Shown: positions 1 to 64,000 of the stretch, in pieces
Layout: each line of letters starts with the position of its first letter
Numbering within the stretch: position 1 is the first letter of the stretch
Position numbers and translations under genes: made by a program
NCBI GenBank assembly: GCA_038893495.1
Contig: JAWARJ010000001.1
Coordinates: 1,725,824 to 1,789,823 of the forward strand
Origin: Thermoproteus sp.
Lineage (GTDB): Archaea; Thermoproteota; Thermoprotei; Thermoproteales; Thermoproteaceae
Direction: 5' to 3'
Length of the DNA stretch: 64,000 nucleotides
Notes under the pieces: generated by a model
The model's input: only the letters and a program-made list of their open reading frames with translations
Database searches by the model: none
What the model was told of the DNA's origin: nothing

Positions 1-1155
1 CGTCTCAATATCGGCATGTTGAAGCATTACCTGCCTGCCGACGTACTTCCCGCCGACAGCCCGCCAGACGCCGTCGTGGCGGAACGTAAATTGATAATAG
101 GCGCCCTTCCCGTCAACGCGCTTAAAGACGTATAGGTCTCTATATTCGTCTTCGTCCAGGGGATACAAGCGCTGGTACCCCTCAGGCGTTATGCCAGCGG
201 CGATCGACATGCCCCAGTAGGACTCCCCATTAAGGCGGACCGCCCTCCCCCTAACCTCGGCGTAGACGCCAGCCGCCCTTAAGCGCCTATAGAGACTTAT
301 CGCCTCTTCGGCAGCTCCGAGTTGAATTACTGCGTAGGGCTGAAGCTTGCCGTGAAGCGCCCTCTCGCCGAACTCGACAAGCCTGCCGTCTACCTCGAAA
401 CGCATTCCGCCGAGGTGCTTGACGGCGGCGGGCTCGGCGGCGATGAGCTCCGAGCGGCGCCCTATACGTCTCAACAGCTCCTCACGGAAGCCGCCGTAGA
501 ATACAAGCTCCTTCACGCCGCCGCCACTCCAAATCGGCGTGACGCGTAGCCCCTCCGCCTTTAGCAGTCGATACAGTTCGCCTAAGTGTTCTTTAAAGAT
601 GCCCTCCCCCTCGTTAGCACACAGACGTCCGAGAAATCGTTTTTGCCCCTCACGATACCTCACCTCTATATCGACAAAAGGCCGCTCCGGCCTCGTCTCG
701 AACCATCTGTAGAACCAAAGGCGGAACTTCAAGTCGCCGTTTTCCCTCAAATCTAAAATCTCTATCTTCGCGACTGTCCGGCCCTTACCCCTCAGCCCCC
801 TGCCCTCCATACCTAATACAAGCGATCGTGTATTCCTCATCAACAGTAGGTAAAGAAGGACCCTGCCCGCCGTTGTGTCGACGACGTAATGGTCCTCCCC
901 TCCGCTCTCGGCCCCTCCGCCCATGGCCCTGGCGAGCTCTTTGATGCCTAGACACGGAGGGGATTCGCAATACAGACGGCATCTGCGTGAGTCCATCGAA
1001 AGCCTATATTGCTCCCACACGGTCCCTCCGCCCATCCGAACTGGATAGGCGAATGCCGCATCGATATTTTCGCCGTCCTGTCTGACCTTTAAAATATAGG
1101 CATGATCGGCCAGCCGACGCACATGAGGAAACTTCTCAAACACCCTCTTGAACAT
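1..1155 (-). CDS. PaRep2b-family protein, 3' end beyond the window edge
   Basis: Reading the minus strand from an ATG at 1155 gives 385 open codons down to base 1 with no stop, so the C-terminus lies outside the window. A TAG stop precedes the region, and GTG at 1164 is the only other start. The product begins MFKRVFEKFPHVRRLADHAY. Near the visible end it has a segment rich in aromatic and basic residues (YYQFTFRHDGVWRAVGGKY) followed by LQHAD, which I recognise as typical of PaRep2b proteins. That family is multi-copy, largely restricted to Thermoproteaceae and has no known function. No transmembrane segment or nuclease motif is obvious. It lies next to two tRNA genes, a common place for mobile or repeated genes, but no att repeat or integrase is visible. 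The family assignment is from memory of the sequence pattern. Confidence 0.75.
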   Translation of the reverse strand, partial: MFKRVFEKFPHVRRLADHAYILKVRQDGENIDAAFAYPVRMGGGTVWEQYRLSMDSRRCRLYCESPPCLGIKELARAMGGGAESGGEDHYVVDTTAGRVLLYLLLMRNTRSLVLGMEGRGLRGKGRTVAKIEILDLRENGDLKFRLWFYRWFETRPERPFVDIEVRYREGQKRFLGRLCANEGEGIFKEHLGELYRLLKAEGLRVTPIWSGGGVKELVFYGGFREELLRRIGRRSELIAAEPAAVKHLGGMRFEVDGRLVEFGERALHGKLQPYAVIQLGAAEEAISLYRRLRAAGVYAEVRGRAVRLNGESYWGMSIAAGITPEGYQRLYPLDEDEYRDLYVFKRVDGKGAYYQFTFRHDGVWRAVGGKYVGRQVMLQHADIET

Positions 1156-1269
1156 GTCATTCACTATATCCTAAAGACCTGTTGATTTAAGCCCCACGGC
1201 GTTAGTGTGGAGCGAACCTCAGTCTTAACTCACTGCCAGCGCACAGCGCCGACAGGAATCTGTGAACAA

Positions 1270-1302
1270 GCCGGAGGCGACAACCACGGTGATCGCTCCG
1301 GC
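1270..1302. repeat. Imperfect inverted repeat upstream of tRNA-Ser promoter
   Basis: GCCGGAG (1270-1276) is complementary to CTCCGGC (1296-1302). After a single bulged G, CGA (1278-1280) pairs with TCG (1293-1295), leaving a 12-nt loop. It lies in the gap 1156-1338, just upstream of the tRNA-Ser TATA box. It could be an RNA hairpin, an operator or chance. Nothing else recognisable is in this gap. Confidence 0.4.
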
Positions 1303-1308
1303 AAGAAA

Positions 1309-1317
1309 AATTAAATA
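1309..1317 (+). promoter_or_regulatory. TATA box of tRNA-Ser
   Basis: AATTAAATA lies about 26 bp upstream of the tRNA 5' end at 1339, the usual spacing for archaeal TBP/TFB promoters. Confidence 0.7.
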
Positions 1318-1338
1318 ACCCGCGACGAGGTTAGATAC

Positions 1339-1440
1339 GCCGGGGTGGCCGAGCGGCCCAAGGCGCGGGTCGGCAGAACCGCGCGAACCTGGAGAGTCCG
1401 TCCCCGCAAGGGGGCGTGGGTTCAAATCCCACCCCCGGCG
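1339..1440 (+). tRNA. tRNA-Ser(GGA) with a short intron in the anticodon stem
   Basis: Acceptor GCCGGGG (1339-1345) pairs with CCCCGGC (1433-1439), and the discriminator is G1440. The D-stem is GCC/GGC, a long variable arm follows the anticodon arm, and the T-arm is GTGGG-TTCAAAT-CCCAC. The anticodon loop is CTGGAGA (1389-1395) with U33 and anticodon GGA (1391-1393). The 3' strand of the anticodon stem, GTCCG (1396-1400), finds its partner only if about 18 nt (around 1369-1386) are removed, joining CGG to AC. This puts an intron near position 29/30 rather than the canonical 37/38; the exact boundaries can shift by one or two bases. G73 and the long variable arm indicate serine rather than leucine. 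CCA is not encoded. Confidence 0.88.
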
Positions 1441-1585
1441 CATTTCTACTCTTGCTGTCTATCGTGGGCGCGAAGGGACTATGTAGCACCTTGTGGACGC
1501 ACGTATAGCGCCGATTTAGAGGACTTTACGCAGGGCTATTCACGTGTCTGAATTTAGCCCTTGAGTGACAGATAGGAGGTTTTAG

Positions 1586-1670
1586 TGCGGGGGGTGGGAT
1601 TTGAACCCACGTAGGCCTACGCCACAGGGTCTTGAGCCCTGCCCCTTTGACCTGGCTCGGGCACCCCCGC
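1586..1670 (-). tRNA. tRNA-Leu(CAA)
   Basis: On the minus strand the acceptor GCGGGGG (1670-1664) pairs with CCCCCGC (1593-1587), with discriminator A at 1586. The anticodon stem CAGGG/CCCTG encloses loop CTCAAGA with anticodon CAA. A long variable arm and the T-arm GTGGG-TTCAAAT-CCCAC complete a class II tRNA of 85 nt. No intron is needed and CCA is not encoded. The gap 1441-1585 between the two convergent tRNA genes shows nothing recognisable. Confidence 0.95.
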
Positions 1671-1690
1671 CTGTGCTATTTAACATATCG

Positions 1691-1700
1691 GCTTATAAAG
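1691..1700 (-). promoter_or_regulatory. TATA box of tRNA-Leu
   Basis: On the minus strand CTTTATAAGC is centred 26 bp upstream of the tRNA 5' end at 1670. Confidence 0.7.
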
Positions 1701-1751
1701 TTTTTAGCCGAGCTGTCGTTTGCGCCTATTTGGCGGCCCTCATGTGACGTC

Positions 1752-2237
1752 TTAATCTAAACTGCCTTGACATATGACTTGGCGCTTTATGGCGGCCTCT
1801 ATGGTTTTTCTTATGCCGACCCAATGGGAGCCTATCCAATATGTCGAGCCGCAGTTAGGGCAGACCCAACATCTATTAGAGTGGATTGCGTGGCTGACTC
1901 TCCTTTCGGCCTCCTCGCAGGGGATCTCCACAAGCTTGAAGTTGCATTTGGGGCATCTGCTCTCCTTGAGGGGCTCCACGCCCAACAGCCGTATTAGTGC
2001 GGAGATCCAAGCCACGTGATCATCTGTGAGGAACAACACGGCTGGTCCCCTGCGCCTCTTGAAGAGCTCTCTGTCCCTAGTAACTAGGAGGCAGGGCGTA
2101 GACGCCAGCTCCTCGTCAGGCAGGTCGCCGTAGCGGGCGTCCACTCCCACTATCCTGAGCCACCTGACGAGCCATCCCAACATAGCGTCGACGACTACAC
2201 ATCTGGGGACCGCGCCGCCTTTGTATATACACGTCAC
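1752..2237 (-). CDS. Mut7-C RNase domain protein with zinc ribbon
   Basis: The N-terminal half carries the Mut7-C (PIN-like) pattern: VVVDAMLGWLVRWLRIVG with the conserved early Asp, then RYGDLPDEEL and LLVTRDREL, where acidic residues would bind metal. The C-terminal half has two Cys pairs (CPKC and CPNC, plus CWVC), a zinc ribbon typical of the family. The product is expected to be a small RNase of unknown target. The open frame extends to 2294, but a GTG at 2237 overlaps the TGA of the upstream gene (GTGA) and begins just before the conserved domain. I therefore chose 2237, giving 161 residues and translational coupling to the NFACT gene, which hints at a shared role in RNA or translation quality control. 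Confidence 0.82.
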   Translation of the reverse strand: MTCIYKGGAVPRCVVVDAMLGWLVRWLRIVGVDARYGDLPDEELASTPCLLVTRDRELFKRRRGPAVLFLTDDHVAWISALIRLLGVEPLKESRCPKCNFKLVEIPCEEAERRVSHAIHSNRCWVCPNCGSTYWIGSHWVGIRKTIEAAIKRQVICQGSLD

Positions 2238-4105
2238 CACGTCGAGAATGCCGCCTTTATTTCGTCCCAACCTATAGGAGTTCCGGAGCCCCATTCCTGG
2301 ATGTTAGACGGCCCGGGCAACGCCGCGATTATCTCGTCCATTGAGGTCTCGGCTTTCCACCTCCTAACGAGCTCCTTAGCTATTTTGCTCTTCTCGACGG
2401 CCCCTGGCGTTAACACCACATATCTCTCCGCCAATAGCGTTATGGACCTAGGCGGGGCTACGACTACTCGTTTAATCCCGCCGTCGTCTCTAATGCCGAT
2501 GGCTAGCTCCAGCCGGACGTGGCGCACGTAGTTCTTAGAGCCGTACACCATAAAGCTCCCTTTAGCTAGATATTCGCCGGCTGGCGCCTGTTTGCTCACC
2601 TGTCTCCCCAAGACATAAAACACGTCAAGGGCATGTATGCCGATTTTCCACGCCCTGCTGTAAGACGCGGCGAATTGGGCTATCTCTAAAATCTCCATTT
2701 GGTCGTCCGTTGGCTTCGCCACTACGGCCGAGGCGCCGGGGACGTCGGCGTGAAAGAACAAATAGTCCTCCTTCAGGTACTTCCTAACTAACGACTCGTT
2801 TTGAGAGGCGTCTCTGCCCCCCAGCGCGGGCGTCTTGCCTAGAGCCAACAGCCATCTATACCTTTCGAACCAAGCGCGTTCTGCCGTCTTCCTGATTCGC
2901 TCCGCAACCGCCCTCTCGACTTCGGCGCTTTCGTCCACTATACGTTTAAGCTCCTCTTCGAGTTTCCTGTAGGTCTCCTCGGCCCTATCGGCCTTTCTGG
3001 CATACTCTTTAGCTTCCTCAAAGAGAGTCTCTATCTGCCTCCCCACAGGACGGTCCAGCCTTAACCTGAACTTAATGCCGGAATGCTCCAGAGTCACCTC
3101 CTTATTTGCTCTGTTTACGTCAACTATACGTATACTTGTCTCTATCTCCCTATTGGATGTAAGTGCTTGTAGTAGCTCTTCCAGTTCGTATTTCAACGAC
3201 AGGACGAATTTCGCGAGTGAGTAGAGTTCCTCTCCTCTCTTTCTGTATTCCTCTATTTCTTTCCTCAATTTGGCTAAAGATTGTTCCAGCCTGGCTCTTT
3301 TTGCTTTTAATTCTGCCGTCTTGGCCTCCACCGCCTTTTTAAGCTCTAAATCGCCGAAGTATCTATCCAGCGCCCTCCAAAACGCTTCGTACTTCTCCTC
3401 CGCGTCGGCCCTCACTGATATATACCTAACTGGAGTGACCGTGATGGGCGAGCCGCTCAAAAAGTACACAGTGGGACTCAACGCCCCGCTCGTGACCTCC
3501 TCGACTAGACCCCTCAAGGCCCTCAAAACCTCATCCACATTGCCTGAAGCTCTGGCGTAGACTTCCTCCGCCACCTCGGGCCCCAGCCCTAGATCTCTCG
3601 CCAGACTCTTCCTCACGTCGGCAGACTTCCTCAACGCCTCTAACGCCTCGTCGCCTTTAGCCAACGGATCTATGTAGGGCATCGGCGGAGGTGTATAGGG
3701 TACGCCAACTTTGACTTCGCGGTCTTTGCCCCTATAGTAGCGGTCGACCCAGACGATCTTTCCGTCTCTCACCGCTATCAGGTTGAAGGGCCGCAACAAT
3801 TCGGCTATTAATGTCACATCGCCGAACTTTAAGTGCAACACTTTGTCGAATCTGGGGATCTCCACGTCGGTTAGCTTGTCGTCACGTATGAGGCCCCTTA
3901 AGGTCTCGGCGCCCCTATAGTCGCGCTCGCCCAAGACCCCCGTAAGGGAGGCCCTCACCTCGTTTATCAGGAGGTAGGCGCCTCCAGAGAACTTGAATAA
4001 ATATCCAGAAGGAGTTGTATATATATTCTCAACGCGCCGGCCCACTAGCCCCCTTATCTCTCTCGCCGACGCATATAGATCTATTACCGTTAGTGAGGTC
4101 TTCAC
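2234..4105 (-). CDS. rqcH: NFACT-family ribosome quality control protein RqcH
   Basis: 623 residues with the NFACT order: an N-terminal domain opening MKTSLTVIDLYASAREI and including LLRPFNLIAVRDGKIVW, a helix-hairpin-helix stretch, a long Lys/Glu-rich coiled coil around residues 250-400, and a C-terminal NFACT-R domain with LGGRDASQNESLV and DYLFFHADVPGAS. Known family members (bacterial RqcH, archaeal and eukaryotic NEMF/Rqc2) bind stalled large ribosomal subunits with peptidyl-tRNA and add C-terminal tails. The start is GTG at 4105, where family homology begins. It overlaps the TGA of a tiny upstream ORF, and no TATA box lies at the right distance, so the gene is probably co-transcribed from about 4177. 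Confidence 0.9.
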   Translation of the reverse strand: MKTSLTVIDLYASAREIRGLVGRRVENIYTTPSGYLFKFSGGAYLLINEVRASLTGVLGERDYRGAETLRGLIRDDKLTDVEIPRFDKVLHLKFGDVTLIAELLRPFNLIAVRDGKIVWVDRYYRGKDREVKVGVPYTPPPMPYIDPLAKGDEALEALRKSADVRKSLARDLGLGPEVAEEVYARASGNVDEVLRALRGLVEEVTSGALSPTVYFLSGSPITVTPVRYISVRADAEEKYEAFWRALDRYFGDLELKKAVEAKTAELKAKRARLEQSLAKLRKEIEEYRKRGEELYSLAKFVLSLKYELEELLQALTSNREIETSIRIVDVNRANKEVTLEHSGIKFRLRLDRPVGRQIETLFEEAKEYARKADRAEETYRKLEEELKRIVDESAEVERAVAERIRKTAERAWFERYRWLLALGKTPALGGRDASQNESLVRKYLKEDYLFFHADVPGASAVVAKPTDDQMEILEIAQFAASYSRAWKIGIHALDVFYVLGRQVSKQAPAGEYLAKGSFMVYGSKNYVRHVRLELAIGIRDDGGIKRVVVAPPRSITLLAERYVVLTPGAVEKSKIAKELVRRWKAETSMDEIIAALPGPSNIQEWGSGTPIGWDEIKAAFSTW

Positions 4106-4179
4106 GTCGTCTCTAGCCGATAGGTCTGCGGCGCCAAACGCTCCTCGCGGCTGGCGCGCAACATAGCCTCGACCTCCAT
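4102..4179 (-). CDS. Possible 25-residue leader ORF before rqcH
   Basis: An ATG at 4179 opens a 25-codon frame (MEVEAMLRASREERLAPQTY, then a short tail) whose TGA overlaps the GTG start of rqcH. A TATA-like GCTATATACC near 4203 sits about 24 bp upstream of this ATG, fitting a leaderless transcript, whereas no AT-rich element is positioned for rqcH itself. I do not recognise the peptide. It may be a genuine small gene, a coupling leader, or just the 5' part of the mRNA. Confidence 0.35.
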   Translation of the reverse strand: MEVEAMLRASREERLAPQTYRLETT

Positions 4180-4220
4180 GTCGCTGTATTTGACAACAGG
4201 TATATAGCGTTATCGCCGAG

Positions 4221-5066
4221 CTATACGAGCTTCACGCCGTGTTTTGCAAGTATCTCTTTCATCAATAAGGCGTCTTGATCCAACAGGGGCGACTCGCATA
4301 TTAGGGCAATCGACATATCTCTCTTGCTGAGCTCCTCCGCGAGGGGCTCGAAAGGCGGCATGTTGGCCGATATGGGCTCGTGCTCGTCGACGTATCTGCC
4401 GTTTCTATACTTCACCGAGGTGAAATGGGTATGCATGACCTCGTCGCCGAATACCGTCCTCCAGAGGTCTAGCATACTTCCGTAGTCTATCCTTCCTCCG
4501 TTTCTGGCGAAGAGGTGGCCCCAGTCCACCACCGGTCTGACCATCTTTAAGTCTTTGGCCAGCCCGAAAGCCTCGTCGACGCTGCCGAACTGGTTGTTCC
4601 TGGCGGTTATCTCGACGCCTATGAAGACGTCGTTTATGCCCTCGCCGCGCATCTTGTCGACGAGCTCGCCCAGCCTGGTCTTCACGGCCTCGTAGCATCT
4701 ATCCGGCCCCAAATCGCCGTAATAGGCGGCGTGTACCACCACTATCCAAGCCCCCATCCTGTGGGCCCTATCTATGGAGTCCCAAAGCCGCCTCATGGAG
4801 GCCTCCGCCTTCTCGTCGGAACATAGGTTTATGAAGTAGGGCGCATGTACTGAAAGCCTTACGTTGAGCTCTTTAGCTACGGCGCCGGCCCTCTCCGCGG
4901 CCTCTACGCCCATCCTGACGCCCTGCACGAACTCGACCTCCATGGCGTTGAGACCCAGCTCCCTCACGGCCTTTATGCCGTCTATCGTGTCTTTGGCCTT
5001 CTTGGCGAATTTCGGTATGCCGGCCGGGCCCAGCCACACTTTAGCCACATAGTTCACGCTTCCCAT
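4221..5066 (-). CDS. nfo: Endonuclease IV-type AP endonuclease (TIM barrel)
   Basis: 281 residues with the endonuclease IV pattern: early KVWLGPAGIP, metal-ligand segments LSVHAPYFINL, IVVVHAAYYG, GVEITARNN, PVVDWGHL, HTHFTS and ALICESPLL. This family cleaves 5' to abasic sites using a trinuclear zinc centre, so it serves base excision repair. The only ATG is at 5066. The shared TATA element at 5065-5077 would instead fit leaderless initiation at the in-frame GTG at 5048 (product starting MAKVWLGPAG), which is also where homology begins. The two starts differ by six residues. Confidence 0.9.
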   Translation of the reverse strand: MGSVNYVAKVWLGPAGIPKFAKKAKDTIDGIKAVRELGLNAMEVEFVQGVRMGVEAAERAGAVAKELNVRLSVHAPYFINLCSDEKAEASMRRLWDSIDRAHRMGAWIVVVHAAYYGDLGPDRCYEAVKTRLGELVDKMRGEGINDVFIGVEITARNNQFGSVDEAFGLAKDLKMVRPVVDWGHLFARNGGRIDYGSMLDLWRTVFGDEVMHTHFTSVKYRNGRYVDEHEPISANMPPFEPLAEELSKRDMSIALICESPLLDQDALLMKEILAKHGVKLV

Positions 5067-5077
5067 TTATTTTAATA
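5065..5077. promoter_or_regulatory. TATA element shared by nfo and truD
   Basis: ATTTATTTTAATA occupies most of the 24-bp gap between the two divergent start codons. It is correctly spaced for truD (GTG 5091) on the plus strand and for an nfo start at GTG 5048 on the minus strand. Confidence 0.5.
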
Positions 5078-5090
5078 GTGTCGGTAATAC

Positions 5091-6332
5091 GTGAGGCAGG
5101 CGCCGCCCTTCGACGCATCGTTAGGTATGGAATGGTACGTCACAGACGTAAAGCCCTGTGGAGGGAAGATAAAGAAGTTCCCTGAGGACTTCATCGTAGA
5201 GGAGGTGTTGGAGGGCGGCCTGGTGGTCTCTATAGCGGGATTTGAGCCGCCGCAGACCAGGCCGGGGCCTTGGCTGTGGGTCCACATAGTCAAACGCGAC
5301 GTAGATACGTTGAAGCTCCTAGAGACCCTCCAGAGGTCTTTAAGGCTCAGGAGAGGCGAGGTGGGGATAGGCGGAATTAAAGACACGAGAGCCGTATCGT
5401 CCCACGTGATCTCTCTCTACGGTGTGAAGTTCGAAGATCTGCCTAAAATAAATGGCGTCGAGTACAAAAGGGCTTGGTATGCCGAATATCCCATATCGCC
5501 CTCAAAGATAGAGGGGAATAGATTTACGATAACTATACGCGAAATAGATGTAGGATGTGCCGCCGAGGCCTTGAGGGAGCTTGACCGTATATCCGTCGTG
5601 CCTAATTATTACGGATATCAAAGATTCGGCACCATAAGGCCTGTTTCTCATATACTCGGCAGGGCTCTCGTGAGGAGAGACGCGGAGGAGTTCGTGAGGG
5701 TTATGTTCTGCAAGGTATTCGAGGGCGAATCGCCTACAGTTAAGGAGGCGCGGGAGCTGGCCTGTAGGGGCGATTACTCCAAGGCGCTCTCCAAAATGCC
5801 CAAGTCCATGTTGGAAGAGAGGTACCTCCTAAGGGCGTTGGCGTCTGGGCAGAACCTTTGGAACGCGGTGATGTCTATACCCTATAGGGTTTTGAAGATA
5901 TACGTCGAGGCCTATCAAGCATATCTCTTTAATAGGATATTGTCGTTAAGGCTGAAGGATGGTCCCCTTGGGCTTCTAGCCGACGATTTGGTGTTAGAAG
6001 GCGACTACCCCATATTGGCGTCGCATTCTGTGGGCGACAAGCCGCCGATATTGCCAGTGCCGGGCTCCGGTTTGATAGTGCCCGAGAGTAAAGCCAGAGA
6101 TTACCTAAGGGCCGTCTTGAAGGAGGAGGGAATAGAAATGAAGGATTTCGCGCTGGCTAGAATAGGCGCGTCTGGGTCCTATAGGCAAGCCTTTACGGCG
6201 CCCGCCTGGTCGTTTCGTGATCTAGCTGGCGATACGGCTAAGTTGTCCTTTAAAATGCCTAGAGGTAGCTATGCGACTATAGTCCTCCGGGAGGTGATCA
6301 AGCCCGAGGAGCCCCGTCTTCACGGGTTCTAA
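5091..6332 (+). CDS. truD: tRNA pseudouridine(13) synthase TruD
   Basis: 413 residues. TruD signatures are present: KKFPEDFIVEE near residue 25; GIGGIKDTRAVSS near residue 90, containing the catalytic Asp and the preceding Lys; and YYGYQRFG near residue 175, the conserved substrate-binding motif. An inserted domain follows, as usual for TruD, and the C-terminus returns to the pseudouridine synthase fold. Family members convert U13 of tRNAs to pseudouridine; archaeal forms may have other tRNA targets. GTG at 5091 fits the TATA element 22-26 bp upstream. An ATG twelve codons in would also keep the domain intact. Confidence 0.95.
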   Translation: MRQAPPFDASLGMEWYVTDVKPCGGKIKKFPEDFIVEEVLEGGLVVSIAGFEPPQTRPGPWLWVHIVKRDVDTLKLLETLQRSLRLRRGEVGIGGIKDTRAVSSHVISLYGVKFEDLPKINGVEYKRAWYAEYPISPSKIEGNRFTITIREIDVGCAAEALRELDRISVVPNYYGYQRFGTIRPVSHILGRALVRRDAEEFVRVMFCKVFEGESPTVKEARELACRGDYSKALSKMPKSMLEERYLLRALASGQNLWNAVMSIPYRVLKIYVEAYQAYLFNRILSLRLKDGPLGLLADDLVLEGDYPILASHSVGDKPPILPVPGSGLIVPESKARDYLRAVLKEEGIEMKDFALARIGASGSYRQAFTAPAWSFRDLAGDTAKLSFKMPRGSYATIVLREVIKPEEPRLHGF

Positions 6333-6365
6333 TGAAATATATAGCTATTTGTTCTATGAGCTATT

Positions 6366-7166
6366 GTGTTAGAAGCCCTCGGGCCTGACGCGGTGCCTAA
6401 CCTACAGAGGAAAGATGCGCTTATAGTATTGGCGGTCCACAGCTATATCCCCATACCGTCTAACCCGCGCCCCGAGATGATCGAATTAGTGCTGGAGAGG
6501 CTCCAAGGCCGCGACGTGACCATAACGTTCTCTATGCCTAAGAGCTACTTCGAAAAGGCCGTGAAGATATTGGGGCTGGAGAAGCTCGCGGCCAAATATA
6601 AGGCGAAGATACTACAAGTACAGGGCAACGCCAAGGAGAAAATAGAGCTCCAATCCCCCACGGGGCGTAAAGTGCAGGTGAAGGCCTTAGCTCAGGCCTT
6701 TGACGAGTCCCTCATGAAGGTGGCATTGGCTATGCCAGTAAGCCACTCCCAGGTAATCCTCTATTTGACCATGCCAACCGCATCTTTAAACGTCATAGAT
6801 CCCAAAGATGCCCAGAACTTATACGAGGGCTTCAGGCCGCTTTACAAATATATAGCGGATATATACAGGATGGAGAAAAACGTGGTATGTTTAATAGACG
6901 GCAAGTTCGTAGTCGAGGGCGATGGCCCCGTGAAGGGGTTCCAGCGCTATTGGGGCTTGACTATATACGGCGACAATTGCGGCGAAGTCGACTACGCGAC
7001 CTCTTGGGGCCTCGGCGTGCAGCCGTTAGACCTCGGATATCTCTATTTCTATTTTGACGGCAAAGAGCCGACTTTAGAGATGCCCAAATTGCTTAGCGAC
7101 AACAGGACGAGAATAAAGTTGTCCTCTAACGTCGGAATTCAATTGTCTTGGAAGAAATCCCTATAG
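6366..7166 (+). CDS. Conserved hypothetical protein, distantly DUF362-like at best
   Basis: 266 residues, not confidently recognised. The N-terminal half looks alpha/beta (DALIVLAVHSYIPIPSNPRP; DVTITFSMP). The C-terminal half contains VDYATSWGLGVQPLDLGYLY, which only loosely recalls DUF362-type proteins; the ferredoxin cysteines of that family are absent. There is no signal peptide or membrane segment. GTG at 6366 is 26 bp downstream of AAATATATAG (6336-6345), so the transcript is probably leaderless and separate from truD. Confidence 0.7.
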   Translation: MLEALGPDAVPNLQRKDALIVLAVHSYIPIPSNPRPEMIELVLERLQGRDVTITFSMPKSYFEKAVKILGLEKLAAKYKAKILQVQGNAKEKIELQSPTGRKVQVKALAQAFDESLMKVALAMPVSHSQVILYLTMPTASLNVIDPKDAQNLYEGFRPLYKYIADIYRMEKNVVCLIDGKFVVEGDGPVKGFQRYWGLTIYGDNCGEVDYATSWGLGVQPLDLGYLYFYFDGKEPTLEMPKLLSDNRTRIKLSSNVGIQLSWKKSL

Positions 7167-7168
7167 GC

Positions 7169-7218
7169 TCAGCCCGTCCGTCGCATATCACCGTTCATAC
7201 ACCAACGCGTCGCATCAT
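7169..7218 (-). ncRNA. Candidate C/D-box guide RNA
   Basis: Minus strand: C-like ATGATGC (7218-7212), a 13-nt guide, D'-like ATGA, 3-nt spacer, C'-like GTGATAT (7191-7185), a 12-nt guide (7184-7173) and a perfect D box CTGA (7172-7169). Box C and C' each deviate from RTGATGA, so this is a weaker candidate. In its favour, TTTTAAAA at 7241-7249 is about 26 bp upstream and is symmetric with the uL14 promoter. Its 3' end abuts the stop codon of the preceding gene. Confidence 0.45.
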
Positions 7219-7240
7219 CGAGAGTAAAAGACGGAAATAA

Positions 7241-7249
7241 TTTTAAAAA
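7241..7249. promoter_or_regulatory. TATA box of rpl14, possibly also of the minus-strand sRNA
   Basis: TTTTAAAAA is centred 24 bp upstream of the uL14 ATG (7269) and about 26 bp upstream of the putative sRNA C box (7218) in the other direction. Confidence 0.65.
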
Positions 7250-7268
7250 CTGCCCAACAAGCCCTCTT

Positions 7269-7703
7269 ATGGCTAAGCGTGGCGGAAAGAGACAGGTAGG
7301 CGCAGGCTATCGCTTTCACATCACGCCGGGAGTCTTTCTCAACAGCGTGGTGGAGGTAGCCGACAATTCGGGGGCTAAATTGGTTAAAGTCATAGGGGTT
7401 GTCGGCCATATAGCTAAAGGCACACATAGGAGGGTCAAAGGCGCTGGCGTCGGCGATATGGTCGTCGTAATAGTTAAGGAGGGGAAGCCGGAGCTTAGGA
7501 GGCAAGTATTTAGAGCCATAGTGGTTAGACAACGTAGGCCTTTCAGAAGGCCCGACGGGACTTGGGTGGCCTTTGAGGATAACGCCGTAGTTCTTATCAC
7601 GCCCGAGGGCGACCCGAAGGGGACTGAGATAAGAGGGCCTATAGCGATGGAGGCCGCGCTCAGATGGCCGAGTATAGCCAACTTAGCTAGTATAGTAGTT
7701 TAA
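7269..7703 (+). CDS. rpl14: 50S ribosomal protein uL14
   Basis: 144 residues matching archaeal uL14: [50 protein letters not shown] and [20 protein letters not shown]. uL14 lies on the subunit interface of the large subunit next to helix 95 and contacts 16S rRNA. It is present here as a single gene, not inside the S10/spc-type cluster where it is found in many archaea. The ATG at 7269 follows its own TATA box, giving a leaderless transcript. Confidence 0.98.
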
Positions 7704-7764
7704 GATGTCATTTCTAGGCGAGGTGCATTTCGCTTAAGGGGCAAGAGTTTCGGCGCTCTGCCGA

Positions 7765-7782
7765 CCCGCCCCGATGGGCGGG
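7765..7782. repeat. Perfect GC hairpin in the rpl14-ahcY gap
   Basis: CCCGCCC (7765-7771), loop CGAT, GGGCGGG (7776-7782). A second, outer pairing is possible between CGGCG (7751-7755) and CGCCG (7785-7789), and an ACA follows at 7798-7800. The arrangement could be an H/ACA-like RNA or a terminator for rpl14. The remainder of the 257-bp gap, up to the ahcY promoter, shows nothing else recognisable. Confidence 0.4.
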
Positions 7783-7932
7783 CTCGCCGTAGCCTCAACA
7801 CAGCGACGCCGCCCAGCAGGCCCCTATACGACACGAAATTAACGTCATAAGTCCTACATCGTCATTTATCGGACTCGCCCTCGGCGGTCATAAATCCCTA
7901 GTCGTGTCGATATGGCCTCGTGCTATATATCT

Positions 7933-7940
7933 ATTTAAAT
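7933..7940 (+). promoter_or_regulatory. TATA box of ahcY
   Basis: ATTTAAAT is centred 24 bp upstream of the ATG at 7961. Confidence 0.6.
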
Positions 7941-7960
7941 GTATATAGGTCTCCGGGCCG

Positions 7961-9271
7961 ATGGAGTCACGCATAAAAGACCCATCCCTAGCGCCTAGAG
8001 GCCGCCATCAGATCTATTGGGCTGAACGCAACATGCCAGTTTTAATGAGCATACGCGCCAGATTCGAACGCGAAAAGCCTCTGCAAGGACAGACAATCGC
8101 CGCTTGTCTTCACGTGACGAAGGAGACGGCGGTGCTCGTGAGGACTCTAGCTACAGGCGGCGCTCGTGTCGTCTTAATCCCGTCAAATCCTCTGTCCACA
8201 CAAGACGACGTGGCGGCGGCACTTGCAGAGGAGGGCATACATGTCTACGCTTGGCGCGGCATGTCTGAGCGGGAATACTATAACGCCATAGGCTTCGCCC
8301 TCTCGTTCAACCCGACGATAACTCTCGACGATGGGGCCGACCTCACGGCCACGATACATAAGGTGAAACATGGGGTGAAGGATCGCGCTGTGGAGTACGT
8401 CGCTGAAATTGCCGGAAAGCTGGATGGAGACCGCCTAGTGGCTGGGCTGAGAGGCGGCACTGAGGAGACAACCACCGGCGTGATCAGACTGAGGGCCCTC
8501 CATAGAGAGGGCAAATTGTTGTACCCAATTATCGCGGTGAACGAGTCGTATACCAAATACCTATTCGACAATAGATACGGCACTGGCCAGTCCACGTGGG
8601 ACGGCGTGTTGAGGGCTACCAATATGCTGATAGCCGGCAAGGTAGTGGTCGTGGCCGGCTACGGCTGGGTGGGGAGAGGCATTGCGGTTAGGGCCAAGGG
8701 GCTGGGGGCCCGTAGAGTTATAGTGACGGAGGTCAACCCCGTGAAGGCGTTGGAAGCGGTGTTTGACGGTTTTGAGGTCATGCCTATATCTGAAGCCGCC
8801 GAGATAGGCGATATATTCATAACGGCTACTGGCGATATCCGCGTGATAAATGTAGAGCACATATTGAAGATGAAAGACGGCGCCGTGTTGGCCAACGCCG
8901 GGCACTTCAATGTGGAGGTAGACGTGGAGGGCCTAGAGAGGATCGCTAAGTCTAAAAGGACCATAAGGCCGTACCTAGAGGAGTACGAACTGCCCAACGG
9001 CAGAAAGGTATATCTAATAGGCGAAGGGAGACTCGTCAATTTGGTGGCCGCCGAGGGCCATCCCAGCGAGGTTATGGACATGTCTTTCGCCAATCAGGCT
9101 TTGGCCGCAGAATATTTAACTAAAAACAAGCTGGCGGTAGGCGTATATAAACTGCCTGACGAACTCGACGAAGAGGTAGCTAGACTTAAACTGGCCTCTA
9201 TGGGCATAAGAATAGATGTGCTGACCGAAGAGCAAAGAAGATATATATCCAGCTGGGAGTTAGGGACTTAA
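7961..9271 (+). CDS. ahcY: S-adenosylhomocysteine hydrolase
   Basis: 436 residues. N-terminal substrate domain: INxxM-type start with [36 protein letters not shown] domain: [16 protein letters not shown], a Rossmann glycine motif near residue 230, and GHFNVEVD near the C-terminal third. The enzyme reversibly splits S-adenosylhomocysteine into adenosine and homocysteine and so relieves product inhibition of methyltransferases. MAT (37356-38567) and SAM hydrolase (29134-29910), also in this window, act on the same metabolite pool. The leaderless ATG at 7961 is supported by the TATA box. Confidence 0.97.
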
Positions 9272-9282
9272 ATGAGCGAAGC

Positions 9283-9657
9283 CTATTGCTGACCGTTGAT
9301 GTCACTGACCTGCGGCGAGTTGCACCCCCTCAAGACTTCTCTGTAGAAGCCCATAAGCCGCCTGGCAGTTTTGATTTTCTCCGAGATGATATACAGGTCG
9401 GAGGGGGACACGCCGTACCTTATCAACTCTCTGCGGAGGGCTTTGAGTCTCTTCAACTCGGTCTTGTAATAGCTAAACAAAGTCCTGGCTTTTCTACATT
9501 CCAAATGATTCTCGGTTGCAGCCTCAGAGACCTCAAGGCCTAGAATCCTCTTGATTGCCTCGTTGCTGTAGTCGTAGCGGACTGACTTGAGGGTCGCCTC
9601 TACGTCTATCCCGCCAAGTAATTTGCCGTATTTAGCCGCTAGGAGTTCTAACTCCAT
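9283..9657 (-). CDS. Hypothetical alpha-helical protein
   Basis: 124 residues starting MELELLAAKYGKLLGGIDVE, not recognised. It looks wholly helical, with a basic central stretch (KTELKRLKALRRELIRYG) and only two cysteines. Although the frame is open further upstream, the ATG at 9657 overlaps the end of the preceding gene by 10 bp, so the two are translationally coupled and probably function together. Transcription is convergent with ahcY, 11 bp apart. Confidence 0.65.
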   Translation of the reverse strand: MELELLAAKYGKLLGGIDVEATLKSVRYDYSNEAIKRILGLEVSEAATENHLECRKARTLFSYYKTELKRLKALRRELIRYGVSPSDLYIISEKIKTARRLMGFYREVLRGCNSPQVSDINGQQ

Positions 9658-9968
9658 GGCGTAATCCTCCTTAAGATCGACTTGCCCACATATTCCTCTT
9701 CGACCTCCTCTAGGCTGTCCTCCACACCCTCTAGGGGCTCCTCTCCCACCTCCATCCTCTCCTCGACCTGCTCTACGTCGTCCTCCAGGGGGGCCCATCT
9801 GCCCCTACGCTCGGCCACGGCTACTGGTATATTAGCAAGACGTGCAGCCTCCTTAGCGGCCTCAAGACCCCCCTCTAGATATATCAAAACTATCAGTTTA
9901 GTCCTCTCGACGAGAGACATATCGGAAAGTCGAAAGAGGCGGGTGGCAAGTTTTTGTCTTACCTCCAC
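9648..9968 (-). CDS. Hypothetical acidic protein
   Basis: 106 residues, not recognised. The first half is helical (MSLVERTKLIVLIYLEGGLE; a possible small winged-helix-like or regulatory domain). The second half is a strongly acidic Glu/Val-rich linker (residues about 65-95). The frame is open to a TTG at 9989. CTTATA at 9991-9996 is about 26 bp upstream of the in-frame GTG at 9968, so I chose that as the leaderless start. It overlaps the next gene by 10 bp. Confidence 0.6.
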   Translation of the reverse strand: MEVRQKLATRLFRLSDMSLVERTKLIVLIYLEGGLEAAKEAARLANIPVAVAERRGRWAPLEDDVEQVEERMEVGEEPLEGVEDSLEEVEEEYVGKSILRRITPWS

Positions 9969-10003
9969 GAGAGCCTCTGAGGCCCTCAAATATAAGCAGA
10001 ACA

Positions 10004-10013
10004 GTTAAAGATT
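10004..10013 (+). promoter_or_regulatory. Putative TATA box of the 10034 sRNA
   Basis: GTTAAAGATT is centred about 25 bp upstream of the C box at 10034, in the gap between divergent genes. Confidence 0.45.
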
Positions 10014-10033
10014 TTGTGGCGAGTTAACTAAAA

Positions 10034-10081
10034 GTGATGAGAAACCGACAGGCCGCTCATGGCCGGCTATCGCCGCACTGA
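10034..10081 (+). ncRNA. C/D-box guide RNA candidate
   Basis: Perfect C box GTGATGA (10034-10040) and perfect D box CTGA (10078-10081), 37 nt apart, in an otherwise empty 140-bp gap. Twelve nucleotides after C and twelve before D leave room for degenerate D' (CCGC, 10053-10056) and C' (ATGGCCG, 10059-10065) elements, which match poorly. A promoter-like AT stretch lies 25 bp upstream. Guides: GAAACCGACAGG and GCTATCGCCGCA. I could not assign targets. Confidence 0.6.
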
Positions 10082-10108
10082 AAAAATAAATGAAGTCTTC
10101 TAGACGCC

Positions 10109-10768
10109 ATGGAGATCAAAAATTTAGTTTCAGAGGTAGGCGTAAGGATAGCATATCAGACTGTGACTGGTTTGAACAACTCGATTAGGCCTAAAGAATT
10201 AGATAATATAATTAAATCCATAGAAAATGAAGTTAGAAATAAATATAATATTAATGAATTAAAAGATAATAAGACAATTAGAATTTATAGAGATTTCTAT
10301 TGGAGGGTGATAGGAATAGACCCCACAAAGCAAAGGCCCGCACAGGAGGCGCTATTACGTAGGGTACTACGCGGCGAAGAGCTACCGCGTATAAACCCCG
10401 CTGTAGATATAGGCAACGCCGCCTCCATAAAGTGGTTAGTGCCAGTGGGGCTTTACGATATAGATAAAATAGGCGGCGACATATTGGAGCTGAGGTGGTC
10501 TAAAGGCGAGACGTTTTACCCCATAGGGGGAAAGCCAACTACGGTCAACGGCCAGATAATCCTAGCTAAAGGCGAGACGGTCCTTCACGTATATCCTTAT
10601 AGGGACAGCGAACTCACTAAAGTTGACGAATCTACGAAAAACATATTAATAGTCATTGCTGGATTAAAGGGCATCGACGATAATATACTTATAGAATGCA
10701 GTAAGTTTATATCTATGAACTACGAAAAGCTGTTAGGAGGCAAGTCAAGCGATATTAAGCTCGCTTGA
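10109..10768 (+). CDS. B3/4 tRNA-binding domain protein
   Basis: 219 residues. The central and C-terminal part carries the B3/B4 domain pattern found in the beta subunit of phenylalanyl-tRNA synthetase and in stand-alone proteins: RPAQEALLRRVLRGEELPRI followed by NPAVDIGNAASI. Stand-alone forms are thought to bind or edit mischarged tRNA or free amino acid; the substrate here is unknown. The ATG at 10109 is about 23 bp from AAAAATAAA (10082-10090). The codons of the first 60 residues are A/T-richer than the rest. The 3' end overlaps the convergent gene by 14 bp. Confidence 0.8.
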   Translation: MEIKNLVSEVGVRIAYQTVTGLNNSIRPKELDNIIKSIENEVRNKYNINELKDNKTIRIYRDFYWRVIGIDPTKQRPAQEALLRRVLRGEELPRINPAVDIGNAASIKWLVPVGLYDIDKIGGDILELRWSKGETFYPIGGKPTTVNGQIILAKGETVLHVYPYRDSELTKVDESTKNILIVIAGLKGIDDNILIECSKFISMNYEKLLGGKSSDIKLA

Positions 10769-12083
10769 GTTTAACACGTTCAAGAAACATATCAACTAAG
10801 TCTCTAATGGTGGGGCCCTCAACTATCTTCAGCTCCCACCTAACCCTCACGATCGGCTTCGTGATTTTAATTACGTCTTCTATCCTCGCCGGAGTTCCTA
10901 TCACTATCGCGTCTACATCGGCCCTGGCTATAGTCTCTTCTAGGTCCCGTTTTTGTTCTTCAGTATAGCCGAGGCTCGGCAACACGGGGCCTATGTGGCC
11001 GTATTTAGAGTAGAGTTCCTTTATGGAGCCCACCGAATAGGGCCTCGGGTCTATTACCTGCGCTCCGTACTTCTGCGCAGCTATATATCCGGCCCCATAG
11101 GGCAGGCCCCCATGGGTCACCGTAGGCGCGTCTTCGACTACAATGACCTTCTTATTCCTCAAGCCCTCCGGTCTGTCCACCACGACCTCTAAATCGGCCT
11201 TGACCACCAAGGCCTTCGGATTATACCGCTTTATATTGTCCTCTACGGCCCTTACATCCTCCGGCTTTGCGTCTCCGACTTTGGTTATTATGACGACATC
11301 AGCCATACGTAAATTAACCTCGCCAGGGAACGACTTGACCTCATGGCCGGCCCTTCTGGCATCTGTCGCCACAACTACGAAGTCAGGCCTAAAGAATGGA
11401 AAGTCGTTATTCCCCCCGTCCCACAGCACGACATCTCCCAGCTCCTCCGCCCTATTTAAGATCCTCCCATAATCGACGCCAGCCAGCACGGGAACTCCTA
11501 GTTCTACATATTGTTCATATTCTTCTCTCTCTTCGAAAGTTATCTTGGCCAAGTCCTCCTTCTTTGAGTAAATCTCGACCGCGCTCGACGCCAAATCTCT
11601 ATACGGCATGGGGTGCCTCACCGCCACGACCTTCAGCCCCCTACTCGTCATTTCTCTGACTAAGGCCCTACTGACCGTGGACTTACCGGCACCCGTCCTA
11701 GTGGCCAGTACCGCCAACACAGGCCTTATGGAGTTGAGGTAGGTGTCGTTAGGGCCTAGGATCCTAAAGGAGGCGCCTGCGCTTAGTACCGCAGATATTA
11801 TATGGCCCACCTCATCGTAGAGGAGGTCGCTATATGCCAGTACGACCTCCTCTACACCCAATTTCCTAATTAGTTGCGCCAACTCGTTGTAGTCGCTCCA
11901 AGTATAGATAGGTATGCCGTTTGGGTACAAATCCCCCGCGAGCTCTTGAGGGTATCGTCGATTGGGTATGGGGATTTGGGTCATCAAGAACGCCACTACC
12001 CTATACTTGGAGTTGTCCCTGAAGAACATATTGAAGACGTGGAAGTCCCTCCCGGCTGCGCCTATGATAGCCACTTTCCGCAT
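10755..12083 (-). CDS. Cyclic 2,3-diphosphoglycerate synthetase-like P-loop protein
   Basis: 442 residues of the COG2403 type. An N-terminal Rossmann-like part (KVAIIGAAGRDFHVFNMFF) is followed by a P-loop LATRTGAGKSTVSRAL near residue 130, then VLWDGGNNDFPFFRPD and VVVIDxxR-like segments (VVATDARRAGHE). The family includes the cyclic 2,3-diphosphoglycerate synthetase of methanogens; many members, including crenarchaeal ones, have no proven activity. Cyclic 2,3-diphosphoglycerate is a thermoprotective solute in some hyperthermophiles, but its synthesis here is inference only. CTATATAAATTC around 12098-12110 gives a leaderless ATG at 12083. Confidence 0.82.
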   Translation of the reverse strand: MRKVAIIGAAGRDFHVFNMFFRDNSKYRVVAFLMTQIPIPNRRYPQELAGDLYPNGIPIYTWSDYNELAQLIRKLGVEEVVLAYSDLLYDEVGHIISAVLSAGASFRILGPNDTYLNSIRPVLAVLATRTGAGKSTVSRALVREMTSRGLKVVAVRHPMPYRDLASSAVEIYSKKEDLAKITFEEREEYEQYVELGVPVLAGVDYGRILNRAEELGDVVLWDGGNNDFPFFRPDFVVVATDARRAGHEVKSFPGEVNLRMADVVIITKVGDAKPEDVRAVEDNIKRYNPKALVVKADLEVVVDRPEGLRNKKVIVVEDAPTVTHGGLPYGAGYIAAQKYGAQVIDPRPYSVGSIKELYSKYGHIGPVLPSLGYTEEQKRDLEETIARADVDAIVIGTPARIEDVIKITKPIVRVRWELKIVEGPTIRDLVDMFLERVKLKRA

Positions 12084-12148
12084 GATATATAGATATCAAG
12101 AATTTATATAGATTGCTATATTAAAAATCCGAAGTTGGCGGGAGCTAG

Positions 12149-12748
12149 ATGCTCGTGCTCGCCGATATACATATAGGCTCGCCCAACTCGCTCGTGAAGG
12201 AGCTAAGGAGGTGCCTCTCAGGAGTTGATATAGACGTGTTGGCCATAGCGGGGGACTTATTCGAGGAGGAACATCGCCGTATAGGAAGAGACGAGGCCAT
12301 GACGTTATTCAAGAGGCTACTGGCCGTTCTAGCCGTGAGGCCTAAGGTGTTAGTGGCCTCTTTGAGCTCCTCCTCGCATGACCCCCTTCTGGGGCATTTC
12401 AGCGGCGTTGTGGATGGAGTAGAAGTATTGGCTTGCAACTGCCCCATAAGTCTTACTTATGCCGGCGAGAAAATAGTAGTGGCTCATGGCGATATAGCGG
12501 TGGGGAATGGATTTTTGGCGTATTTGATAGACTCCATAAGGCCTGGCACAATCGGCCGGATAGCCAAGAGGAAGTTAGGCCTCTCTAAAGACGTCTGGCT
12601 AGTCTACGGCCATAGCCACGTCCCCTACTTGAACCTAGGAGAGCGGATATTAAACCCAGGGCCGTGGAAGATATACGGCGTGAGGAGGATTAAAGGCGCT
12701 GTATATGAAATGCCTTCAGCCAAGCCTTTTTGCCAGCCAGACCTTTAA
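12149..12748 (+). CDS. Metallophosphoesterase with altered GNH motif
   Basis: 199 residues of the calcineurin-like phosphoesterase fold: DIH at residues 6-8, AGDLFEE near 36, VVAHGD near 113 and GHSHVP near 151, all metal-ligand motifs. The usual GNH(D/E) motif reads SSHD (within ASLSSSSHDP near 76), so the bridging Asn is replaced by Ser. Such a change may weaken or alter metal binding. Substrate unknown; relatives hydrolyse nucleotides or phosphodiesters. TATATTAAAAAT (12117-12127) lies 26 bp upstream of the ATG. The 3' end overlaps the next, convergent gene by 33 bp. Confidence 0.85.
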   Translation: MLVLADIHIGSPNSLVKELRRCLSGVDIDVLAIAGDLFEEEHRRIGRDEAMTLFKRLLAVLAVRPKVLVASLSSSSHDPLLGHFSGVVDGVEVLACNCPISLTYAGEKIVVAHGDIAVGNGFLAYLIDSIRPGTIGRIAKRKLGLSKDVWLVYGHSHVPYLNLGERILNPGPWKIYGVRRIKGAVYEMPSAKPFCQPDL

Positions 12749-13159
12749 CGACTCCAGGGCGTCGGGAAGTCTGCCCAACACCTCGACAGGCCCGCCAATC
12801 CCCCTCAGTCCGAGACATCGAGTCCAATCGGCTAGATACCTCACGTTAGACGAGGCCTCACGCATAATCTCTACGTCTGTTGGGGCCTCTGGCTCCAGGA
12901 GGGCTCCAGGGCCTATGTAGGCTAGCACGTGGGAGTACTTCAAGTAGATAGGCACGCCGCGGGCTCTAGCTAGAACCCTCTTGAGTGTCGTCTCCCTACA
13001 TGTGGGCAGATTCATTATCTGTACGCCATATCCCCACCTCGCTATCGCTATGCCCAACCCCAACCACCTCTCGGCCTCGCTGGGCGGAGGTGGGATTATA
13101 GTGACTACCTTGGCCCCACCCTTGACGGTTATCTCAAAGACGTCATAGTCGATATCCAC
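12716..13159 (-). CDS. Conserved hypothetical protein
   Basis: 147 residues, not recognised. It begins with a beta-rich stretch (FEITVKGGAKVVTIIPPPP), then SEAERWLGLGIAIARWGYG and a LPTCRETTLKRVL segment. There is no membrane helix or known catalytic motif. The start is GTG at 13159, with an AT-rich TATA-like element at about 13175-13184. It overlaps the 3' end of the metallophosphoesterase gene, and a guide RNA is transcribed in the opposite direction from 27 bp upstream. Confidence 0.65.
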   Translation of the reverse strand: MDIDYDVFEITVKGGAKVVTIIPPPPSEAERWLGLGIAIARWGYGVQIMNLPTCRETTLKRVLARARGVPIYLKYSHVLAYIGPGALLEPEAPTDVEIMREASSNVRYLADWTRCLGLRGIGGPVEVLGRLPDALESLKVWLAKRLG

Positions 13160-13185
13160 ATCTTTATAGACGCCCTAAAATATAT

Positions 13186-13237
13186 GTGATGAAATTGGTC
13201 TTTGCCGAAGCTCCATGACGACGGGAACGAAGCCTGA
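13186..13237 (+). ncRNA. C/D-box guide RNA
   Basis: C box GTGATGA (13186-13192), 12-nt guide AATTGGTCTTTG, D' CCGA (13205-13208), 6-nt spacer, C' ATGACGA (13215-13221), 12-nt guide CGGGAACGAAGC, D box CTGA (13234-13237). Both guides are exactly 12 nt, as expected for a thermoproteal dual-guide sRNP RNA directing 2'-O-methylation. CTTTATAG (13162-13169) is a possible promoter. Targets were not identified. The rest of the gap to 13290 shows nothing else. Confidence 0.8.
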
Positions 13238-13290
13238 TTCCTGAGATACAGGACTGGACACTAAAAGTTTCGTTCAACTCTACTGCGATT

Positions 13291-13299
13291 ATTTTAAAT
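13291..13299 (+). promoter_or_regulatory. TATA box of nrdJ
   Basis: ATTTTAAAT predicts transcription from about 13320, leaving a 12-nt leader with GAGGG ahead of the ATG at 13333. Confidence 0.5.
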
Positions 13300-13332
13300 A
13301 TAAGAAACTATATATGGAAATTGAGGGATGAT

Positions 13333-15885
13333 ATGGCCGTTAAGGTCATCAAGGCGTCCGGCGTGCAGGAGGCGTTCTCAGAGGACAAGCTCCACAACTC
13401 GCTCGTCAGAGCGGCGGGCGACGTAGGCGTGAGCATAGACGGAGAGGTTAAGGTCAGACCGACTTCCGACATATCTAGCGCCGAGCTTTCGGACTTAGTG
13501 GAGCTCGAACTGCTCCGCCGCGCCATAGAGAGGCCGGAGCTGGCCGAAGTGGCCAAGTCGCACCTCCTCGGCAGGATATACAAAGAGGCCTTCGGCAAGG
13601 ACTACCTAAAGTCCAAGGCTGGATACCGCGAGAGGGCCTTGGCGTCGTTGAGGAGACTGGTCGACTCCGGGCTCTTGAAGCCCGAAGTCCTAGACCTTAT
13701 GAGGGGGCTAGAGCTAAAGCCGGAGTTCGACAGAGCTCTGAGCTACAACGCCTTGAGGCTATTCACCAACGGCAACTACGCCTTGAGGGGCCCCGACTTC
13801 AAGATAGCCGAAACTCCCGCTGTGGCCGCCGCGAGGGTCGCCACAGCCGTAGCCAGAAGCCTCGACGTCGCTAAGACATACTACGACTATATAACCCAGC
13901 TCAAGATAGTCCCCGCCTCGCCCTTCTGGTTCAACGCCTGGACTAAAAAGGAGATGTTCGCCTCCTGCTTCACGTTGGAGGTAGAGGACTGCCTGTCTTC
14001 GTTGACCCACCCCGGGAGGCAGTGTATATACGACGCACTGGCCTACTCCGGCATAATACAGCAGTTGGGAGGGGGCGTGGGCTACGACTTCTCGCTGTTG
14101 AGGCCCGAGGGCGATGTGGTGAGGGGGAGCGTCGGCGTCGCGTCGGGCCCCATCTCCTTCATGAAGCTCTTCGACGCGAATGTCGACGTCATAAAGCAGG
14201 GAGGGAAGAGGAGGGGAGCCCAGATGGGGACGCTACACGTCTGGCATCCCGACGTCAAGAAGTTCATAAAGGCCAAAACCGGCGAGCTGAAAGACGCCCA
14301 CCTCCAGAACTTCAACATATCGGTCTTCGTAGACGACGCCTTCATGGAGAAGGCACTGGGGGTGGACGGCGACTCGAAGTACCCCCTAGTGAATCCCAGA
14401 ACCTTCTACGATAGGGTCGGCATAAAGCCCACAGAGCTGTTGGAGATACAGAGGGAGGCACAACTGCCGAAGGAGGCCATTTGGGGCCACGTAGACGCCA
14501 AGGAGCTATTCGAAGAGATAGCGGAGGGCGCCTGGGACTCCGGCGACCCCGGCCTCATATTCAAGTCGAATCTAAACGCTTCCAACCCGTTGCTCTATGC
14601 CGAGATAGAAGTCGCTGGCTATAAGTTCAGATATGTGTGGCGTAGCGTCAACCCCTGCGCCGAGACGGTCCAGAACCCCTTCGAGGTCTGCAATTTGACC
14701 CACATAAACCTAGTGAAGTTCGTAAAGCCGAATTGTTCCGGCCGGACCTTCGACGAGAAGCTCTCCTGTATAGACTGGGAGGGCCTCGCCGAGGCGGCTA
14801 GGGTGGGCACTAGGTTTCTGGACGACGCGATTGAGCGTAGTAGGACTGGCATCGGGATTATAGACGAGATGAATCTAGCCACTAGGAAGAACGGGCTGGG
14901 CATTATGGGCTTCGCCGAGCTGTTAATAAAGCTAGAGATCCCCTACGCCTCTTGGGAGGCCGTGGAGCTGATAAACCGCATAATGGGCTGGATATACGTC
15001 AACGCGTTGGACGAATCCGCAGAGCTGGCTAGGGAGAGGGGGCCCTTCAGGTACTTCGAGAAGTCGATATACGCCAAGGGGGAGCTCCCAGTCCTTAAGT
15101 TCCAAGACTACGTGTGGTCTAGATGGGAGCGGGTGAAGGGGGCCTACCCGCCGGAGCTGAGGGAAGCCGGCGACCGCCTCAAAGACATCGTCGTGCGCAC
15201 TAGGCGGTGGCTCGCGCCCTATCTAGACGCCTTGAGGGAGAAGGTGAGGGGCGGCGTTAGGAACTCCGTGGTGCTGTCCATAGCCCCCACGGGCCGCACC
15301 AGCATATTGGCCGGAACCACCAGCGGCATAGAGCCCGTCTTCGCACTGGCCTTCCTCCGCAACGTGACTGTGGGGACTTTGGTGGAGTACTACGAGCCGG
15401 GTATAGAGTACCTGAGGGAGAGGGGCCTCTGGACGCCTGAGGTGAGGAAGGCCGTGGAGGAGACCGGCATGTTGAGAGATGCGCCGGTGCCGGACGGCGT
15501 CAAGCACCTGCTGGCCACCGCCATGGAGATAGGCTGGCTTTGGCACGTCTTGATGCAGGCCAGCGCACAACAGTGGGTCGACCAAGGCATCTCCAAGACC
15601 ATAAATCTGCCGGCCAACGCCCCGAAGGACGACGTATATTGGGCTTTCGCCCTTGCTTGGGCCCTCGGCGTTAAGGGCATCACTGTATATAGGGACAAGT
15701 CCAAATCTGTGCAAGTCATATATACAGGCCTCAAGCAGGAGATAAAGAAGAAGCTGGCCGAGACCAAAATAGTGGTGAGGCCCATAGCGCTAGAGACGTC
15801 CATAGACGAAGCCGCAACCCAAGCCAAGCTCAAAGCGCTGGAGGAGGGCAAAGACCCCTACTGCAAGACCGGCGAGTGTAGTTAA
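13333..15885 (+). CDS. nrdJ: B12-dependent (class II) ribonucleotide reductase
   Basis: 850 residues. An ATP-cone-like region occupies the first 90 residues (VIKASGVQEAFSEDKL). The catalytic barrel has C212 (FASCFTLE), N440-P-C442-A-E444 and C453 (FEVCNL). The 11-residue spacing between C442 (thiyl radical site) and C453 equals that in the Lactobacillus enzyme (C408, C419). The tail CKTGEC is the redox-relay pair. The enzyme reduces ribonucleotides to deoxyribonucleotides with adenosylcobalamin; no radical-generating small subunit is needed and none is nearby. The frame opens at TTG 13321, but ATG 13333 follows GAGGG at Shine-Dalgarno distance, so I preferred it. Confidence 0.95.
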   Translation: MAVKVIKASGVQEAFSEDKLHNSLVRAAGDVGVSIDGEVKVRPTSDISSAELSDLVELELLRRAIERPELAEVAKSHLLGRIYKEAFGKDYLKSKAGYRERALASLRRLVDSGLLKPEVLDLMRGLELKPEFDRALSYNALRLFTNGNYALRGPDFKIAETPAVAAARVATAVARSLDVAKTYYDYITQLKIVPASPFWFNAWTKKEMFASCFTLEVEDCLSSLTHPGRQCIYDALAYSGIIQQLGGGVGYDFSLLRPEGDVVRGSVGVASGPISFMKLFDANVDVIKQGGKRRGAQMGTLHVWHPDVKKFIKAKTGELKDAHLQNFNISVFVDDAFMEKALGVDGDSKYPLVNPRTFYDRVGIKPTELLEIQREAQLPKEAIWGHVDAKELFEEIAEGAWDSGDPGLIFKSNLNASNPLLYAEIEVAGYKFRYVWRSVNPCAETVQNPFEVCNLTHINLVKFVKPNCSGRTFDEKLSCIDWEGLAEAARVGTRFLDDAIERSRTGIGIIDEMNLATRKNGLGIMGFAELLIKLEIPYASWEAVELINRIMGWIYVNALDESAELARERGPFRYFEKSIYAKGELPVLKFQDYVWSRWERVKGAYPPELREAGDRLKDIVVRTRRWLAPYLDALREKVRGGVRNSVVLSIAPTGRTSILAGTTSGIEPVFALAFLRNVTVGTLVEYYEPGIEYLRERGLWTPEVRKAVEETGMLRDAPVPDGVKHLLATAMEIGWLWHVLMQASAQQWVDQGISKTINLPANAPKDDVYWAFALAWALGVKGITVYRDKSKSVQVIYTGLKQEIKKKLAETKIVVRPIALETSIDEAATQAKLKALEEGKDPYCKTGECS

Positions 15886-15920
15886 CTATAGGCGACTTAT
15901 AGCCCGGCTCGGCGTTCTAC

Positions 15921-16400
15921 ATGTTCGATCTGATCATAAAGGCCGTCAGGGTAGGGCTTTTGGCCCTCTTGGCATCTGTATTATATTCAGTGTTCTACCT
16001 ATGGCTATACGGTCTGTTTGATGTAAGGGCTGTTTTAATAGGAATATATGTTATGACATTAATATCAATAATGCCATATATATTTATAAACATTATATAT
16101 AATATTAAAAATAGGCATGATGGCAGATGGATAATTTATGTAGCTCTATCAATATCTCTATTCTTATCTATCATTATGGCGTTTACGCGTCTTATATCGT
16201 TGGAGAATTATATATCGCCTATCTACGTCCCGCAACTACGTTACGACGGGACTCTTGCCCTCTCCATGGCTCTATTGGGTCTCGCGTCTCTGCTCTATTT
16301 GGGCTCTGTCGTGCCTGACGCCAAGAGGATAGCCGGAAAGTTGCTTCTGGCTCTAAGACAAGAACGCGAGGAGGAGACTTACGACATAGAGGTGGTCTAA
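15921..16400 (+). CDS. Hypothetical membrane protein, about four helices
   Basis: 159 residues, not recognised. Hydrophobic segments lie at roughly 8-32, 36-60, 73-95 and 113-128. They are followed by a basic then acidic cytoplasmic tail (residues 130-159, ending EREEETYDIEVV). CTTATAG at 15893-15899 is about 25 bp upstream of the ATG. There is no neighbour on the same transcript that suggests a job, unless the small gene at 16434 belongs with it. Confidence 0.6.
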   Translation: MFDLIIKAVRVGLLALLASVLYSVFYLWLYGLFDVRAVLIGIYVMTLISIMPYIFINIIYNIKNRHDGRWIIYVALSISLFLSIIMAFTRLISLENYISPIYVPQLRYDGTLALSMALLGLASLLYLGSVVPDAKRIAGKLLLALRQEREEETYDIEVV

Positions 16401-16433
16401 TTCCTTTTTAATCTGGCGAGTTTGTTCTTACTG

Positions 16434-16703
16434 GTGGAGGACCACATCGAGGTCGTGAGGTATTTGGAATCGCAGGAGTTCTACCGTCTAGTGGATGTGA
16501 TAAAATATCGCGACGGCCGCCGTTATATATTCAAGACCGCCATAAGAGACGGCGAGGTCTATGTTCACCTCGTCCTCTATAGGGACAGGGCATATTTGGA
16601 GTTATGGCCTCAGAGCTTCGCCATACCCATGGCCGTATATGATTTGGGCAAAGAGCCTATCTCGACGCCGCTCGCCATAATTAATCTACTCCGTAAGACC
16701 TAG
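16434..16703 (+). CDS. Hypothetical small protein
   Basis: 89 residues, beta-rich, not recognised (EDHIEVVRYLESQEFYRLVD; later YRDRAYLELWPQSFAIPM). The frame opens at TTG 16422, but TTTTTAATC (16405-16413) is 25 bp upstream of GTG 16434, supporting that leaderless start. It ends 34 bp before serS, which has its own TATA box. Confidence 0.55.
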   Translation: MEDHIEVVRYLESQEFYRLVDVIKYRDGRRYIFKTAIRDGEVYVHLVLYRDRAYLELWPQSFAIPMAVYDLGKEPISTPLAIINLLRKT

Positions 16704-16711
16704 GGGCAAGC

Positions 16712-16720
16712 GTTTAAAAA
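16712..16720 (+). promoter_or_regulatory. TATA box of serS
   Basis: GTTTAAAAA is centred about 22 bp upstream of the serS ATG (16738). Confidence 0.6.
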
Positions 16721-16737
16721 CAGACCTTAGTTGCGTC

Positions 16738-18099
16738 ATGTCTTGGAGCGTACTTGAGGCTTTACGTAGCGATCCCGAGCTGGTCAGAAGGAATCTAGCC
16801 GCTAGGCGTATGGACGTCGCTATGGTTGACAAGTTCCTGGAGCTCGATTCCAAATGGAGGAACTTAAAGAAGGAAATAGACGAGTTGAGACATAAACATA
16901 ATATACTATCGAAAGAGGCATCCAAGGCCCCTCCGCAAGAGAGAAAGACATATATAGAAAGGGCCAAGGAGATCATTGAGAGACTAAACGCGCTGGAGGG
17001 CCAATTGAAAGAGCTTGAAATCGAAAGGGAAAGGCTCTTGTTTTCGTTCCCCAATTTGATCCACGAGAGCGTTCCTATATGTCAAGAAGGTGTGGATTCC
17101 GTGCCGGTGAGGTATTGGGGGACCATAAAGGTGGCGCGGGAATATCTGGACAGAGTGCTCCAGATGGATCCGCGTCCTGAGTATGTCGTAGTCGACAAGA
17201 CGCCTGTGGGACATGCCGACGAGGCTGAGAACGTCCTCAAGATGGTAGATACGCTAAAGGCCGGAGAAGTGGCGGGTAGCAGGTTCTACTACCTCCTAGA
17301 CGATTTGGTGTGGCTGGACTTCGCCCTATCGTTATACGCGCTTGAATACCTCACTTCGCGCGGCTTTAAGCCTATAGTGCCGCCCTACATGTTGAAATAT
17401 GATGTAATAAGGCGGGTGATAGACCTAGATACCTTTAAGGACGCAATCTATAAGCTAGAGAACGAAGACTTGTACCTAATAGCTACGGCCGAACACGGAA
17501 TAGCGGCCTATCTGTACGGGCGCGACCTAATAGAGGAAGAGTTGCCGCAGCTTTATGTCGGCTGGTCGCCTTGTTTTAGAAGAGAAGCAGGAGCCGGCAA
17601 TAGGGACATAAAGGGTATCTTCAGAGTCCATATATTCCATAAGGTAGAACAATTCGTCTTCTCATTGGCGGAGGAGTCGTGGAAATGGCACGAAGAGATC
17701 ACTAAAAACACCGAAGAGCTCATGAGGGGTTTGGGGCTTCCGTATAGGGTGGTCAATATCTGCGCACACGATTTAGGCGCCCCCGCGGCCAAAAAATACG
17801 ACGTAGAGGTGTGGTATCCGGCTCAAGGCACCTATAGGGAGTTGGCTAGTTGCTCTAACGTTACGGACTGGCAGTCGTATAGATTAGGCATTAGGGTCAC
17901 TAGGAAGGGCATGAGGCGGGAATATGTGCATACACTTAACTGCACGGGTCTCGCCACTACCCGCACAATAACCGCCATCTTGGAGAACTTCCAACGCGAG
18001 GATGGCGCGGTGGAAATACCGAAGGTGTTGAGGAAGTACTTAGAACCTATATCCACAGCGCCTAAAGATTACATATTGCCGAAAAACGTCAAGAGGTAG
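16738..18099 (+). CDS. serS: Seryl-tRNA synthetase
   Basis: 453 residues. The N-terminal tRNA-binding coiled coil spans about 30-105 (Lys/Glu-rich heptads). The class II core follows, with motif 2 FRREAGAGNRDIKGIFRVH near residue 280 and motif 3 GLATTRTITAILENFQ near residue 402. This is the common bacterial/archaeal type, not the rare methanogen type. It charges tRNA-Ser, one isoacceptor of which is encoded at 1339-1440. A C/D-box RNA lies immediately downstream on the other strand. Confidence 0.97.
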   Translation: MSWSVLEALRSDPELVRRNLAARRMDVAMVDKFLELDSKWRNLKKEIDELRHKHNILSKEASKAPPQERKTYIERAKEIIERLNALEGQLKELEIERERLLFSFPNLIHESVPICQEGVDSVPVRYWGTIKVAREYLDRVLQMDPRPEYVVVDKTPVGHADEAENVLKMVDTLKAGEVAGSRFYYLLDDLVWLDFALSLYALEYLTSRGFKPIVPPYMLKYDVIRRVIDLDTFKDAIYKLENEDLYLIATAEHGIAAYLYGRDLIEEELPQLYVGWSPCFRREAGAGNRDIKGIFRVHIFHKVEQFVFSLAEESWKWHEEITKNTEELMRGLGLPYRVVNICAHDLGAPAAKKYDVEVWYPAQGTYRELASCSNVTDWQSYRLGIRVTRKGMRREYVHTLNCTGLATTRTITAILENFQREDGAVEIPKVLRKYLEPISTAPKDYILPKNVKR

Positions 18100-18147
18100 T
18101 CAGCGCTTAGATCCCTCTCCACCTTTCAGCTAGCCTGACTTCATCAC
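18100..18147 (-). ncRNA. C/D-box guide RNA
   Basis: Minus strand, all four boxes present: C GTGATGA (18147-18141), 11-nt guide AGTCAGGCTAG, D' CTGA (18129-18126), 3-nt spacer, C' GTGGAGA (18122-18116), 12-nt guide GGGATCTAAGCG, D CTGA (18103-18100). A TATA-like CTTATAAT at 18175-18168 is about 25 bp upstream. The 3' end touches the serS stop codon. It is a canonical dual-guide RNA for L7Ae/Nop5/fibrillarin; targets were not identified. Confidence 0.88.
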
Positions 18148-18148
18148 A

Positions 18149-18175
18149 ATATTTATTATCGTTGCTCATTATAAG
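18149..18175. promoter_or_regulatory. Interlocked divergent promoters (sRNA and 18177 gene)
   Basis: ATATTTATTA (18149-18158) lies about 24 bp before GTG 18177 on the plus strand. CTTATAAT (18175-18168, minus) lies about 25 bp before the sRNA C box at 18147. Each TATA element sits inside the initiation region of the other unit. Confidence 0.5.
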
Positions 18176-18176
18176 C

Positions 18177-18686
18177 GTGCCCACGCCGATGGAGATAGCC
18201 ATAAGCGCCATAGCGGACGGCTATTACTCGACACTAGTTAGGCTCTGCGATTGCGTGAGATTAAGGAGGGAGTACTCAGGGGATTTAGAGCTCGCCACAG
18301 TCGCAGATGCAGTCATGAAGGCCCTCGCGGAGGAACGACCCATCACAGCAGGCCCCGTGAGGATAGAGGTGAAAAAGAAGATTTTAGGCAAGGCCCTCAA
18401 GGCCTATCTTTGGGATAAGGAGGTGGACCCCAACGAGCTACTCACAAGGATCTCTCAAGCTAGGTCTAGGGCTGCTTGGTTGCAGACCGACTGCTCCGAT
18501 CAGGCTATACTGGACCCTATATATGCCACCAACGATAGAGACGCCATAGAATACGCCATGAGGCATCTCGACGACTTGGCTAAAATCTGCGAGGGAGTTA
18601 CACCCAAACTTGAGGGGCTGGATATACCTCAATACGTCAAGGAGGGTATAAAGAAAGGTATCGAGAAGTTTCTAAGCGGCAAATGA
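18177..18686 (+). CDS. Hypothetical protein upstream of pyrH
   Basis: 169 residues, helical, not recognised (MEIAISAIADGYYSTLVRLC; later ITAGPVRIEVKKKILGKALK). It contains three cysteines in two places (LCDCVRL and TDCSDQ). The frame opens at TTG 18162. TATA spacing favours GTG 18177, and ATG 18189 is a third option. Its TGA overlaps the pyrH ATG (ATGA), so the two are coupled, but nothing in the sequence links it to nucleotide metabolism. Confidence 0.65.
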   Translation: MPTPMEIAISAIADGYYSTLVRLCDCVRLRREYSGDLELATVADAVMKALAEERPITAGPVRIEVKKKILGKALKAYLWDKEVDPNELLTRISQARSRAAWLQTDCSDQAILDPIYATNDRDAIEYAMRHLDDLAKICEGVTPKLEGLDIPQYVKEGIKKGIEKFLSGK

Positions 18687-19342
18687 TAGCGATAAAGCTC
18701 AGCGGCAGAATTTTCGACGACAAGGTGCTCGTCAAGGAGTACATCTCGACCATAAAGGGACTCGACGAAAAGACCGCAATAATTACGGGAGGGGGCACCA
18801 CGGCCAGAAATTATATAGATCTGGCGCGGGAGCTCGGCGCCAGCAACTACTTCCTCGACTTAATAGGGATAGAGGCCAGCAGGATCAACGCCTGGTTGCT
18901 CATAGCGGGGCTAGGCGATGAGGCGTACCCGAAGCCGGCTGAATCTCTTGGCGAGGTGGTGTCCGCTTTGAGCTACAAAAAGAGGGTAGTGCTCGGCGGG
19001 CTTCAGCCAGGCCAGTCGACAGCCACCGTAGCGGCGCTGGTCGCAGAGGCGATAGGCGCCAGGATGTTGGTAAATTGTGCAAATATAGATGGCATATATG
19101 ACGACGACCCCAAAAGGAACCCCAACGCAAAGAGGATTCCGCGAGTCAAGGCGTCTGAACTCATATCATTGCTCAAATCCAGCGCGTTGCCGGGCACATA
19201 CGAGTTGGCTGACTTGTGGAGCCTCGAAATACTTAAGAGGAGCAAAATACCTATGTATGTCATAGACGGTAAGAAGCCCGAATTGCTCAAGGCCCTACTC
19301 GAAGGGGGGACGGTCCCCGGCTCTTTAGTGTTGCCGGAATAA
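18683..19342 (+). CDS. pyrH: UMP kinase, archaeal type
   Basis: 219 residues of the amino-acid-kinase fold: IAIKLSGRIFDD at the N-terminus, ITGGGTTARNYIDLARELGA near residue 34, LGGLQPGQSTATVAALVAEA near 98 and NIDGIYDDDPKRNPNAKR near 133. It phosphorylates UMP to UDP in pyrimidine nucleotide synthesis; archaeal enzymes prefer UMP and have a shorter N-terminus than bacterial ones. It is coupled to the upstream hypothetical gene by a 4-bp overlap. The 141-bp gap after it holds GC-rich sequence with nothing I can assign. Confidence 0.95.
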   Translation: MIAIKLSGRIFDDKVLVKEYISTIKGLDEKTAIITGGGTTARNYIDLARELGASNYFLDLIGIEASRINAWLLIAGLGDEAYPKPAESLGEVVSALSYKKRVVLGGLQPGQSTATVAALVAEAIGARMLVNCANIDGIYDDDPKRNPNAKRIPRVKASELISLLKSSALPGTYELADLWSLEILKRSKIPMYVIDGKKPELLKALLEGGTVPGSLVLPE

Positions 19343-19483
19343 AGATATATAGTCGTGGCTTTAAGAATATGAGGGAGCTGGAGACGCCCGTTGTGGGCTC
19401 CGATGAAGGTATCTCCAACCGCGGGATCGCATATCCGACCGTAATACCTCAGTACCTTTAATAGGCCCCTCGATCTAGGGGTA

Positions 19484-19924
19484 GTGAAATTAACGGCGAC
19501 CGAACAACGCGTAGTTGAGCTATACAACAACGGACTTAAGCCTAGAGAGATAGCTAACAAGCTCGGGATATCCATAAATACGGTATATAAGGCCCTCTCA
19601 AAACATAGAAGAATCGCCGAATTAAGTGAAGAGATACGCGAAGGTCCCCCACATCAAGACTCGAGTTACTACGCGGTGGTTCTGCCCATATGGAACACGC
19701 CCGTCGTGTATAACTTCGCCATTCCGAACGCGGCCCAATTTGAAGAGCTGAGCCGACTAGTCAAACGTCTTGAAGACATACTTGAGAGACTAGAAAAATT
19801 AGCGGACGGACGTCAAGCCGAGCATAAAGTCGCCATAGAAGAGCCCAGGACCGCGCCACCTCCCGACTTCATAAAACAAAACGCCTGGGTTAGGCTACTT
19901 AGAGGTAAGTCTAATGGGTTATAA
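19484..19924 (+). CDS. Helix-turn-helix protein with C-terminal coiled coil
   Basis: 146 residues. Residues 3-40 form a LuxR/sigma-region-4-like HTH: TATEQRVVELYNNGLKPREI, then IANKLGISINTVYKAL. A beta-like stretch with FAIPNAAQFEEL follows, then a coiled coil around 85-105 (LVKRLEDILERLEKL). It is probably a DNA-binding regulator; its targets are unknown. GTG 19484 is about 26 bp downstream of CTTTAATA (19456-19463). The 3' end overlaps convergent ychF by 14 bp. Confidence 0.75.
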   Translation: MKLTATEQRVVELYNNGLKPREIANKLGISINTVYKALSKHRRIAELSEEIREGPPHQDSSYYAVVLPIWNTPVVYNFAIPNAAQFEELSRLVKRLEDILERLEKLADGRQAEHKVAIEEPRTAPPPDFIKQNAWVRLLRGKSNGL

Positions 19925-21104
19925 TCTTCAAGATAAGTCCATCTCTAACTTTACTTTCTGCGCTTAGCCTCTTGCCAGTTGTGGCATCTACAGCCGAGAC
20001 GAACCTCTCGCCTATCTCGCTATGTATCATATAGGCGACATCTCTCGCCGTGGCGTCGCTAGGCACTAACAACGCGTCGGGAAGCACGTTGCCGCTCTTA
20101 TCTGCAAGACGTCGCTCGTCTTCGACCGGAAATACGACTACGTACTTTAAGGCGTCAAAAACGGCGGCATTAAGAGCCGCTTGGACGCCCGTACCTCCGA
20201 ACTTCTTCATGACCTCTCTAATTTTTTCCAACGCCGACAGTTGTTGTTGGGACAGATTGCCTACGACTTCGAAGTCCGGATCGCCGGGTTTATACCTAAT
20301 GAGGCCCTTGTTGGCTGCCCTCCTCAGCGCCAGCTCGGCCTCCGCGCTTGTGGGCACTATAATCCTATCGGAAAGGGCGCTTCTAAGGGCCTTATAGCCC
20401 TCTTCGCCCTCCGGCAGGTCGACCTTATTGGCGGCTATCACTATGGGTCTCCTCAATTTGCCTACCAAGCTCAAGAAGTCGTCGTCGGTCCAACGGCTTG
20501 GCGGCTTTTTAGAAAGGCCTAGCGACTCCAGGGCGCCCTCGACTTGCGCCCTCCCGTAGCCCAGCCCTCCCAGCTTTTCCATTAATAGATCGGCCAGTGG
20601 CCTCTTCCCATATTCAGAAAAACGTATAGCTTTATCCCAATCTCTCTTCAATATAGAGACCATCCACATGTCTAGTTCTCTCTCTAGGAATATCACATCA
20701 TCTAGCGGATTTCTTGTGCCCGGCTTTACTATCCTCCCCTCCTCGTCCGTAGAGCCTGAGGCGTCCACTATATGTATCAACACAGGAGCCCTCCTTATAT
20801 GGTCTAGAAACTGGTTGCCAAGTCCCCTCCCTTGCCAAGCTCCAGGCACCAAGCCCGCGACGTCTATTAGCTCTATCGGTATATAACATATGCCCTCCAA
20901 CACGACATAGCTCCGTGGGTTGCACTTGAGGTCCCTACAGGGACATTCCTTCCTCACATACCCTATGCCTACATTTGGCTCTACTGTTGTAAACGGGATC
21001 GGGCCTATCTTTACGTCCTTCATAGTGGCCGCCGCAAAAAATGTAGACTTGCCCGCATTGGGCTTTCCCACAATCCCTATTTGTACTCTACTCTGTACTA
21101 CCAC
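19911..21104 (-). CDS. ychF: YchF/OLA1-type GTPase/ATPase
   Basis: 397 residues. Obg-family G domain: G1 GIVGKPNAGKSTFF near residue 10, switch region TTVEPNVG, ELIDVAGLVPGAWQGRGLGN (G3) near 78, ANKVD (G4) near 223. A helical insert and a C-terminal TGS domain (LPDALLVPSDATARDVAYMI; DGLILKI) complete the fold. YchF proteins bind ribosomes and often prefer ATP. The start is GTG 21104, with a TATA element around 21125-21134 on the minus strand, abutting the start of the divergent gene. Confidence 0.95.
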   Translation of the reverse strand: MVVQSRVQIGIVGKPNAGKSTFFAAATMKDVKIGPIPFTTVEPNVGIGYVRKECPCRDLKCNPRSYVVLEGICYIPIELIDVAGLVPGAWQGRGLGNQFLDHIRRAPVLIHIVDASGSTDEEGRIVKPGTRNPLDDVIFLERELDMWMVSILKRDWDKAIRFSEYGKRPLADLLMEKLGGLGYGRAQVEGALESLGLSKKPPSRWTDDDFLSLVGKLRRPIVIAANKVDLPEGEEGYKALRSALSDRIIVPTSAEAELALRRAANKGLIRYKPGDPDFEVVGNLSQQQLSALEKIREVMKKFGGTGVQAALNAAVFDALKYVVVFPVEDERRLADKSGNVLPDALLVPSDATARDVAYMIHSEIGERFVSAVDATTGKRLSAESKVRDGLILKIITH

Positions 21105-21134
21105 GGATATATATCCGCCCTACAGTTTTTATTC
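21105..21134. promoter_or_regulatory. Interlocked promoters between ychF and the 21135 gene
   Basis: The 30-bp gap holds the perfect palindrome GGATATATATCC (21105-21116), centred 24 bp before GTG 21135, and GAATAAAAAC (21134-21125, minus), about 25 bp before the ychF start at 21104. Each TATA box nearly touches the other gene's start codon. Confidence 0.55.
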
Positions 21135-22448
21135 GTGAGTATCAAGCGGATATTATTGATCTTATTGTTAATACCTATTTTATTTATATTGTTTCACAAT
21201 ATTTATATAATAGTTTTAGTTATATTAATAGTATTATTATTTAATAGAATAAAGGTATTTTTTAGAATCTATGTTTTATATAGCAGAATAGAACGAGAGA
21301 TAGTAACTATGGTCGCACTTATTTTCTTGGCTGTGGTGGCCCTATATGCGTTACGTCCGCTCCCTCTTACAGTACTCATCTCAATTGTGGCTGTGGTCAT
21401 AGCTCCGCTTTATCCCCAGGCGGCGCTCCCCCTAGCCCTATTCAGCCTAGTTGCAGAACTTCCGCTTGGAGGTGCCATTAGGTTGGGGCTTTTAGTCTTG
21501 TCGATACCTCTTGGTTACACCATAGGCGTAAAGACGTCCAGATTGGGGCTGTCTAAAATCGTAATGACTACTTATGACCACGTAAAGGCCCTCGACGAGC
21601 TCAATAAGTACGATATAGTCATCAAGGGCCCTGATGCCTTCTATACGCTTTCGCGCAATGGAGAACGCATTAAAGGCGACCTTATTTTCTATCTGCCCAG
21701 ACAAGCCCTCCTATATAAATGTAAAAGCCTGCAGTGTATGCCGCTTAGAGTAGAAATGGGCGGCGCCGCTGTTGAGAAATTCAAGGTTCTTCTAGGCGAG
21801 TGGCTGTTCCAATTATTTCCAGAAATGGACAGAATGGAAACACAGTTAATAATATATACAAATCAAAATATTTTAGATAGATTGGTAAATAGATTGAATG
21901 GAAAGATATATATATTGTCAAGCGGCTGGACATCGGACATCTCAGCCGACATATACGACGTACCTGTCGATAAGGCGGTAAGAGCCGTCTCAACTATACT
22001 TAAACGTGCCTACGGCCTATGGGACTCTAAAATATTGGAGGAGGTCTACGGCGCTATTAGAAACAAGGCTGGAATAGATCCGAATACACCTGGCGCATTG
22101 ATAATAGAAGATCTTCTACGCGGACTGGATTCATGGCCTCAGAATGTAGGAGTTGTGAAGCTAGGCGACGATCCAAAATCTATACTAATAGCATACTTAT
22201 TATATATCAAATATGGCGGATTTATAATTGTCTTCTCATATGACATATTTAATATATTTAAAGAACTTGAGGTAAAAAATATAATATTAATAACTAAAGA
22301 CTTCATATCTGCAAAAAATATATCATATATTATTGTTGGGCCTATCACTATTTCAACATCAACATTTCTCGATAAATATATAGAGAGATTAAATGCAAAT
22401 GAATATATAGGTTACGTCGCCGGAGTTCCCGTACATGGATATTTATAG
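21135..22448 (+). CDS. Hypothetical membrane-anchored protein
   Basis: 437 residues, not recognised. About six hydrophobic helices fill the first 140 residues, beginning with the very Ile/Leu-rich ILLILLLIPILFILF. A soluble alpha/beta domain of about 290 residues follows, with GLSKIVMTTYDHVKALDEL and SSGWTSDISADIYDVPVDK but no P-loop or catalytic motif. Base composition is A/T-rich at both ends. The frame opens at 21081, but TATA spacing indicates GTG 21135. The multi-CBS gene starts 19 bp downstream with its own TATA box, so a functional link is possible but unproven. Confidence 0.65.
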   Translation: MSIKRILLILLLIPILFILFHNIYIIVLVILIVLLFNRIKVFFRIYVLYSRIEREIVTMVALIFLAVVALYALRPLPLTVLISIVAVVIAPLYPQAALPLALFSLVAELPLGGAIRLGLLVLSIPLGYTIGVKTSRLGLSKIVMTTYDHVKALDELNKYDIVIKGPDAFYTLSRNGERIKGDLIFYLPRQALLYKCKSLQCMPLRVEMGGAAVEKFKVLLGEWLFQLFPEMDRMETQLIIYTNQNILDRLVNRLNGKIYILSSGWTSDISADIYDVPVDKAVRAVSTILKRAYGLWDSKILEEVYGAIRNKAGIDPNTPGALIIEDLLRGLDSWPQNVGVVKLGDDPKSILIAYLLYIKYGGFIIVFSYDIFNIFKELEVKNIILITKDFISAKNISYIIVGPITISTSTFLDKYIERLNANEYIGYVAGVPVHGYL

Positions 22449-22467
22449 TACCAGATCATTTAGTTAT

Positions 22468-24405
22468 ATGGAGAAGATTGAGGCGAAGACGGTCGAGAAA
22501 GAGGCCGCTGTTGTCGTTCCTAAATTTGTCAAGGACGTGTTGGAATATCCTGCTGTGAGGATAGTTCCAAGCCACACTCTGAAGACCGTATGGAGGTACT
22601 TCAGGGAGTTTCCTCACGACATATTCCCGGTGTTTAGGAACGCATTTGTGGATATAGTCGACGGCGTCGTGTATCCCCAGTCGGTTCTCTTACTAAAAGA
22701 CAAGTCTGACGACAAAAAGGTGGGCGATGTGGTAAATCATGCATTGTTTATATCGGCCGAGGCACCCCTCGAAGAGCTATATAGGTTACTTAAAGACAAA
22801 AAGGTCCCCGGTGCCGTTGTGGTGGATAAAGAGGGCAGATATCTGGGCATAGCCACTTTGCGCGGCTTGCTGGAGGCGGTTAGACGTATGACCCCCAAAG
22901 CTAGATCTGTCAATGCTATTTACAGTGACCCGGGAGGTCTCCTAGTTAACGAAAACGACCCGATAGACAAGTTAGCCAAAAAGTTGGCAGGCGGCGAGAT
23001 AGAGGGCGTGGTTGTGACGAACTCTAAAGGTCGTGTGTCGGGCATTGTGACTATATGGGACTTCATAAAGTCGTCAATATGGCTCAAGCCCAAGAGGGAA
23101 CCGCGGCCGATTTTCGGCAAGGGTGCGAGCAGAGGCGCCTCCAGCGAGACCTCGCCTATTACCGTAAAGAGTCTACAGTTCACCGGAGTCCCCGTAGCCA
23201 CCACGAGGACGTCAGTTGAGGATGTCGCGGCTACCATGGCCTCTTTAGGTATGTATATACTGCCAGTAGTGGACAAAGAGGGCAAGCCTGTCGGTGTCGT
23301 GTCGGTCTGGGACGTACTTAGAGCGTACTTCGAGGGGCCTAAAGAGGGTAGGGAAGACGTAGAGCCCGAGCGGCCCATAGCGGCTCCCGTCGAGGTCAGA
23401 CCTGAGGAGGCCTTAAGGCTAAAGCCTGCAAAATTCGCCATGGGGGTCAGGGCGCGCGAGCTCGTAAGGACCGACGTGCCGACGGTAGGCTTGTTGGACA
23501 GTATTTCTCATGTGAGGAGGGTCATGGTCAGGACGGAGGCGCCTGTGGTGGCGGTAGTTGATGAGGATAGAAACATAGTGGGGTTCGTATCGAGGCGCGA
23601 TTTGTTGATATATCTAGCAGAAAAGTCGTTGGGATACTGGAAGGTACAAAAAGGCAAGAGGCTTGTGTTAAAGGAAAATGTAATGCCCGGAGAGCAGGCC
23701 AAGCTTCTAAGGGAGGAGGGCACGGCCTCGGAGGTCATGAAGGTAGATGTGCCTAAACTCTCGGCTAACTCCTCGGCGGAGGAGATAGCGTACCACATGT
23801 TGTCGTCTGGCCTGGACTACGTTCTAATATTAGATGAAAAGGGCGATCTCTTGGGCGTTGTCACTAGAGAGGATTTGGTCAAGGCGTATTCCGAAAGGGG
23901 CCGCGAAGATGCAGTAGTCTCGGAGCTCATGACGCCTATAGATATAGCCGTGGTAAACCCCATGCACAGCATATCCCACGTGATCGAGAAGATGAAGAAG
24001 TACGAAATAGACGGCGTATTGGTGGTGGAGGGCAACGACATAAAGGGCGCCGTGGTGGACAAGAAGCTCTCCCTGACGCCCATAGAGGAGAGCCTAAGGG
24101 GCGAGAGGATATTCGTGGTGACGAAGAGCGGGACTCGCAGGGAGGGCTCAGGCCGTTTGAGGTACCCCAAGGCCGGAACCCTCATGGCCATCGATATAGC
24201 AGACGAACCGCCGCCTTCGGTCCCGCCCAACATGAGCGCCAAGGAGGCGGCTAGGCGTTTATTGCAACATGGACTGCTGGCCGTATTGGACCAACAGGGG
24301 AGGCTCGTAGGCGTGCTGACAGAATTCGATATAGTTCGCGACCTCGCCAGGGCATATGTCGCATATAAGTCCGAGGTAGCCGTCAAAAAGGTAGAAGAAA
24401 AATAA
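22468..24405 (+). CDS. Multi-CBS-domain protein (seven to eight CBS motifs)
   Basis: 645 residues made almost wholly of CBS motifs. Clear copies end in GIATLRGLLEAV, GIVTIWDFIKS, GVVSVWDVLRAY, GFVSRRDLLIY, GVVTREDLVKAY, KGAVVDKKL and GVLTEFDIVRDL, with a degenerate one at the N-terminus. They would assemble into about four Bateman modules, which usually bind adenine nucleotides or SAM. There is no attached enzyme or transporter domain. The start was moved from ATG 22435 to ATG 22468 because ATATTTATAG (22439-22448) is 24 bp upstream. It is coupled to the next gene by TAATG. Confidence 0.9.
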   Translation: MEKIEAKTVEKEAAVVVPKFVKDVLEYPAVRIVPSHTLKTVWRYFREFPHDIFPVFRNAFVDIVDGVVYPQSVLLLKDKSDDKKVGDVVNHALFISAEAPLEELYRLLKDKKVPGAVVVDKEGRYLGIATLRGLLEAVRRMTPKARSVNAIYSDPGGLLVNENDPIDKLAKKLAGGEIEGVVVTNSKGRVSGIVTIWDFIKSSIWLKPKREPRPIFGKGASRGASSETSPITVKSLQFTGVPVATTRTSVEDVAATMASLGMYILPVVDKEGKPVGVVSVWDVLRAYFEGPKEGREDVEPERPIAAPVEVRPEEALRLKPAKFAMGVRARELVRTDVPTVGLLDSISHVRRVMVRTEAPVVAVVDEDRNIVGFVSRRDLLIYLAEKSLGYWKVQKGKRLVLKENVMPGEQAKLLREEGTASEVMKVDVPKLSANSSAEEIAYHMLSSGLDYVLILDEKGDLLGVVTREDLVKAYSERGREDAVVSELMTPIDIAVVNPMHSISHVIEKMKKYEIDGVLVVEGNDIKGAVVDKKLSLTPIEESLRGERIFVVTKSGTRREGSGRLRYPKAGTLMAIDIADEPPPSVPPNMSAKEAARRLLQHGLLAVLDQQGRLVGVLTEFDIVRDLARAYVAYKSEVAVKKVEEK

Positions 24406-24737
24406 TGGACGTTAGGACCGCAGTTGAGCTAAACACGTGGTATACGCCAGAGGGCACCTATTTGAGGCTAGTGGTGATTAAGGGATGTCCTGACGGCTCC
24501 GAAGAGTTAGTGGTCGAGGGTACCGACTTAGTTTTTTATACATGTGAAAATATACCTCTAAGAGATACTACGGCGGTATATAAGTTCTTTAAGGGCATAG
24601 GGCTCGATAGCGAATTGATCTATGGAGAGACTTCTAGGGTAAAAATATTTAGGGTCAAAGGCAATTACAGCAAATTAATCGACGCGTTGGTTTCCGTCGC
24701 TAAGTCCTCCACGACCCCGTCTTGGGCGCGATCGTAG
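24405..24737 (+). CDS. Hypothetical small protein after the CBS gene
   Basis: 110 residues, beta-rich, not recognised ([40 protein letters not shown]). The ATG shares its A with the CBS gene's TAA, so translation is coupled. The uS11 promoter begins inside its last codons. Confidence 0.65.
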
Positions 24738-24740
24738 TAA

Positions 24741-24767
24741 AGTATATTAATGGGGGGTCAACCCCCC
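24741..24767 (+). promoter_or_regulatory. rps11 promoter with G6-TCAA-C6 inverted repeat
   Basis: TATA element AGTATATTA (24741-24749) is centred 25 bp before GTG 24770. Between them lies GGGGGG-TCAA-CCCCCC (24752-24767), a perfect 6-bp inverted repeat covering positions about -18 to -3. It could be a repressor site or simply GC-rich sequence. Confidence 0.6.
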
Positions 24768-24769
24768 TT

Positions 24770-25192
24770 GTGTCTGCTGGAGAACAACCAGCCGAAGCCA
24801 AGCCCCAGAAATTGAGGTGGGGCATAGCTTGGATTTATTCTAGTAGCAATAACACCATAATCACCATAACGGACCTAACAGGGGCCGAGACAGTCGCCAG
24901 AGTGAGTGGAGGGCAGGTGGTGAAGGCCGATAAGGACAAGCCGTCGCCGTGGGCTGCGATGCAAGCCGCATATAGAGCCGCCCAATTGGCGCTTGCGAGG
25001 GGCATAAACGCTGTTCATATAAAAGTGAGGGGACCTGGAGGCTACGGCATGAAGGTGCCGGGTCCCGGCGCCAGCGCGGCCATAAGAGCTCTGGCTAGGG
25101 CCGGCTTAGTCATAGGCAAAATAGAGGACGTCACGCCCATACCGCACGATACGATCAGGCCGCCTCATGGCCGTAAAGGCAGAAGGGTCTAA
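24770..25192 (+). CDS. rps11: 30S ribosomal protein uS11
   Basis: 140 residues matching archaeal uS11: [60 protein letters not shown] and [19 protein letters not shown]. It binds the 16S platform near helix 23/24. The frame extends upstream to TTG 24722, but family length and the TATA position support GTG 24770. In many archaea rps11 sits between rps4 and rpoD; here it is about 16 kb away from rpoD, in its own small operon with the 25167 gene. Confidence 0.96.
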
Positions 25193-25517
25193 GAAGGTCG
25201 ACTGCCTCGTCTTAGAGGTAGATTACAGCAAAGAGCGGCCTAACGAGTGGACCAGCACAGCACTTAGATATGCGAGGATACGCTCCCGCAAGCTATTAAT
25301 AATAGCTCTCAACGGAGTCGCCGACGTGGTGCTGGCCGATTTACGGGCCCTATCGGCTAATAATATAGACTTTCCTGTGCGGCTCTATGAAGGCAGAGAT
25401 CTAGAGGAGGTGGTTAGGGCTGAGAAGTGCAATACATATGAGGTAAAGACTGTGGACGATATGGTTAATTTAACGCAACGTATACATGTCGGTGATGAGA
25501 AGGCATTAGGGGCGTAG
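25167..25517 (+). CDS. Hypothetical protein downstream of rps11
   Basis: 116 residues, not recognised. It has an alpha/beta look ([40 protein letters not shown]) with two cysteines. Its ATG lies within rps11, overlapping it by 26 bp, so it is probably translated from the same message. Confidence 0.65.
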
Positions 25518-25541
25518 TATCGCCGGCGCTGGAACTACTGA
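25492..25541 (+). ncRNA. Weak C/D-box guide RNA candidate
   Basis: Perfect C box GTGATGA (25492-25498) and D box CTGA (25538-25541), 39 nt apart, near the length of a standard dual-guide RNA. No convincing D' or C' box is visible. Its 5' part overlaps the end of the preceding gene. TTAATTTAA (25465-25473) is about 25 bp upstream. The 12-mer ATGTCGGTGATG around its C box recurs at the next sRNA. Confidence 0.35.
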
Positions 25542-25569
25542 CTTTTATAGGGGGCCGCTATTAATGTCG

Positions 25570-25616
25570 GTGATGTGGCTGAGCTACGCTGATATGTGAG
25601 GAGCGGATAGAGCTGA
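25570..25616 (+). ncRNA. C/D-box guide RNA, predicted tRNA D-arm target
   Basis: C box GTGATGT (25570-25576), 12-nt guide GGCTGAGCTACG, D' CTGA (25589-25592), 3-nt spacer, C' GTGAGGA (25596-25602), 10-nt guide GCGGATAGAG, D CTGA (25613-25616). The first guide is complementary to CGTAGCTCAGCC, the usual sequence of tRNA positions about 6-17. By the N+5 rule it would direct methylation at G10. CTTTTATA (25542-25549) is a plausible promoter. It ends inside the nog1 promoter region. Confidence 0.85.
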
Positions 25617-25625
25617 ATTTATATA
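25617..25625 (+). promoter_or_regulatory. TATA box of the Nog1-like gene
   Basis: ATTTATATA is about 20-24 bp upstream of GTG 25641 and directly follows the sRNA D box. Confidence 0.6.
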
Positions 25626-25640
25626 CTACAACTATACGTC

Positions 25641-26702
25641 GTGCGTTTTAACGTGCCGTATATATATTCATCCGAGGAGTTGAAGGAGTATTTTATAGGC
25701 GTATATAAGTCCACAGAGGCTAAGAGCCCCACGGTGGAGCCCGGCGTGGAGAGGCTGAGGCGTCTAGAGCTGACTAGGATAAGAAAGGCCAGCAAGTCCC
25801 TTATAGATGCGCTTAGAGATATGGCGACCTCTATGCCCTTCGTGGCGGATCTACATCCATTCTATAAGGATTTGTTGGATCTAGGCGTAGGGATTCTTAG
25901 ATATAAGCACGCATTGGCTAAAATAGGCAACGCTACAACTGCCGTCAGGGCTATATCCAAGGAGACGATAGCCGCCCTAAAGACTGCATACGCCAAAGAC
26001 CAGATATATCGAGTAAGGAAGGCCTTTATTGCTAGAATTATCGATCTTATCGACGATTTAGCGCCGGAACTAGAAACAATAAAATCTGCCTCGTCATTCT
26101 TCAAAAAACTTCCCGATATAGATCCAGAGCTATTCACAATAGTGGTGAGCGGAGCGCCCAATGTTGGCAAGAGTAGCCTTGTCGGTTGTCTCTCTACGGC
26201 GAAACCAGAAGTTGCGGAATATCCATTTACCACAAAACAAATACATGTTGGCCATATTTTCGTTAAGGGAGATAAAATACAAGTTATAGATACTCCGGGC
26301 CTTCTAGATAGGCCCTTCGAGGAGATGAACAATATAGAGAAGCAAGCTGTGCTAGCTTTGAGACATCTAGCTAAAGTTATACTGTTCGTCGTAGATCCGA
26401 CATATCACAGCGGCTATGACCCACACATACAAATAAACATATATAATAGTATTAAGAATAATTTCAATGTGCCTATAGTAGTTATTCTAAATAAAATTGA
26501 TATAGCAGATAGAGAGGAGATAAGAAAAATAGAAGAATTATTTGGGACGAATCTTATATATATATCGGCCAAATTATGTAAAGGTATAGAAGAACTAAAG
26601 AATAAAATACTAGAAGATTACTACGTTCCATATATGTTAAATAAGCTGGTTGATGAGAGGAGACGCGTCAGCGTTGGAAGCCGACGCCAGCTACCGACAT
26701 GA
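25641..26702 (+). CDS. Nog1-like GTPase
   Basis: 353 residues. The N-terminal helical bundle of Nog1 (about 1-165: [29 protein letters not shown]) precedes a G domain: G1 [15 protein letters not shown] near 171, [10 protein letters not shown]3 [11 protein letters not shown] near 217, G4 LNKID near 283, G5 ISAK. Eukaryotic Nog1 works in 60S subunit assembly; the archaeal form is inferred to do the same. The last third of the gene is A/T-rich. The 3' end overlaps convergent rtcA by 35 bp. Confidence 0.92.
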
Positions 26703-27714
26703 GGGCCGGCCTCCCCTCGGACAGCACGAACTTCACCGGCAGGAACCGCTCTATAACGTAGGCATTAGTTTTTGCGTGCATTGTGAGTTCAGATACTGTA
26801 GATTTGCTGACGCCGTCGGCTAGAGCCATATATACCATTATCATATCGCCCATATGCGAATCCAAGGCCCCTCCGGACGAGATCTCCCTTAACAGCTTCT
26901 TTGCTGCCTCCCTGCCGACGGCTTCTGCCGGCTTGCCCCTCTCGCCTAGGGCATCTGCGCCCAAGACCAAACCGGCGTCGGTCTCGGCCCACAACACGAT
27001 GCCGGAGCCAGGCCCCAGCCCGTCCTGTCTGTTCTCTATAGATATCTCTATGGGAACGCCGAGCCTTTTCAGTTGTTCCTCGGCGGCTCTGGCCTGCCTC
27101 TCGGCGACATGTCTAGGCAGGTTTACAGAATGGGAGATACCGCCTATCCTGACAATCTCGCCGCGTCTCTCCCACACGGCGGGTTTAAGCCTAGCTATAG
27201 GTTCTACCGTCAGCTCCACTAGGCCGCCTCCTCTCGGGTAATGGCCCCTTCTGATCAACGTTATAGCCGCATTAACTCCCATGAGCCTTAAGAGCCTCAA
27301 AGTGACGTTGCTCAGATAGTCTATCGGGGGCGCTAAAGGCACATCGGTCCCCCCTCTAATAACGACTTTAGATCTACACGCCGAGAAGGCCAAAAGAGGC
27401 AAGACGGTCTGTATGACCAAGCTGACGCTCCCCGCAGTCCCTATGTCAAACGAAAAATCTCCGCATTTTAATTCTCTCGGCACAAATAAGAGCCTAGTGG
27501 AGCCTATCTCGCCTCCATGCACTTCAGCATTAGTTATGGCGGCCACCGCCTTTACTGCCGTCAAATGTTGATGTTGCAGTCCTGGATTTTTCCTCTTAGC
27601 CCTAATGTTGTATATCTCCATCGGCTTTAAGAGTAGCCCGGCTAGAGCTAGGGAGGTCCTCAAGATCTGACCGCCCCCCTCTCCGTACGATCCGTCTATC
27701 CTTATGGGCTCCAC
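26668..27714 (-). CDS. rtcA: RNA 3'-terminal phosphate cyclase
   Basis: 348 residues. RtcA signatures: [20 protein letters not shown] at the N-terminus, [35 protein letters not shown], and [17 protein letters not shown] near residue 290, containing the catalytic His that becomes adenylylated. It converts RNA 3'-phosphate to 2',3'-cyclic phosphate using ATP. No rtcB or RNA ligase is nearby. Start GTG 27714 shares a central TATA element with the divergent gene. Confidence 0.96.
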
Positions 27715-27730
27715 GCTGTAGTTAAGATAC

Positions 27731-27740
27731 CTTAAAATAA
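27731..27740. promoter_or_regulatory. TATA element shared by rtcA and the 27758 gene
   Basis: CTTAAAATAA lies midway in the 43-bp gap, about 22 bp from each of the two leaderless start codons. Confidence 0.5.
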
Positions 27741-27757
27741 AGTCTCAAGTCTTCCCT

Positions 27758-29137
27758 GTGGCGTTGAGGCATCTTTTATTTCCAAGTTCTGTTGCTGTGA
27801 TAGGAGCGTCCATTAAGCCGAGATCTATAGGCTATGTTATTTCATACCAACTTCTTAAGAAATTTAAGGGGAAAGTATATTTGATAAATCCAAGCTATAA
27901 GGAGGGTATAATTGGAGGGATTGAAGTGAAGTTCTATAGCTCTATTTCAGATATAGAGGGCGATATAGATCTGGCCGTCATTGCAATTCCGGCGAGCGCC
28001 GTACCTGATGTATTAATGGAGGCTGGACGTAAAGGCGTAAAAGTGGCGATTATCGTAAGTGGAGGCTTCGCCGAGGTCGGCAACGACATACTGGAGGCCA
28101 AAATTGTCGAGATAGGGAGGTCTTACGGAATTAGGATAGTGGGGCCCAACTGCGTCGGCGTCTACAACTCCGAGAACGGACTCGATACGATGTTTCTGCC
28201 GGAGGAGAAGGCCATGAGGCCTAAAGGGGGACCTATAGCGTTCATAAGCCAGAGCGGAGCCGTTATGACTGCGGTGTTAGATTGGGCGGCGGCCGAGGGT
28301 TTGGGCATAGGGGTTGCGATAAACATAGGCAATAGGGCTGATATTAGCGAAGGTGACATTTTGGAGTACCTAGAGGGGCTGGACAGCGTGAAGTCCGTTG
28401 CGCTCTATATAGAAGGCTTTAGGAGGAGGGCAGAGGTGGCGAGGTTCTTAAGTGCGGCTAAGAGCTTTACCAAGAAGAAGCCCCTCGTAGTCTATAAAGC
28501 CGGACGTAACGCCGAATCTGCCAGGGCGGCGAGATCACACACGGCCGCCCTTGCGGGGAGCTACGACTATTACAAGGCGTTATTTAGGCAGGTAGGCGCA
28601 ATAGAGGCAGAAGATCTATTCGACCTATTCGATATAGCGCAGGCATTGGCGCTATCGCCATTGCCAAAAGGGCGTAGAGTATTGGTCGTTACGTCATCGG
28701 GCGGCGTCGGAGTTCAAGCCGTGGACTTCCTAGTGGAGAACGGCTTAGAGGTCCCGCAGACGCCTTCGCATTTAGCCGAAGAGCTCAAAAAGGTCCTATC
28801 GCCTCTCGCGTCGCTAAACAACCCGATAGATCTCACCGGCGGGGCCGCCAACGAGGACTTCGTGGTCGCTTTAAGGCATGGCCTACAGCACTACGACATG
28901 GCGTTAGTGGCGGCGTTAATACATCCCCCCGGCCTCGACGAGAGCCTAGCTGACCGCATTATAGAGTTAACGGCGCTGAACAAGCCCATTGTGGTGGTCA
29001 GCATAGGTAACTCGCCCGCAGTAAAGGAGCTAGAGAGACGCCTAAAGGGAGTAGTGCCTGTGTATAACTCGCCAAGGAGGGCGGCGCGCGCCTTGTGGGC
29101 TTTATATAAATATGCCGAAATTAAACGAAGAACGTGA
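27758..29137 (+). CDS. ADP-forming acyl-CoA synthetase, alpha-subunit type
   Basis: 459 residues. CoA-binding domain (SSVAVIGASIKPRSIGYVIS), central ligase-CoA domain (FISQSGAVMTAVLDWAA) and RSHTAALAGSYDYYKALF near residue 255, with the His that is phosphorylated during catalysis. C-terminal SSGGVGVQAVDFL and NPIDLTGGA complete the alpha type. The family makes acetate or another acid plus ATP from acyl-CoA, ADP and phosphate. The ATP-grasp beta subunit is not adjacent, so substrate and partner are unknown. Start GTG 27758; the stop overlaps the next gene (GTGA). Confidence 0.9.
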   Translation: MALRHLLFPSSVAVIGASIKPRSIGYVISYQLLKKFKGKVYLINPSYKEGIIGGIEVKFYSSISDIEGDIDLAVIAIPASAVPDVLMEAGRKGVKVAIIVSGGFAEVGNDILEAKIVEIGRSYGIRIVGPNCVGVYNSENGLDTMFLPEEKAMRPKGGPIAFISQSGAVMTAVLDWAAAEGLGIGVAINIGNRADISEGDILEYLEGLDSVKSVALYIEGFRRRAEVARFLSAAKSFTKKKPLVVYKAGRNAESARAARSHTAALAGSYDYYKALFRQVGAIEAEDLFDLFDIAQALALSPLPKGRRVLVVTSSGGVGVQAVDFLVENGLEVPQTPSHLAEELKKVLSPLASLNNPIDLTGGAANEDFVVALRHGLQHYDMALVAALIHPPGLDESLADRIIELTALNKPIVVVSIGNSPAVKELERRLKGVVPVYNSPRRAARALWALYKYAEIKRRT

Positions 29138-29910
29138 TCGCGTTATTGACGGACTTCGGCACTAGGGACTACTTCGTGGCCGAAATGAAGGCGGTCATAT
29201 TGTCGATAAATTCAAATGAAGTCATAGTGGACATAACCCACGAGGTGCCGCCTCAAGAAGTCGGCATAGGCGCCTTCATCTTATGGAGAGCATATAAGTG
29301 GTTCCCCAAAGGCACGATCTTCGTGGCGGTCGTAGATCCAGGCGTGGGTACCTCCCGCGCGCCCCTCTTATTAAAGACGAAAAACTACTTCTTTATAGGG
29401 CCCGATAACGGCTTGCTTAGCATAGCCGCCGAGGAGGACGGCGTGGAGAATGCCTATAGGTTGACGGTACGTCTGCCGGAGTCCTCTAGTACTTTCCACG
29501 GCCGCGATATATTCGCCTATGCGGCCGCCCTGTTGTCTAAAGGCATACCTCCAAGCTATTTGGGCATAGAGACGTCTGAATACGTCAAGTTGCCTAAGCC
29601 GGGCGCAATCAAAGAGGGCGACGTAATAAGGGGAACATTGATATATATTGATAGATTTGGCAACATATTTACTTCAATAGATGGAAATATTATAAAAAGT
29701 ATAGCAAATTATGGCGATTTACTATGTGTAAAGATTTCAGAAAAAATATATAGGATAAAATTACTGCAGACTTACGGACTTGCGGGGCCTGGTGAGGTAT
29801 TGGCGTTAATAAATAGCGAGGGCTTTCTTGAAATAGCTATAAATAGAGGCAATGCTGCTGAGAGACTTGGACATAAGGTAGGAGAACCTATTGAAGTCTA
29901 TAGGTGTTGA
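29134..29910 (+). CDS. SAM hydrolase (SAM hydroxide adenosyltransferase, DUF62)
   Basis: 258 residues. Family motifs: LLTDFGTRDYFVAEMKAVIL, VVDPGVGTSR, GPDNGLLS, STFHGRDIFAYAAALL and YIDRFGNIFTSI. Characterised archaeal members hydrolyse S-adenosylmethionine to adenosine and methionine; halogenating relatives carry a loop absent here. It is coupled to the upstream acyl-CoA synthetase gene by a GTGA overlap. Its C-terminal 23 bp overlap the convergent gene. Confidence 0.93.
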   Translation: MIALLTDFGTRDYFVAEMKAVILSINSNEVIVDITHEVPPQEVGIGAFILWRAYKWFPKGTIFVAVVDPGVGTSRAPLLLKTKNYFFIGPDNGLLSIAAEEDGVENAYRLTVRLPESSSTFHGRDIFAYAAALLSKGIPPSYLGIETSEYVKLPKPGAIKEGDVIRGTLIYIDRFGNIFTSIDGNIIKSIANYGDLLCVKISEKIYRIKLLQTYGLAGPGEVLALINSEGFLEIAINRGNAAERLGHKVGEPIEVYRC

Positions 29911-30091
29911 GGACTTCACGTAGAACCCTACATATATCGTCGGGGGGCACTCCATCTCTCAACATCTGCATTAAAAGGAGGCCGACTACAGTGGGATAGT
30001 CCGATTTAAGTCCCAGGGCGACGTACTCCCTCCCTCCTATTACTGCTCTTATCTTTACGGAACCCCCACTTGTTTCTATAGTGGCCGACAT
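29888..30091 (-). CDS. Hypothetical small protein coupled to the PhoU-like gene
   Basis: 67 residues, not recognised: an N-terminal beta hairpin (MSATIETSGGSVKIRAVIGG) and a C-terminal helical part (VVGLLLMQMLRDGVPPDDI). The frame is open to 30142, but the ATG at 30091 begins one base after the stop of the upstream gene and removes an unlikely Cys/His-rich extension. Its partner is probably the PhoU-like protein. Confidence 0.6.
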   Translation of the reverse strand: MSATIETSGGSVKIRAVIGGREYVALGLKSDYPTVVGLLLMQMLRDGVPPDDICRVLREVLNTYRLQ

Positions 30092-30092
30092 G

Positions 30093-30752
30093 TCACAATG
30101 TGGATATGATAGATAAAAGTAGTTGCACGGCGTCTTGTGCATTATCTGCTATTCTATCTGCACTATATATCAATGAGATTATATGATTAAATTCTACAGC
30201 AGATAATTTAAGTTTATATACTTCATCAAGTATATATTCCTTGACTTCATCTACTTCCTCTTCTAATGTGCCAACCATTCTAGCATATCTGCCGCAATAC
30301 TCTAGGTCTCTACTTTTATCTAGCATCAAGCCTATATACTCTATTATTGTCTTGTCTAGATCCAACATTTCTCTAAATTTGCCATTTATTATTTTCTTTA
30401 TGTTTTCATTACCCCATACAATATATCCACGTCTAATCTCTTTTGATATATAGTATATATTGTCTAATATATTATCTATCCTGTCTAGAAGCAATTCGGC
30501 ATTCCCAATTATGCTGGGGACTAGAGCCCCCTTGGATATATTATCATCGAGCTTCCTTATAATCTCGTCGCCTTCTTTCTCTATAGCCGAAATCTTCCTT
30601 ACAATTTCGTCTAGATAGTCTTCCGAGAGCTCCGCCTTCGAGATGACGTCTTGTACCAGTCCCAAGGCTTGTAGCGAATACGTCACATGGGCCTTAAGCT
30701 GGCTCACTATGTTGTCCCAGCCCGACGTGAACCACCGCTTTAATATGCTCAC
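30093..30752 (-). CDS. PhoU-like (DUF47) protein
   Basis: 219 residues, all helical, with repeated acidic ExxGD/ExxxD signatures of the PhoU/DUF47 fold (AIEKEGDEIIRKLDD near 55; RIDNILDNIYYISKEIRRG near 95; SADRIADNAQDAVQLLL near the end). DUF47 proteins usually accompany low-affinity phosphate transporters (PitA) and bind metal clusters. No transporter is adjacent, so the partner is elsewhere or different. Confidence 0.85.
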   Translation of the reverse strand: MSILKRWFTSGWDNIVSQLKAHVTYSLQALGLVQDVISKAELSEDYLDEIVRKISAIEKEGDEIIRKLDDNISKGALVPSIIGNAELLLDRIDNILDNIYYISKEIRRGYIVWGNENIKKIINGKFREMLDLDKTIIEYIGLMLDKSRDLEYCGRYARMVGTLEEEVDEVKEYILDEVYKLKLSAVEFNHIISLIYSADRIADNAQDAVQLLLSIISTL

Positions 30753-30803
30753 ACAAGGGGAATAGTTACCCTATTAATAAAGGTAGTGGGCTCTCCGTTC
30801 GTC

Positions 30804-30818
30804 CCACGCGGCGCGTGG
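30804..30818. promoter_or_regulatory. 15-bp palindrome between divergent genes
   Basis: CCACGCG-G-CGCGTGG is perfectly symmetric about one central base. It lies between the PhoU-like gene and amrS, about 14 bp upstream of the amrS TATA element (30832-30840). Possible operator. Confidence 0.45.
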
Positions 30819-30860
30819 CGGCGATAGGTGAGATTATATATACATACATCGATGGCTAAT

Positions 30861-31985
30861 GTGAAGGAGGCGGTACTCTACAAGCCTTTAGAGGGCGACA
30901 GGGTTTTATGTACTGCGTGCGCCAGATATTGCAGGATTCCCAAAGGCGCATGGGGTTTCTGCGGCGTCAGGGCCAATATAGGCGGCAAGTTGTATTTGTC
31001 GGTATACGGCCTCGTCTCCGCGGTCGCGGTCGACCCAATAGAGAAGAAGCCCTTGACGCATTTCTACCCTGGCGCCGCGGTTCTATCGCTCTCCACCTTC
31101 GGATGCAATTGGGCTTGTAGGTATTGTCAGAACTTCGATATAAGTCAAAGGAGGAGGATCGAAGGGTTCGAGTTGAGCCCAGAGAAGATAGTAGAGCTGG
31201 CTGAAATATATGGCGCTCATGGAATTACATATACATATAACGAGCCGACTATATTTATAGAATATGCCCACGATATAGGCGTATTGGCGCGTAGAAAAGG
31301 CCTCTTTAACACCTTTGTTACGAACGGCTTTTTGACGCCAGAGTCTGTCAGATACGCTTCTGAATTCTTAGACGCAGCCACTGTGGACTTTAAGGGCAAT
31401 GGCAACAAGAAGTTTTTGGCTAGGTTCTCTATGGTGCCGGACGTAGAGCCGATCTATCAGGCCTTGGAGGAGATGAAGAGGAGGGGCATATGGGTCGAAA
31501 TAACGGACTTGGTGGTGCCTAAATACGGCGATGATCTAGAAGACGCGAGGAGAATGGTGAGGAGAATTATAGACATCTTGGGCCCCGAGGTGCCTATACA
31601 CTTCCTTCGTTTCCATCCTGACTACAAAATGACCGACGTGCCGCCCACCCCAATAGAGACCTTAGAGAAACACGTGTCTGTCGCGAAGTCGGAGGGCATG
31701 AAGTACGTATATGTGGGCAACGTGCCGGGGCATAAATACGAGCATACCTACTGCCCCGAATGCGGAAGGCCTGTAATTAAGCGGTACGGCTTCAACATAG
31801 TGGAAATCAACCTAGTAGAGAAGGGAGGAGGATATTATTGTAAGTTCTGCGGCGCTAAGATAAACATTGCCGGCAAGATCTTGCCCACATGGAAGCTTGA
31901 AAGCCGTTTTGCGTACGTCCCCGTCAATATAATAACTAGGTACGTCAAGAGGGAAGATCTGCCGTCGCCCGAGACCGAGCCCTAA
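30861..31985 (+). CDS. amrS: AmrS-like radical SAM enzyme (COG1180)
   Basis: 374 residues. Early Cys cluster VLCTACARYCRIPKGAWGFC, then the radical SAM motif FGCNWACRYCQNFDI near residue 90, and TYTYNEPTIFIEYAHD and VTNGFLT typical of this family. A C-terminal CPECG...CKFCG zinc ribbon (residues about 295-340) is extra. AmrS belongs with AmmeMemo proteins of uncertain role; neither amrA (AMMECR1) nor the Memo partner is in the window. The frame opens at 30828, and ATG 30852 is possible. TATA spacing and the family start MKEA-LYxxL indicate GTG 30861. Confidence 0.88.
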   Translation: MKEAVLYKPLEGDRVLCTACARYCRIPKGAWGFCGVRANIGGKLYLSVYGLVSAVAVDPIEKKPLTHFYPGAAVLSLSTFGCNWACRYCQNFDISQRRRIEGFELSPEKIVELAEIYGAHGITYTYNEPTIFIEYAHDIGVLARRKGLFNTFVTNGFLTPESVRYASEFLDAATVDFKGNGNKKFLARFSMVPDVEPIYQALEEMKRRGIWVEITDLVVPKYGDDLEDARRMVRRIIDILGPEVPIHFLRFHPDYKMTDVPPTPIETLEKHVSVAKSEGMKYVYVGNVPGHKYEHTYCPECGRPVIKRYGFNIVEINLVEKGGGYYCKFCGAKINIAGKILPTWKLESRFAYVPVNIITRYVKREDLPSPETEP

Positions 31986-32015
31986 GATTTAAATATAGCG
32001 ACGTAGAGATGCGCT

Positions 32016-32630
32016 ATGTCTGAAGAGTACGGTATAGGCGCAACCGCCGTGGGGATAAAGGCCAAGGATGGCGTAGTCTTGGCGGCCGAGAAGAGAATCG
32101 CCTACGGGTTCTACTCGTTGAGCTCCTCGGGGAAGAAGGTCTATGTGGTTAACGACAGAATGGCTATAGCCTCCGCCGGAGTTATAGCCGATATGCAGAC
32201 AATAGCTAAAATATTGAGGGTAAACGCCAAGATGTATGAACTGGATTCCAGAAGGAAGCCAAGCGTAGCCGCCATGGCCAAGTTGCTGTCTGTTATTATG
32301 TTCAATAGGAGGATTATGCCGTTTATAGCTGAGGTGCTGGTGGGCGGATACGACGAAGAAGGCCCCCACATATTCGTCCTAGACCCTATAGGTAGCCTCA
32401 TAGAGGACGACTACGCCGCGTTGGGGACAGGCGCTAAGATGGCCATAAGCGTTTTAGATTCTAACTACAGACAGGATATAGACGTAAATGAAGCCAGGAA
32501 GTTAGCTATAAGCGCCATAAAGGCCGCACTTGAAAGAGATCCCGTATCTGGCGGCGGTATAGACCTCGTCTATATAACCGCAAGCGGCGTCAAGGAGGAG
32601 GAAATCAAAGTATCTGCAGTAATGAGCTAG
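32016..32630 (+). CDS. psmB: Proteasome beta subunit lacking the catalytic Thr1
   Basis: 204 residues of the proteasome beta fold: [38 protein letters not shown], GDxQ-type [29 protein letters not shown] and [14 protein letters not shown]. Aligning GATAVGI with the usual GTTTVGI places Ala (residue 9) where the processed N-terminal Thr should be; Glu17 and Lys33 equivalents are kept. It is therefore probably the non-catalytic beta subunit that crenarchaea combine with a second, active one. GATTTAAATA (31985-31996) precedes the leaderless ATG. Confidence 0.93.
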
Positions 32631-33289
32631 CAAGGGGCCTCTCCCCACTTGTCGAAACCGGCTAGATGTCTCCGTTTAAGTTCATTAGCCTTATTGTGAG
32701 CTAGGAGTATTGGCAGAGGCATTCTACTTTCTGTACACAACATCTTCACAATAGAGATGGCATCTTCTAAAGTCGTTAAGTTGCCCACAGAGACATATAG
32801 AGGCCCTCTGCAGTAAACGACAGCCCCTATGATCTTGCCGTCGCGGGGATCTACCAACTTATCGCCGACGATTTCGCCGTAAAGCTTAGATTTAGCCACG
32901 CCTATAGTCGGCACGCCCAACACCACGCCTAGATGAGCCGCTATGCCTAGCCTATAGGGATGTGCAATCCCCTGTCCATCTACCATAACCAGATCGTATT
33001 TAGAGCCGAGCTTCCTCAACGCCCGGACCATAGGCATTAATTCCCTAAACGATAGAAGAGTGGGGACGTAGGGAAATATCACCTTATTGGCCGAACAGCT
33101 ATACTCCACAACTTTCTTCTCTCTTATAGAGTAGGCCGCGGCGACCGACACCGCTATATCGCCCCTATAGGCTGCATCCAGCCCAACCACGACATCCACA
33201 GGGCCTAAAGGCCTTTCTACTACCCTATTGGCGAGCCTTAATTGCGTCCTTCTAGCTAGGTCTATTCTAAATCCTTCTGGAACCCTCAC
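32627..33289 (-). CDS. nfi: Endonuclease V
   Basis: 220 residues. Endonuclease V motifs: GLDAAYRGD near residue 36, with the first catalytic Asp; [10 protein letters not shown] near 75, the wedge region; [20 protein letters not shown] near 102; and IGVAKSKL near 130. It nicks DNA (or RNA) near deaminated adenine (inosine), important at high temperature. Start GTG 33289 lies within the end of the upstream gene (23-bp overlap). It is convergent with psmB. Confidence 0.95.
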
Positions 33290-33956
33290 AGAACGTCTCT
33301 AAGATCTTATTGATAATCTTACTGGTAGAACACAGGTCACAATTATGGGGATCTGCGCGTAATATCTGCGCCTCAATTCCTCTACGCCTCAACTTCTCGT
33401 AGAGCGACTTCTCGTCAAACGGCTGATTCGCGCCCAGTAGGATCACATCGGGCCGCTCCTCCTCTACTACTCTCAACATGTCATCCTCATAGCCCAATCT
33501 GGCCTTATGGACGTAATACACGCTCGAGACAACTTTGACTCTATTTTCGGCGGGCACCACGACGCTACGGCTTTTTATCCTGGCCGCGTTTACATCCCGC
33601 GACACCACGGCCACAACCCGCCCCAACCTCCATGCCTGTTCCATATAGCTAATATGGCCTGGGTGTAACAACTCGAAGGTGCCCGCTATTAGGACTTTCC
33701 TATAGTTCTTCTCGATCTCGCTGGGTCTATTCCACGTAAAATCCGCATATCCCAATAGCCGTAGTGCGTCCAAAAGGCCTTCTGCATAAGACGACGCGGC
33801 TATTGAGGTCAATATGTCGCCCCTAGATAGGTAGTATTTAGCGTCTCTCAAGTAGGCGCTTGCTAAGTCCACCACCTCTTTGACCTTCCCATCGGCTATC
33901 TTTAGGGAAGACAAGACGTATTCTAAATTCCTCACATAGATCTCTGCTCGCTCCAT
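33267..33956 (-). CDS. DUF357-cytidylyltransferase fusion protein
   Basis: 229 residues. Residues 1-75 form a helical DUF357-type domain (DLASAYLRDAKYYLSRGDIL; ASSYAEGLLDALRLLG). Residues 85-225 form a nucleotidyltransferase of the FAD-synthase/glycerol-3-phosphate cytidylyltransferase group: LIAGTFELLHPGHISYMEQA with the HxGH motif, and a C-terminal STSKIINKIL resembling the ISTTxI motif. It is likely to adenylylate or cytidylylate a phosphorylated substrate such as FMN; substrate unproven. The leaderless ATG at 33956 follows AGCTTTTTAA (minus, 33989-33980). It is cotranscribed with nfi. Confidence 0.82.
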   Translation of the reverse strand: MERAEIYVRNLEYVLSSLKIADGKVKEVVDLASAYLRDAKYYLSRGDILTSIAASSYAEGLLDALRLLGYADFTWNRPSEIEKNYRKVLIAGTFELLHPGHISYMEQAWRLGRVVAVVSRDVNAARIKSRSVVVPAENRVKVVSSVYYVHKARLGYEDDMLRVVEEERPDVILLGANQPFDEKSLYEKLRRRGIEAQILRADPHNCDLCSTSKIINKILETFCEGSRRI

Positions 33957-34026
33957 TGCCCCTATGGGCTCTATGCGTATTAAAAAGCTTTGGTAATCTT
34001 AAAATATAGAGGTTGTAATGTTGGCG

Positions 34027-34221
34027 ATGGCGGAAGAACTGCAAGAGCTAGCTAAGTCCTTGGTGGTAGGCTTGAGGCAAGCTGAAGAACTCGCAAAACA
34101 GGGAAAGATAGAGGACGCCAAAAAGCTGTATAGAGAGTTGAGAAAACAGGCAGTAGAAAAGAAGCTATACAGAGGCCTTATAGGTCTGTTCAGGAAGGTC
34201 GAACGCCTTATAGAGGGCTAG
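34027..34221 (+). CDS. Small coiled-coil protein
   Basis: 64 residues, charged and helical (EELQELAKSLVVGLRQAEEL, KKLYRGLIGLFRKVERLIEG), not recognised. ATG 34018 is possible, but CTTAAAATATA (33998-34008) is about 25 bp from ATG 34027, so I prefer the latter. The 3' end overlaps the convergent UPF0179 gene by 14 bp. Confidence 0.6.
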   Translation: MAEELQELAKSLVVGLRQAEELAKQGKIEDAKKLYRELRKQAVEKKLYRGLIGLFRKVERLIEG

Positions 34222-34633
34222 CTTCAACTATAAAAAATTCTTGATTATTACATTTTGTTTTACCTAGAACTCTTATGACTAATACTTTTTCATTTATATT
34301 TAATGTATTTTCATCAGGACAGCCATCACAACCACGACACTCCCCCTCGTAGGTTACTATAATGCCCTCCTGCGCCTTCCTTCTAGGCAACAAGAGCCTT
34401 ATCGGCATTTCCTCGACTACTACTGGCGTCATCTCGCCTCCAGTTATCTTACACTTCTGGCCCAGAGAGGGGCGGACTTCGACGATCCTATATGTGCGCC
34501 CCGGTTTGAGCCTACCTATACATACGGAGTAAAGCCTACAACTAAGACATTCATCAGGCACCTTCATCACTTTGAACCTATGGCCAACCTCTGCTTGTTC
34601 TTTAGAGACCAATGTGGCCACGGTCCTGCCCAC
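34208..34633 (-). CDS. UPF0179 family protein
   Basis: 141 residues matching the archaeal UPF0179 family: LVSKEQAEVGHRFKVM, CLSCRLYSVCIGRLKPGRTY near residue 30, GQKCKITGGEMTPVVVEE near 58 and CRGCDGCPD near 100. The eight or so conserved cysteines suggest zinc or an iron-sulfur centre. Function unknown. It is divergent from rio2 across a 30-bp gap in which the two TATA elements interlock (about 34638 plus, 34659 minus). Confidence 0.9.
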   Translation of the reverse strand: MGRTVATLVSKEQAEVGHRFKVMKVPDECLSCRLYSVCIGRLKPGRTYRIVEVRPSLGQKCKITGGEMTPVVVEEMPIRLLLPRRKAQEGIIVTYEGECRGCDGCPDENTLNINEKVLVIRVLGKTKCNNQEFFIVEASPL

Positions 34634-34663
34634 AGATAAAATTTAATGGAGTAAATATTTTCG

Positions 34664-35599
34664 GTGTCTATTAGATCGTTAATAGAGGCCTATAACGTCT
34701 TGGATAAGCTGGACCTCAGAGTGCTCAGATTGCTTGAAATAGCGCACACCAGATATAGGTATGTGCCCTATAGGCTACTGGCGCGTTGGGCCAAAGTCGG
34801 CGAGGAGAAAATAGGATATTCACTATCTAAATTAAATAAATTAAAACTTATACAGAGATCTAAAGGACCTTACGAGGGGTATAGGCTGACATTTAATGCT
34901 TATGACATACTTGCTCTACATACATTAAGGAAGTCTGGAAAAATAATAAACATCTCGCCCACGCCGATAGGGGTAGGCAAGGAGTCTGTGGTATATGTAG
35001 GTGAGATGCCCAGTGGGGTTAAAGTCGCAGTGAAGTTCCACAGGACGGGGACTTCCTCCTTTATACATGTGAGAAAGGTCCGCGGCTTTTTAGGTAGGAG
35101 GAGGCATTTGACAAAGCTCTATGAGGCTAGACTCTCCGCAAATGCGGAATTTATGGCGCTCAGTAGGGTCTTCGACGGAGGGGGTTTAGTTCCCGAGCCC
35201 ATAGCGGTCAATAGGCATGTGGTCGTAATGAGGTACGTAGAGGGCGTAGAGGCCTATAGGGCTGACCTCCACAACGCGCGCTCTATAGCCAGAGACGTCC
35301 TCGACACTATAGAAGTTGCGCTTAGAAACGGCATAATACATGGAGACCTAACTCCATACAACATAATAGTGGGGGATAGGGCATATGTGATTGACTGGCC
35401 ACAATGGATTCCCACATCGCATCCCAACGCGGTTGAGATACTACTTAGAGATTTGACTTACCTAGAAGAATTCTTCTCGAAATTTGGTATAGAAATAGAG
35501 AAAGAGGAAATATTAAATATATTATATAATAAAGAATATAAAAGTGTAAATATAAATGATATTATTGATAATACTATAAAATCTTTTAAGGGTCTATGA
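34664..35599 (+). CDS. rio2: RIO2-type protein kinase
   Basis: 311 residues. An N-terminal winged helix (residues 1-90: VLRLLEIAHTRYRYVPYRLL) precedes a RIO kinase domain: P-loop PIGVGKESVVYVGEM near 103, Lys in VAVKFHR near 122, catalytic IIHGDLTPYNIIV near 225 and metal-binding VIDWPQW near 244. In eukaryotes RIO2 acts in late 40S subunit maturation; the archaeal form is inferred to do the same. GTG 34664 is leaderless. The 3' end is A/T-rich and overlaps the next gene (ATGA). Confidence 0.95.
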   Translation: MSIRSLIEAYNVLDKLDLRVLRLLEIAHTRYRYVPYRLLARWAKVGEEKIGYSLSKLNKLKLIQRSKGPYEGYRLTFNAYDILALHTLRKSGKIINISPTPIGVGKESVVYVGEMPSGVKVAVKFHRTGTSSFIHVRKVRGFLGRRRHLTKLYEARLSANAEFMALSRVFDGGGLVPEPIAVNRHVVVMRYVEGVEAYRADLHNARSIARDVLDTIEVALRNGIIHGDLTPYNIIVGDRAYVIDWPQWIPTSHPNAVEILLRDLTYLEEFFSKFGIEIEKEEILNILYNKEYKSVNINDIIDNTIKSFKGL

Positions 35600-37359
35600 G
35601 GGTATTGGGGCTAGACATAAGTAGTAAGGAGAAGTTTGGGTATACTGTAGTTGAGGGAGGCTCGGTGGTAGATCAAGGCATAGCCGATGTGGTCGGATTA
35701 TTAAAGGTGCTTAAGAAGTACAAGCCGGAGGTCCTTGCGGTGGACAACATGACGGAGTTGATAGAACACGGCAGGTTGTTAATAAAAGCGTTGGGCCGGC
35801 TCCCATTTAACGTCGACGTGGTGGAGGTGACGCGAGTTGAAGACGGCGTTAATTTACCTGTAGAGGTGTTGGTAGAGAGACATTTCGGCGTAAATAGAGG
35901 AAAGCTAAATCCTTTAGAGACTTCGTACTTCGTCGCTTTGCTTGCTGAAAAGGGCATCGGCTACAAAGTCAAGCTGTATGAGGAGGAGACCGTTGTATTG
36001 ATAAAACGTGTGTCGTCAACAAGCCCGGGGGGTATGAGCCGAAGTAGATACATGCGTAATATTAGACATAGAATAAGAGATCTTGTCGACCAGATATCAA
36101 AAAGGCTTAACGAGGTTGGTCTGGACTACGACCTATTCTTTAAGGAGGAGTCGGGCGATATAGCTTCCGCCAAGTTCATAGTATATGCAAGACGGGACAT
36201 CGTTAGGAGGTACGTAAAGCCGCTTAAAAGCTCAGATGTAGTAGTTCGTGTATTTTCGGAGCCCGTCAAGTCCTATGAGGTGGAGAGGAGGGGAGAGTCT
36301 TACCTCATAGTGGGCGTAGATCCCGGCGTGGTTACGGGGATAGCCGTCATGGATCTAAACGGGCGAGTGTTGCACACCGAGGCGAGGCGAAACCTCTCTA
36401 GGGGCGACGCCCTAAGGAGGATATACCAGTGGGGGACCCCTGTAGTAATAGCCTCAGATGTATCGGATGTTCCTGACTATGTGAAAAAATTAGCCGCGAT
36501 GTGCGGAGCCGTGCTCTTTAAGCCTGAGAGGGATCTGTCGGTAGACGAGAAGAGCTCAGTCGTGAATAAATTGGGCTATCCCGTAGCTACGACCCACGAG
36601 AGGGACGCTTTGGCGGCTGCCTATAGGGCGTATACTGAGTATAGAATCAAGTTCGAAAAGTTGGAGAAGGACTTTGGGGCCGTATTGACCAAACGACAAA
36701 TAGAAGAGGCCAAGGCGCTAATAGCCAGAGGGCGGTCTGTGGCGCAAGCGGTCGCCGAAGTCTTAAAGGGAAGTACGGGCGGCGGCTATACTAAGATCGT
36801 ATATGTGCCCGTCGAGAAGCCCTGTAGGGACATAGGCGAAGAGGCCAAGAGGAGGATAGCAGTTCTTGAATACGAGAAGGCGCAACTAGAAAAAGAAGTC
36901 GCAGAGCTTAGATCGCAGGTATCTTCGTTGGCTAGATCGCTTAACGACTCGCTTTGGAGGGATATCAAATATAAGGAGCTTCAGAGGCGTATAGAAGAAC
37001 TCACATATTCACTAAAAAATTGTGAGGAGGCAAAAGAAAAAATTCTCGATGATATAATAGAAATAATACTAGGATTAATGAGTGGAAAATACAAGTTATA
37101 TAGAAAAGATGAAATTTCTGAATGTAGAAAGACAGGCGGCTTCCTATGTAGTGACATCTCGTCTATAGAGGACGCCATAAATAACGGGATTGTAGGCGCA
37201 CCAGTAGATTTAGTTACTAGATATAAAATTAAGGAATATTATATAATAGACGAAGAGAAAAGGAGAGAGATAGTAGAGAAGATAAAATTGGCCCTATCTG
37301 AAAGGAAAGTGGACTTAAAGAAACTACTAGAGGAATATAGGAGGCGGCTACCCCGTTAA
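35596..37359 (+). CDS. DUF460 (COG2433) protein with RNase H-like domains and coiled coil
   Basis: 587 residues. It opens with an RNase H-like strand ([19 protein letters not shown]), and a second copy of this fold appears near residue 235 ([20 protein letters not shown]). [16 protein letters not shown] near 335 supplies a further acidic residue. A long coiled coil follows (residues about 415-475), then a charged tail. Archaeal DUF460 proteins have no proven function; a nuclease is the common prediction. It is translationally coupled to rio2, which suggests RNA processing or ribosome assembly. The 3' end overlaps mat by 4 bp. Confidence 0.9.
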
Positions 37360-38567
37360 AACAGCTTGACTTTCCCCTCAAGTACTAACTGTGTAATGTT
37401 GGTAACTCTGCTCAACTCCTCCGAGGCTATGGCTTCGGCTTCCCTTTTTATCTCGCCTGTAAGCTCGCCGCCCTCGGGGATTATCTCCACGCTGAGTATT
37501 CTCGGCTCCGTTATGGGCTTTCCTATCTGGCTGACCGCCTCGACATATACCTCCTTCACTCCCTTGACCTCTGCGTGGATTCTATCAGCGATTTTTTGCG
37601 CCAATATGTTATATATCTTGCCCACATGAGACACCGGGTTCTTGCCCGCCGCTGCCTCCATGGACATGACTCTCATGGGAGTTATGAGGCCGTTAGCCCT
37701 ATTGCCTCTTCCCGTCATTCCATCATCGCCATGCTCGGCGCTAGTTCCGGTGACGGTGAGATAGAAGATGTTGTATTCGGGCTTGTCTGCAGTATTTACG
37801 TCAACTACGACGTTATATCCCGGCGCTATTTTGGCCGCCAGGTCCTCCACCCTCCTTTTTACCTCCTCTTTTACTGACATGTAGTGATCTTTGTCTTTAA
37901 TCAGCTGGCTTATCATTGCGGCCGCTATAGTGAGTCTAATGTCTTTATTTATTCTAATGCCCATTACCTTTATGTCTTCGCCCACTTCGGGCAACCTCGA
38001 CTTAAATTCTACAGAGTTCAGAGTCCTTTCTACTCTATATACTAAATTCTCTAAGGGAGAAAGCGGCGCGTAGCCCACGCCTATAGACGTGTCGTTTGCT
38101 AGAGGTATCGACTTGGCGCCTAGTTCGTATACGCCGGTGAGATCGGCAGAGCCTTGTCCTATCTTGTAGTCTATTATTACGTGCCTATCTGGATCTAAAT
38201 ACCTAAAGTTCTCTCGGATCCACTTGCGGGCGGCCTCTAAGATTATGGGTCCCACCGGTATCTTCTCTACATCATTGCCCCTCCTCACCTCTACAGTGGC
38301 TCTTCCCGATACTAAGATGTAAATAGGCTGGATCACCTCGCCGCCGCCGAATACCGGCCTCGCCTGTCCCCCGACCACCAACGTCTTGTCGACGTTGTGG
38401 TGTAGTATTACTCCAAATTTCTGCAAGTAATATTTGGATAGGTACAAGCTGACATATTCGGAAATGCCATCGGCTATATAGTCCGGATGTCCCTGTCCCT
38501 TACGCTCAACGATCTCGACATTTTGTTCTTCTATGGGTACCCTATTGGCCTTTACTACGGTGATCAT
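37356..38567 (-). CDS. mat: S-adenosylmethionine synthetase, archaeal type
   Basis: 403 residues matching the archaeal MAT family: [93 protein letters not shown] and [17 protein letters not shown]. It makes SAM from methionine and ATP. It is coupled to lsm (4-bp overlap) at the downstream end of the RNA polymerase and ribosomal gene run. Confidence 0.98.
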
Positions 38568-38824
38568 GCCGCCGCCTCCTCGCTAGAGATGTAAATTATT
38601 TGGCTACCTCTTATGAGTATTCTGCCGTACTTCATTTTCGTCGCGCCGTTTTTGTCGAGCTCTTCAGCATCATCGAGCACCAAATTCATACAGGAGTCGT
38701 AGATGCTCAAAACGCCTCGTACCACCACGTCTCCTTTAAGCCTAGCCACTACGACCTTGTTCACCATCTTCGACAGTACTTTTAGTGGAGAGGGTAGTTT
38801 CAATTGCTGGGCTTTGTTCGACAT
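38564..38824 (-). CDS. Sm-like (LSm) archaeal protein
   Basis: 86 residues with both Sm motifs: [27 protein letters not shown] (Sm1, shortened here: [20 protein letters not shown]) and [14 protein letters not shown] (Sm2). It should form a heptameric or hexameric ring binding U-rich RNA. AAATTTTATTAAT around 38848 is a plausible own promoter. ATGA overlap with mat. Confidence 0.95.
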
Positions 38825-38869
38825 TGCAGAAGCCCCTCAAGTCCATTAATAAAATTTTATGGAGAGGTC

Positions 38870-39067
38870 TCAGCGCTGCTCGAATTGGAGTACGTCGTCT
38901 ATCCAGTCGACATGAGCCAGAAGGGTCCTACGGCAACAATACCTAGTGACCCCCAAGTCGTCTAGAACTCTGCCTGGATCTTCGCCGGCCAATACCCTCC
39001 GCCTAAAGGGCTCCCACAAATGGCCGAGAGGCCTGCCGCACGTAAAACATCGTATTGGTGCCATCAT
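38870..39067 (-). CDS. rpoN: RNA polymerase subunit N (Rpb10 homologue)
   Basis: 65 residues: [17 protein letters not shown] and [20 protein letters not shown], the CX2C...CC zinc site of Rpb10/RpoN. It contacts subunit D in the assembly platform. ATG at 39067 or 39064 (consecutive Met codons), 4 bp after rps9. Confidence 0.97.
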
Positions 39068-39071
39068 GGCC

Positions 39072-39518
39072 TTAACGATACGCCTTCTGCCTCTTGGAGC
39101 GCGCGTGCTTCAGGCCGGGCTTCTTAGGCTCAGTCCTTCTAGGATCGCCTTTCAACATATAGGGGTCATACTCCATAAATATCTCCCTGAGCTTTTGATC
39201 CTCAAAGTATCTAACGAGACCGCGAGCTATGGCCATTCTGGCGGCAGTAGCCTGGCCCATATAGCCTCCACCTCTGACCTCTACATCTATATCGACCCTT
39301 TTGGCCAAATCGCCGGCTAGCAACAGGGGCTCGGATATTTTCTGTCTGGCCATTTCAATTGGCCAGAGCTCCAACGGATAGCCGTTTATCCTTACCCTGC
39401 CAACTCCGGGTCTGATCACCGCTTTAGCTATCGCAGTCTTCTTCCTACCTACTGCCAGCACCACACGAGGCGACTCTTGGGCGACGTAGGCGTTACGAGC
39501 CTTTATCTCAGACGACAT
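39072..39518 (-). CDS. rps9: 30S ribosomal protein uS9
   Basis: 148 residues: [40 protein letters not shown], and the basic C-terminus ending [14 protein letters not shown], which reaches towards the P-site tRNA. Usual length for an archaeal uS9. It lies between rpl13 and rpoN, the standard archaeal order. Confidence 0.98.
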
Positions 39519-39523
39519 ACGCC

Positions 39524-40054
39524 CTACTTACCTTGTGCTTTTATTTTTTCTAGAAGCATTTGCGCCTCTTTCCATTTGCTCCACGCACGCTGATCGATAT
39601 AGCTCCATAGCTCCTCAAGCGATATATATTTGTATAGGGGCTTAGGCCTAATTAACGCCTCGGGGATGTAATAACTCTCGCCTTTAATGTCCGGCGGCGT
39701 CGACATATACACCTTCAATCTCTTAAGGGCATTCCTCCCCTCGTGTTTCTTGTAGGGCAACATATCCCTTATGATTCTCTTCAGCACCCTATCCGGCCTC
39801 CTCGGGATTTTTGGTCCCACCTTCTCGGGGTTGTAGTGCGTTTTCCATTCCGACACCTTCCTCATATACCAGCCTACTACCATCTTCCTGTCTCCCAATA
39901 TTACCGCCTTCTCTGCGTTAATAATAATCACATTTAGGTTTTTATTCGACAGAAGGAGCTTGGCCGCTGCAGAGGCCAATCTGCCAGCTATGTGGTTGGT
40001 CGCATCTATTACCACAACTCCGCCAGATGGACGGGTAACTAGAGGCTTGCTCAT
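39524..40054 (-). CDS. rpl13: 50S ribosomal protein uL13
   Basis: 176 residues: VIDATNHIAGRLASAAAKLL, VIINAEKAVILGDRKM, RRPDRVLKRIIRDMLPYKKH and EGRNALKRLKVYMSTP. It is longer than bacterial uL13 through a C-terminal helical extension, as in other crenarchaea. ATG overlaps the rpl18e stop by 4 bp. Confidence 0.98.
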   Translation of the reverse strand: MSKPLVTRPSGGVVVIDATNHIAGRLASAAAKLLLSNKNLNVIIINAEKAVILGDRKMVVGWYMRKVSEWKTHYNPEKVGPKIPRRPDRVLKRIIRDMLPYKKHEGRNALKRLKVYMSTPPDIKGESYYIPEALIRPKPLYKYISLEELWSYIDQRAWSKWKEAQMLLEKIKAQGK

Positions 40055-40419
40055 ATTATCACCTTCACGTTAGATCCTCTGGGATTCTTTTTTACAAGCT
40101 CGGGGATAGATACAAGTTGTCCTCCCGACTTAAGCACAACCTCCACGGCCCTCCTAGAGGCACCTACGGCGGCTATGGTCACTTTCTTCTGGAGGTCTCC
40201 ATATCCCAACAACTTGCCGGGGATCACCACCACGTCGCCGTCGTTAACCAGCTTGTTGAGTTTGGCTAGATTCACGGCTACTCGTTGTCTTCTAGGCTTC
40301 CCTAAAAGCTCGGCTACATAGGCCCAAATCGGGGCGTCGTTGGACTTAGCTGCCTTCTTGAGAAACCTTATGAGCATCCTCAGCTGTATATTAGTGGGTC
40401 CTGTGGGATTAGGCGGCAC
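40051..40419 (-). CDS. rpl18e: 50S ribosomal protein eL18
   Basis: 122 residues: PTGPTNIQLRMLIRFLKKAA, VAVNLAKLNKLVNDGDVVVI, PGKLLGYGDLQKKVTIAAVG and ASRRAVEVV. Archaeal/eukaryotic-specific large subunit protein. It lies between rpoD and rpl13, the conserved archaeal order. Confidence 0.98.
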   Translation of the reverse strand: MPPNPTGPTNIQLRMLIRFLKKAAKSNDAPIWAYVAELLGKPRRQRVAVNLAKLNKLVNDGDVVVIPGKLLGYGDLQKKVTIAAVGASRRAVEVVLKSGGQLVSIPELVKKNPRGSNVKVII

Positions 40420-40441
40420 GCCGTCTCTCCCCGAGATATAT

Positions 40442-41284
40442 TTAAACGTTATCGGCCTTAGTCTCTTCTGTTATGCCGAGCCCCGTCCTTTTAGCCAGTT
40501 CCTTCTCTACTGACTCTAGAAATGTGTCGAATTTAACCTTAAGTATACGAAAAGTTTCTTGTAGCATTTTATCGACGGTCATATTCCCATATGACTCAAA
40601 GTTTACTATATATTTATATTTATCCCAATCTACAGAGATGGCACCATTACAAGCGTTCTCGCAAGTTTTAAGCTTACCGAAACTACATTTAAACGGGTCG
40701 AAGTCCTTTAGGCTTCCGCCGAAGGCCTCGGGGCATAACGACTTGCAGTAAGACAAACATTGCGCATCGTCTCTATTTACGATTAGCTTAGGGAAGTAAT
40801 AGTAAGTCGAGAGACCAGCTTGCCACTTGGCGTGCTCCTTCGCGCGTCCAAGTCTAGCATACGCCTCCAACGATATGGATTGGCCCTTGGCCAATTTGAC
40901 TATCGGTATGTCTGGATATATGGGCTTCACATCTGGATGTTCCGAGACTAAATCGCCTGAATATACTACTTTAGTCTCTTCTGCGGTGACTTGTAGGGTC
41001 AGCCTAACGGTACATTCAGCTGGGTCGACCAAGCCAGCTTCACACTCCTCTATTTTTGGGAAAAGATCAAGTGGGGTTGAAAGCGGAATTAAGCCCAGCC
41101 TATGTGCCAACATTTCGTCGTACATAGACGACGTGTTGTTGATAATTATGACTTGGTCTATTGCGAATACGGGCACTTCTGATATTACCGCGCGCCTTAT
41201 TGAATTAAGCAAGGCGGGTTTTACTCCCTCTACGTATGCCTTGATATGAAGACTATCTCGTTCTAGGATCTTTGCAGAGGGCAT
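40442..41284 (-). CDS. rpoD: RNA polymerase subunit D with iron-sulfur domain
   Basis: 280 residues. Alpha-like dimerisation domain (ALLNSIRRAVISEVPVFAID) with the insert domain. A ferredoxin-like insert at about residues 165-215 carries Cys residues in QCLSYCKSLCPEAFGG and KCSFGKLKTCENACNG, enough for one or two iron-sulfur clusters as in Sulfolobus D. It pairs with L and contacts N and P. The stop overlaps nothing; the start overlaps the rps12 stop (ATGA-like). Confidence 0.97.
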   Translation of the reverse strand: MPSAKILERDSLHIKAYVEGVKPALLNSIRRAVISEVPVFAIDQVIIINNTSSMYDEMLAHRLGLIPLSTPLDLFPKIEECEAGLVDPAECTVRLTLQVTAEETKVVYSGDLVSEHPDVKPIYPDIPIVKLAKGQSISLEAYARLGRAKEHAKWQAGLSTYYYFPKLIVNRDDAQCLSYCKSLCPEAFGGSLKDFDPFKCSFGKLKTCENACNGAISVDWDKYKYIVNFESYGNMTVDKMLQETFRILKVKFDTFLESVEKELAKRTGLGITEETKADNV

Positions 41285-41727
41285 TAACGGGTCGGCTTCT
41301 GCTTTTTGCCTCTCAATATGGCCAGTATGGAGACGCCGTTCACTTTAGTTACCTTGAACCTTATGCCAGGTATGTCGCCGAGCGAACGCCCCTCGGGGCC
41401 GCCTATACGTTCTATTATCACTTCGTCGTGTTCATTTATTAGGTTTAAGCCGCCGTCATACGGCACGAATGCCGTCACGACCTTTCCGTTCTTGACGAGT
41501 TGCACCCTTACGCACTTCCTAACAGCAGCGTTGGGTTTTCGCGCCTCCACGCCCACCTTCTCCAAGACAATACCCCTAGCCATAGGAGCGCCCTCGAGAG
41601 GATCAAAGCGTTCTGCTATCTTTAACATCCTCCTCTTGTAGGCTATGTCGCTCCATCTAAACTTCTGCCTCTTTTCTTTAAGCTTCCTCGCCGCGAATAG
41701 CCCAACAGGGGACTTCTTGCCGGGCAC
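41284..41727 (-). CDS. rps12: 30S ribosomal protein uS12
   Basis: 147 residues: [40 protein letters not shown] (the decoding-centre loop) and [20 protein letters not shown]. It has its own possible promoter (ACTTTATATATGG, around 41753 on the minus strand). Here rps12 is followed by rpoD instead of the common rps7-tuf order. Confidence 0.98.
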
Positions 41728-41773
41728 TAGCCCCTATTTACGTCCATATATAAAGTTTGACGGCGGTGTTACG

Positions 41774-42208
41774 TCACGCGAGAACTACCCTATCTACGTC
41801 GTAATACCTCTTAGCCAGGAGTTTAGCCTTGGCTATATTCCTCCCGTTTTTGCCTATTGCTATTCCCTTGTCTTCTGGCACCACGGTAGTTATAGCTACA
41901 AGGTTGCCAGAAGGCGATTTGGTCACTTTGACCGCTATGACTCTAGCGGGATATAAGCTGTTCTTTATTAGTTCTTCTGGCGTCTCGGCGTATTCGACAA
42001 CCTCGACGTCTCTGCCGATTATTTGTCTCAACATCCTGACGTTTGCCCCGCCTTTGCCTACCGCCAGCGCTGCTTGGTTTTTACTTACGACGAAAATTAT
42101 TCTGTTGTAGTCATTGTCGATAACGACGTCGAGAGGAGTTACGCCCGTCATAGACTCAAAAAGCGTAGCGTAGCGAATCTCTTCGTCTGTGAGTCTAATG
42201 TCAGGCAT
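41774..42208 (-). CDS. nusA: NusA-like KH-domain transcription factor
   Basis: 144 residues with two KH domains: [20 protein letters not shown] and [20 protein letters not shown], each holding the GxxG RNA-binding loop. The archaeal form lacks the S1 and N-terminal domains of bacterial NusA. It overlaps rpl30e by 8 bp and precedes rps12, the conserved order. Confidence 0.96.
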
Positions 42209-42515
42209 ATCCCACCAGCTTTAAGATCTCGCTCTGTCCTGGATCTATAACTGCTATCGATGAAATCTTGAAGGGTTTCCGCACGGCGGCCCCCAGCTCC
42301 AAGCTGGAGCCCGGAAATACAAATATAGGCGTGCCTGCCAGCTTGGCGTAATATTCCAAATCACTTTTTATTCTAGGTGGCGCGTTTGCGGCTAGGATGA
42401 CCATTTTGGCTCTGCCGCTCATGACCGCATCCTTGACGCTTTTGTAGCCGATAGATAGCTTGCCAGTGGCCATGGCGACTTGGAGCTCTCTAGAGATGTC
42501 TATTGAGGCACTCAC
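42201..42515 (-). CDS. rpl30e: 50S ribosomal protein eL30
   Basis: 104 residues: [40 protein letters not shown] and [15 protein letters not shown], the L7Ae/L30e fold. It lies directly after rpoA2. Confidence 0.97.
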
Positions 42516-42554
42516 GGCCCTCTGGAATCTAGATGATATATAAGTTTTCGGCTT

Positions 42555-43694
42555 TTAGAACCGCATTAGTAGTTTCACCATCCCGGTCCCTATGGGGATG
42601 TGCCTCCCCGCTATAATGTTCTCAAATACGCCTCTAAATTGTTCTATATCGCCCCTGACGGCGGCCTCGACTAACGTCTTAACGGTGACTTCAAACGCGG
42701 CTTTTGCTAGCGGCGATTCTTTAGATCCGACAACTCCATGTCTGCCTATAGGTCTGACTTTGCCCAGCCAAGTCATGGCGTCGGCCACCATATACATATG
42801 TCTGCTATCTACATCTAGGCCCTGTTCTATGAGGACTTTCTTTATCTCTAAGGCGATTAAAGTCCTCGCAACCTCTATGCCTAAGACCTCCGCCACCTCA
42901 TGTAAGTCGTTGCTGTAGGTCCTGGTGTGGTCTACCTCATCAAGTTGTAAGACACCCTCTAAGTTGCTACCTTCGGTCATTATGTACCACTCGCCGGTAT
43001 TCTTATCTTGGTCCACAAGGACCTTCTTGATTCCCTTTATTCCTCCTATTTTTGTCTGTAGTACCTTCTCTCGTAGTTTTCTCAATTTTAACATATCTGG
43101 GGTATTTAGTTTTATGTATATAGTATATCCCTCTAGCTCTATAGAGACTCCCTTGCCGCGCATTCTTGATAATATTCTTTCTATTTCTTTAATTGTGATG
43201 CCTCTATATTTCAACTGTTCTGGATCTAGCTCCACGACTATTGTGTACGTTATGTAGTCTATATCTACAGATTTAGCCAAGCTCTCTATTGTGGTCAGCT
43301 GGATTTTCTTAGCTATCTCCATAGCCGCTTCTCTCGACTTATTATACGGCGGCTTTAGATATACATACATTAATGGAGTTGAGGGCTTTCTTCTAGCGTC
43401 GACGATTTCTATCATTCTGGGAAGACCGCGCGCCATGGAGAACTCCCTAAGGCCGGCGAAGTGGAACGACCTAAGTATCATTTGGGTTGACGGCTCGCCT
43501 ATAGACTGTGCGGTGATGATGCCTATGGCCTCCCCCGCGTCTATCAACGACATAACGTAAAGCCTAAGGGCCCTATAGATGAACCTCAATGCCGTCTCTT
43601 CGTCCATGCCCTCCACGGCTTTTTTAAGGTCCTCGTATAGTGTCTTAGGTATAACAGAGGACAAATCTTCGAGGACTTTGGCGACTGACATCAC
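42555..43694 (-). CDS. rpoA2: RNA polymerase subunit A''
   Basis: 379 residues, equal to the C-terminal part of bacterial beta': AGEAIGIITAQSIGEPSTQM with the trigger-loop region, LRSFHFAGLREFSMARGLPR (bridge-helix end and funnel) and GVVGSKESPLAKAAFEVTVK near the C-terminus. It overlaps rpoA1 by 4 bp. The A'/A'' split is general in archaea. Confidence 0.98.
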   Translation of the reverse strand: MMSVAKVLEDLSSVIPKTLYEDLKKAVEGMDEETALRFIYRALRLYVMSLIDAGEAIGIITAQSIGEPSTQMILRSFHFAGLREFSMARGLPRMIEIVDARRKPSTPLMYVYLKPPYNKSREAAMEIAKKIQLTTIESLAKSVDIDYITYTIVVELDPEQLKYRGITIKEIERILSRMRGKGVSIELEGYTIYIKLNTPDMLKLRKLREKVLQTKIGGIKGIKKVLVDQDKNTGEWYIMTEGSNLEGVLQLDEVDHTRTYSNDLHEVAEVLGIEVARTLIALEIKKVLIEQGLDVDSRHMYMVADAMTWLGKVRPIGRHGVVGSKESPLAKAAFEVTVKTLVEAAVRGDIEQFRGVFENIIAGRHIPIGTGMVKLLMRF

Positions 43695-46342
43695 CTGACG
43701 TGTAGCCTCATTATATTTACATTTATAGGCTTTCCGTGATCAGACTTAGATACGTCGGTCCCATCGTCGCCATAAAGCGGCTGTAATAAGAGCCCGGAGC
43801 CGTACCTCACAGTCCCGTCGTAGGCGACATAGGCGTCTTGAAGGGCGTTTATAATACGGCGTTGCATGTACCCGCTCTGCGCAGTACGTACCGCCGTGTC
43901 GATCAAGCCGTCTCTGCCGCCTGCGGCATGGAAGAAATACTCGGTCGGCGATAGGCCCCTCTTGAACGACGAAGACACGAAACCGCCGGAGAAGGGCCCT
44001 ATATCGCCTACGGGGAAGTGTGGCAACGTCCTAGTCCTATAGCCTCTCTTTATCCTCTCCCCTCTTATGGTCTGTTGGCCCAATGTGGCGACCATTTGTA
44101 CTATGTTTGTCAAGCTACCGCGCGCCCCTGTCTTGGCCATTAGATAGGCCTCGGACTTCTTGTCGATATACTTCTCGACTACCCCTTCGGCATCGCTGCG
44201 GACCTTCGAGAGGATTTCGGCGAGTTTATTCTCAAGAGTCTCCTGGACTGTATAGCCGGGCATGGCCTCGAGCTTGCCCTCTCTATATACCTCTATTATC
44301 TTCATGGCGTTGTCTATACCATTATTTATTATCCTATTTACTTCGTGTATAGCCTCGTCGGGAATATAGAGGGAGTCGAGCCCTATGGAGAAGCCCCGTA
44401 AGTCTAAGAACCTCAAGAAGGTCCTTAAAGACGAGTCTAACCACTTCCTCGCCACGTCGGAGGGATAATCTCTCGCTATGCGGTGCCATAGGGAGTCCAC
44501 CTGTTCCGCGCCGATGGATTTCTTATCTAGGGTACCTGTGGCCATGTAGCCGTTTACTATAATAATCCACTCGTCGTTCTCGCAGGTATACGGCTCCTTG
44601 CATGTAGACTTAAAGGCGGTTGGTTGCACCCAATTTAGGTCTTTAGGCAACGTCATGCTTATTATCTGCTTCCCCGTCCATAGCTCTACGGGGTGCATTA
44701 TCGCAGGCTCCGGCAAGTCCTCCTCCGGCTTCATAGCGCCGACAAGATAAGCGACTTCCTTCTTGGTGAGCAGTGTGGTCTTACGCGATAGGAGGTAGGC
44801 GCCTATTATGTAATCTTGCCTCGCGCCTATTATCGCTCCTCCATAGCGCGGCGTCACTATGTGTTCTTGAACCAACATGAGGGTCCTAGCCTCTGCCCTG
44901 GCCTCCTCGGTCTGGGGTATATGTAGGTTCATCTCATCTCCATCGAAATCGGCGTTATAGGGAGGACATACGGCTAGGTGTATCCTAAAGGTCCTTCCGG
45001 GCAGCACCTTGACTATATGGCCCATCATGGACACTCTATGTAGCGACGGCTGTCTGTTAAACAGCGCTATGTCGCCGTCTTTAATATGGCGTTCTACTAT
45101 CCAGCCGGGAGCTAGCTTTTCGGCCAGCTGCTTCCTGTCTTTGACATATCTAAGATCTATACGCCGCCCCTCAGGCGTAATTACATAGTTAGCGCCGGGC
45201 CATGTCTCCGGCCCTCTCATGACGGCTTGTTTCAACTCCTCCAGATTCCAGGGCGTAACCCTCTCGGGCACCGTCAATATTTTCGCTACATCTACAGGCA
45301 CGCCAACCTCGTTTATGCTTAAGTTGGGGTCGGGGCTTATCACCGTACGCGCCGAGAAGTTGACGCGTTTGCCCGAGAGGCTCCCCCTAAATCTGCCCTC
45401 TTTGCCCTTTAGCCTCTGCGCTATGCCTTTCAACGGCCTTCCACCTCTATGTTTGGCTAGAGGTATGCCGGGGAGCTCATTGTCGAAATAAGTAGCCACG
45501 TGGTACTGAAGCAAATCCCAGAGGTTGTCAATTACATTAGTAGGTGCGCCTGTCTCGAGGGCTATCTTCAGTTTTTCGTTCATCCTCATTATATCGACGA
45601 GCTTGTGTGTCAAGTCGTCCTCGCTCCTTATCCCCGTCTCTAGCTGTATGGAAGGCCTTACGTGCGGCGGAGGCACCGGCAAGACTCTTAAAATGCCCCA
45701 CTCGGGCCTGGCGACCGTTGGATCTACGCCTAGAAGTTCTAGATCGCTATTTGGCACTTTGACTAGTCGCTCCAATATGGTCTCCGGATCTAGTTTAATT
45801 AAGGCGCCGGTCTCGGTCTCCTCGTAGAAATTATAAGGTCTCTCGAAACGGACTTTATTGCGCTTATAACCGCAATGTGGACATGTAGTTCTCTCTGCAG
45901 CTTTTCGTAAAATTTTTTCGTGGAGGTTTGTGGCTAAGAGTTTCCATCTGCCCTTCAGTCTCTGAAGCCTCTCGCTATACCTCTTAATCTCTTCGTCTTT
46001 AAGCATAATCCTGCCGCAATTGGGGCACGTAGCCCTCAACACGTCGTATATGAACCTAGCGAACTCCACATGGACGACAGGCTTCGCCAACTCTATATGG
46101 CCGAAATGTCCGGGACAAACGTCGTAGGACTGGCCGCACGTCTCGCATCGGGCTCCCGGCTCGGCCACGCCCAGCCGCCTATCCATCAAGCCACCACGTA
46201 TGGGCAGACCGCCTTCGTCGTAGATTTCCGATGTTGTGATCTCCAAAACGGAATATCGCCTTATTAAGTCCGGGCTTAGGATGCCGAACTTGATGTTCTT
46301 TATGATCTTAGTCGGTATTAAATCGATTTGTGAAATAGCCAC
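43691..46342 (-). CDS. rpoA1: RNA polymerase subunit A'
   Basis: 883 residues: N-terminal zinc site CETCGQSYDVCPGHFGHIEL, second zinc site CPNCGRIM/CPHC, and the catalytic YNADFDGDEMNLHIPQT near residue 465, with the three Asp that hold the active-site magnesium. RGERIKRGYRTRTLPHF and GGRDGLIDTAVRTAQSGYMQ mark the C-terminal end. A TATA element near 46368 gives it a possible own promoter. Confidence 0.99.
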   Translation of the reverse strand: MAISQIDLIPTKIIKNIKFGILSPDLIRRYSVLEITTSEIYDEGGLPIRGGLMDRRLGVAEPGARCETCGQSYDVCPGHFGHIELAKPVVHVEFARFIYDVLRATCPNCGRIMLKDEEIKRYSERLQRLKGRWKLLATNLHEKILRKAAERTTCPHCGYKRNKVRFERPYNFYEETETGALIKLDPETILERLVKVPNSDLELLGVDPTVARPEWGILRVLPVPPPHVRPSIQLETGIRSEDDLTHKLVDIMRMNEKLKIALETGAPTNVIDNLWDLLQYHVATYFDNELPGIPLAKHRGGRPLKGIAQRLKGKEGRFRGSLSGKRVNFSARTVISPDPNLSINEVGVPVDVAKILTVPERVTPWNLEELKQAVMRGPETWPGANYVITPEGRRIDLRYVKDRKQLAEKLAPGWIVERHIKDGDIALFNRQPSLHRVSMMGHIVKVLPGRTFRIHLAVCPPYNADFDGDEMNLHIPQTEEARAEARTLMLVQEHIVTPRYGGAIIGARQDYIIGAYLLSRKTTLLTKKEVAYLVGAMKPEEDLPEPAIMHPVELWTGKQIISMTLPKDLNWVQPTAFKSTCKEPYTCENDEWIIIVNGYMATGTLDKKSIGAEQVDSLWHRIARDYPSDVARKWLDSSLRTFLRFLDLRGFSIGLDSLYIPDEAIHEVNRIINNGIDNAMKIIEVYREGKLEAMPGYTVQETLENKLAEILSKVRSDAEGVVEKYIDKKSEAYLMAKTGARGSLTNIVQMVATLGQQTIRGERIKRGYRTRTLPHFPVGDIGPFSGGFVSSSFKRGLSPTEYFFHAAGGRDGLIDTAVRTAQSGYMQRRIINALQDAYVAYDGTVRYGSGLLLQPLYGDDGTDVSKSDHGKPINVNIMRLHVR

Positions 46343-46385
46343 GCCAACCGGTGTTCGTCCCTATATAAATTTAATTTAGGCGCAA

Positions 46386-49300
46386 CTACTCCAATATCTC
46401 TGCGAGCTCCAGCTTGGGATATATGCCGAGTGCGATTAGTTCTTGTAATAACAACTTAAACGCATAAGGCACCGCGACCTTGGCGAACTGTCCTGCCTCT
46501 CCGTGTATTGGACACTTAGGCCTATTAGTCTTTGAGTCTAGATATGCCGGAAGTCCGCAGAGCTCGCAGACGTACATGATGTACTTGTCGCTGGATTCCA
46601 CCATCCTTTCGTACAATAGGGCAGAGGCGCCGTGTGCTATCAATACATCGCGCTCCATCTCTCCTAGACGGAGGCCGCCCTCGCGAGATCTGCCCTCGGT
46701 GGGCTGGCGCGTCAATATCTGGACGGGCCCTCTAGAGCGCGCATGTATCTTGTCGGCCACCATGTGGTGCAACTTCTGGTAGTAGGTAATGCCGATGAAG
46801 ATGTCCGCCACGAGCTTTTCGCCTGTTATCCCGCTGTACATCACCTCCTTGCCGTCCCACCTATATCCCAATTTCATCATCAACTCGCGGAGCTCCGTCT
46901 CGGTGACCCCCTCGAAGGGCGTAGCGTCAATTAGTTGGCCCGTCAAAGCGCCGGCCTTGCCAGCTATAGACTCAAGTAGTTGCCCTACAGTCATACGAGA
47001 CGGCATGGCGTGAGGGTTCACTATTATGTCGGGCACAATTCCGTCTTCTGTAAACGGCATGTCCTCCTGCCTTAAGAGCATGCCGACGACGCCCTTCTGC
47101 CCATGCCTCGAGGCGAACTTATCGCCGAGCTCCGGCACGCGTAGCTCTCTCAGTCTGACCTTGACTAGCTTGTTGCCTTCAGGCGACTCGGTTATAATCA
47201 CCCTATCCACAATTCCCTTCTCGCCCCTTCTGACTGGAATCGAAGCATCGCGCCTCTCTTTCAGTATCTTCTCGGTCTCTAGAGTCATATAGAAACGAGG
47301 CGGCGCCGTCTTGCCTATAATCACCTCGCCGCCGGTCACGTAAACTTCAGGCGGGGCTATCCCGTCTTCGTCCAGGTGGCTATACGCCTCGGGCCCTCTA
47401 TATCCCCTCGCGGAGGGGTCGGGCACCTCTATGCGGTCCTCCTCGCCTCCTGGATATTTCTGTTCTTCCGTCTCATATGTGCGGTAGAAGTTGCTACGGA
47501 AGAGGCCCCTCTCGACCGACGACTTGTTCATAATTACGGCGTCCTCTATGTTATAGCCGGTATATGTCAACAGGGCCACTACGGCGTTCTGGCCGGCCGG
47601 CTTGCGGGAATACCCTATCAGCTCCAGCCCCCTAGTGGTCACTATGGGCCTCTCTGGGTAGTACAACATATGGCCGCGCGAGTCCAGCTTGTACATGATG
47701 TTCGCTTGCGGCAGGCCTAGAGACTGTTTGGCCATGGCGGCCTCATATTGATTCCTAGGCGACTGGTTGTGTTCCAGATACGGTATTATGGACGCTATAG
47801 CGCCTAGTATGGCAGAGGGTATTATCTCCATATGGGTATACTTGCTCATGTCCGGCTCGGGGTTTATTGCGATATAGGCGTTTTCCTCCTCGTCGGCGTC
47901 TAGATATTCAACTACGCCCATTTTGACTAGGTCGTTCCATGTGAGCTCACCTGAAGCTAACTTCTCGATGTGGTCTTTTGTGAGTTTGAGCTTGCCGTCT
48001 TCTATTACCAATAACGGCCGCCTTATGCGCCCGCCGTCACAGTTGACGTAGACCGCGCCGTCTAGATAGGCGACGTTTATCTCGTCGGAGATCCTCCCCT
48101 GTCTCCGCATCTTCCTTAAGGTCCGCACTAGATCTTCGGGATTTTGATGTATGCCTATGAGGCGGCCGTTTATATAGACCTCAGCGCCTTGCAGGCCACC
48201 CCTCCTGGCTTCTAATACCGGAACCACGCCTAGCTCGTAAAGAGTCTTCTCCACAGCCGCCTCGTCGGTGCCTATGGTTATTTCGGCCAAGAGGGCTAGA
48301 TTTTTCACCAGGCCGACGTTCTGGCCCTCTGGCGTCTCCACGGCGCAAAGCCGGCCCCATTGCGTCGGATGGAGATCGCGCGCCTCGAAGTGCGGCTGCG
48401 TCCTGCTTAAAGAAGAGACGACGCGCCTCAAATAGCTCAGAGTAGAAAGATAATTCGTCCTGTCAAGTATCTGAGACACTCCGGTCTTGCCGCCAACCCA
48501 ATTGCCGGTGGCCAGTGCTTGTTTTACACGTTCTGTAATTATGTCGGGCCTTACAATAGTCTGCAAGTGCGGTATCTTGCCTCTGGCGTAGTACTTCTCG
48601 AGCTGGTTTTTGAGCTCTTGTAGGAACTGCTTCATAACGGTCCTAAAGAGTTGTGCCAGCAAGTCGTTTACCAACCTGACGCGCTTATTGGCGACGTGGT
48701 CCTTGTCGTCCGGCTTCCTCCGGCCCAACTGCATCTCTATGAGGCCCTTGACTACCTGGCCCAACAACAAGGCCTTTTTAATCCTGGCCTCCTCCATGGC
48801 GTTCCCGTCGGGCTTAGGCGGGTTCAAATTGGGGAGGAAGTATTTATCTAGAATTTGTAGCGCCCTCTCTATCCTTATAGGTCTCGGCTGGCCTACGGCT
48901 ATCTTTCCGCCGATGAAGTCCAAGGCGTCGTCTCTCGTCGTGGCGATCTCTTGGCCCGCCAGAAGAGACGGCAGGAGCTCCTTCTGTATGTCCGGATCGT
49001 CAGATACGGCCAGGACTATATCCTGATCGCTTTCGAGGCCCATGGCGCGCATGTAAACTGTGAAAGGTATTCTGACAGGTATGGCCGATAGCGTGACGTA
49101 AATAACTCCGTCTTTGTGGTATTCGACAGTCATCGTGGCGCGATAGCCGGGCCCCGTCGATATGACCTTAGCCAAATACCTAATAGTCGGCTTGTCGCCC
49201 ACGTCGTAAATAGGTCTGTCCGTTACCAAGTCCTCTTGGCTTATTACGACGCGCTCGCTCCCGTTAATAATAAAATAGCCTCCGGGGTCTTCTGGATCTT

Positions 49301-49769
49301 CAAAACGTCTGGGATATTCGTCGGGTTTGAGCCTAGTCAGGTTGCACTTCTTGGACCTGACCATTATGGGCAACTCCCCTGCATATATGGTCTCCGTGGC
49401 GTAGGGCTCGTCGTCTACATACAACGTGACGGTTAGATACATGGGGGCGCTGTATGTCGCATTTCTGAGACGCGCCTCCATTGGGTATATCGTGGTCTCA
49501 GACCCGTCGGGTTCTTTGATTCTAGGCCAGCCTATTTCTACCCTCTCTATTACGACCTTAAGGCCTTTAATCTCAGTCTCGACGGTGCCCATCTCCTCTA
49601 TTATTTTAGGCAACTTCCTATCTATAAAGTCGTTAAACGCCCTAATTTGATGGTCGACTATCCCGCGGTCTCTAATAAAGGCCTTAACTAAAGTCCATCG
49701 ATCGCTAGAAGTAGGAAATGTTCCCTCTTCGGCTCTATACCTTATGGGTAATGGGAGCAGATCTACCAT
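46386..49769 (-). CDS. rpoB: RNA polymerase subunit B (unsplit)
   Basis: 1127 residues, the undivided crenarchaeal form (methanogens split it in two). Markers: GYFIINGSERVVISQEDLVT, GRLCAVETPEGQNVGLVKNL (rifampicin-region equivalent), VIVALLTYTGYNIEDAVIMN-type segment (YTGYNIEDAVIMNKSSVERG), KFASRHGQKGVVGMLL and a C-terminal zinc site CELCG...CPIHG. It overlaps rpoH by 1 bp. Confidence 0.99.
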   Translation of the reverse strand: MVDLLPLPIRYRAEEGTFPTSSDRWTLVKAFIRDRGIVDHQIRAFNDFIDRKLPKIIEEMGTVETEIKGLKVVIERVEIGWPRIKEPDGSETTIYPMEARLRNATYSAPMYLTVTLYVDDEPYATETIYAGELPIMVRSKKCNLTRLKPDEYPRRFEDPEDPGGYFIINGSERVVISQEDLVTDRPIYDVGDKPTIRYLAKVISTGPGYRATMTVEYHKDGVIYVTLSAIPVRIPFTVYMRAMGLESDQDIVLAVSDDPDIQKELLPSLLAGQEIATTRDDALDFIGGKIAVGQPRPIRIERALQILDKYFLPNLNPPKPDGNAMEEARIKKALLLGQVVKGLIEMQLGRRKPDDKDHVANKRVRLVNDLLAQLFRTVMKQFLQELKNQLEKYYARGKIPHLQTIVRPDIITERVKQALATGNWVGGKTGVSQILDRTNYLSTLSYLRRVVSSLSRTQPHFEARDLHPTQWGRLCAVETPEGQNVGLVKNLALLAEITIGTDEAAVEKTLYELGVVPVLEARRGGLQGAEVYINGRLIGIHQNPEDLVRTLRKMRRQGRISDEINVAYLDGAVYVNCDGGRIRRPLLVIEDGKLKLTKDHIEKLASGELTWNDLVKMGVVEYLDADEEENAYIAINPEPDMSKYTHMEIIPSAILGAIASIIPYLEHNQSPRNQYEAAMAKQSLGLPQANIMYKLDSRGHMLYYPERPIVTTRGLELIGYSRKPAGQNAVVALLTYTGYNIEDAVIMNKSSVERGLFRSNFYRTYETEEQKYPGGEEDRIEVPDPSARGYRGPEAYSHLDEDGIAPPEVYVTGGEVIIGKTAPPRFYMTLETEKILKERRDASIPVRRGEKGIVDRVIITESPEGNKLVKVRLRELRVPELGDKFASRHGQKGVVGMLLRQEDMPFTEDGIVPDIIVNPHAMPSRMTVGQLLESIAGKAGALTGQLIDATPFEGVTETELRELMMKLGYRWDGKEVMYSGITGEKLVADIFIGITYYQKLHHMVADKIHARSRGPVQILTRQPTEGRSREGGLRLGEMERDVLIAHGASALLYERMVESSDKYIMYVCELCGLPAYLDSKTNRPKCPIHGEAGQFAKVAVPYAFKLLLQELIALGIYPKLELAEILE

Positions 49770-50008
49770 CAGCCCGGCACGACTAGCCTATATATAACTG
49801 ATTCTCCCGCAGTTTCCGACCGCCTCACTATTTTTAACACGTCGCCAGGCTTAGCGCCGACGGCCTTAACTAAAGGATCGCTAGATCTAATCCACGGTAT
49901 CTGCCAGGGCTTTACGTGGAGTTTACGCAATAAGGCCCTGGCCTCCTCTTTAGTCAATATAGAAACTTCTAACGGCCCGAAGATGTGTTCTAGCACCTTT
50001 TTGCTCAC
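49769..50008 (-). CDS. rpoH: RNA polymerase subunit H (Rpb5 C-terminal homologue)
   Basis: 79 residues: HIFGPLEVSILTKEEARALL, KPWQIPWIRSSDPLVKAVGA and PGDVLKIVRRSETAGES. It corresponds to the C-terminal domain of eukaryotic Rpb5. The TATA element AAATTTATATTTA near 50034 starts the polymerase operon. Confidence 0.98.
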   Translation of the reverse strand: MSKKVLEHIFGPLEVSILTKEEARALLRKLHVKPWQIPWIRSSDPLVKAVGAKPGDVLKIVRRSETAGESVIYRLVVPG

Positions 50009-50038
50009 GCGCCTTACGATTAAAGTAAATATAAATTT

Positions 50039-51832
50039 TTATTGAGCTCTTCTAGTCGTGAGCGCGCGTATCTCTTCCGTGAGCGTCTTGATGAACCTGG
50101 TCAGCTCCTCTTCTACGTTTTCGTTTTTGATCTCCATGCGGAGTCTCGGAAGGCGCTTCACGGAATTTAGCTCCCTAAGCGCTGAGGCGGGCACGCCGGC
50201 CTCTATGGCCTTTAGGCCCTCCTCATAGTACGTATAAATGGCCCTCATCAGCAACACTTGTTTTTTGGGCATAGAGGGCGTGTCTATGGGATTAAATGCG
50301 TCTTGCTTCAGGAAGCCCTCTCTTATGAGGAACGCCGTATTGAGTATGTGTTTTTCATATTCGCTTAACGCCTCAGTGCCGAGAATTCTCACTACCTCTT
50401 GTAGCTCTGCCTCTCTGCTCAAAATAGACTGGAACGTGTCTCTAATACGGCGCCACTCGGGATCTACGCGCGTCCACCAGTCCTGTACGGTCTCCACATA
50501 ACGCGAGAAGCCGAGTAGCCAATCTATTGCGGGATAGTGGCGCGAATAGGCGAGACGAGGCGAGAGAGGCCAGAACGCGCCGATAAAGCGGAGCGTATTG
50601 GAGGTCACAGGCTCCGTGAAGTCGCCTCCGGGCGGGCTTACAGACGCGGCTATGGTTAAAGAGCCCACGCGGGCGTTGCCATCAGACGGACGGCCTAACA
50701 ACACGACACGGCCGGCGCGCTCGTAGAACTCGGCAAGGCGGGTGGGGAGATAGGCCGGATAGCCCTCTTCGCTAGGCATCTCGCCAATCCTCAACGCGAC
50801 TTCCCTCATGGCCTCGGCCCATCTGGAGGTCGAGTCTGCCGACACCAATACGTCGTAGCCCATATCGCGGAAATACTCGCCAATGGCGGCGCCGGTATAT
50901 ATCGAGGCCTCCCTCGCCGCTACAGGCATGTTGGAGGTGTTGACTATTATCGTAGTCCTCTCCAATAGCGATTTGCCGGTATAGGGATCTTTCAGCTTTA
51001 AGAGGCCTTGTAGCGCATCTGCAGCCTCGTTACCCCTTTCGCCGCAGAGCACCGGCACTATGACTCTAGCTTGGGCGTAGAGGAACAAGGTACGTATAGT
51101 GACCGTCTTGCCGGAGCCGAAGGGGCCGGGTATGGCGGCGGCCCCTCCTTTAGCTATGGGAAACATGGTGTCTATCGTGCGGACCCCCGTTATGAGCGGC
51201 TCCACCGGAGGCAATTTCTCGCGGAACGGCCTAGGCCTGCGGACCGGCCATTTATGCCACATCTTGACCTCGACGACGCCCGACTTAGTGCGTATCCTAG
51301 CTATTACGTCGTCCACTTTATATTTGCCCTCAGCTATCCACTCCACTACGCCCGGCGTGTTGCCAGGTAGGGGCGGATACATAATCCTATGTTCTATCAG
51401 CGAGGTCTCTTGTACGGAGCCCAAGACGTCGCCGGGCCAGACCTCTTCGCCTACCTTTACCGCAGGCTTGAAGTCGAATTCGGCCTTTAGGTCGAGAGGC
51501 GGCGCTTGATCGTAGCCTATGCCTCTAGCTACAAAAGGTCTGTTGGTGCTCTCGAAGATTAATTTAAGCGGCCTCTGCACGCCGTCGTATATCCTACCCA
51601 ATATGCCCGGGCCCAGCCAGGCGCTCAGAGGCTCGCCGCTTCGCACGACCGGCTCTCCGGGCTTTATGCCCGTCGTGTCCTCATATACCTGGATGAACGC
51701 TTTATCTCCCTGTATTCTGACGACTTCACCGAAGAGTTTAAGCTCGCCGACGAACACCAGCTCGTAGAGCCTGGCGCCAGGAAGGTCCGCCTTGACGACA
51801 GGCCCGGATATATACTCAATACGGCCGCTCAT
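50039..51832 (-). CDS. atpA: A-type ATP synthase catalytic subunit A
   Basis: 597 residues: P-loop PGPFGSGKTVTIRTLF near residue 235, CGERGNEAAD, SADSTSRWAEAMREVALRIG and PSEEGYPAYLPTRLAEFYER. It carries the catalytic nucleotide site and the A-subunit-specific N-terminal insert. Subunit B, usually next, is absent here; rpoH follows instead. It overlaps atpE by 4 bp. Confidence 0.98.
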   Translation of the reverse strand: MSGRIEYISGPVVKADLPGARLYELVFVGELKLFGEVVRIQGDKAFIQVYEDTTGIKPGEPVVRSGEPLSAWLGPGILGRIYDGVQRPLKLIFESTNRPFVARGIGYDQAPPLDLKAEFDFKPAVKVGEEVWPGDVLGSVQETSLIEHRIMYPPLPGNTPGVVEWIAEGKYKVDDVIARIRTKSGVVEVKMWHKWPVRRPRPFREKLPPVEPLITGVRTIDTMFPIAKGGAAAIPGPFGSGKTVTIRTLFLYAQARVIVPVLCGERGNEAADALQGLLKLKDPYTGKSLLERTTIIVNTSNMPVAAREASIYTGAAIGEYFRDMGYDVLVSADSTSRWAEAMREVALRIGEMPSEEGYPAYLPTRLAEFYERAGRVVLLGRPSDGNARVGSLTIAASVSPPGGDFTEPVTSNTLRFIGAFWPLSPRLAYSRHYPAIDWLLGFSRYVETVQDWWTRVDPEWRRIRDTFQSILSREAELQEVVRILGTEALSEYEKHILNTAFLIREGFLKQDAFNPIDTPSMPKKQVLLMRAIYTYYEEGLKAIEAGVPASALRELNSVKRLPRLRMEIKNENVEEELTRFIKTLTEEIRALTTRRAQ

Positions 51833-52389
51833 AGGACCGACAATACAGCTCTTTTTAACTCATCTATGTTACTCTCAATAAGCGACTCTATAGACATATC
51901 TAACTTAACCGAGCCGTCGCGCGAAGAGGCTATAAGCCCTCCTATTATATCTCGTTCAGCCACCTCGCCCTTGAGGCCCAACTTCCTCATAAGTATTGCA
52001 ATTGTGTTCTTGTCCTTAGGCGAGGAGTAGACTAGTAGGTCATCTCCTATGACCTCTTTTGCTTTAATTAATATATTTTCTAAAAACCTAATATATCTAT
52101 CACTAGTTCTATTATTATCGATAAAGTCATATATGTCTTTTTTCACTTGATTTAAAATAACTTCATATATATTTGCTGTCTTCTTTCTACTTTCGACGAG
52201 CGCCTCATAGAGAATTCTTTCTCTCTCTAAAGTGACTTGACTCTGAACATTACTAATTTCCTCAGAATATCTCGATAATAGCTCATATGATTTCTGTTTA
52301 ATTTTATTTTGAATATCATCATACAACTTCTGTTTAAGTTCTTCAAGCTCTTTGATGTGTTGATTTATGAGATCCTGGAAAAGACTCAT
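51829..52389 (-). CDS. atpE: A-type ATP synthase subunit E (peripheral stalk)
   Basis: 186 residues: a long N-terminal helix rich in Glu/Lys/Gln (residues 5-90) and a C-terminal globular part with KEVIGDDLLVYSSPKDK and ERDIIGGLIASSRDGSVKLD, the subunit E signature. It forms the peripheral stalk with H/G. ACTTTAAAG (52411-52418) is its possible promoter. The gene is A/T-richer than its neighbours. Confidence 0.9.
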   Translation of the reverse strand: MSLFQDLINQHIKELEELKQKLYDDIQNKIKQKSYELLSRYSEEISNVQSQVTLERERILYEALVESRKKTANIYEVILNQVKKDIYDFIDNNRTSDRYIRFLENILIKAKEVIGDDLLVYSSPKDKNTIAILMRKLGLKGEVAERDIIGGLIASSRDGSVKLDMSIESLIESNIDELKRAVLSVL

Positions 52390-52433
52390 GGACTCATTAA
52401 TGTAGGTGCTTTAAAGTATTTTTCCAACCGTTT

Positions 52434-52724
52434 TTATCCGCCTAAGATTTGGCGCACCAACTGTAGATAGTTGACCTCCTTCTCCATGTTTTCTAACACG
52501 CTTGGTATCTCTACGAATATCTTATTTGGATTTCTTAATCTAAGTTCATCTAGTTCTTTTCTAATTTGTTTTGCAAAGTTCGATGAAATAAAAAATATGT
52601 TATATATATCGAGATTTTTCTGTATATATTCATATAATTCTCTTGCGTCATTAAAAGTCCTGCCGTTAAATCCCATAAGTTTGAACAAATCAACGGTGTA
52701 CCTATCGCCTAGAACTATAGACAT
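52434..52724 (-). CDS. atpF: A-type ATP synthase subunit F
   Basis: 96 residues with the small alpha/beta fold of V/A-type subunit F: VLGDRYTVDLFKLMGFNGRT (commonly xGDxDTxxGFxLxG), IFFISSNFAKQIRKELDELR and KIFVEIPSV. It binds the central stalk. The order F-E-A is normal, but C upstream and B-D downstream are missing. Confidence 0.85.
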   Translation of the reverse strand: MSIVLGDRYTVDLFKLMGFNGRTFNDARELYEYIQKNLDIYNIFFISSNFAKQIRKELDELRLRNPNKIFVEIPSVLENMEKEVNYLQLVRQILGG

Positions 52725-52757
52725 GTCGTCTATAACTCTTTTAGGATTAAAGCTTTC

Positions 52758-53261
52758 CTACCAAGGTTCCTTCTTTAGCCTAAGCCAATACGCCACAACA
52801 TTAGTAATTCTATGAATTAATGGAGTCAATATAACTGAAATAAATATGATATATATTGAAATATTGTTATATAGAGAATAAATAAATAAAGATGTTAGAA
52901 GAAAATCAAGTTGATCGAGAGGAAATGCCGGATATCCTCTCGGCAAACACATACGCCTCTTGATGAAGGCCCCAATTAGATCTCCTACGAGCGCCGACGC
53001 CGAGAGGATTGCCGCATCTGTAGGCGTAAGTATACGATAGGCTAAATTCGGCAGCCAGCCTATTGTGGTGCCGGCAAGAAGGCCTATGGCGAAGCCCTCG
53101 TAGGTCTTCCCATCTCCGAACAGCCTAGCGCCGCGCCATTTCTTCCCGAAGTCTATTGGATGTCTTTTCGGGACTAGGGCGGCCAAAACAGCTGACCCAT
53201 TGGCGACATAAGGAGGCCAGATCAATATTAAGGAGTATATAAGTAGGTCAAGAATATTCAT
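52758..53261 (-). CDS. carS: CDP-archaeol synthase
   Basis: 167 residues, membrane protein with about four or five helices. Family motif PIDFGKKWRGARLFGDGKTY near residue 36, followed by EGFAIGLLAGT, and FPLDQLDFLLTSLF near 117. CarS transfers CMP from CTP to unsaturated archaetidic acid, giving CDP-archaeol for polar lipid head-group attachment. It overlaps the zinc-finger gene by 4 bp. Confidence 0.93.
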   Translation of the reverse strand: MNILDLLIYSLILIWPPYVANGSAVLAALVPKRHPIDFGKKWRGARLFGDGKTYEGFAIGLLAGTTIGWLPNLAYRILTPTDAAILSASALVGDLIGAFIKRRMCLPRGYPAFPLDQLDFLLTSLFIYSLYNNISIYIIFISVILTPLIHRITNVVAYWLRLKKEPW

Positions 53262-53578
53262 TCGTGGCTTCTCATCATATGGACGAACAGGCTCTTCTCA
53301 TTTAAGAACTCTCTGCCGCAGACTCCGCAGAAGAACCTATTCCCCTCTTTGACCGCGAAGTGGCTCCTAATGTGGCTGCGGATATCGGCCTTTTTGACCT
53401 TCGCGTTACATATCCCACATATCGCGTCGTTCCCTGAGGTCTTCACGTGTTTCATGTAGTGCGAGACCGCATCGCCCCACGATATCGATGCGCCGCATAC
53501 AGTACATTTATACTCGGTCGAGGCGGAGAGGTAGCCATCTTTTTTGTTCTGGCAGATAAGACACACCTCGCCGGCCAT
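53258..53578 (-). CDS. C2H2-type zinc finger protein
   Basis: 106 residues built of four Cys/His units: CLIC...; CTVCGASISWGDAVSHYMKH; CGICNAKVKKADIRSHIRSH; and CGVCGREFLNEKSLFVHMMR followed by SH. This is a true eukaryote-like C2H2 layout, known from a few archaeal proteins. DNA or RNA binding is likely; its target is unknown. It shares a TATA region with the divergent 53622 gene and is coupled to carS. Confidence 0.88.
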   Translation of the reverse strand: MAGEVCLICQNKKDGYLSASTEYKCTVCGASISWGDAVSHYMKHVKTSGNDAICGICNAKVKKADIRSHIRSHFAVKEGNRFFCGVCGREFLNEKSLFVHMMRSHE

Positions 53579-53621
53579 GTCGGCATATGAGAAATACTAT
53601 TATTAACTGTTTCTATCGCAT

Positions 53622-54098
53622 ATGGTGTTCGGCATAGCTATGCCCGACTGGAGGGACGGGGTTATCGCAGTGGTGGAGGCAGATGGAAGTCTTGCCGAGG
53701 CCTTAGGCTATATAATGCGTTCCTGCGGCGTTTCCACATTGAGCCCAGCCCTACTACCTAGATACAAGATTTCCTGTATAGAGACTCTGTTGGGCAGATA
53801 TCGCTACGTCTCTACCGCCTATATAACCGACATATACGGGACAGTCAATAGGGCCGCCTTGAAGATGGGCATAAGTAGATCTGTCCTCTTCGAGAAGGCT
53901 TGGAGCTACTTATCTTCATTGATATGCGACAAAATAAAGGAGGCCGAATGTGACGAAGAGGTAAAACTGACGTGTTGTAGCCGTCCTTGCGGCGGCCTTT
54001 GCGAGCTGGCTAAATTCGAGGCCTATATGAGGCGCGGGGTCGTCGTGGATTTGACGAATAGCTTAAAGAGGGCGCTAGGCGTACCTCAAGACCTCTAG
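53622..54098 (+). CDS. Hypothetical Cys-containing helical protein
   Basis: 158 residues, not recognised. The middle resembles a cyclin/TFB-like helical repeat (YVSTAYITDIYGTVNRAALK; GISRSVLFEKAWSYLSSLIC). Seven cysteines cluster between about 109 and 133 (CDEEVKLTCCSRPCGGLC), suggesting metal or an iron-sulfur centre. The leaderless ATG at 53622 follows CTATTATTA (53598-53606). The 3' end overlaps the convergent radical SAM gene by 24 bp. Confidence 0.65.
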   Translation: MVFGIAMPDWRDGVIAVVEADGSLAEALGYIMRSCGVSTLSPALLPRYKISCIETLLGRYRYVSTAYITDIYGTVNRAALKMGISRSVLFEKAWSYLSSLICDKIKEAECDEEVKLTCCSRPCGGLCELAKFEAYMRRGVVVDLTNSLKRALGVPQDL

Positions 54099-55661
54099 GC
54101 GTTTTTCGCTCCACTTAGCCCTCAATATCTCCTTATAGCGCTCAATATCTTCCTCAGCTCTATCTAGTCTCTTCTCGACATAGTTTATAAAGTAATTTAC
54201 TAGAAGCCTCACAGGGGCGTAATGGAGGCCTTTAAAGTAGAATTTATTTACTATATCGCGGGCCCAATATATTGAATGTTTAGCAACTACTTTCAATAAG
54301 TCTATATGTTCTGGATATAAGTTCATCTTGTCAAGCCACCCCGTCTTCTCGGCCTTTACGTGGCTCATGGGCACATAGAAGAGAGGTACTATAAGCGACC
54401 TATAGGGCTTCAGCCGCTCTATGAGCTCTATAGTCTGGACCACATCGTCAGGCTGTTCTCCAGGCAGGCCCACTATGAGGGTCACCGCAGGTATTAACTT
54501 CAACTCATGCATTATGGCCATAGACTCCTCAACCACATCGTGCCACTGCTCTATCTTATAGGGAGCCGCCTTGCCCGGCATTATCTGTTTCGCCATTCTT
54601 ATGGAGCCAGTCTCGAGTCCTATCTCGGCTCCCCACCAGTCCTGATGTTCGTCTTCTATTATCTCGGCCAGTCTTGTTATGAGCTTGCCGTATTTCTTTT
54701 CCCCCAGGAGGACCGCCACGAACGTCGTATGGCTCCAACCCACCTTTCTGTAATAGCGCTTAGCCAACTTATGGAGCTCTATTAGGGCTGTCGGGTTCAA
54801 CTCCACACCCTGCGAACCGTAGAGGGGCACTTCGTCGGCGTGTAATATACCGTCTATCACGCCGGCCTCGGCGTTCACTCTGAGCTCCTCCTCTATTTTG
54901 CTGAGGGGATACCATCTTAACGGCCTCAGAGTTACGGAACAGAAGGCACAGCCTCTAGGACATCCCCTTCCTATCTCCACAAGTCCATTTATCGAGGCGC
55001 CCCTTATGGTCGAAATCTCGTCGACACTTGGGGCCTCGGCGGCGCCCACATAGATATATCTGGGCGGCGTCTTCCCTTCAAGAGTCTCTTTGACTACCTC
55101 GACGATGAGCTTCTCGCCCTCGCCGTCAAATATGGTGTCGATCCCCCAACGTTGTACTAAGTCAGGATAGTAGAGCCACTGCCAGGCGGCGGGTCCGCCG
55201 ACCATGACTTTAAGTCCGTTTAGTTTCTTCCCCTCCCAGATAAGCCCCTCTATTCTCTCCATAAACCTCCTGAATAAATACGCGTTAAGCGTCTCTCTGC
55301 CTAAAATTACGCCCCATGTGCTCGAAGGGGGATTGACTCCGAAGTAGTCATGGTGGCTTAACATTAAGATCTTGGCCGACTTTAAGTACTTGGGGACGTA
55401 GTCGGGGTCTATTATGGCGGCATTTATCCCCGCATCGAGGAGTTTGGCCTCTATCTTCCGCATGCCGTAAGGCGCCTGGACGGGCCGCCCCATTTTGTCC
55501 GTTTTTATCTTCGGGGCAAAGAGATAGGTATGGAACCTCTCTGAGAACCCAAAAGGAAGTTCCACAAATACGGGGCCCGTAGTGCCGAAACCCAAAAACT
55601 CCTTGCCGTGATAGTTACTCATCATGCCTCGATCGGTGGTTAGTATTACGTCAAAGCTCAT
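54075..55661 (-). CDS. B12-binding radical SAM protein
   Basis: 528 residues. The N-terminal region (about 1-220) resembles a cobalamin-binding Rossmann domain (LMLSHHDYFGVNPPSSTWGV; GLKVMVGGPAAWQWLYYPDL). The radical SAM motif EIGRGCPRGCAFCSVTLRPL near residue 238 supplies CxxxCxxC. LPAVTLIVGLPGEQPDDV near 393 and the C-terminal helices fit the B12-rSAM methyltransferase or GDGT-ring-synthase group. The substrate is unknown; membrane lipid modification is one hypothesis (see findings). The leaderless ATG shares a TATA element with the divergent gene. Confidence 0.88.
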   Translation of the reverse strand: MSFDVILTTDRGMMSNYHGKEFLGFGTTGPVFVELPFGFSERFHTYLFAPKIKTDKMGRPVQAPYGMRKIEAKLLDAGINAAIIDPDYVPKYLKSAKILMLSHHDYFGVNPPSSTWGVILGRETLNAYLFRRFMERIEGLIWEGKKLNGLKVMVGGPAAWQWLYYPDLVQRWGIDTIFDGEGEKLIVEVVKETLEGKTPPRYIYVGAAEAPSVDEISTIRGASINGLVEIGRGCPRGCAFCSVTLRPLRWYPLSKIEEELRVNAEAGVIDGILHADEVPLYGSQGVELNPTALIELHKLAKRYYRKVGWSHTTFVAVLLGEKKYGKLITRLAEIIEDEHQDWWGAEIGLETGSIRMAKQIMPGKAAPYKIEQWHDVVEESMAIMHELKLIPAVTLIVGLPGEQPDDVVQTIELIERLKPYRSLIVPLFYVPMSHVKAEKTGWLDKMNLYPEHIDLLKVVAKHSIYWARDIVNKFYFKGLHYAPVRLLVNYFINYVEKRLDRAEEDIERYKEILRAKWSEKRLEVLRYA

Positions 55662-55682
55662 AATTACGGTCCGTTATGCGAA

Positions 55683-55688
55683 TTTAAA
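55683..55688. promoter_or_regulatory. Symmetric TTTAAA element between divergent starts
   Basis: TTTAAA lies 24 bp from each of the two leaderless starts (55661 on the minus strand, 55709 on the plus strand). Confidence 0.5.
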
Positions 55689-55708
55689 GCATTGCGCTCG
55701 ACCCCTCT

Positions 55709-56338
55709 GTGGAGTCCATCGAATTGAGACCGGTCAGCGAAGATGAGAGGAGAGAGGTCGCCTCTATTGTGGAGAGCTTCGGCCCCATTTCTGCCGACTT
55801 GACGGTGGTCTTTATAAACAGAAATAAGGCATGGGAGCTATACGGCGTTAAGGTGGATAAGGCGAAGGCGGTGGCTACAGAGGGAGGAAGCTACGTGCTC
55901 CTCGTCGTGTCGCCCGATAAGCTGTCCATATGGCGCGAGCTGGCCGCCATAAATGCGCTTAATGATGTCGACGCGTTGGCTATATGGGCCCGCCCTGAAT
56001 ATATAAGTGGCGAGCTAGCCGAACTCCTCTCCATCGCATTATATAGACGCACGGTGGATCTATATATAGCTCGGAGAGACGTACAGCTGTTGGCCTCTAC
56101 ATTCAACCCGCAGGACATACCTATAGAGGTGGACGACCTAAAGAGGTCGCTGATCTACACGATGGGCCTAGACGTCACTATAAGTATTGCTGTTGCGGGA
56201 TTTACATCACTCGCCGAAGAGCTCTACCTCCGCGTCAAGAGGACGCCCATCTACGACATATATACTAGACTTAGGAACTTTGCCATAAAGAACTTCAAGT
56301 TTGAATACATTTACAATTATTTAAATCTATTTATATAA
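55709..56338 (+). CDS. Conserved hypothetical protein
   Basis: 209 residues, alpha/beta, not recognised (EVASIVESFGPISADLTVVF; YVLLVVSPDKLSIWRELAAI). It contains RRTVDLYIARRDVQLLAS and an A/T-rich 3' end coding a helical tail. No catalytic motif is visible. The leaderless GTG at 55709 fits the TTTAAA element. It ends 1 bp before the radA stop on the opposite strand. Confidence 0.65.
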   Translation: MESIELRPVSEDERREVASIVESFGPISADLTVVFINRNKAWELYGVKVDKAKAVATEGGSYVLLVVSPDKLSIWRELAAINALNDVDALAIWARPEYISGELAELLSIALYRRTVDLYIARRDVQLLASTFNPQDIPIEVDDLKRSLIYTMGLDVTISIAVAGFTSLAEELYLRVKRTPIYDIYTRLRNFAIKNFKFEYIYNYLNLFI

Positions 56339-56339
56339 T

Positions 56340-57353
56340 TTAATCGGTAAGCCCATCTTCTGTTATCTTAAAGGTGGCTTCGCGTTCCGGATGGTAGGGC
56401 GAATCGAATATTTTGGCTATCCTGATGTTCTCCTTACTCTTACGGAGCCATATGCGGTAGGTAGCGCCGTGAGCCAATACATTGCCCCCGGCAGGCCTCA
56501 GGGGGTTGCCGAAGAATACATCGGGTTGCGCCATCACCTGATTAGTGACCACTACGGCTACGTCGTATGCATCGGCTATTTTCAACAAGTCGGCTATGTG
56601 TTTATTCAACTTCTGTTGTCTCTCAGCTAGATTTTCGCGTCCAGGAAATTCGGCGCGGAAGTGGGCAACTATAGAGTCCACAACCAAGAGCTTTACATTG
56701 TCCTGTTTTATAATGCGCCTAGCCTGTTCCACAAGTATCATCTGGTGGTCCGAAGAATAGGCCCTCGCGTAGTATATGTTCTTGAGGGCCTGGTCCGGGT
56801 CCAGCCCTCTGGCCTTGGCCATTTGCGTTATGCGCTCAGGCCTGAACGTATTCTCGGTGTCTATATATATGGCCTTGGCGCTGAGGCCGCCCCTATCCTC
56901 CGGCAACTGGACCATCACCGCCAGCTGGTGGCAGAATTGAGTCTTCCCCGCGCCGAACTCGCCGGCGACCTCCGTAACAGCGCCGGTCTCGACGCCGCCG
57001 TTTAACAACTCGTCTAGCGAGCGGACTCCTGTAGATATGCGCTTTATGTTTATGCGCTTTCTATATACGTCCAACGCGGATATGAAGTTAGAAAGGCCCA
57101 ACATGCTCCGCGCCGCCTCTATTATCTGGACCGCCCTCTCCTCATTGCCTATAATGTCGGCGATTTCTTTAACCGACGCGAAGGCGAGATCTCTCACAGT
57201 ATAGTAACCCCGCTCTTTAAGCTTCTGTCCGGTCACTCTGCCTATGCCTTCAAGCTCCTCCACGTCCATCTCAGCCTTAGGAGATGCGGCCGGCTGCTCC
57301 ACTACCTCCACGTCGGCTACAGCCTCTTCTTCCTTCTTCCTCTGTCTGGGCAC
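56340..57353 (-). CDS. radA: DNA repair and recombination protein RadA
   Basis: 337 residues. N-terminal helix-hairpin-helix domain ([20 protein letters not shown]), Walker [19 protein letters not shown] near residue 127, Walker [21 protein letters not shown] near 218, and loop [20 protein letters not shown]. Archaeal Rad51 homologue, catalysing homologous strand exchange. The acidic/basic N-terminal tail (about 30 residues) is longer than in some relatives. Start GTG 57353, with GTTTATATTTT (57379-57369, minus) as TATA. Confidence 0.98.
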
Positions 57354-57382
57354 GTCTTAAATACCGTTCAAAAAATATAAAC

Positions 57383-57433
57383 TTGATGGAGAGCCTGCTG
57401 GCGCCGATAGGTGAGGCCGGGGTCAGGGACTGA
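57383..57433 (+). ncRNA. C/D-box guide RNA candidate
   Basis: C-like TTGATGG (57383-57389), 14-nt guide, D' CCGA (57404-57407), 3-nt spacer, C' GTGAGGC (57411-57417), 12-nt guide CGGGGTCAGGGA, D CTGA (57430-57433). CTTAAATAC (57356-57364) is 25 bp upstream. The C box has two deviations, so confidence is moderate. It fills the gap between divergent radA and the Trm5-like gene. Confidence 0.6.
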
Positions 57434-57459
57434 CAATTTTATACTCGGCAATTAACCTC

Positions 57460-58287
57460 GTGGCGCTTAGGAGATTGCTTAGAGGAGTAGTCCCCGACGA
57501 CCTCTTGTCGTTAGTTCCCTCCTCTTTCGATATAATAGGATCGCGGCAGGGAGCCGTCGCCCTAGTGGAGCTCCCCGACGAGTTGGAACGGTATAAATAC
57601 GACATAGCTAAGGCCATAAGGCAGTTGAATAGGAACATAGGCGCCGTAATTAGGCGTAAAGGCGCTAGATCGGGGCCCTATAGGCTCTACAACTACGAGG
57701 TACTAATAGAAGGACCTACAGAAGTCGTACATAAGGAGCACGGCTACTTCATAAAGGTCGACCCCACCAAGGTGTACTTCTCTCCCCGCGACCAGACCGA
57801 CAGAGCCGAAATAGCCGAAATGGTCCGAGATGGCGAGCGTGTGTTGTACCTCTTCGCGGGGGTCGGGCCCTATGCGGTGGCCATAGCCAAAAGGCGGGCG
57901 GTCAAGTGGATCTACGCGGTGGAGCTAAACCCGTGGGGCTTTAAGTATATGGTAGACAACGTGAAGCTCAACAAACTGACCTCAGTAACGCCGATCAGGG
58001 CAGACGTCGCGGACTTCTGCCGCGACTTCAACGTAAAGGCCGATAGGGTCCTCATGACTCTGCCGCTAGGCGCGCACAAATACTTAGATATAGCCATTAA
58101 TTGTGTGGTCGACGGAGGCTACATACATTTCTACCACACAGGACCTGAGGAGGATCCGTTTAGAGAGGCCGAGGAGTTGCTGTATTCTGTCTGCCCTGGA
58201 TGTATAGCCGTAAATAGGAAAATAGTAAGGGATTATGCCCCCCACATATATAAAATAAGAATCGATGTGAAGGTCAGAAGAACCTAG
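57460..58287 (+). CDS. Trm5/Taw2-like tRNA methyltransferase
   Basis: 275 residues. The N-terminal part resembles the Trm5 D2 region (KYDIAKAIRQLNRNIGAVIR; EHGYFIKVDPTKVYFSPRD). SAM-binding motif RVLYLFAGVGPYAVAIAKR near residue 127, YAVELNPWGFKYMVDN near 152 and MTLPLGAHKYL near 205. This group either methylates G37 of tRNA (Trm5) or transfers aminocarboxypropyl in wyosine synthesis (Taw2); the short N-terminus cannot decide. GTG 57460 follows AATTTTATACT by about 24 bp. Confidence 0.88.
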   Translation: MALRRLLRGVVPDDLLSLVPSSFDIIGSRQGAVALVELPDELERYKYDIAKAIRQLNRNIGAVIRRKGARSGPYRLYNYEVLIEGPTEVVHKEHGYFIKVDPTKVYFSPRDQTDRAEIAEMVRDGERVLYLFAGVGPYAVAIAKRRAVKWIYAVELNPWGFKYMVDNVKLNKLTSVTPIRADVADFCRDFNVKADRVLMTLPLGAHKYLDIAINCVVDGGYIHFYHTGPEEDPFREAEELLYSVCPGCIAVNRKIVRDYAPHIYKIRIDVKVRRT

Positions 58288-58765
58288 GCGTCTCTTGACC
58301 TCCCCTTCTCCTACCTCCCTCGCCCTGTCCCTGAGAGCCCCTCTGCATTATATAGAGAGTTATCACCTCGGGGACTTTGCCCTCCTTTGCATATTTGGCT
58401 AGTAGGTCGCGGTATTCCGACGTGTGGTCTATATCGACTTGGATAAACTTCACCGCAACTTCGCGCAACATGCTCTCAAGCCGCCTCAACATGTCCAGCG
58501 GCATTATGGCGGTGACCAGGGGGTTGTTAAGCCACGACTCGAAATCCTTAAGCACCCTGCCTATATAGCCCAACATGGCTTGCGCCGAGTAGAGCAGAGT
58601 GAGCCTGTCAGCCTCCTCCATGACCTTCCCGTGGGCCTCTAGGTCGTTGATTATTCTCTGTTGCTCCTTGACCCACTGCTCTAGGCGCTCCATCATGCTC
58701 TCTAGGTAGTCCATTATCGGCTCCGAGGCCGGTACGTCTGCCATGTATAGCACCTCGTCCGACAT
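58274..58765 (-). CDS. Conserved archaeal hypothetical protein (perhaps DUF2153)
   Basis: 163 residues, wholly helical (YLESMMERLEQWVKEQQRII; MLGYIGRVLKDFESWLNNPL), ending in a Gly/Arg-rich tail (GSQGQGEGGRRRGGQE). It resembles what I recall of DUF2153 from crenarchaea, but the match is uncertain. The tail would suit RNA binding. The 3' end overlaps the Trm5-like gene by 14 bp. ATG 58765 fits a TATA element near 58790. Confidence 0.65.
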   Translation of the reverse strand: MSDEVLYMADVPASEPIMDYLESMMERLEQWVKEQQRIINDLEAHGKVMEEADRLTLLYSAQAMLGYIGRVLKDFESWLNNPLVTAIMPLDMLRRLESMLREVAVKFIQVDIDHTSEYRDLLAKYAKEGKVPEVITLYIMQRGSQGQGEGGRRRGGQETPRFF

Positions 58766-58788
58766 TAATAAAGTTATGCGTCCAGCGG

Positions 58789-60378
58789 CTAGAATAAAGA
58801 CGCCAATAGGAGAGGCGCCACGATTAAATATGTAGTCATAATAGCGCCCAACTTCTTATAGCTCTCAATGACGCCTCTAATCTGCGCGAAGTTGTTGCCG
58901 AAGACCTCGACCTCCACCTCAACTTCCTTATAGGCCCCCCGCCCGGCCCCGAGCGAGGCTTCCGCCGACGCCACTGCCCTATCTACTAGCTTAAAGAGGT
59001 CCTCGTGCCGTATCCCCGAGCCTACAGTCCTATATCCGCCGTTGCCAACGCCGACGCCTGTAGACGCATGTGTGTCGGTAGTAATGGCCTCTACGAGGTC
59101 ATAGGAACGATATCTCTCTTGTAATTTTTTGTAGAACTCGGAATCCATGTTGTTGCCGTCGAAGACAACCAAGAGGCTCTTACGCCCATCGCACTTAGTG
59201 ACTATTGCGGCCACGCCGCCGGCCCCCAGCTCCAGCCTTAGAGGGTCGACGAAAGAAGAGTCGGCCCTGCCTATGCCTATCTTAAAGTCTCTACAACTCT
59301 TCGACTGCAATCCATCTAGTGCCTTTTGGAGCGCAGAGATATCTTTTTCATCCCAACGTAGAGGCCCATCGAACTTATTCTGGGCATCTATCAGAATATA
59401 GCCTCTACGGTCTATCCTCTCTGCTACATATAACGGGATGTCATCCGATGCCGAATGGACTCTCGACACTATGGCGAGCGGAGGGCCTACGCCTAGAGAG
59501 AACGTAGTCACCCTAATGTCGTCTACCTCTAACCTCTCAGGCTCGACCCCGCCCACAAGCCCCTCAGGCCGTATAGTCGAAGCGGCCCTAAACACCTCGT
59601 TGACAATCCTCTCCACATCTTCGGAGGATACGGGGTCCCTCTCGTGGCCTCCAACTCCATGCATGAACACTACGTCGTAGCCGCTTCTAAGCCCTCTAGC
59701 CACTAGCTTCTCTATTAGGGAGCCCCCACCTATATTCCTAAAAGGCCCTGGATGGAAATCCGACACTACGAACAAATGACGCGAGCTACCTTCAATTAGG
59801 TATAGATGTAACTTCCCGCGGTCCTTAACGCCTAACGGCTTAAAGGCGTGGTCGAACATGCCCTCGGCCGACACCGATGAGTAGATAAATGCGTTAAACA
59901 TACAAAGCGCGTTGCCGCCTTTAACTCTCGCTGAGAGGTATCTCTTCAAGAGGGGCATAGAAACGGCGTATATAGACGCCACAATGGCCAGGGCATAATC
60001 ATGTATATATAAATAAAATAATATAGTAAATCCAATTGGAAGTAAATATATCCTACTATTACAACGTAGAGACATTGCCATAGATGATGCTATAACCGAC
60101 GATATAATTACATAATGTAACGGAGGCCTATTGAGCAACAAGTCAAACAATGCGGCGAGCCCTAGAGAAAAAGAGACCACTTGAAATATGCCCAACTTAG
60201 TCCATAACTTCCACCCAACGGCCATGAAGAACGAATAGAAAGCAATAAAGGCAATGATATAAATAGCTCCTCTTTTTAAGAATATATCTAATAAAATAAT
60301 TAGAAATAGGACATACGATAAGATTTTAGGGAAGTCACTAAAAATGTTGTTATATGCCTCCTCAAAAGTCCTCTTCAT
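58789..60378 (-). CDS. DUF2070 membrane protein
   Basis: 529 residues. About seven N-terminal membrane helices (residues 15-165) are followed by a soluble domain with HPGPFRNIGGGSLIEKL near 213, VFMHGVGGHERDPVS near 240 and TDTHASTGVGVGNGGYR near 437, and one C-terminal helix. This is the archaeal DUF2070 architecture. The conserved His/Asp residues in the soluble part suggest a metal-dependent hydrolase, but no function is known. It is coupled to the upstream gene by a 4-bp overlap. Confidence 0.88.
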   Translation of the reverse strand: MKRTFEEAYNNIFSDFPKILSYVLFLIILLDIFLKRGAIYIIAFIAFYSFFMAVGWKLWTKLGIFQVVSFSLGLAALFDLLLNRPPLHYVIISSVIASSMAMSLRCNSRIYLLPIGFTILFYLYIHDYALAIVASIYAVSMPLLKRYLSARVKGGNALCMFNAFIYSSVSAEGMFDHAFKPLGVKDRGKLHLYLIEGSSRHLFVVSDFHPGPFRNIGGGSLIEKLVARGLRSGYDVVFMHGVGGHERDPVSSEDVERIVNEVFRAASTIRPEGLVGGVEPERLEVDDIRVTTFSLGVGPPLAIVSRVHSASDDIPLYVAERIDRRGYILIDAQNKFDGPLRWDEKDISALQKALDGLQSKSCRDFKIGIGRADSSFVDPLRLELGAGGVAAIVTKCDGRKSLLVVFDGNNMDSEFYKKLQERYRSYDLVEAITTDTHASTGVGVGNGGYRTVGSGIRHEDLFKLVDRAVASAEASLGAGRGAYKEVEVEVEVFGNNFAQIRGVIESYKKLGAIMTTYLIVAPLLLASLF

Positions 60379-61259
60379 AGGCTCTCTATATAGGACCGTA
60401 GCGCCATCGCTTGTGAGTGGATCGATATATATCTCAGAAATGTGTTGTATTTAGGCATCCTGTAGATATATAGCACCTCATTAAGCATATCTAGGGCCAT
60501 ATATCCGGCCGGCGCTATTTCTATCTCGCCTATCCTGTTAGCTATATGCCTATGAGTCTTTGCGTCCACGAAGGGGTGGAGAAGGACGGCGTAGTCGAGC
60601 CCATATTTGAGGTAGTCGCCTATCGCTGAGAACCCCATATGTACTGTCCTATTTATATCAACATACCGTATTTCTACTATATATTTATTATTAAGTTTTA
60701 TTAGTATATCTATTTGAGTATTATATTTGTTTACTAATTGTGGTATATATGAAATCTTATTTAAAACCTTTTCTATTCCGCCCCAGAGGAAGTAGCCAGC
60801 GGCCCTGAGGTACTCCGAAAATGCCTCGACTGTATCTCCCCCGCCTATCCCAGCCACGCTCACCACATAGGGCCTCTTTACGGTCTGCACCTCCTCCTCT
60901 TCGACCGGCAGATATTCGACCACCTGCTCGCTTAGGGCCGTGTGAGGTATGTAGATAAACCCACCTACATCTTCGGCAACGCCAACTTTGACCAGCCCAT
61001 AAAGAGCCGCACAGAGCCCAACCGCCGCCGTACATTCAACCAACAAGCTACCCGAGAGGAAGCCGAAGCCCCTTACATTGGCCTTGTTGTTCCTTAAGTC
61101 GCTGAGCGCCTTCATGGACTCCCGCGGCGCCTCTGCTATCCTCTTAACTATGGAGTCCAGCGGGTAGAGTCGTTCTGCCCTCTCGGCCTCAGCCTTGTGG
61201 TCGGCAGGAGTACATGAGAGCTCTCTGGCGCAGAGCAGATCCACGGCAACATGGGGCAT
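60375..61259 (-). CDS. Hypothetical protein coupled to DUF2070
   Basis: 294 residues, not recognised. There is one moderately hydrophobic stretch (ECTAAVGLCAALYGLVKVG), an acidic linker around EEEEVQTVKR, and a C-terminal alpha/beta part with DILIKLNNKYIVEIRYVDI and YAVLLHPFVDAKTHRHIANR. The latter, with D/E-x-K-like residues, loosely resembles restriction-endonuclease-fold proteins; this is weak. ATG 61259 is the annotated start. GTG 61244 fits the TATA element (about 61266) equally well. Confidence 0.65.
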   Translation of the reverse strand: MPHVAVDLLCARELSCTPADHKAEAERAERLYPLDSIVKRIAEAPRESMKALSDLRNNKANVRGFGFLSGSLLVECTAAVGLCAALYGLVKVGVAEDVGGFIYIPHTALSEQVVEYLPVEEEEVQTVKRPYVVSVAGIGGGDTVEAFSEYLRAAGYFLWGGIEKVLNKISYIPQLVNKYNTQIDILIKLNNKYIVEIRYVDINRTVHMGFSAIGDYLKYGLDYAVLLHPFVDAKTHRHIANRIGEIEIAPAGYMALDMLNEVLYIYRMPKYNTFLRYISIHSQAMALRSYIESL

Positions 61260-61270
61260 ATAATAAATTT

Positions 61271-61319
61271 TCAGTCAATCGAGCGGTCTTCACGAATCTA
61301 GCCGGGGATAATTCATCAC
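61271..61319 (-). ncRNA. C/D-box guide RNA, predicted 23S rRNA (PTC) target
   Basis: Minus strand, textbook layout: C GTGATGA (61319-61313), 12-nt guide ATTATCCCCGGC, D' TAGA (61300-61297), 3-nt spacer, C' GTGAAGA (61293-61287), 12-nt guide CCGCTCGATTGA, D CTGA (61274-61271). The first guide is complementary over ten bases to CCGGGGATAA, the near-universal 23S segment just before the catalytic A2451 (E. coli numbering). N+5 points to G2445. The C box overlaps the udg stop codon. Confidence 0.9.
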
Positions 61320-61909
61320 AGGTACTTCAACAAGCCTCCCTGCGACCTCCCTAAAAACTTAGCGAGGTCTCCCTCCAAGACGTCCCTAAGGCCTGGATTG
61401 TAAAGCGCGGCGGCAGGGTGATAGGTTACGCAGACCGCCGTCTCTACATCAGCTATCTTTACGTTGAAACATCTGCCCCTTACCTCCGATATCTTTACGA
61501 CCTTACGTCCAGCGAGTCCCATAAGCGTCTTGGCGCTATAGAAGCCAAGCGCGATTATTAGGCGAGGCCTAATTGCCTTGATCTGTTCCACCAAATAGGG
61601 CAGGCAGGCCGCTATCTCGTCGTCAAGAGGTTCCCTATTGCCAGGCGGTCTACATTTGACCACATTGGTTATGAAGACGTCGCGCGCTCTGTCCACACCC
61701 AATTTGTTCAGAGCTTGAGTCAAGAGCCTCCCGGCGGCCCCCACGAAGGGCCTCCCCTCTTCGTCCTCCTTCTCGCCTGGGGCCTCGCCTACTATCATCA
61801 CGCCCCTCTCCGCCCTCCCCTCCCCGGGCACTGGCCTTCTGCGGGTTTCGTGTAGCCTACATTTTGTGCACATCTGTATTTGTTTCGCTATCTCTTCAAG
61901 CCTCTCCAC
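61316..61909 (-). CDS. udg: Family 4 uracil-DNA glycosylase
   Basis: 197 residues. Iron-sulfur cysteines in MCTKCRLHETR near residue 14, then NVVKCRPPGNREP and AACLPYLV (about 85-103). Active site GEAPGEKEDEEGRPFVGAAG near 42 and VTYHPAAALYNP near 163. It removes uracil from deaminated DNA. The frame opens at TTG 61933, but TATA spacing and family length favour GTG 61909. It is divergent from the CdvA-like gene. Confidence 0.95.
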   Translation of the reverse strand: MERLEEIAKQIQMCTKCRLHETRRRPVPGEGRAERGVMIVGEAPGEKEDEEGRPFVGAAGRLLTQALNKLGVDRARDVFITNVVKCRPPGNREPLDDEIAACLPYLVEQIKAIRPRLIIALGFYSAKTLMGLAGRKVVKISEVRGRCFNVKIADVETAVCVTYHPAAALYNPGLRDVLEGDLAKFLGRSQGGLLKYL

Positions 61910-61972
61910 TACGCCGCTTCTTAATACCGACAATTAACTATTACTCTTTTTATTTCGCCGACGCCGAATTAC

Positions 61973-62629
61973 GTGTTCTGGCGGCTGTTCTCGCCCGCTA
62001 AGGAGAAGGAGTTGCCCAAAATAGGGGGCAAGCCCGTGTATATAGCGAACGTCTTATTCTTAGGCACGGCGGAGAGAGGGGAGTTCGACGTGAGGCGCCA
62101 CAAGCTCGTGGCTCTGTATGTAAAGGACGGCTCGGGCCAGCAGTACAGACTAGATACCAGCAACATCAAGGTCAAAATAAGCAGAGAGGGCATAGACCTA
62201 GACGTGTCGGCCGTGCCTAAATTTTTTGAGATAAAGATGAGAGAACTAAACGCGTTGGTGAAGCGCCTCGACGAGGAGAGAAAAAACATAGAGGAGTCCT
62301 ACAGGAAGCTCGAAGAGGCCCTGATAAGGGGGAACATCAGCCTGCAGATATATGAGGACTCGAAGAAGCGGATAGCAGAAAAGGAGAAGAGGCTCGCCGC
62401 TTCTTGCATCGAGGCCGAGAAGAGCTTCATGGGCGTAAGCGACGCGTTGAAGAGGCTCCTGAACGATGTTGAGTCCAAGAGGGAAGCTCTGGAGGCCAAG
62501 AGGCTTCTCGACAAAATCGACAAAAACGAAGAGGAGATGTTGGCGAACCTCATAGCGCTTAGATCTAGCATTATGTCTATAGACCAAATGTTGAACACCC
62601 TATTGTTGCAATTGAGACTTGTCTGCTAG
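61973..62629 (+). CDS. CdvA-like coiled-coil protein
   Basis: 218 residues. The N-terminal 75 residues look like a PRC-barrel-type beta domain (GGKPVYIANVLFLGTAERGE; RHKLVALYVKDGSGQQYRLD). A long coiled coil follows (about 80-200). That layout matches CdvA, the membrane-binding division protein of Sulfolobales. Thermoproteales lack the ESCRT-III partner CdvB and use other division machinery, so its role here is open. The C-terminal E3B peptide of CdvA that binds CdvB is not evident. GTG 61973 follows CTTTTTATTT by 24 bp. Confidence 0.78.
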   Translation: MFWRLFSPAKEKELPKIGGKPVYIANVLFLGTAERGEFDVRRHKLVALYVKDGSGQQYRLDTSNIKVKISREGIDLDVSAVPKFFEIKMRELNALVKRLDEERKNIEESYRKLEEALIRGNISLQIYEDSKKRIAEKEKRLAASCIEAEKSFMGVSDALKRLLNDVESKREALEAKRLLDKIDKNEEEMLANLIALRSSIMSIDQMLNTLLLQLRLVC

Positions 62630-62832
62630 TCCGCTATATCGACTCCTGCGAAGTCGACAGGGGGCAAGAGCCGCCCCTCCTCGTCGTAGTAGCCCACTAT
62701 TACGTGTTCTCTATTCGCTCTGCACCTCCTGCAATATATATAGAGCCTCCCCTTAAATACCGTCAAGTTGAACCCCACATCGAGCACTCTCTCGTTGCCG
62801 CAAGAAGTACATCTAAGGAGCCACTTGGTCAT
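62626..62832 (-). CDS. Small zinc-ribbon protein
   Basis: 68 residues: CTSCG near the N-terminus and CRRC near residue 34 make one zinc ribbon, followed by a short acidic tail (DFAGVDIAD). It is coupled to the ATP-grasp gene by a 4-bp overlap. It might be a carrier or regulator for that enzyme (compare LysW with LysX), but it lacks LysW's C-terminal EDWGE and is longer. Confidence 0.75.
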   Translation of the reverse strand: MTKWLLRCTSCGNERVLDVGFNLTVFKGRLYIYCRRCRANREHVIVGYYDEEGRLLPPVDFAGVDIAD

Positions 62833-63704
62833 TTCCTCAACGACTCTATGTAGTCTACTATATATTGCGCCGGATTTATGCCCGTGCTGGATTTAAATCC
62901 CCTCCAGTCCGGCGATGCGTTTACCTCAAACACTACATAGCCGTTTTTACCTTCGCCTATATCTACGCCGGAGTATATAAGCCCCAAGGCCTTAGTGGCC
63001 CTTACTGCGAGCTCTTCGAGTTCTGCGCTGAGGCTACAAGGCTCGGCCCTCGCGCCCTGCGCTATATTCGTCTTCCACATGTTCGATATCCTATACATAC
63101 ACCCTATGGCCCTCCCGTCGACCACAATAACTCTAATGTCTCTGTTGGGCTTCTCGATGTATTTCTGTATGTAAAGCGGGTTGTGCGATATCAAAAGAGT
63201 CCTCATTACTTGAAACGCAGAGTCGGGATCTGTGAACAACATAGCGCCGAATCCCCGACTCCCCTGTATGGGCTTCACGACGACCGCCTCGAGGGCCTTG
63301 GCGGCGTTGTAGGCGTAGAACAGATCTTCTGTAACTACAGTGGGGGGAATCGGTATCTTTGCCCTCCTCAAGATATATAGGCTCATCAATTTGTCTCTAG
63401 ACGCCATCAGCCCCCTTATGGGGTTTATCGCTATGGTCCCCTCTTGTTCCAAAATCTCTAGGGTCGTCACCCGTCTGATCATGGTATTGGAGTCTAAAAG
63501 GAACCCTATACCTCTAATAACCACGACGTCGGGCTTAAGCGGCCCCCGTCTGGTCTCGACAAAAACGCCGTCTTGGCTCATCCTCACTGAAAGCCTCTGG
63601 ATGGGCACATATCGGTACTTAATCCCCCTCTTCTTCAACTCGAACACTATGTCTCGAGTCGGCTCGTCGGGGATCGACGACTCAGCTACTACTACCACCT
63701 CCAC
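62829..63704 (-). CDS. RimK/LysX-type ATP-grasp ligase
   Basis: 291 residues. ATP-grasp core: RDKLMSLYILRRAKIPIPPT near residue 113, VVVKPIQGSRGFGAMLFTD near 148, YIQKYIEKPNRDIRVIVVDG near 186, and the metal site YVVFEVNASPDWRGF near 260. It is similar to RimK, LysX and MptN ligases that add Glu or an amino acid to a carboxylate. The frame is open to 63875, but GTG 63704 (product MEVVVVAESSIPDEPTRD) is right for the fold and lies 24 bp from the TATA element. Confidence 0.88.
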   Translation of the reverse strand: MEVVVVAESSIPDEPTRDIVFELKKRGIKYRYVPIQRLSVRMSQDGVFVETRRGPLKPDVVVIRGIGFLLDSNTMIRRVTTLEILEQEGTIAINPIRGLMASRDKLMSLYILRRAKIPIPPTVVTEDLFYAYNAAKALEAVVVKPIQGSRGFGAMLFTDPDSAFQVMRTLLISHNPLYIQKYIEKPNRDIRVIVVDGRAIGCMYRISNMWKTNIAQGARAEPCSLSAELEELAVRATKALGLIYSGVDIGEGKNGYVVFEVNASPDWRGFKSSTGINPAQYIVDYIESLRK

Positions 63705-63723
63705 GGGAGGGGCCTCACATCTG

Positions 63724-63732
63724 TTTATATAA
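63724..63732. promoter_or_regulatory. Symmetric TATA element between divergent starts
   Basis: TTTATATAA is centred at 63728, 24 bp from GTG 63704 (minus) and 25 bp from GTG 63753 (plus). Confidence 0.55.
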
Positions 63733-63752
63733 GGATAGACGACGTAAAGTAA

Positions 63753-64000
63753 GTGCGCCTGCGGGCCTCGAGCGGAGTTGCCATGTGTCCGTCGTGCGGC
63801 TTCGCCATGCCGGGTCTCGACATATGCGAACTGGCAGGCACCTGCGTCGAGTGCGCCCGGAAGAAGCTGGGTCATATTTGTGACGACTGCCCCGAAAGGA
63901 GGCGGTGCGACGCCGCGCTTGAAGGCTTGAGATTCATAAAATCGCTGGAGCCAAAACTAGACGTATTTGTAGATACGTCTAGACGTGTGGTACAAAAGGC
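63753..64000 (+). CDS. Cys-rich protein, 3' end beyond the window
   Basis: An open frame from GTG 63753 runs to the window end. ATG 63783 is the other candidate start, giving MCPSCGFAMPGLDICELAGT. Nine cysteines fall in the first 43 residues from that Met (CPSC, CELAGTCVEC, CDDCPERRRC), so it binds zinc or an iron-sulfur cluster. The following residues are helical (LEGLRFIKSLEPKLDVFVD). Family not recognised. Confidence 0.65.
   Translation, partial: MRLRASSGVAMCPSCGFAMPGLDICELAGTCVECARKKLGHICDDCPERRRCDAALEGLRFIKSLEPKLDVFVDTSRRVVQK

Follow-up and report, generated by a model that had tools for sequence, protein, structure and literature searches.

A conserved box C/D sRNA of Thermoproteus with a predicted guide to G10 of tRNAs

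What RNA is encoded in the short gap upstream of a NOG1-type GTPase gene of Thermoproteus, and which nucleotide would it mark? We analyzed a 64,000-nt stretch of the 1,995,394-base genome (here called the window), in which a first-pass annotation had placed a C/D-box RNA at positions 25570-25616 of the plus strand. Read from the sequence, the elements of such an RNA occur in the expected order and spacing: box C (GTGATGT, 25570-25576), a 12-nt D' guide (GGCTGAGCTACG, 25577-25588), box D' (CTGA, 25589-25592), a 3-nt spacer (TAT, 25593-25595), box C' (GTGAGGA, 25596-25602), a 10-nt D guide (GCGGATAGAG, 25603-25612), and box D (CTGA, 25613-25616). The annotation had described D', C', and D as good and C as having one deviation. 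Boxes D' and D are indeed perfect and box C departs once from RTGATGA, but C' also departs once (G for T at the fifth position) and is no better than C. The lengths of both guides and of the spacer fit the geometry of archaeal box C/D sRNAs, whose guides measure 10 to 12 nt (PMC4644070). When both strands of the 64 kb were searched under strict criteria for two pairs of C/D boxes, this was the only site, and none of 40 simulated windows with dinucleotide frequencies kept contained a motif of that type. Together with the conservation of the guide in orthologues, described below, these results bear out the original call. By its sequence features, the stretch at 25570-25616 is a genuine, canonical archaeal box C/D sRNA, with every defining feature examined present.

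The sRNA is flanked by a 116-amino-acid open reading frame (ORF; 25167-25517), for which no match was found in Pfam or NCBIfam, and by the NOG1-type GTPase gene (25641-26702). A TATA-like element (TTTATA, 25544-25549, plus strand) is centered 23 nt upstream of box C, and each of the five members of the genus compared has an element of this kind 23 to 26 nt ahead of box C. This steady spacing suggests that the sRNA has its own putative promoter; the share of archaeal C/D genes with an independent promoter is put at only about 20% (PMC7994747). A short ORF running across the sRNA (ATG at 25565) was considered and rejected, because the orthologues do not keep it.

The D' guide is antisense to tRNA positions 6 to 17. 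The first-pass annotation had arrived at the same reading and proposed searching the tRNA set of the genome for the 12-nt match, which three tRNA genes carry. Genome-wide, CGTAGCTCAGCC occurs five times: in these three genes, in the sRNA itself, and at one non-tRNA site. The exact 12-nt match belongs to Lys-CTT, Lys-TTT, and Arg-GCG, putative isotypes assigned from introns spliced by hand; ARAGORN anticodons were unreliable for the intron-bearing tRNAs here, and the Lys genes were called Leu and Pro. Most of the matched tRNA genes contain introns. Over positions 6 to 15, nine tRNA genes (two Lys, four Arg, Phe, Trp, and Ile) form 10/10 Watson-Crick pairs with the guide, and the title of Yang et al. 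2016 (cited in PMC6313347) gives ten nucleotides as the maximum that a C/D guide recognizes. Counting five nucleotides from box D' (the N+5 rule) leads to C25584, which lies opposite G10 in all nine matched tRNAs, the position that had been predicted. All nine have a G10-C25 pair and a GCUC D stem, an assignment that for Trp and Arg(TCT) requires hand removal of a D-arm intron. In comparison, tRNAs with GUCU or GUAU D stems pair poorly with the guide (a mismatch at position 12, G-U pairs, and no run longer than 5 to 6), and several of these, Pro among them, have G10-U25. The predicted clientele widens by a few more tRNAs if one weak position is allowed.

Other features of the tRNA genes were seen alongside. 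An extra D-arm intron, starting with TTGA after position 22-23, is present at genome positions 986248 (Trp), 81170 (Arg TCT), and 1979246. Partial tRNA-like 5' parts (beginning with GGGCCCGTAGCTCAGCATGG or GCGGGGGTAGCTCAGCC) occur at genome positions 119472, 460297, 486294, and 1094936 with no obvious 3' half nearby, and may be gene remnants, parts of split tRNA genes, or genes interrupted by long introns.

Neither guide has an rRNA target that stands out. The longest pairing run of GCGGATAGAG with 16S or 23S rRNA is 8, against a mean of 8.6 for shuffled rRNA, so that no target rises above chance, and the best 16S/23S match of the tRNA guide is likewise no better than shuffled rRNA. The second guide has diverged among the five genus members (GCGGATAGAG, GTGGACGTATG, GCGGATAAGG, GTGGACACATG, and GGGCAAAAAAG) and, on this comparison, is an orphan with no conserved target.

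The genus has about six members, and in four other genomes (L037-L040) the sRNA lies just upstream of the same NOG1-type GTPase gene. The core GCTGAGCTACG of the D' guide is invariant in all five despite diverged flanks and a diverged second guide. Box D is kept in 5/5 members, and box C' reads GTGAGGA or GTGAAGA throughout, most of its positions being invariant. Box D' is degenerate in two of the five (CCGA and CGGA), where activity may be weakened. A search for related loci with the neighboring GTPase returned bacterial GTPases only.

The guide extends well beyond the genus. A second genus of the family (n = 11), to which we give the name Pyrobaculum by inference, carries the identical guide GCTGAGCTAC in 11/11 genomes, and GCTGAGCTACNCTGA is present in the same 11 and in members of no fewer than six further families of the phylum (f25, f29, f43, f51, f59, and f67). 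Across the phylum, the same guide ends directly before CTGA in 38 of 398 genomes, compared with 1 match for the reversed control. At about 30 of these 38 sites, C and C' boxes are located where a complete C/D RNA would have them; four matches have no boxes and are probably due to chance (G305, G286, G094, and G053), and one (G055) is equivocal. Several genomes of family f51 have the same GTGATGT ahead of the same guide. When the gap between CTGAGCTAC and CTGA was scanned class-wide from 0 to 6 nt, 1 nt was the commonest spacing, plain tRNA antisense matches aside, and this offset fixes G10 as the target. The guide stands before D in Pyrobaculum and other families and before D' in the genus of the window. 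Circular permutation of the sRNA gene was considered as the origin of this move and rejected, as the other guides share no similarity. The first-pass annotation had regarded 2'-O-methylation of G10 (giving Gm10) as unusual; within this lineage the guide is not unusual, being present in all Pyrobaculum genomes and several other families. Given this distribution, we see the sRNA as a well-supported but unexceptional representative of an established class.

Proteins that could act with the sRNA are encoded in the same genome. Fibrillarin (PF01269, 349.6 bits) and Nop5 (PF01798, 249.3 bits) are the products of adjacent genes about 9 to 10 kb outside the window. A Trm11-like homologue is encoded at genome positions 1606240-1606686 on the minus strand; its 240-residue frame matches TIGR01177 at 93 bits, below the curated cutoff and over model positions 165 to 330 only, the C-terminal half. 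Similar matches to TIGR01177 occur in 19/19 genomes of the family, none above the curated cutoff. With only the C-terminal half of the model matched, the putative enzyme of this genome may have lost its THUMP domain. In Thermoprotei (Sulfolobus), Trm11 without a THUMP domain has been described, and tRNA-Pro there shows no modification at position 10 (PMC12247713). The statement of the first-pass annotation that G10 is commonly N2-methylated in archaea needs narrowing, since N2-dimethylation is tied mainly to tRNAs with G10-U25 (PMC7668247, PMC12247713), whereas the matched tRNAs have G10-C25. Ribose methylation of the matched tRNAs therefore need not compete with it.

We consider it highly probable that the sRNA guides 2'-O-methylation of G10 on tRNAs. 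In the mechanism that we propose, an RNA of about 50 nt would be transcribed from its own promoter between the short ORF and the GTPase gene, and L7Ae, Nop5, and fibrillarin would assemble on it. The D' guide would then pair with positions 6-15 (up to 6-17) of tRNAs having the GUAGCUCAG D arm, and fibrillarin would methylate the 2'-OH of G10, probably in the pre-tRNA ahead of full D-arm folding. In a mature tRNA the acceptor and D stems hide positions 6-15, so the substrate is probably unfolded or precursor tRNA. The tRNA-modification literature searched contained no mention of Gm10 and nothing specific on G10 guides. In Pyrococcus furiosus, most of the tRNA methylations predicted from C/D guides were undetected among the tRNAs analyzed (PMC7668247).

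The same burial of the target gives some weight to a different role, in which the ribonucleoprotein acts mainly as a chaperone of D-arm folding or keeps G10 from being N2-methylated, and methylation by it is incidental or does not take place. Binding to 6-15, which spans both stems, must precede or open the tRNA fold, and an RNA-chaperone role has been discussed for archaeal C/D sRNAs (PMC7994747). Against this role stand the fixed register between guide and D or D', with the 1-nt spacing that puts N+5 on G10 the commonest, and the conservation of the guide-adjacent boxes in most genomes, and we regard this explanation as unlikely. Another possibility is that the guide serves a target other than tRNA, such as an mRNA, and one exact non-tRNA match does exist, at genome position 1232222. 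The lack of any rRNA match above chance and, in many families, conserved guide nucleotides that coincide exactly with the universal tRNA D-arm sequence make this very improbable. Decay of the sRNA, lack of expression, or a chance motif would fit the single deviations in C and C' and the degenerate D' in two relatives, yet a guide that stays invariant among orthologues with diverged flanks, and the absence of such motifs from the simulated windows, leave it hardly credible.

If the sRNA does direct Gm10 formation, one C/D guide would serve not one tRNA but a broad clientele of at least nine. If made, this ribose methylation of archaeal tRNAs is one that a survey of reverse transcriptase (RT) misincorporation would not be expected to show. 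In the published survey, the signal at position 10 was interpreted as m2G or m2,2G, and some Thermoprotei tRNAs were reported as unmodified there (PMC12247713); since it reads misincorporation, we would not expect 2'-O-methylation to appear in it. More tentatively, labor may be divided across the phylum, an old and conserved C/D sRNA making Gm10 on G10-C25 tRNAs and a THUMP-less Trm11 homologue making m2,2G10 on G10-U25 tRNAs, with the guide having moved from D to D' in the genus of the window. Such a split between guide and Trm11 by the pair at positions 10 and 25 is a hypothesis for which the support here is guide complementarity. The 12-nt guide occurs in several cultured genera, which makes the predicted Gm10 directly testable.

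The G10 sRNA has a neighbor of the same type. Immediately upstream of it, a C/D-type sRNA that we call X (25492-25541, plus strand; C GTGATGA, D CTGA) has a GGCG/CGCC hairpin where D' and C' would lie and overlaps the stop codon of the 116-amino-acid ORF. It is conserved at 13 loci of the family and adjoins the G10 sRNA in two genera although the surrounding protein genes differ. Exact antisense sequences of X were found nowhere else. A reading of X as targetless was nevertheless abandoned once G-U pairs were allowed, as its arms then match two 23S rRNA sites 16 nt apart, in AAATGCCTTGCCGGGTAAGTTCCGGCGT, and 0 of 60 shuffled rRNAs gave paired sites like these. We predict that X has two guides, one for each of these neighboring 23S sites. 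The spacing of the two sRNAs varies: at one Pyrobaculum-group locus (L043, genome G011) the D box of X is immediately followed by the box that stands ahead of the tRNA guide, and at another (L046, genome G005) X and the G10 sRNA overlap, whereas they are separate in the genus of the window. At both Pyrobaculum-group loci the two sRNAs may be fused or share a CTGA box.

Among known systems, Rfam sR1 (RF01152) and sR2 (RF01139) have a box pattern and spacing like those of the window sRNA, although the sR2 guide differs. Membership in either family was rejected at scores of about 10 to 27 bits against gathering thresholds of 42 to 45, the matches being driven by the boxes and not by the guide, and none of the Rfam C/D families (sR1, sR2, snoPyro_CD, and others) reached its gathering threshold for the window sRNA. 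Close parallels are the tRNA-targeting C/D sRNAs of Pyrobaculum. In six species of that genus, as reported through PMC7994747 from Lui et al. 2018, 16% of the guides target tRNA, with one guide of an sRNA on tRNA and the other targetless. The window sRNA has the same pairing of one tRNA guide with one targetless guide, and there too many tRNAs are served by one guide aimed at a conserved stretch, but the G10 guide of Pyrobaculum precedes D and that of the window sRNA precedes D'. Lui 2018 probably lists the Pyrobaculum orthologues already; this family may be one of its 110, perhaps with G10 given as the target. For Thermoproteus tenax, 52 C/D sRNAs were described from RNA-seq by Dennis 2015, where complementarity to tRNAs was noted but left uncompiled (PMC4644070). 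The Cm56 guide of Pyrobaculum aerophilum provides a precedent for tRNA ribose methylation by L7Ae, Nop5, fibrillarin, and a C/D guide RNA, as proposed here, but acts at position 56 instead of 10 and replaces a stand-alone enzyme, Trm56 (PMC6313347, PMC7912444). The C/D RNA of the tRNA-Trp intron (sR50 type; Cm34 and Um39) also guides tRNA methylation, but it resides inside the intron of its own target and acts on the anticodon arm, whereas the window sRNA has a free-standing gene and is directed to the D arm. Trm11/Trm-G10, which forms m2G10 and m2,2G10, addresses the same nucleotide as the predicted target of the sRNA; it is a protein enzyme that acts on the base and favors G10-U25, whereas the window sRNA is predicted to direct modification of the ribose.

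What the first reader, a model, noticed from the sequence alone, without database searches (positions are those of the whole stretch)
61271..61319. C/D-box RNA with a guide against the 23S peptidyl-transferase centre
All four boxes and exact 12-12 guide spacing are visible. Ten bases of the D' guide (ATTATCCCCGGC) complement CCGGGGATAA, the conserved 23S strand leading to A2451. By N+5 the modified base would be the second G of GGGG (E. coli G2445, itself an m2G in bacteria). The C box overlaps the udg stop codon, so the RNA is either processed from the udg mRNA or transcribed from within the gene.
Basis: partly seen in the sequence, partly recalled or inferred. Interest (0 to 1): 0.75.

Follow-up and report, generated by a model that had tools for sequence, protein, structure and literature searches.

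The report
Archaeal rRNA-methylation guide RNA beside udg
This is a real, conserved small guide RNA in Thermoproteus, but its conserved target in the large ribosomal RNA is helix 69, at the interface between the two ribosomal subunits, and not the peptidyl-transferase centre as first proposed; it is an ordinary new member of a well-known RNA class.

Summary
In detail: on the minus strand at 61319..61271 there is a C/D-box sRNA with boxes C, D', C' and D and two 12-nt guides; its C box contains the udg stop codon. It is conserved directly downstream of udg in all five Thermoproteus genomes that have this udg. It is absent from the same udg / downstream-ORF junction in Pyrobaculum, where the gap is 21-28 nt instead of 71-88 nt.

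The target claim fails. CCGGGGATAA does not occur in this organism's 23S rRNA; the peptidyl-transferase strand reads CCCCAGGAATAACC and gives at most 4 contiguous pairs. The D' guide instead pairs over 11 positions (10 Watson-Crick, one G:U) with GCCGGGGGTAAC, the 5' strand of helix 69; predicted site G2041 (E. coli G1907). The match is kept in all five species (column-shuffle P=0.001).

The D guide best fits helix 68, 25 nt upstream, making a double-guide RNA. In three species, including this one, it is mismatched exactly at the N+5 base, so it probably binds without methylating. Expression and methylation are untested. New member of a known kind.

The parts
61271..61319 (-). C/D-box sRNA, whole element from C box to D box (49 nt)
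61313..61319 (-). C box GTGATGA; contains the udg stop codon TGA (61316-61318)
   Evidence: invariant in five species
61301..61312 (-). D' guide ATTATCCCCGGC; pairs with 23S GCCGGGGGTAAC (helix 69, 5' strand); predicted 2'-O-methyl site G2041 = E. coli G1907
61297..61300 (-). D' box TAGA (TGGA, TGGA, AGCA, ATGA in relatives)
61287..61293 (-). C' box GTGAAGA
61275..61286 (-). D guide CCGCTCGATTGA; best rRNA site 23S ACAACCGGGCGA (helix 68), mismatched at the N+5 base (A.C, C2016)
61271..61274 (-). D box CTGA
   Evidence: invariant in five species
61316..61933 (-). udg, family-4 uracil-DNA glycosylase; host gene whose stop codon lies in the C box
61259..61270 (-). AT-rich TATA-like stretch AAATTTATTATA directly after the D box, placed as promoter of the downstream ORF (inferred from position)
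60375..61244 (-). Downstream ORF (VDLLCA...; GTG start chosen by homology, an ATG lies upstream at 61259); no Pfam or NCBIfam match; also next to udg in Pyrobaculum, without the sRNA

Best explanation
An archaeal double-guide C/D-box sRNA, found in Thermoproteus, seated between udg and a conserved downstream ORF. It is most likely cut out of the udg transcript: L7Ae, Nop5 and fibrillarin bind the C/D and C'/D' motifs, and the unprotected RNA ends are trimmed away. The D' guide pairs with the 5' strand of 23S helix 69, and fibrillarin 2'-O-methylates G2041 (E. coli G1907). The D guide pairs with the helix 68 strand 25 nt upstream; in this species it is mismatched at the N+5 base, so it probably anchors or chaperones the rRNA without methylating it. 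Shown here: the anatomy, its conservation, the complementarity and its maintenance under guide substitutions, and a fibrillarin gene in this genome. Inferred: expression, processing, methylation and the anchoring role.
For: Same boxes, spacing and guide cores in five Thermoproteus genomes. D' guide to helix 69: 10 Watson-Crick pairs plus one G:U here (11 plus one in T. tenax), best site over all 16S and 23S for the five orthologues together, P=0.001 with guide columns shuffled in common. In AZ2 two guide substitutions (T5C, C7T) move the G:U but keep the 11-position duplex with helix 69. The D guide's best rRNA site lies 25 nt away, P=0.0045 within 100 nt. Filled versus empty junction in Thermoproteus versus Pyrobaculum. 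Fibrillarin present. Helices 68-71 are a known methylation hotspot and stop codons inside C boxes are common (PMC4644070; PMC7994747).
Against: No expression or methylation data. The helix 69 duplex has a G:U, so it misses the strict rule of nine consecutive Watson-Crick pairs (PMC4644070). A single random 12-mer of this window scores as well 2.4% of the time. Over all rRNA the D site has only P=0.07. D' is a poor box, and in AZ2 (AGCA) poorer still.
Confidence: 0.8

Rival explanations
1. One reading: the D' guide directs methylation in the peptidyl-transferase strand next to A2451 (E. coli G2445).
For: Ten guide bases complement CCGGGGATAA, the bacterial-type strand (seen in the E. coli sequence).
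Against: That string is absent from this 23S. The strand is CCCCAGGAATAACC in all five species; the longest run of pairs is 4 here, 5 in T. tenax, and the AZ2 guide changes weaken it further.
Confidence: 0.02
2. The sRNA is transcribed from its own promoter lying inside the 3' end of udg, not processed from the udg mRNA.
For: In four relatives the codons for the conserved LLKY end of udg give a TATA-like TTTTAAAATA-type stretch about 20-28 nt before the C box (sequences).
Against: This species reads TTGTTGAAGTA there, and the stretch is constrained as coding sequence. Only about 20% of archaeal C/D sRNA genes show a promoter-like motif (PMC7994747).
Confidence: 0.15
3. The D guide does not act on helix 68 but on another RNA: pre-tRNA-Asp in this species, or 23S CCAATCAAGCCC at 915 (one mismatch, Watson-Crick at N+5), or nothing (orphan guide).
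For: Nine contiguous pairs with the intron-containing pre-tRNA-Asp of this genome; 23S 915 pairs with one mismatch; helix 68 is mismatched at N+5 here.
Against: The tRNA-Asp intron is missing in T. tenax and T. uzoniensis although T. uzoniensis has nearly the same guide. The 915 site scores below helix 68 for the five species together.
Confidence: 0.3
4. A decayed sRNA gene or a chance motif in the udg 3' region with no function.
For: Weak D' box; no Rfam match above cut-off.
Against: Boxes and guide cores kept in five species, with the spacer variable; guide changes that keep pairing.
Confidence: 0.04

Closest known systems
[quoted passage not shown] 2015, PMC4644070; review PMC7994747)
   Same: Box anatomy, 12-nt guides, two rRNA targets within 100 nt, hotspot in helices 68-71, stop codon in the C box, occasional N+5 mismatch in one guide.
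   Different: This locus and guide pair are not named in the main texts read here. The T. tenax orthologue may be among the 52 T. tenax sRNAs in their supplement, which could not be opened.
Rfam sR5 (RF01304), sR14 (RF01145), snoPyro_CD (RF00095)
   Same: C/D-box layout; weak matches through the boxes (14.2 and 10.3 bits here; snoPyro_CD 21.8 bits on the T. tenax orthologue).
   Different: Far below the gathering scores of 40, 38 and 45; guides unrelated.

Membership tests
Archaeal C/D-box sRNA | C (RUGAUGA) and D (CUGA) boxes at the ends | tested here: met
   GTGATGA and CTGA, invariant in five species
Archaeal C/D-box sRNA | Internal C' and D' boxes | tested here: met
   C' GTGAAGA good; D' TAGA weak but with GA kept in four of five species
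Archaeal C/D-box sRNA | About 12-nt spacing between C and D' and between C' and D | tested here: met
   12 and 12 in all five species
Archaeal C/D-box sRNA | Guide complementary to rRNA or tRNA with a Watson-Crick pair at N+5 | tested here: met
   D' guide to helix 69, C-G at N+5, 11 contiguous positions with one G:U. The strict published rule of nine consecutive Watson-Crick pairs is missed because of the G:U. D guide: N+5 mismatch in this species.
Archaeal C/D-box sRNA | Conserved across related species | tested here: met
   Five Thermoproteus genomes
Archaeal C/D-box sRNA | Expressed as a ~50-60-nt RNA bound by L7Ae, Nop5 and fibrillarin | not testable with these tools
   Only the fibrillarin gene was confirmed
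   At most 4 contiguous pairs; CCGGGGATAA absent
Rfam sR5 / sR14 | Score above the gathering threshold | tested here: not met
   14.2 of 40 bits and 10.3 of 38 bits

The most novel reading that the evidence does not exclude
The D guide has become a dedicated non-methylating anchor: in three Thermoproteus species its pairing with helix 68 is kept on both sides of the N+5 base while that base itself is mismatched (A.C). In AZ2 the same guide is methylation-competent (G-C), and in T. tenax it fits a site 39 nt downstream of the D' site better. One orthologous gene family would then show an active, a dead-but-retained and a retargeted guide side by side, a natural test of the rRNA-chaperone hypothesis.
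Probability: 0.3. Interest if true: 0.5.

Novelty: new member of a known kind. Interest (0 to 1): 0.3.

Why it matters
It corrects a target: the predicted methyl is in helix 69, at the intersubunit interface, not in the peptidyl-transferase centre. It also gives a clean filled-versus-empty picture of a C/D sRNA gene in a conserved gene pair (udg / downstream ORF) between Thermoproteus and Pyrobaculum, with udg using the C box as its stop codon in one species only. That makes proposals about how such genes settle next to stop codons, and about chaperone-only guides, testable at one locus.

Tried and rejected
Peptidyl-transferase target: rejected from the organism's own 23S. D guide against the whole genome with a partly mis-specified wobble pattern: one fully pairing 12-mer, inside a CRISPR spacer (L040); hits were no more numerous than for the reversed control pattern, so taken as chance. 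D guide against tRNAs: 9 pairs with intron-containing pre-tRNA-Asp in this genome only; the intron is missing in T. tenax and T. uzoniensis. D guide against 23S 915 (CCAATCAAGCCC): one mismatch, lower joint score than helix 68. An 11-nt D' guide (D' = CTAG) rejected because it would lose the GA of the box in all five species. Pattern and model hits in other Thermoproteales genera lack the same guides or a complete C/D layout. A partial match in G017/G018 could not be settled because no 23S was found in those assemblies.

Full report
Setting. The window is part of a complete 1,995,394-base genome, G000:C1:1725824-1789823. A same-genus genome, G012, carries udg on a 23,789-base contig that equals a contig of Thermoproteus sp. 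AZ2. Two others have the sizes I know for T. tenax Kra1 (1,841,542) and T. uzoniensis (1,936,063); those two names rest on my own knowledge. The window is therefore taken to be Thermoproteus.

Observation. On the minus strand 61319..61271 reads GTGATGA-ATTATCCCCGGC-TAGA-TTC-GTGAAGA-CCGCTCGATTGA-CTGA: C box, 12-nt guide, D', spacer, C', 12-nt guide, D box. The udg stop codon (61318-61316) lies inside the C box; udg is a family-4 uracil-DNA glycosylase. A loose version of the motif is found twice in the window and never in 100 shuffles. No Rfam family reaches its cut-off.

Conservation. Downstream of udg in four other Thermoproteus genomes the same layout is present: GTGATGA-TTTATCCCCGGC-TGGA-CCCCG-GTGAAGA-GCGCTCGATTGT-CTGA (T. 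uzoniensis); GTGATGA-CTTATCCCCGGC-TGGA-TCG-GTGAAGA-GCGCTCGATTGT-CTGA (G013); GTGATGA-ATTACCTCCGGC-AGCA-TTG-ATGGCGA-GAGCTCGGTTGT-CTGA (AZ2); GTGATGA-GTTATCCCCGGC-ATGA-TCG-TTGACGA-GAACTCGGTAAG-CTGA (T. tenax). A sequence model of the five finds them at E=4e-20 to 5e-17 and nothing else in the family better than about 1e-3; the five built the model, so only the absence of other strong hits is independent information. C, D, spacing and guide cores are kept while the spacer varies, which argues for a functional RNA.

Locus history. In eight Pyrobaculum-genus genomes udg and a homologous downstream ORF are separated by 21-28 nt (3 nt in a ninth), mostly with a TATA-like stretch. In Thermoproteus the gap to the homologous start (VDLLCA...) is 83-88 nt in four species and 71 nt here, the extra length being the sRNA (the script's 56 nt for this species ran to an upstream ATG, and the homologous GTG is at 61244). 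The sRNA thus sits between the udg stop and the TATA-like stretch of the next gene. Whether it was gained in Thermoproteus or lost in Pyrobaculum is not resolved. In the other four species udg ends with its own TAG and the C box begins 11-15 nt further on. The simplest reading is that the stop/C-box overlap seen here is a later, species-specific deletion. Stop codons inside C boxes are common in archaea (PMC7994747).

D' target. CCGGGGATAA is absent from the organism's 23S. The peptidyl-transferase strand is CCCCAGGAATAACC in all five species; the longest run of pairs with the guide is four here and five in T. tenax. The best site is GCCGGGGGTAAC at 23S 2037-2048 (numbered from the start of the Rfam match), the 5' strand of helix 69, E. 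coli 1903-1914. It gives 10 Watson-Crick pairs and one G:U (11 plus one in T. tenax). With D' starting after the 12-nt guide, N+5 falls on G2041 = E. coli G1907. A single 12-mer from this window scores this well 2.4% of the time, so one match alone is only suggestive. For the five orthologues scored together, with guide columns shuffled in common, the probability over all 16S and 23S is 0.001. In AZ2 two guide substitutions exchange which position is the G:U and keep the 11-position duplex with helix 69, while they weaken pairing to the peptidyl-transferase strand. Under the published strict rule (nine consecutive Watson-Crick pairs, PMC4644070) the G:U leaves it short; that paper relaxes the rule for double guides.

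D target. With one mismatch allowed, the best site in all rRNA for the five D guides is 23S ACAACCGGGCGA (2012-2023, helix 68), 25 nt upstream of the D' site: P=0.0045 within 100 nt of that site, 0.07 over all rRNA. In this species, T. uzoniensis and G013 the mismatch (A.C) falls exactly on the N+5 base, C2016; in AZ2 that position is a G-C pair; T. tenax fits CTTGCCGGGTAA, 39 nt downstream of the D' site, better. PMC4644070 describes 16 double guides with such an N+5 mismatch and proposes binding without methylation. The same reading is proposed here and is an inference. A pre-tRNA-Asp match (9 pairs) depends on an intron not seen in T. tenax or T. uzoniensis.

How it works. By established knowledge of archaeal C/D sRNPs, L7Ae binds the C/D and C'/D' kink motifs, Nop5 and fibrillarin join, and fibrillarin methylates the rRNA ribose opposite the fifth guide base before D or D'. 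A fibrillarin gene is present. The RNA most likely comes from the udg transcript: in this species I see no TATA-like element before the C box, and the AT-rich stretch after the D box is placed for the next gene. Helices 68-71 are a known hotspot, so the target class is ordinary.

Verdict. Observation confirmed; peptidyl-transferase target refuted and replaced by helix 69 (with helix 68). A new member of a known kind, possibly already listed for T. tenax in a supplement that could not be opened.

Noticed in passing
window 13186-13237, + strand: A second C/D-box sRNA: GTGATGA-AATTGGTCTTTG-CCGA-AGCTCC-ATGACGA-CGGGAACGAAGC-CTGA, between ORFs. Its guides pair with 23S 909-920 (10 contiguous Watson-Crick) and 879-890 (9 contiguous), a clean double guide with sites 30 nt apart. 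A TTTATA lies about 24 nt upstream.
   Followed up: partly
L146 / L147 around locus position 1500 (G017, G018): Intergenic GTGATGAATTATCTCCGG(C/T)CCGA about 2 kb downstream of udg, preceded by AGCCCGGTAAAG-CTGA-CA: possibly the same helix 69 guide in a C/D RNA with the two halves in permuted order. No 23S was found in these assemblies to test it.
   Followed up: partly
L179 (G000:C1:1635432-1635464 +); L164, L168, L180, L165 in Pyrobaculum: The sRNA model also picked up other C/D-like RNAs with different guides, e.g. GTGATGA-TGTAACCCGGA-CTGA... in this genome and GTGATGA-GCCAACCCCGGC... in Pyrobaculum.
   Followed up: no
L262 / L261 (G000:C1:801552-801636): The tRNA-Asp gene of this genome carries an intron in the anticodon loop that T. 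tenax, T. uzoniensis and several Pyrobaculum copies lack.
   Followed up: no
L001, 23S positions 2569-2583: The peptidyl-transferase strand is CCCCAGGAATAACC: A at the E. coli G2444 and G2447 positions, in all five Thermoproteus genomes.
   Followed up: no
L040 around 1501: A CRISPR spacer in the same genome contains TCAATTGAGCGG, fully pairable (one G:U) with the sRNA's D guide; probably chance.
   Followed up: partly
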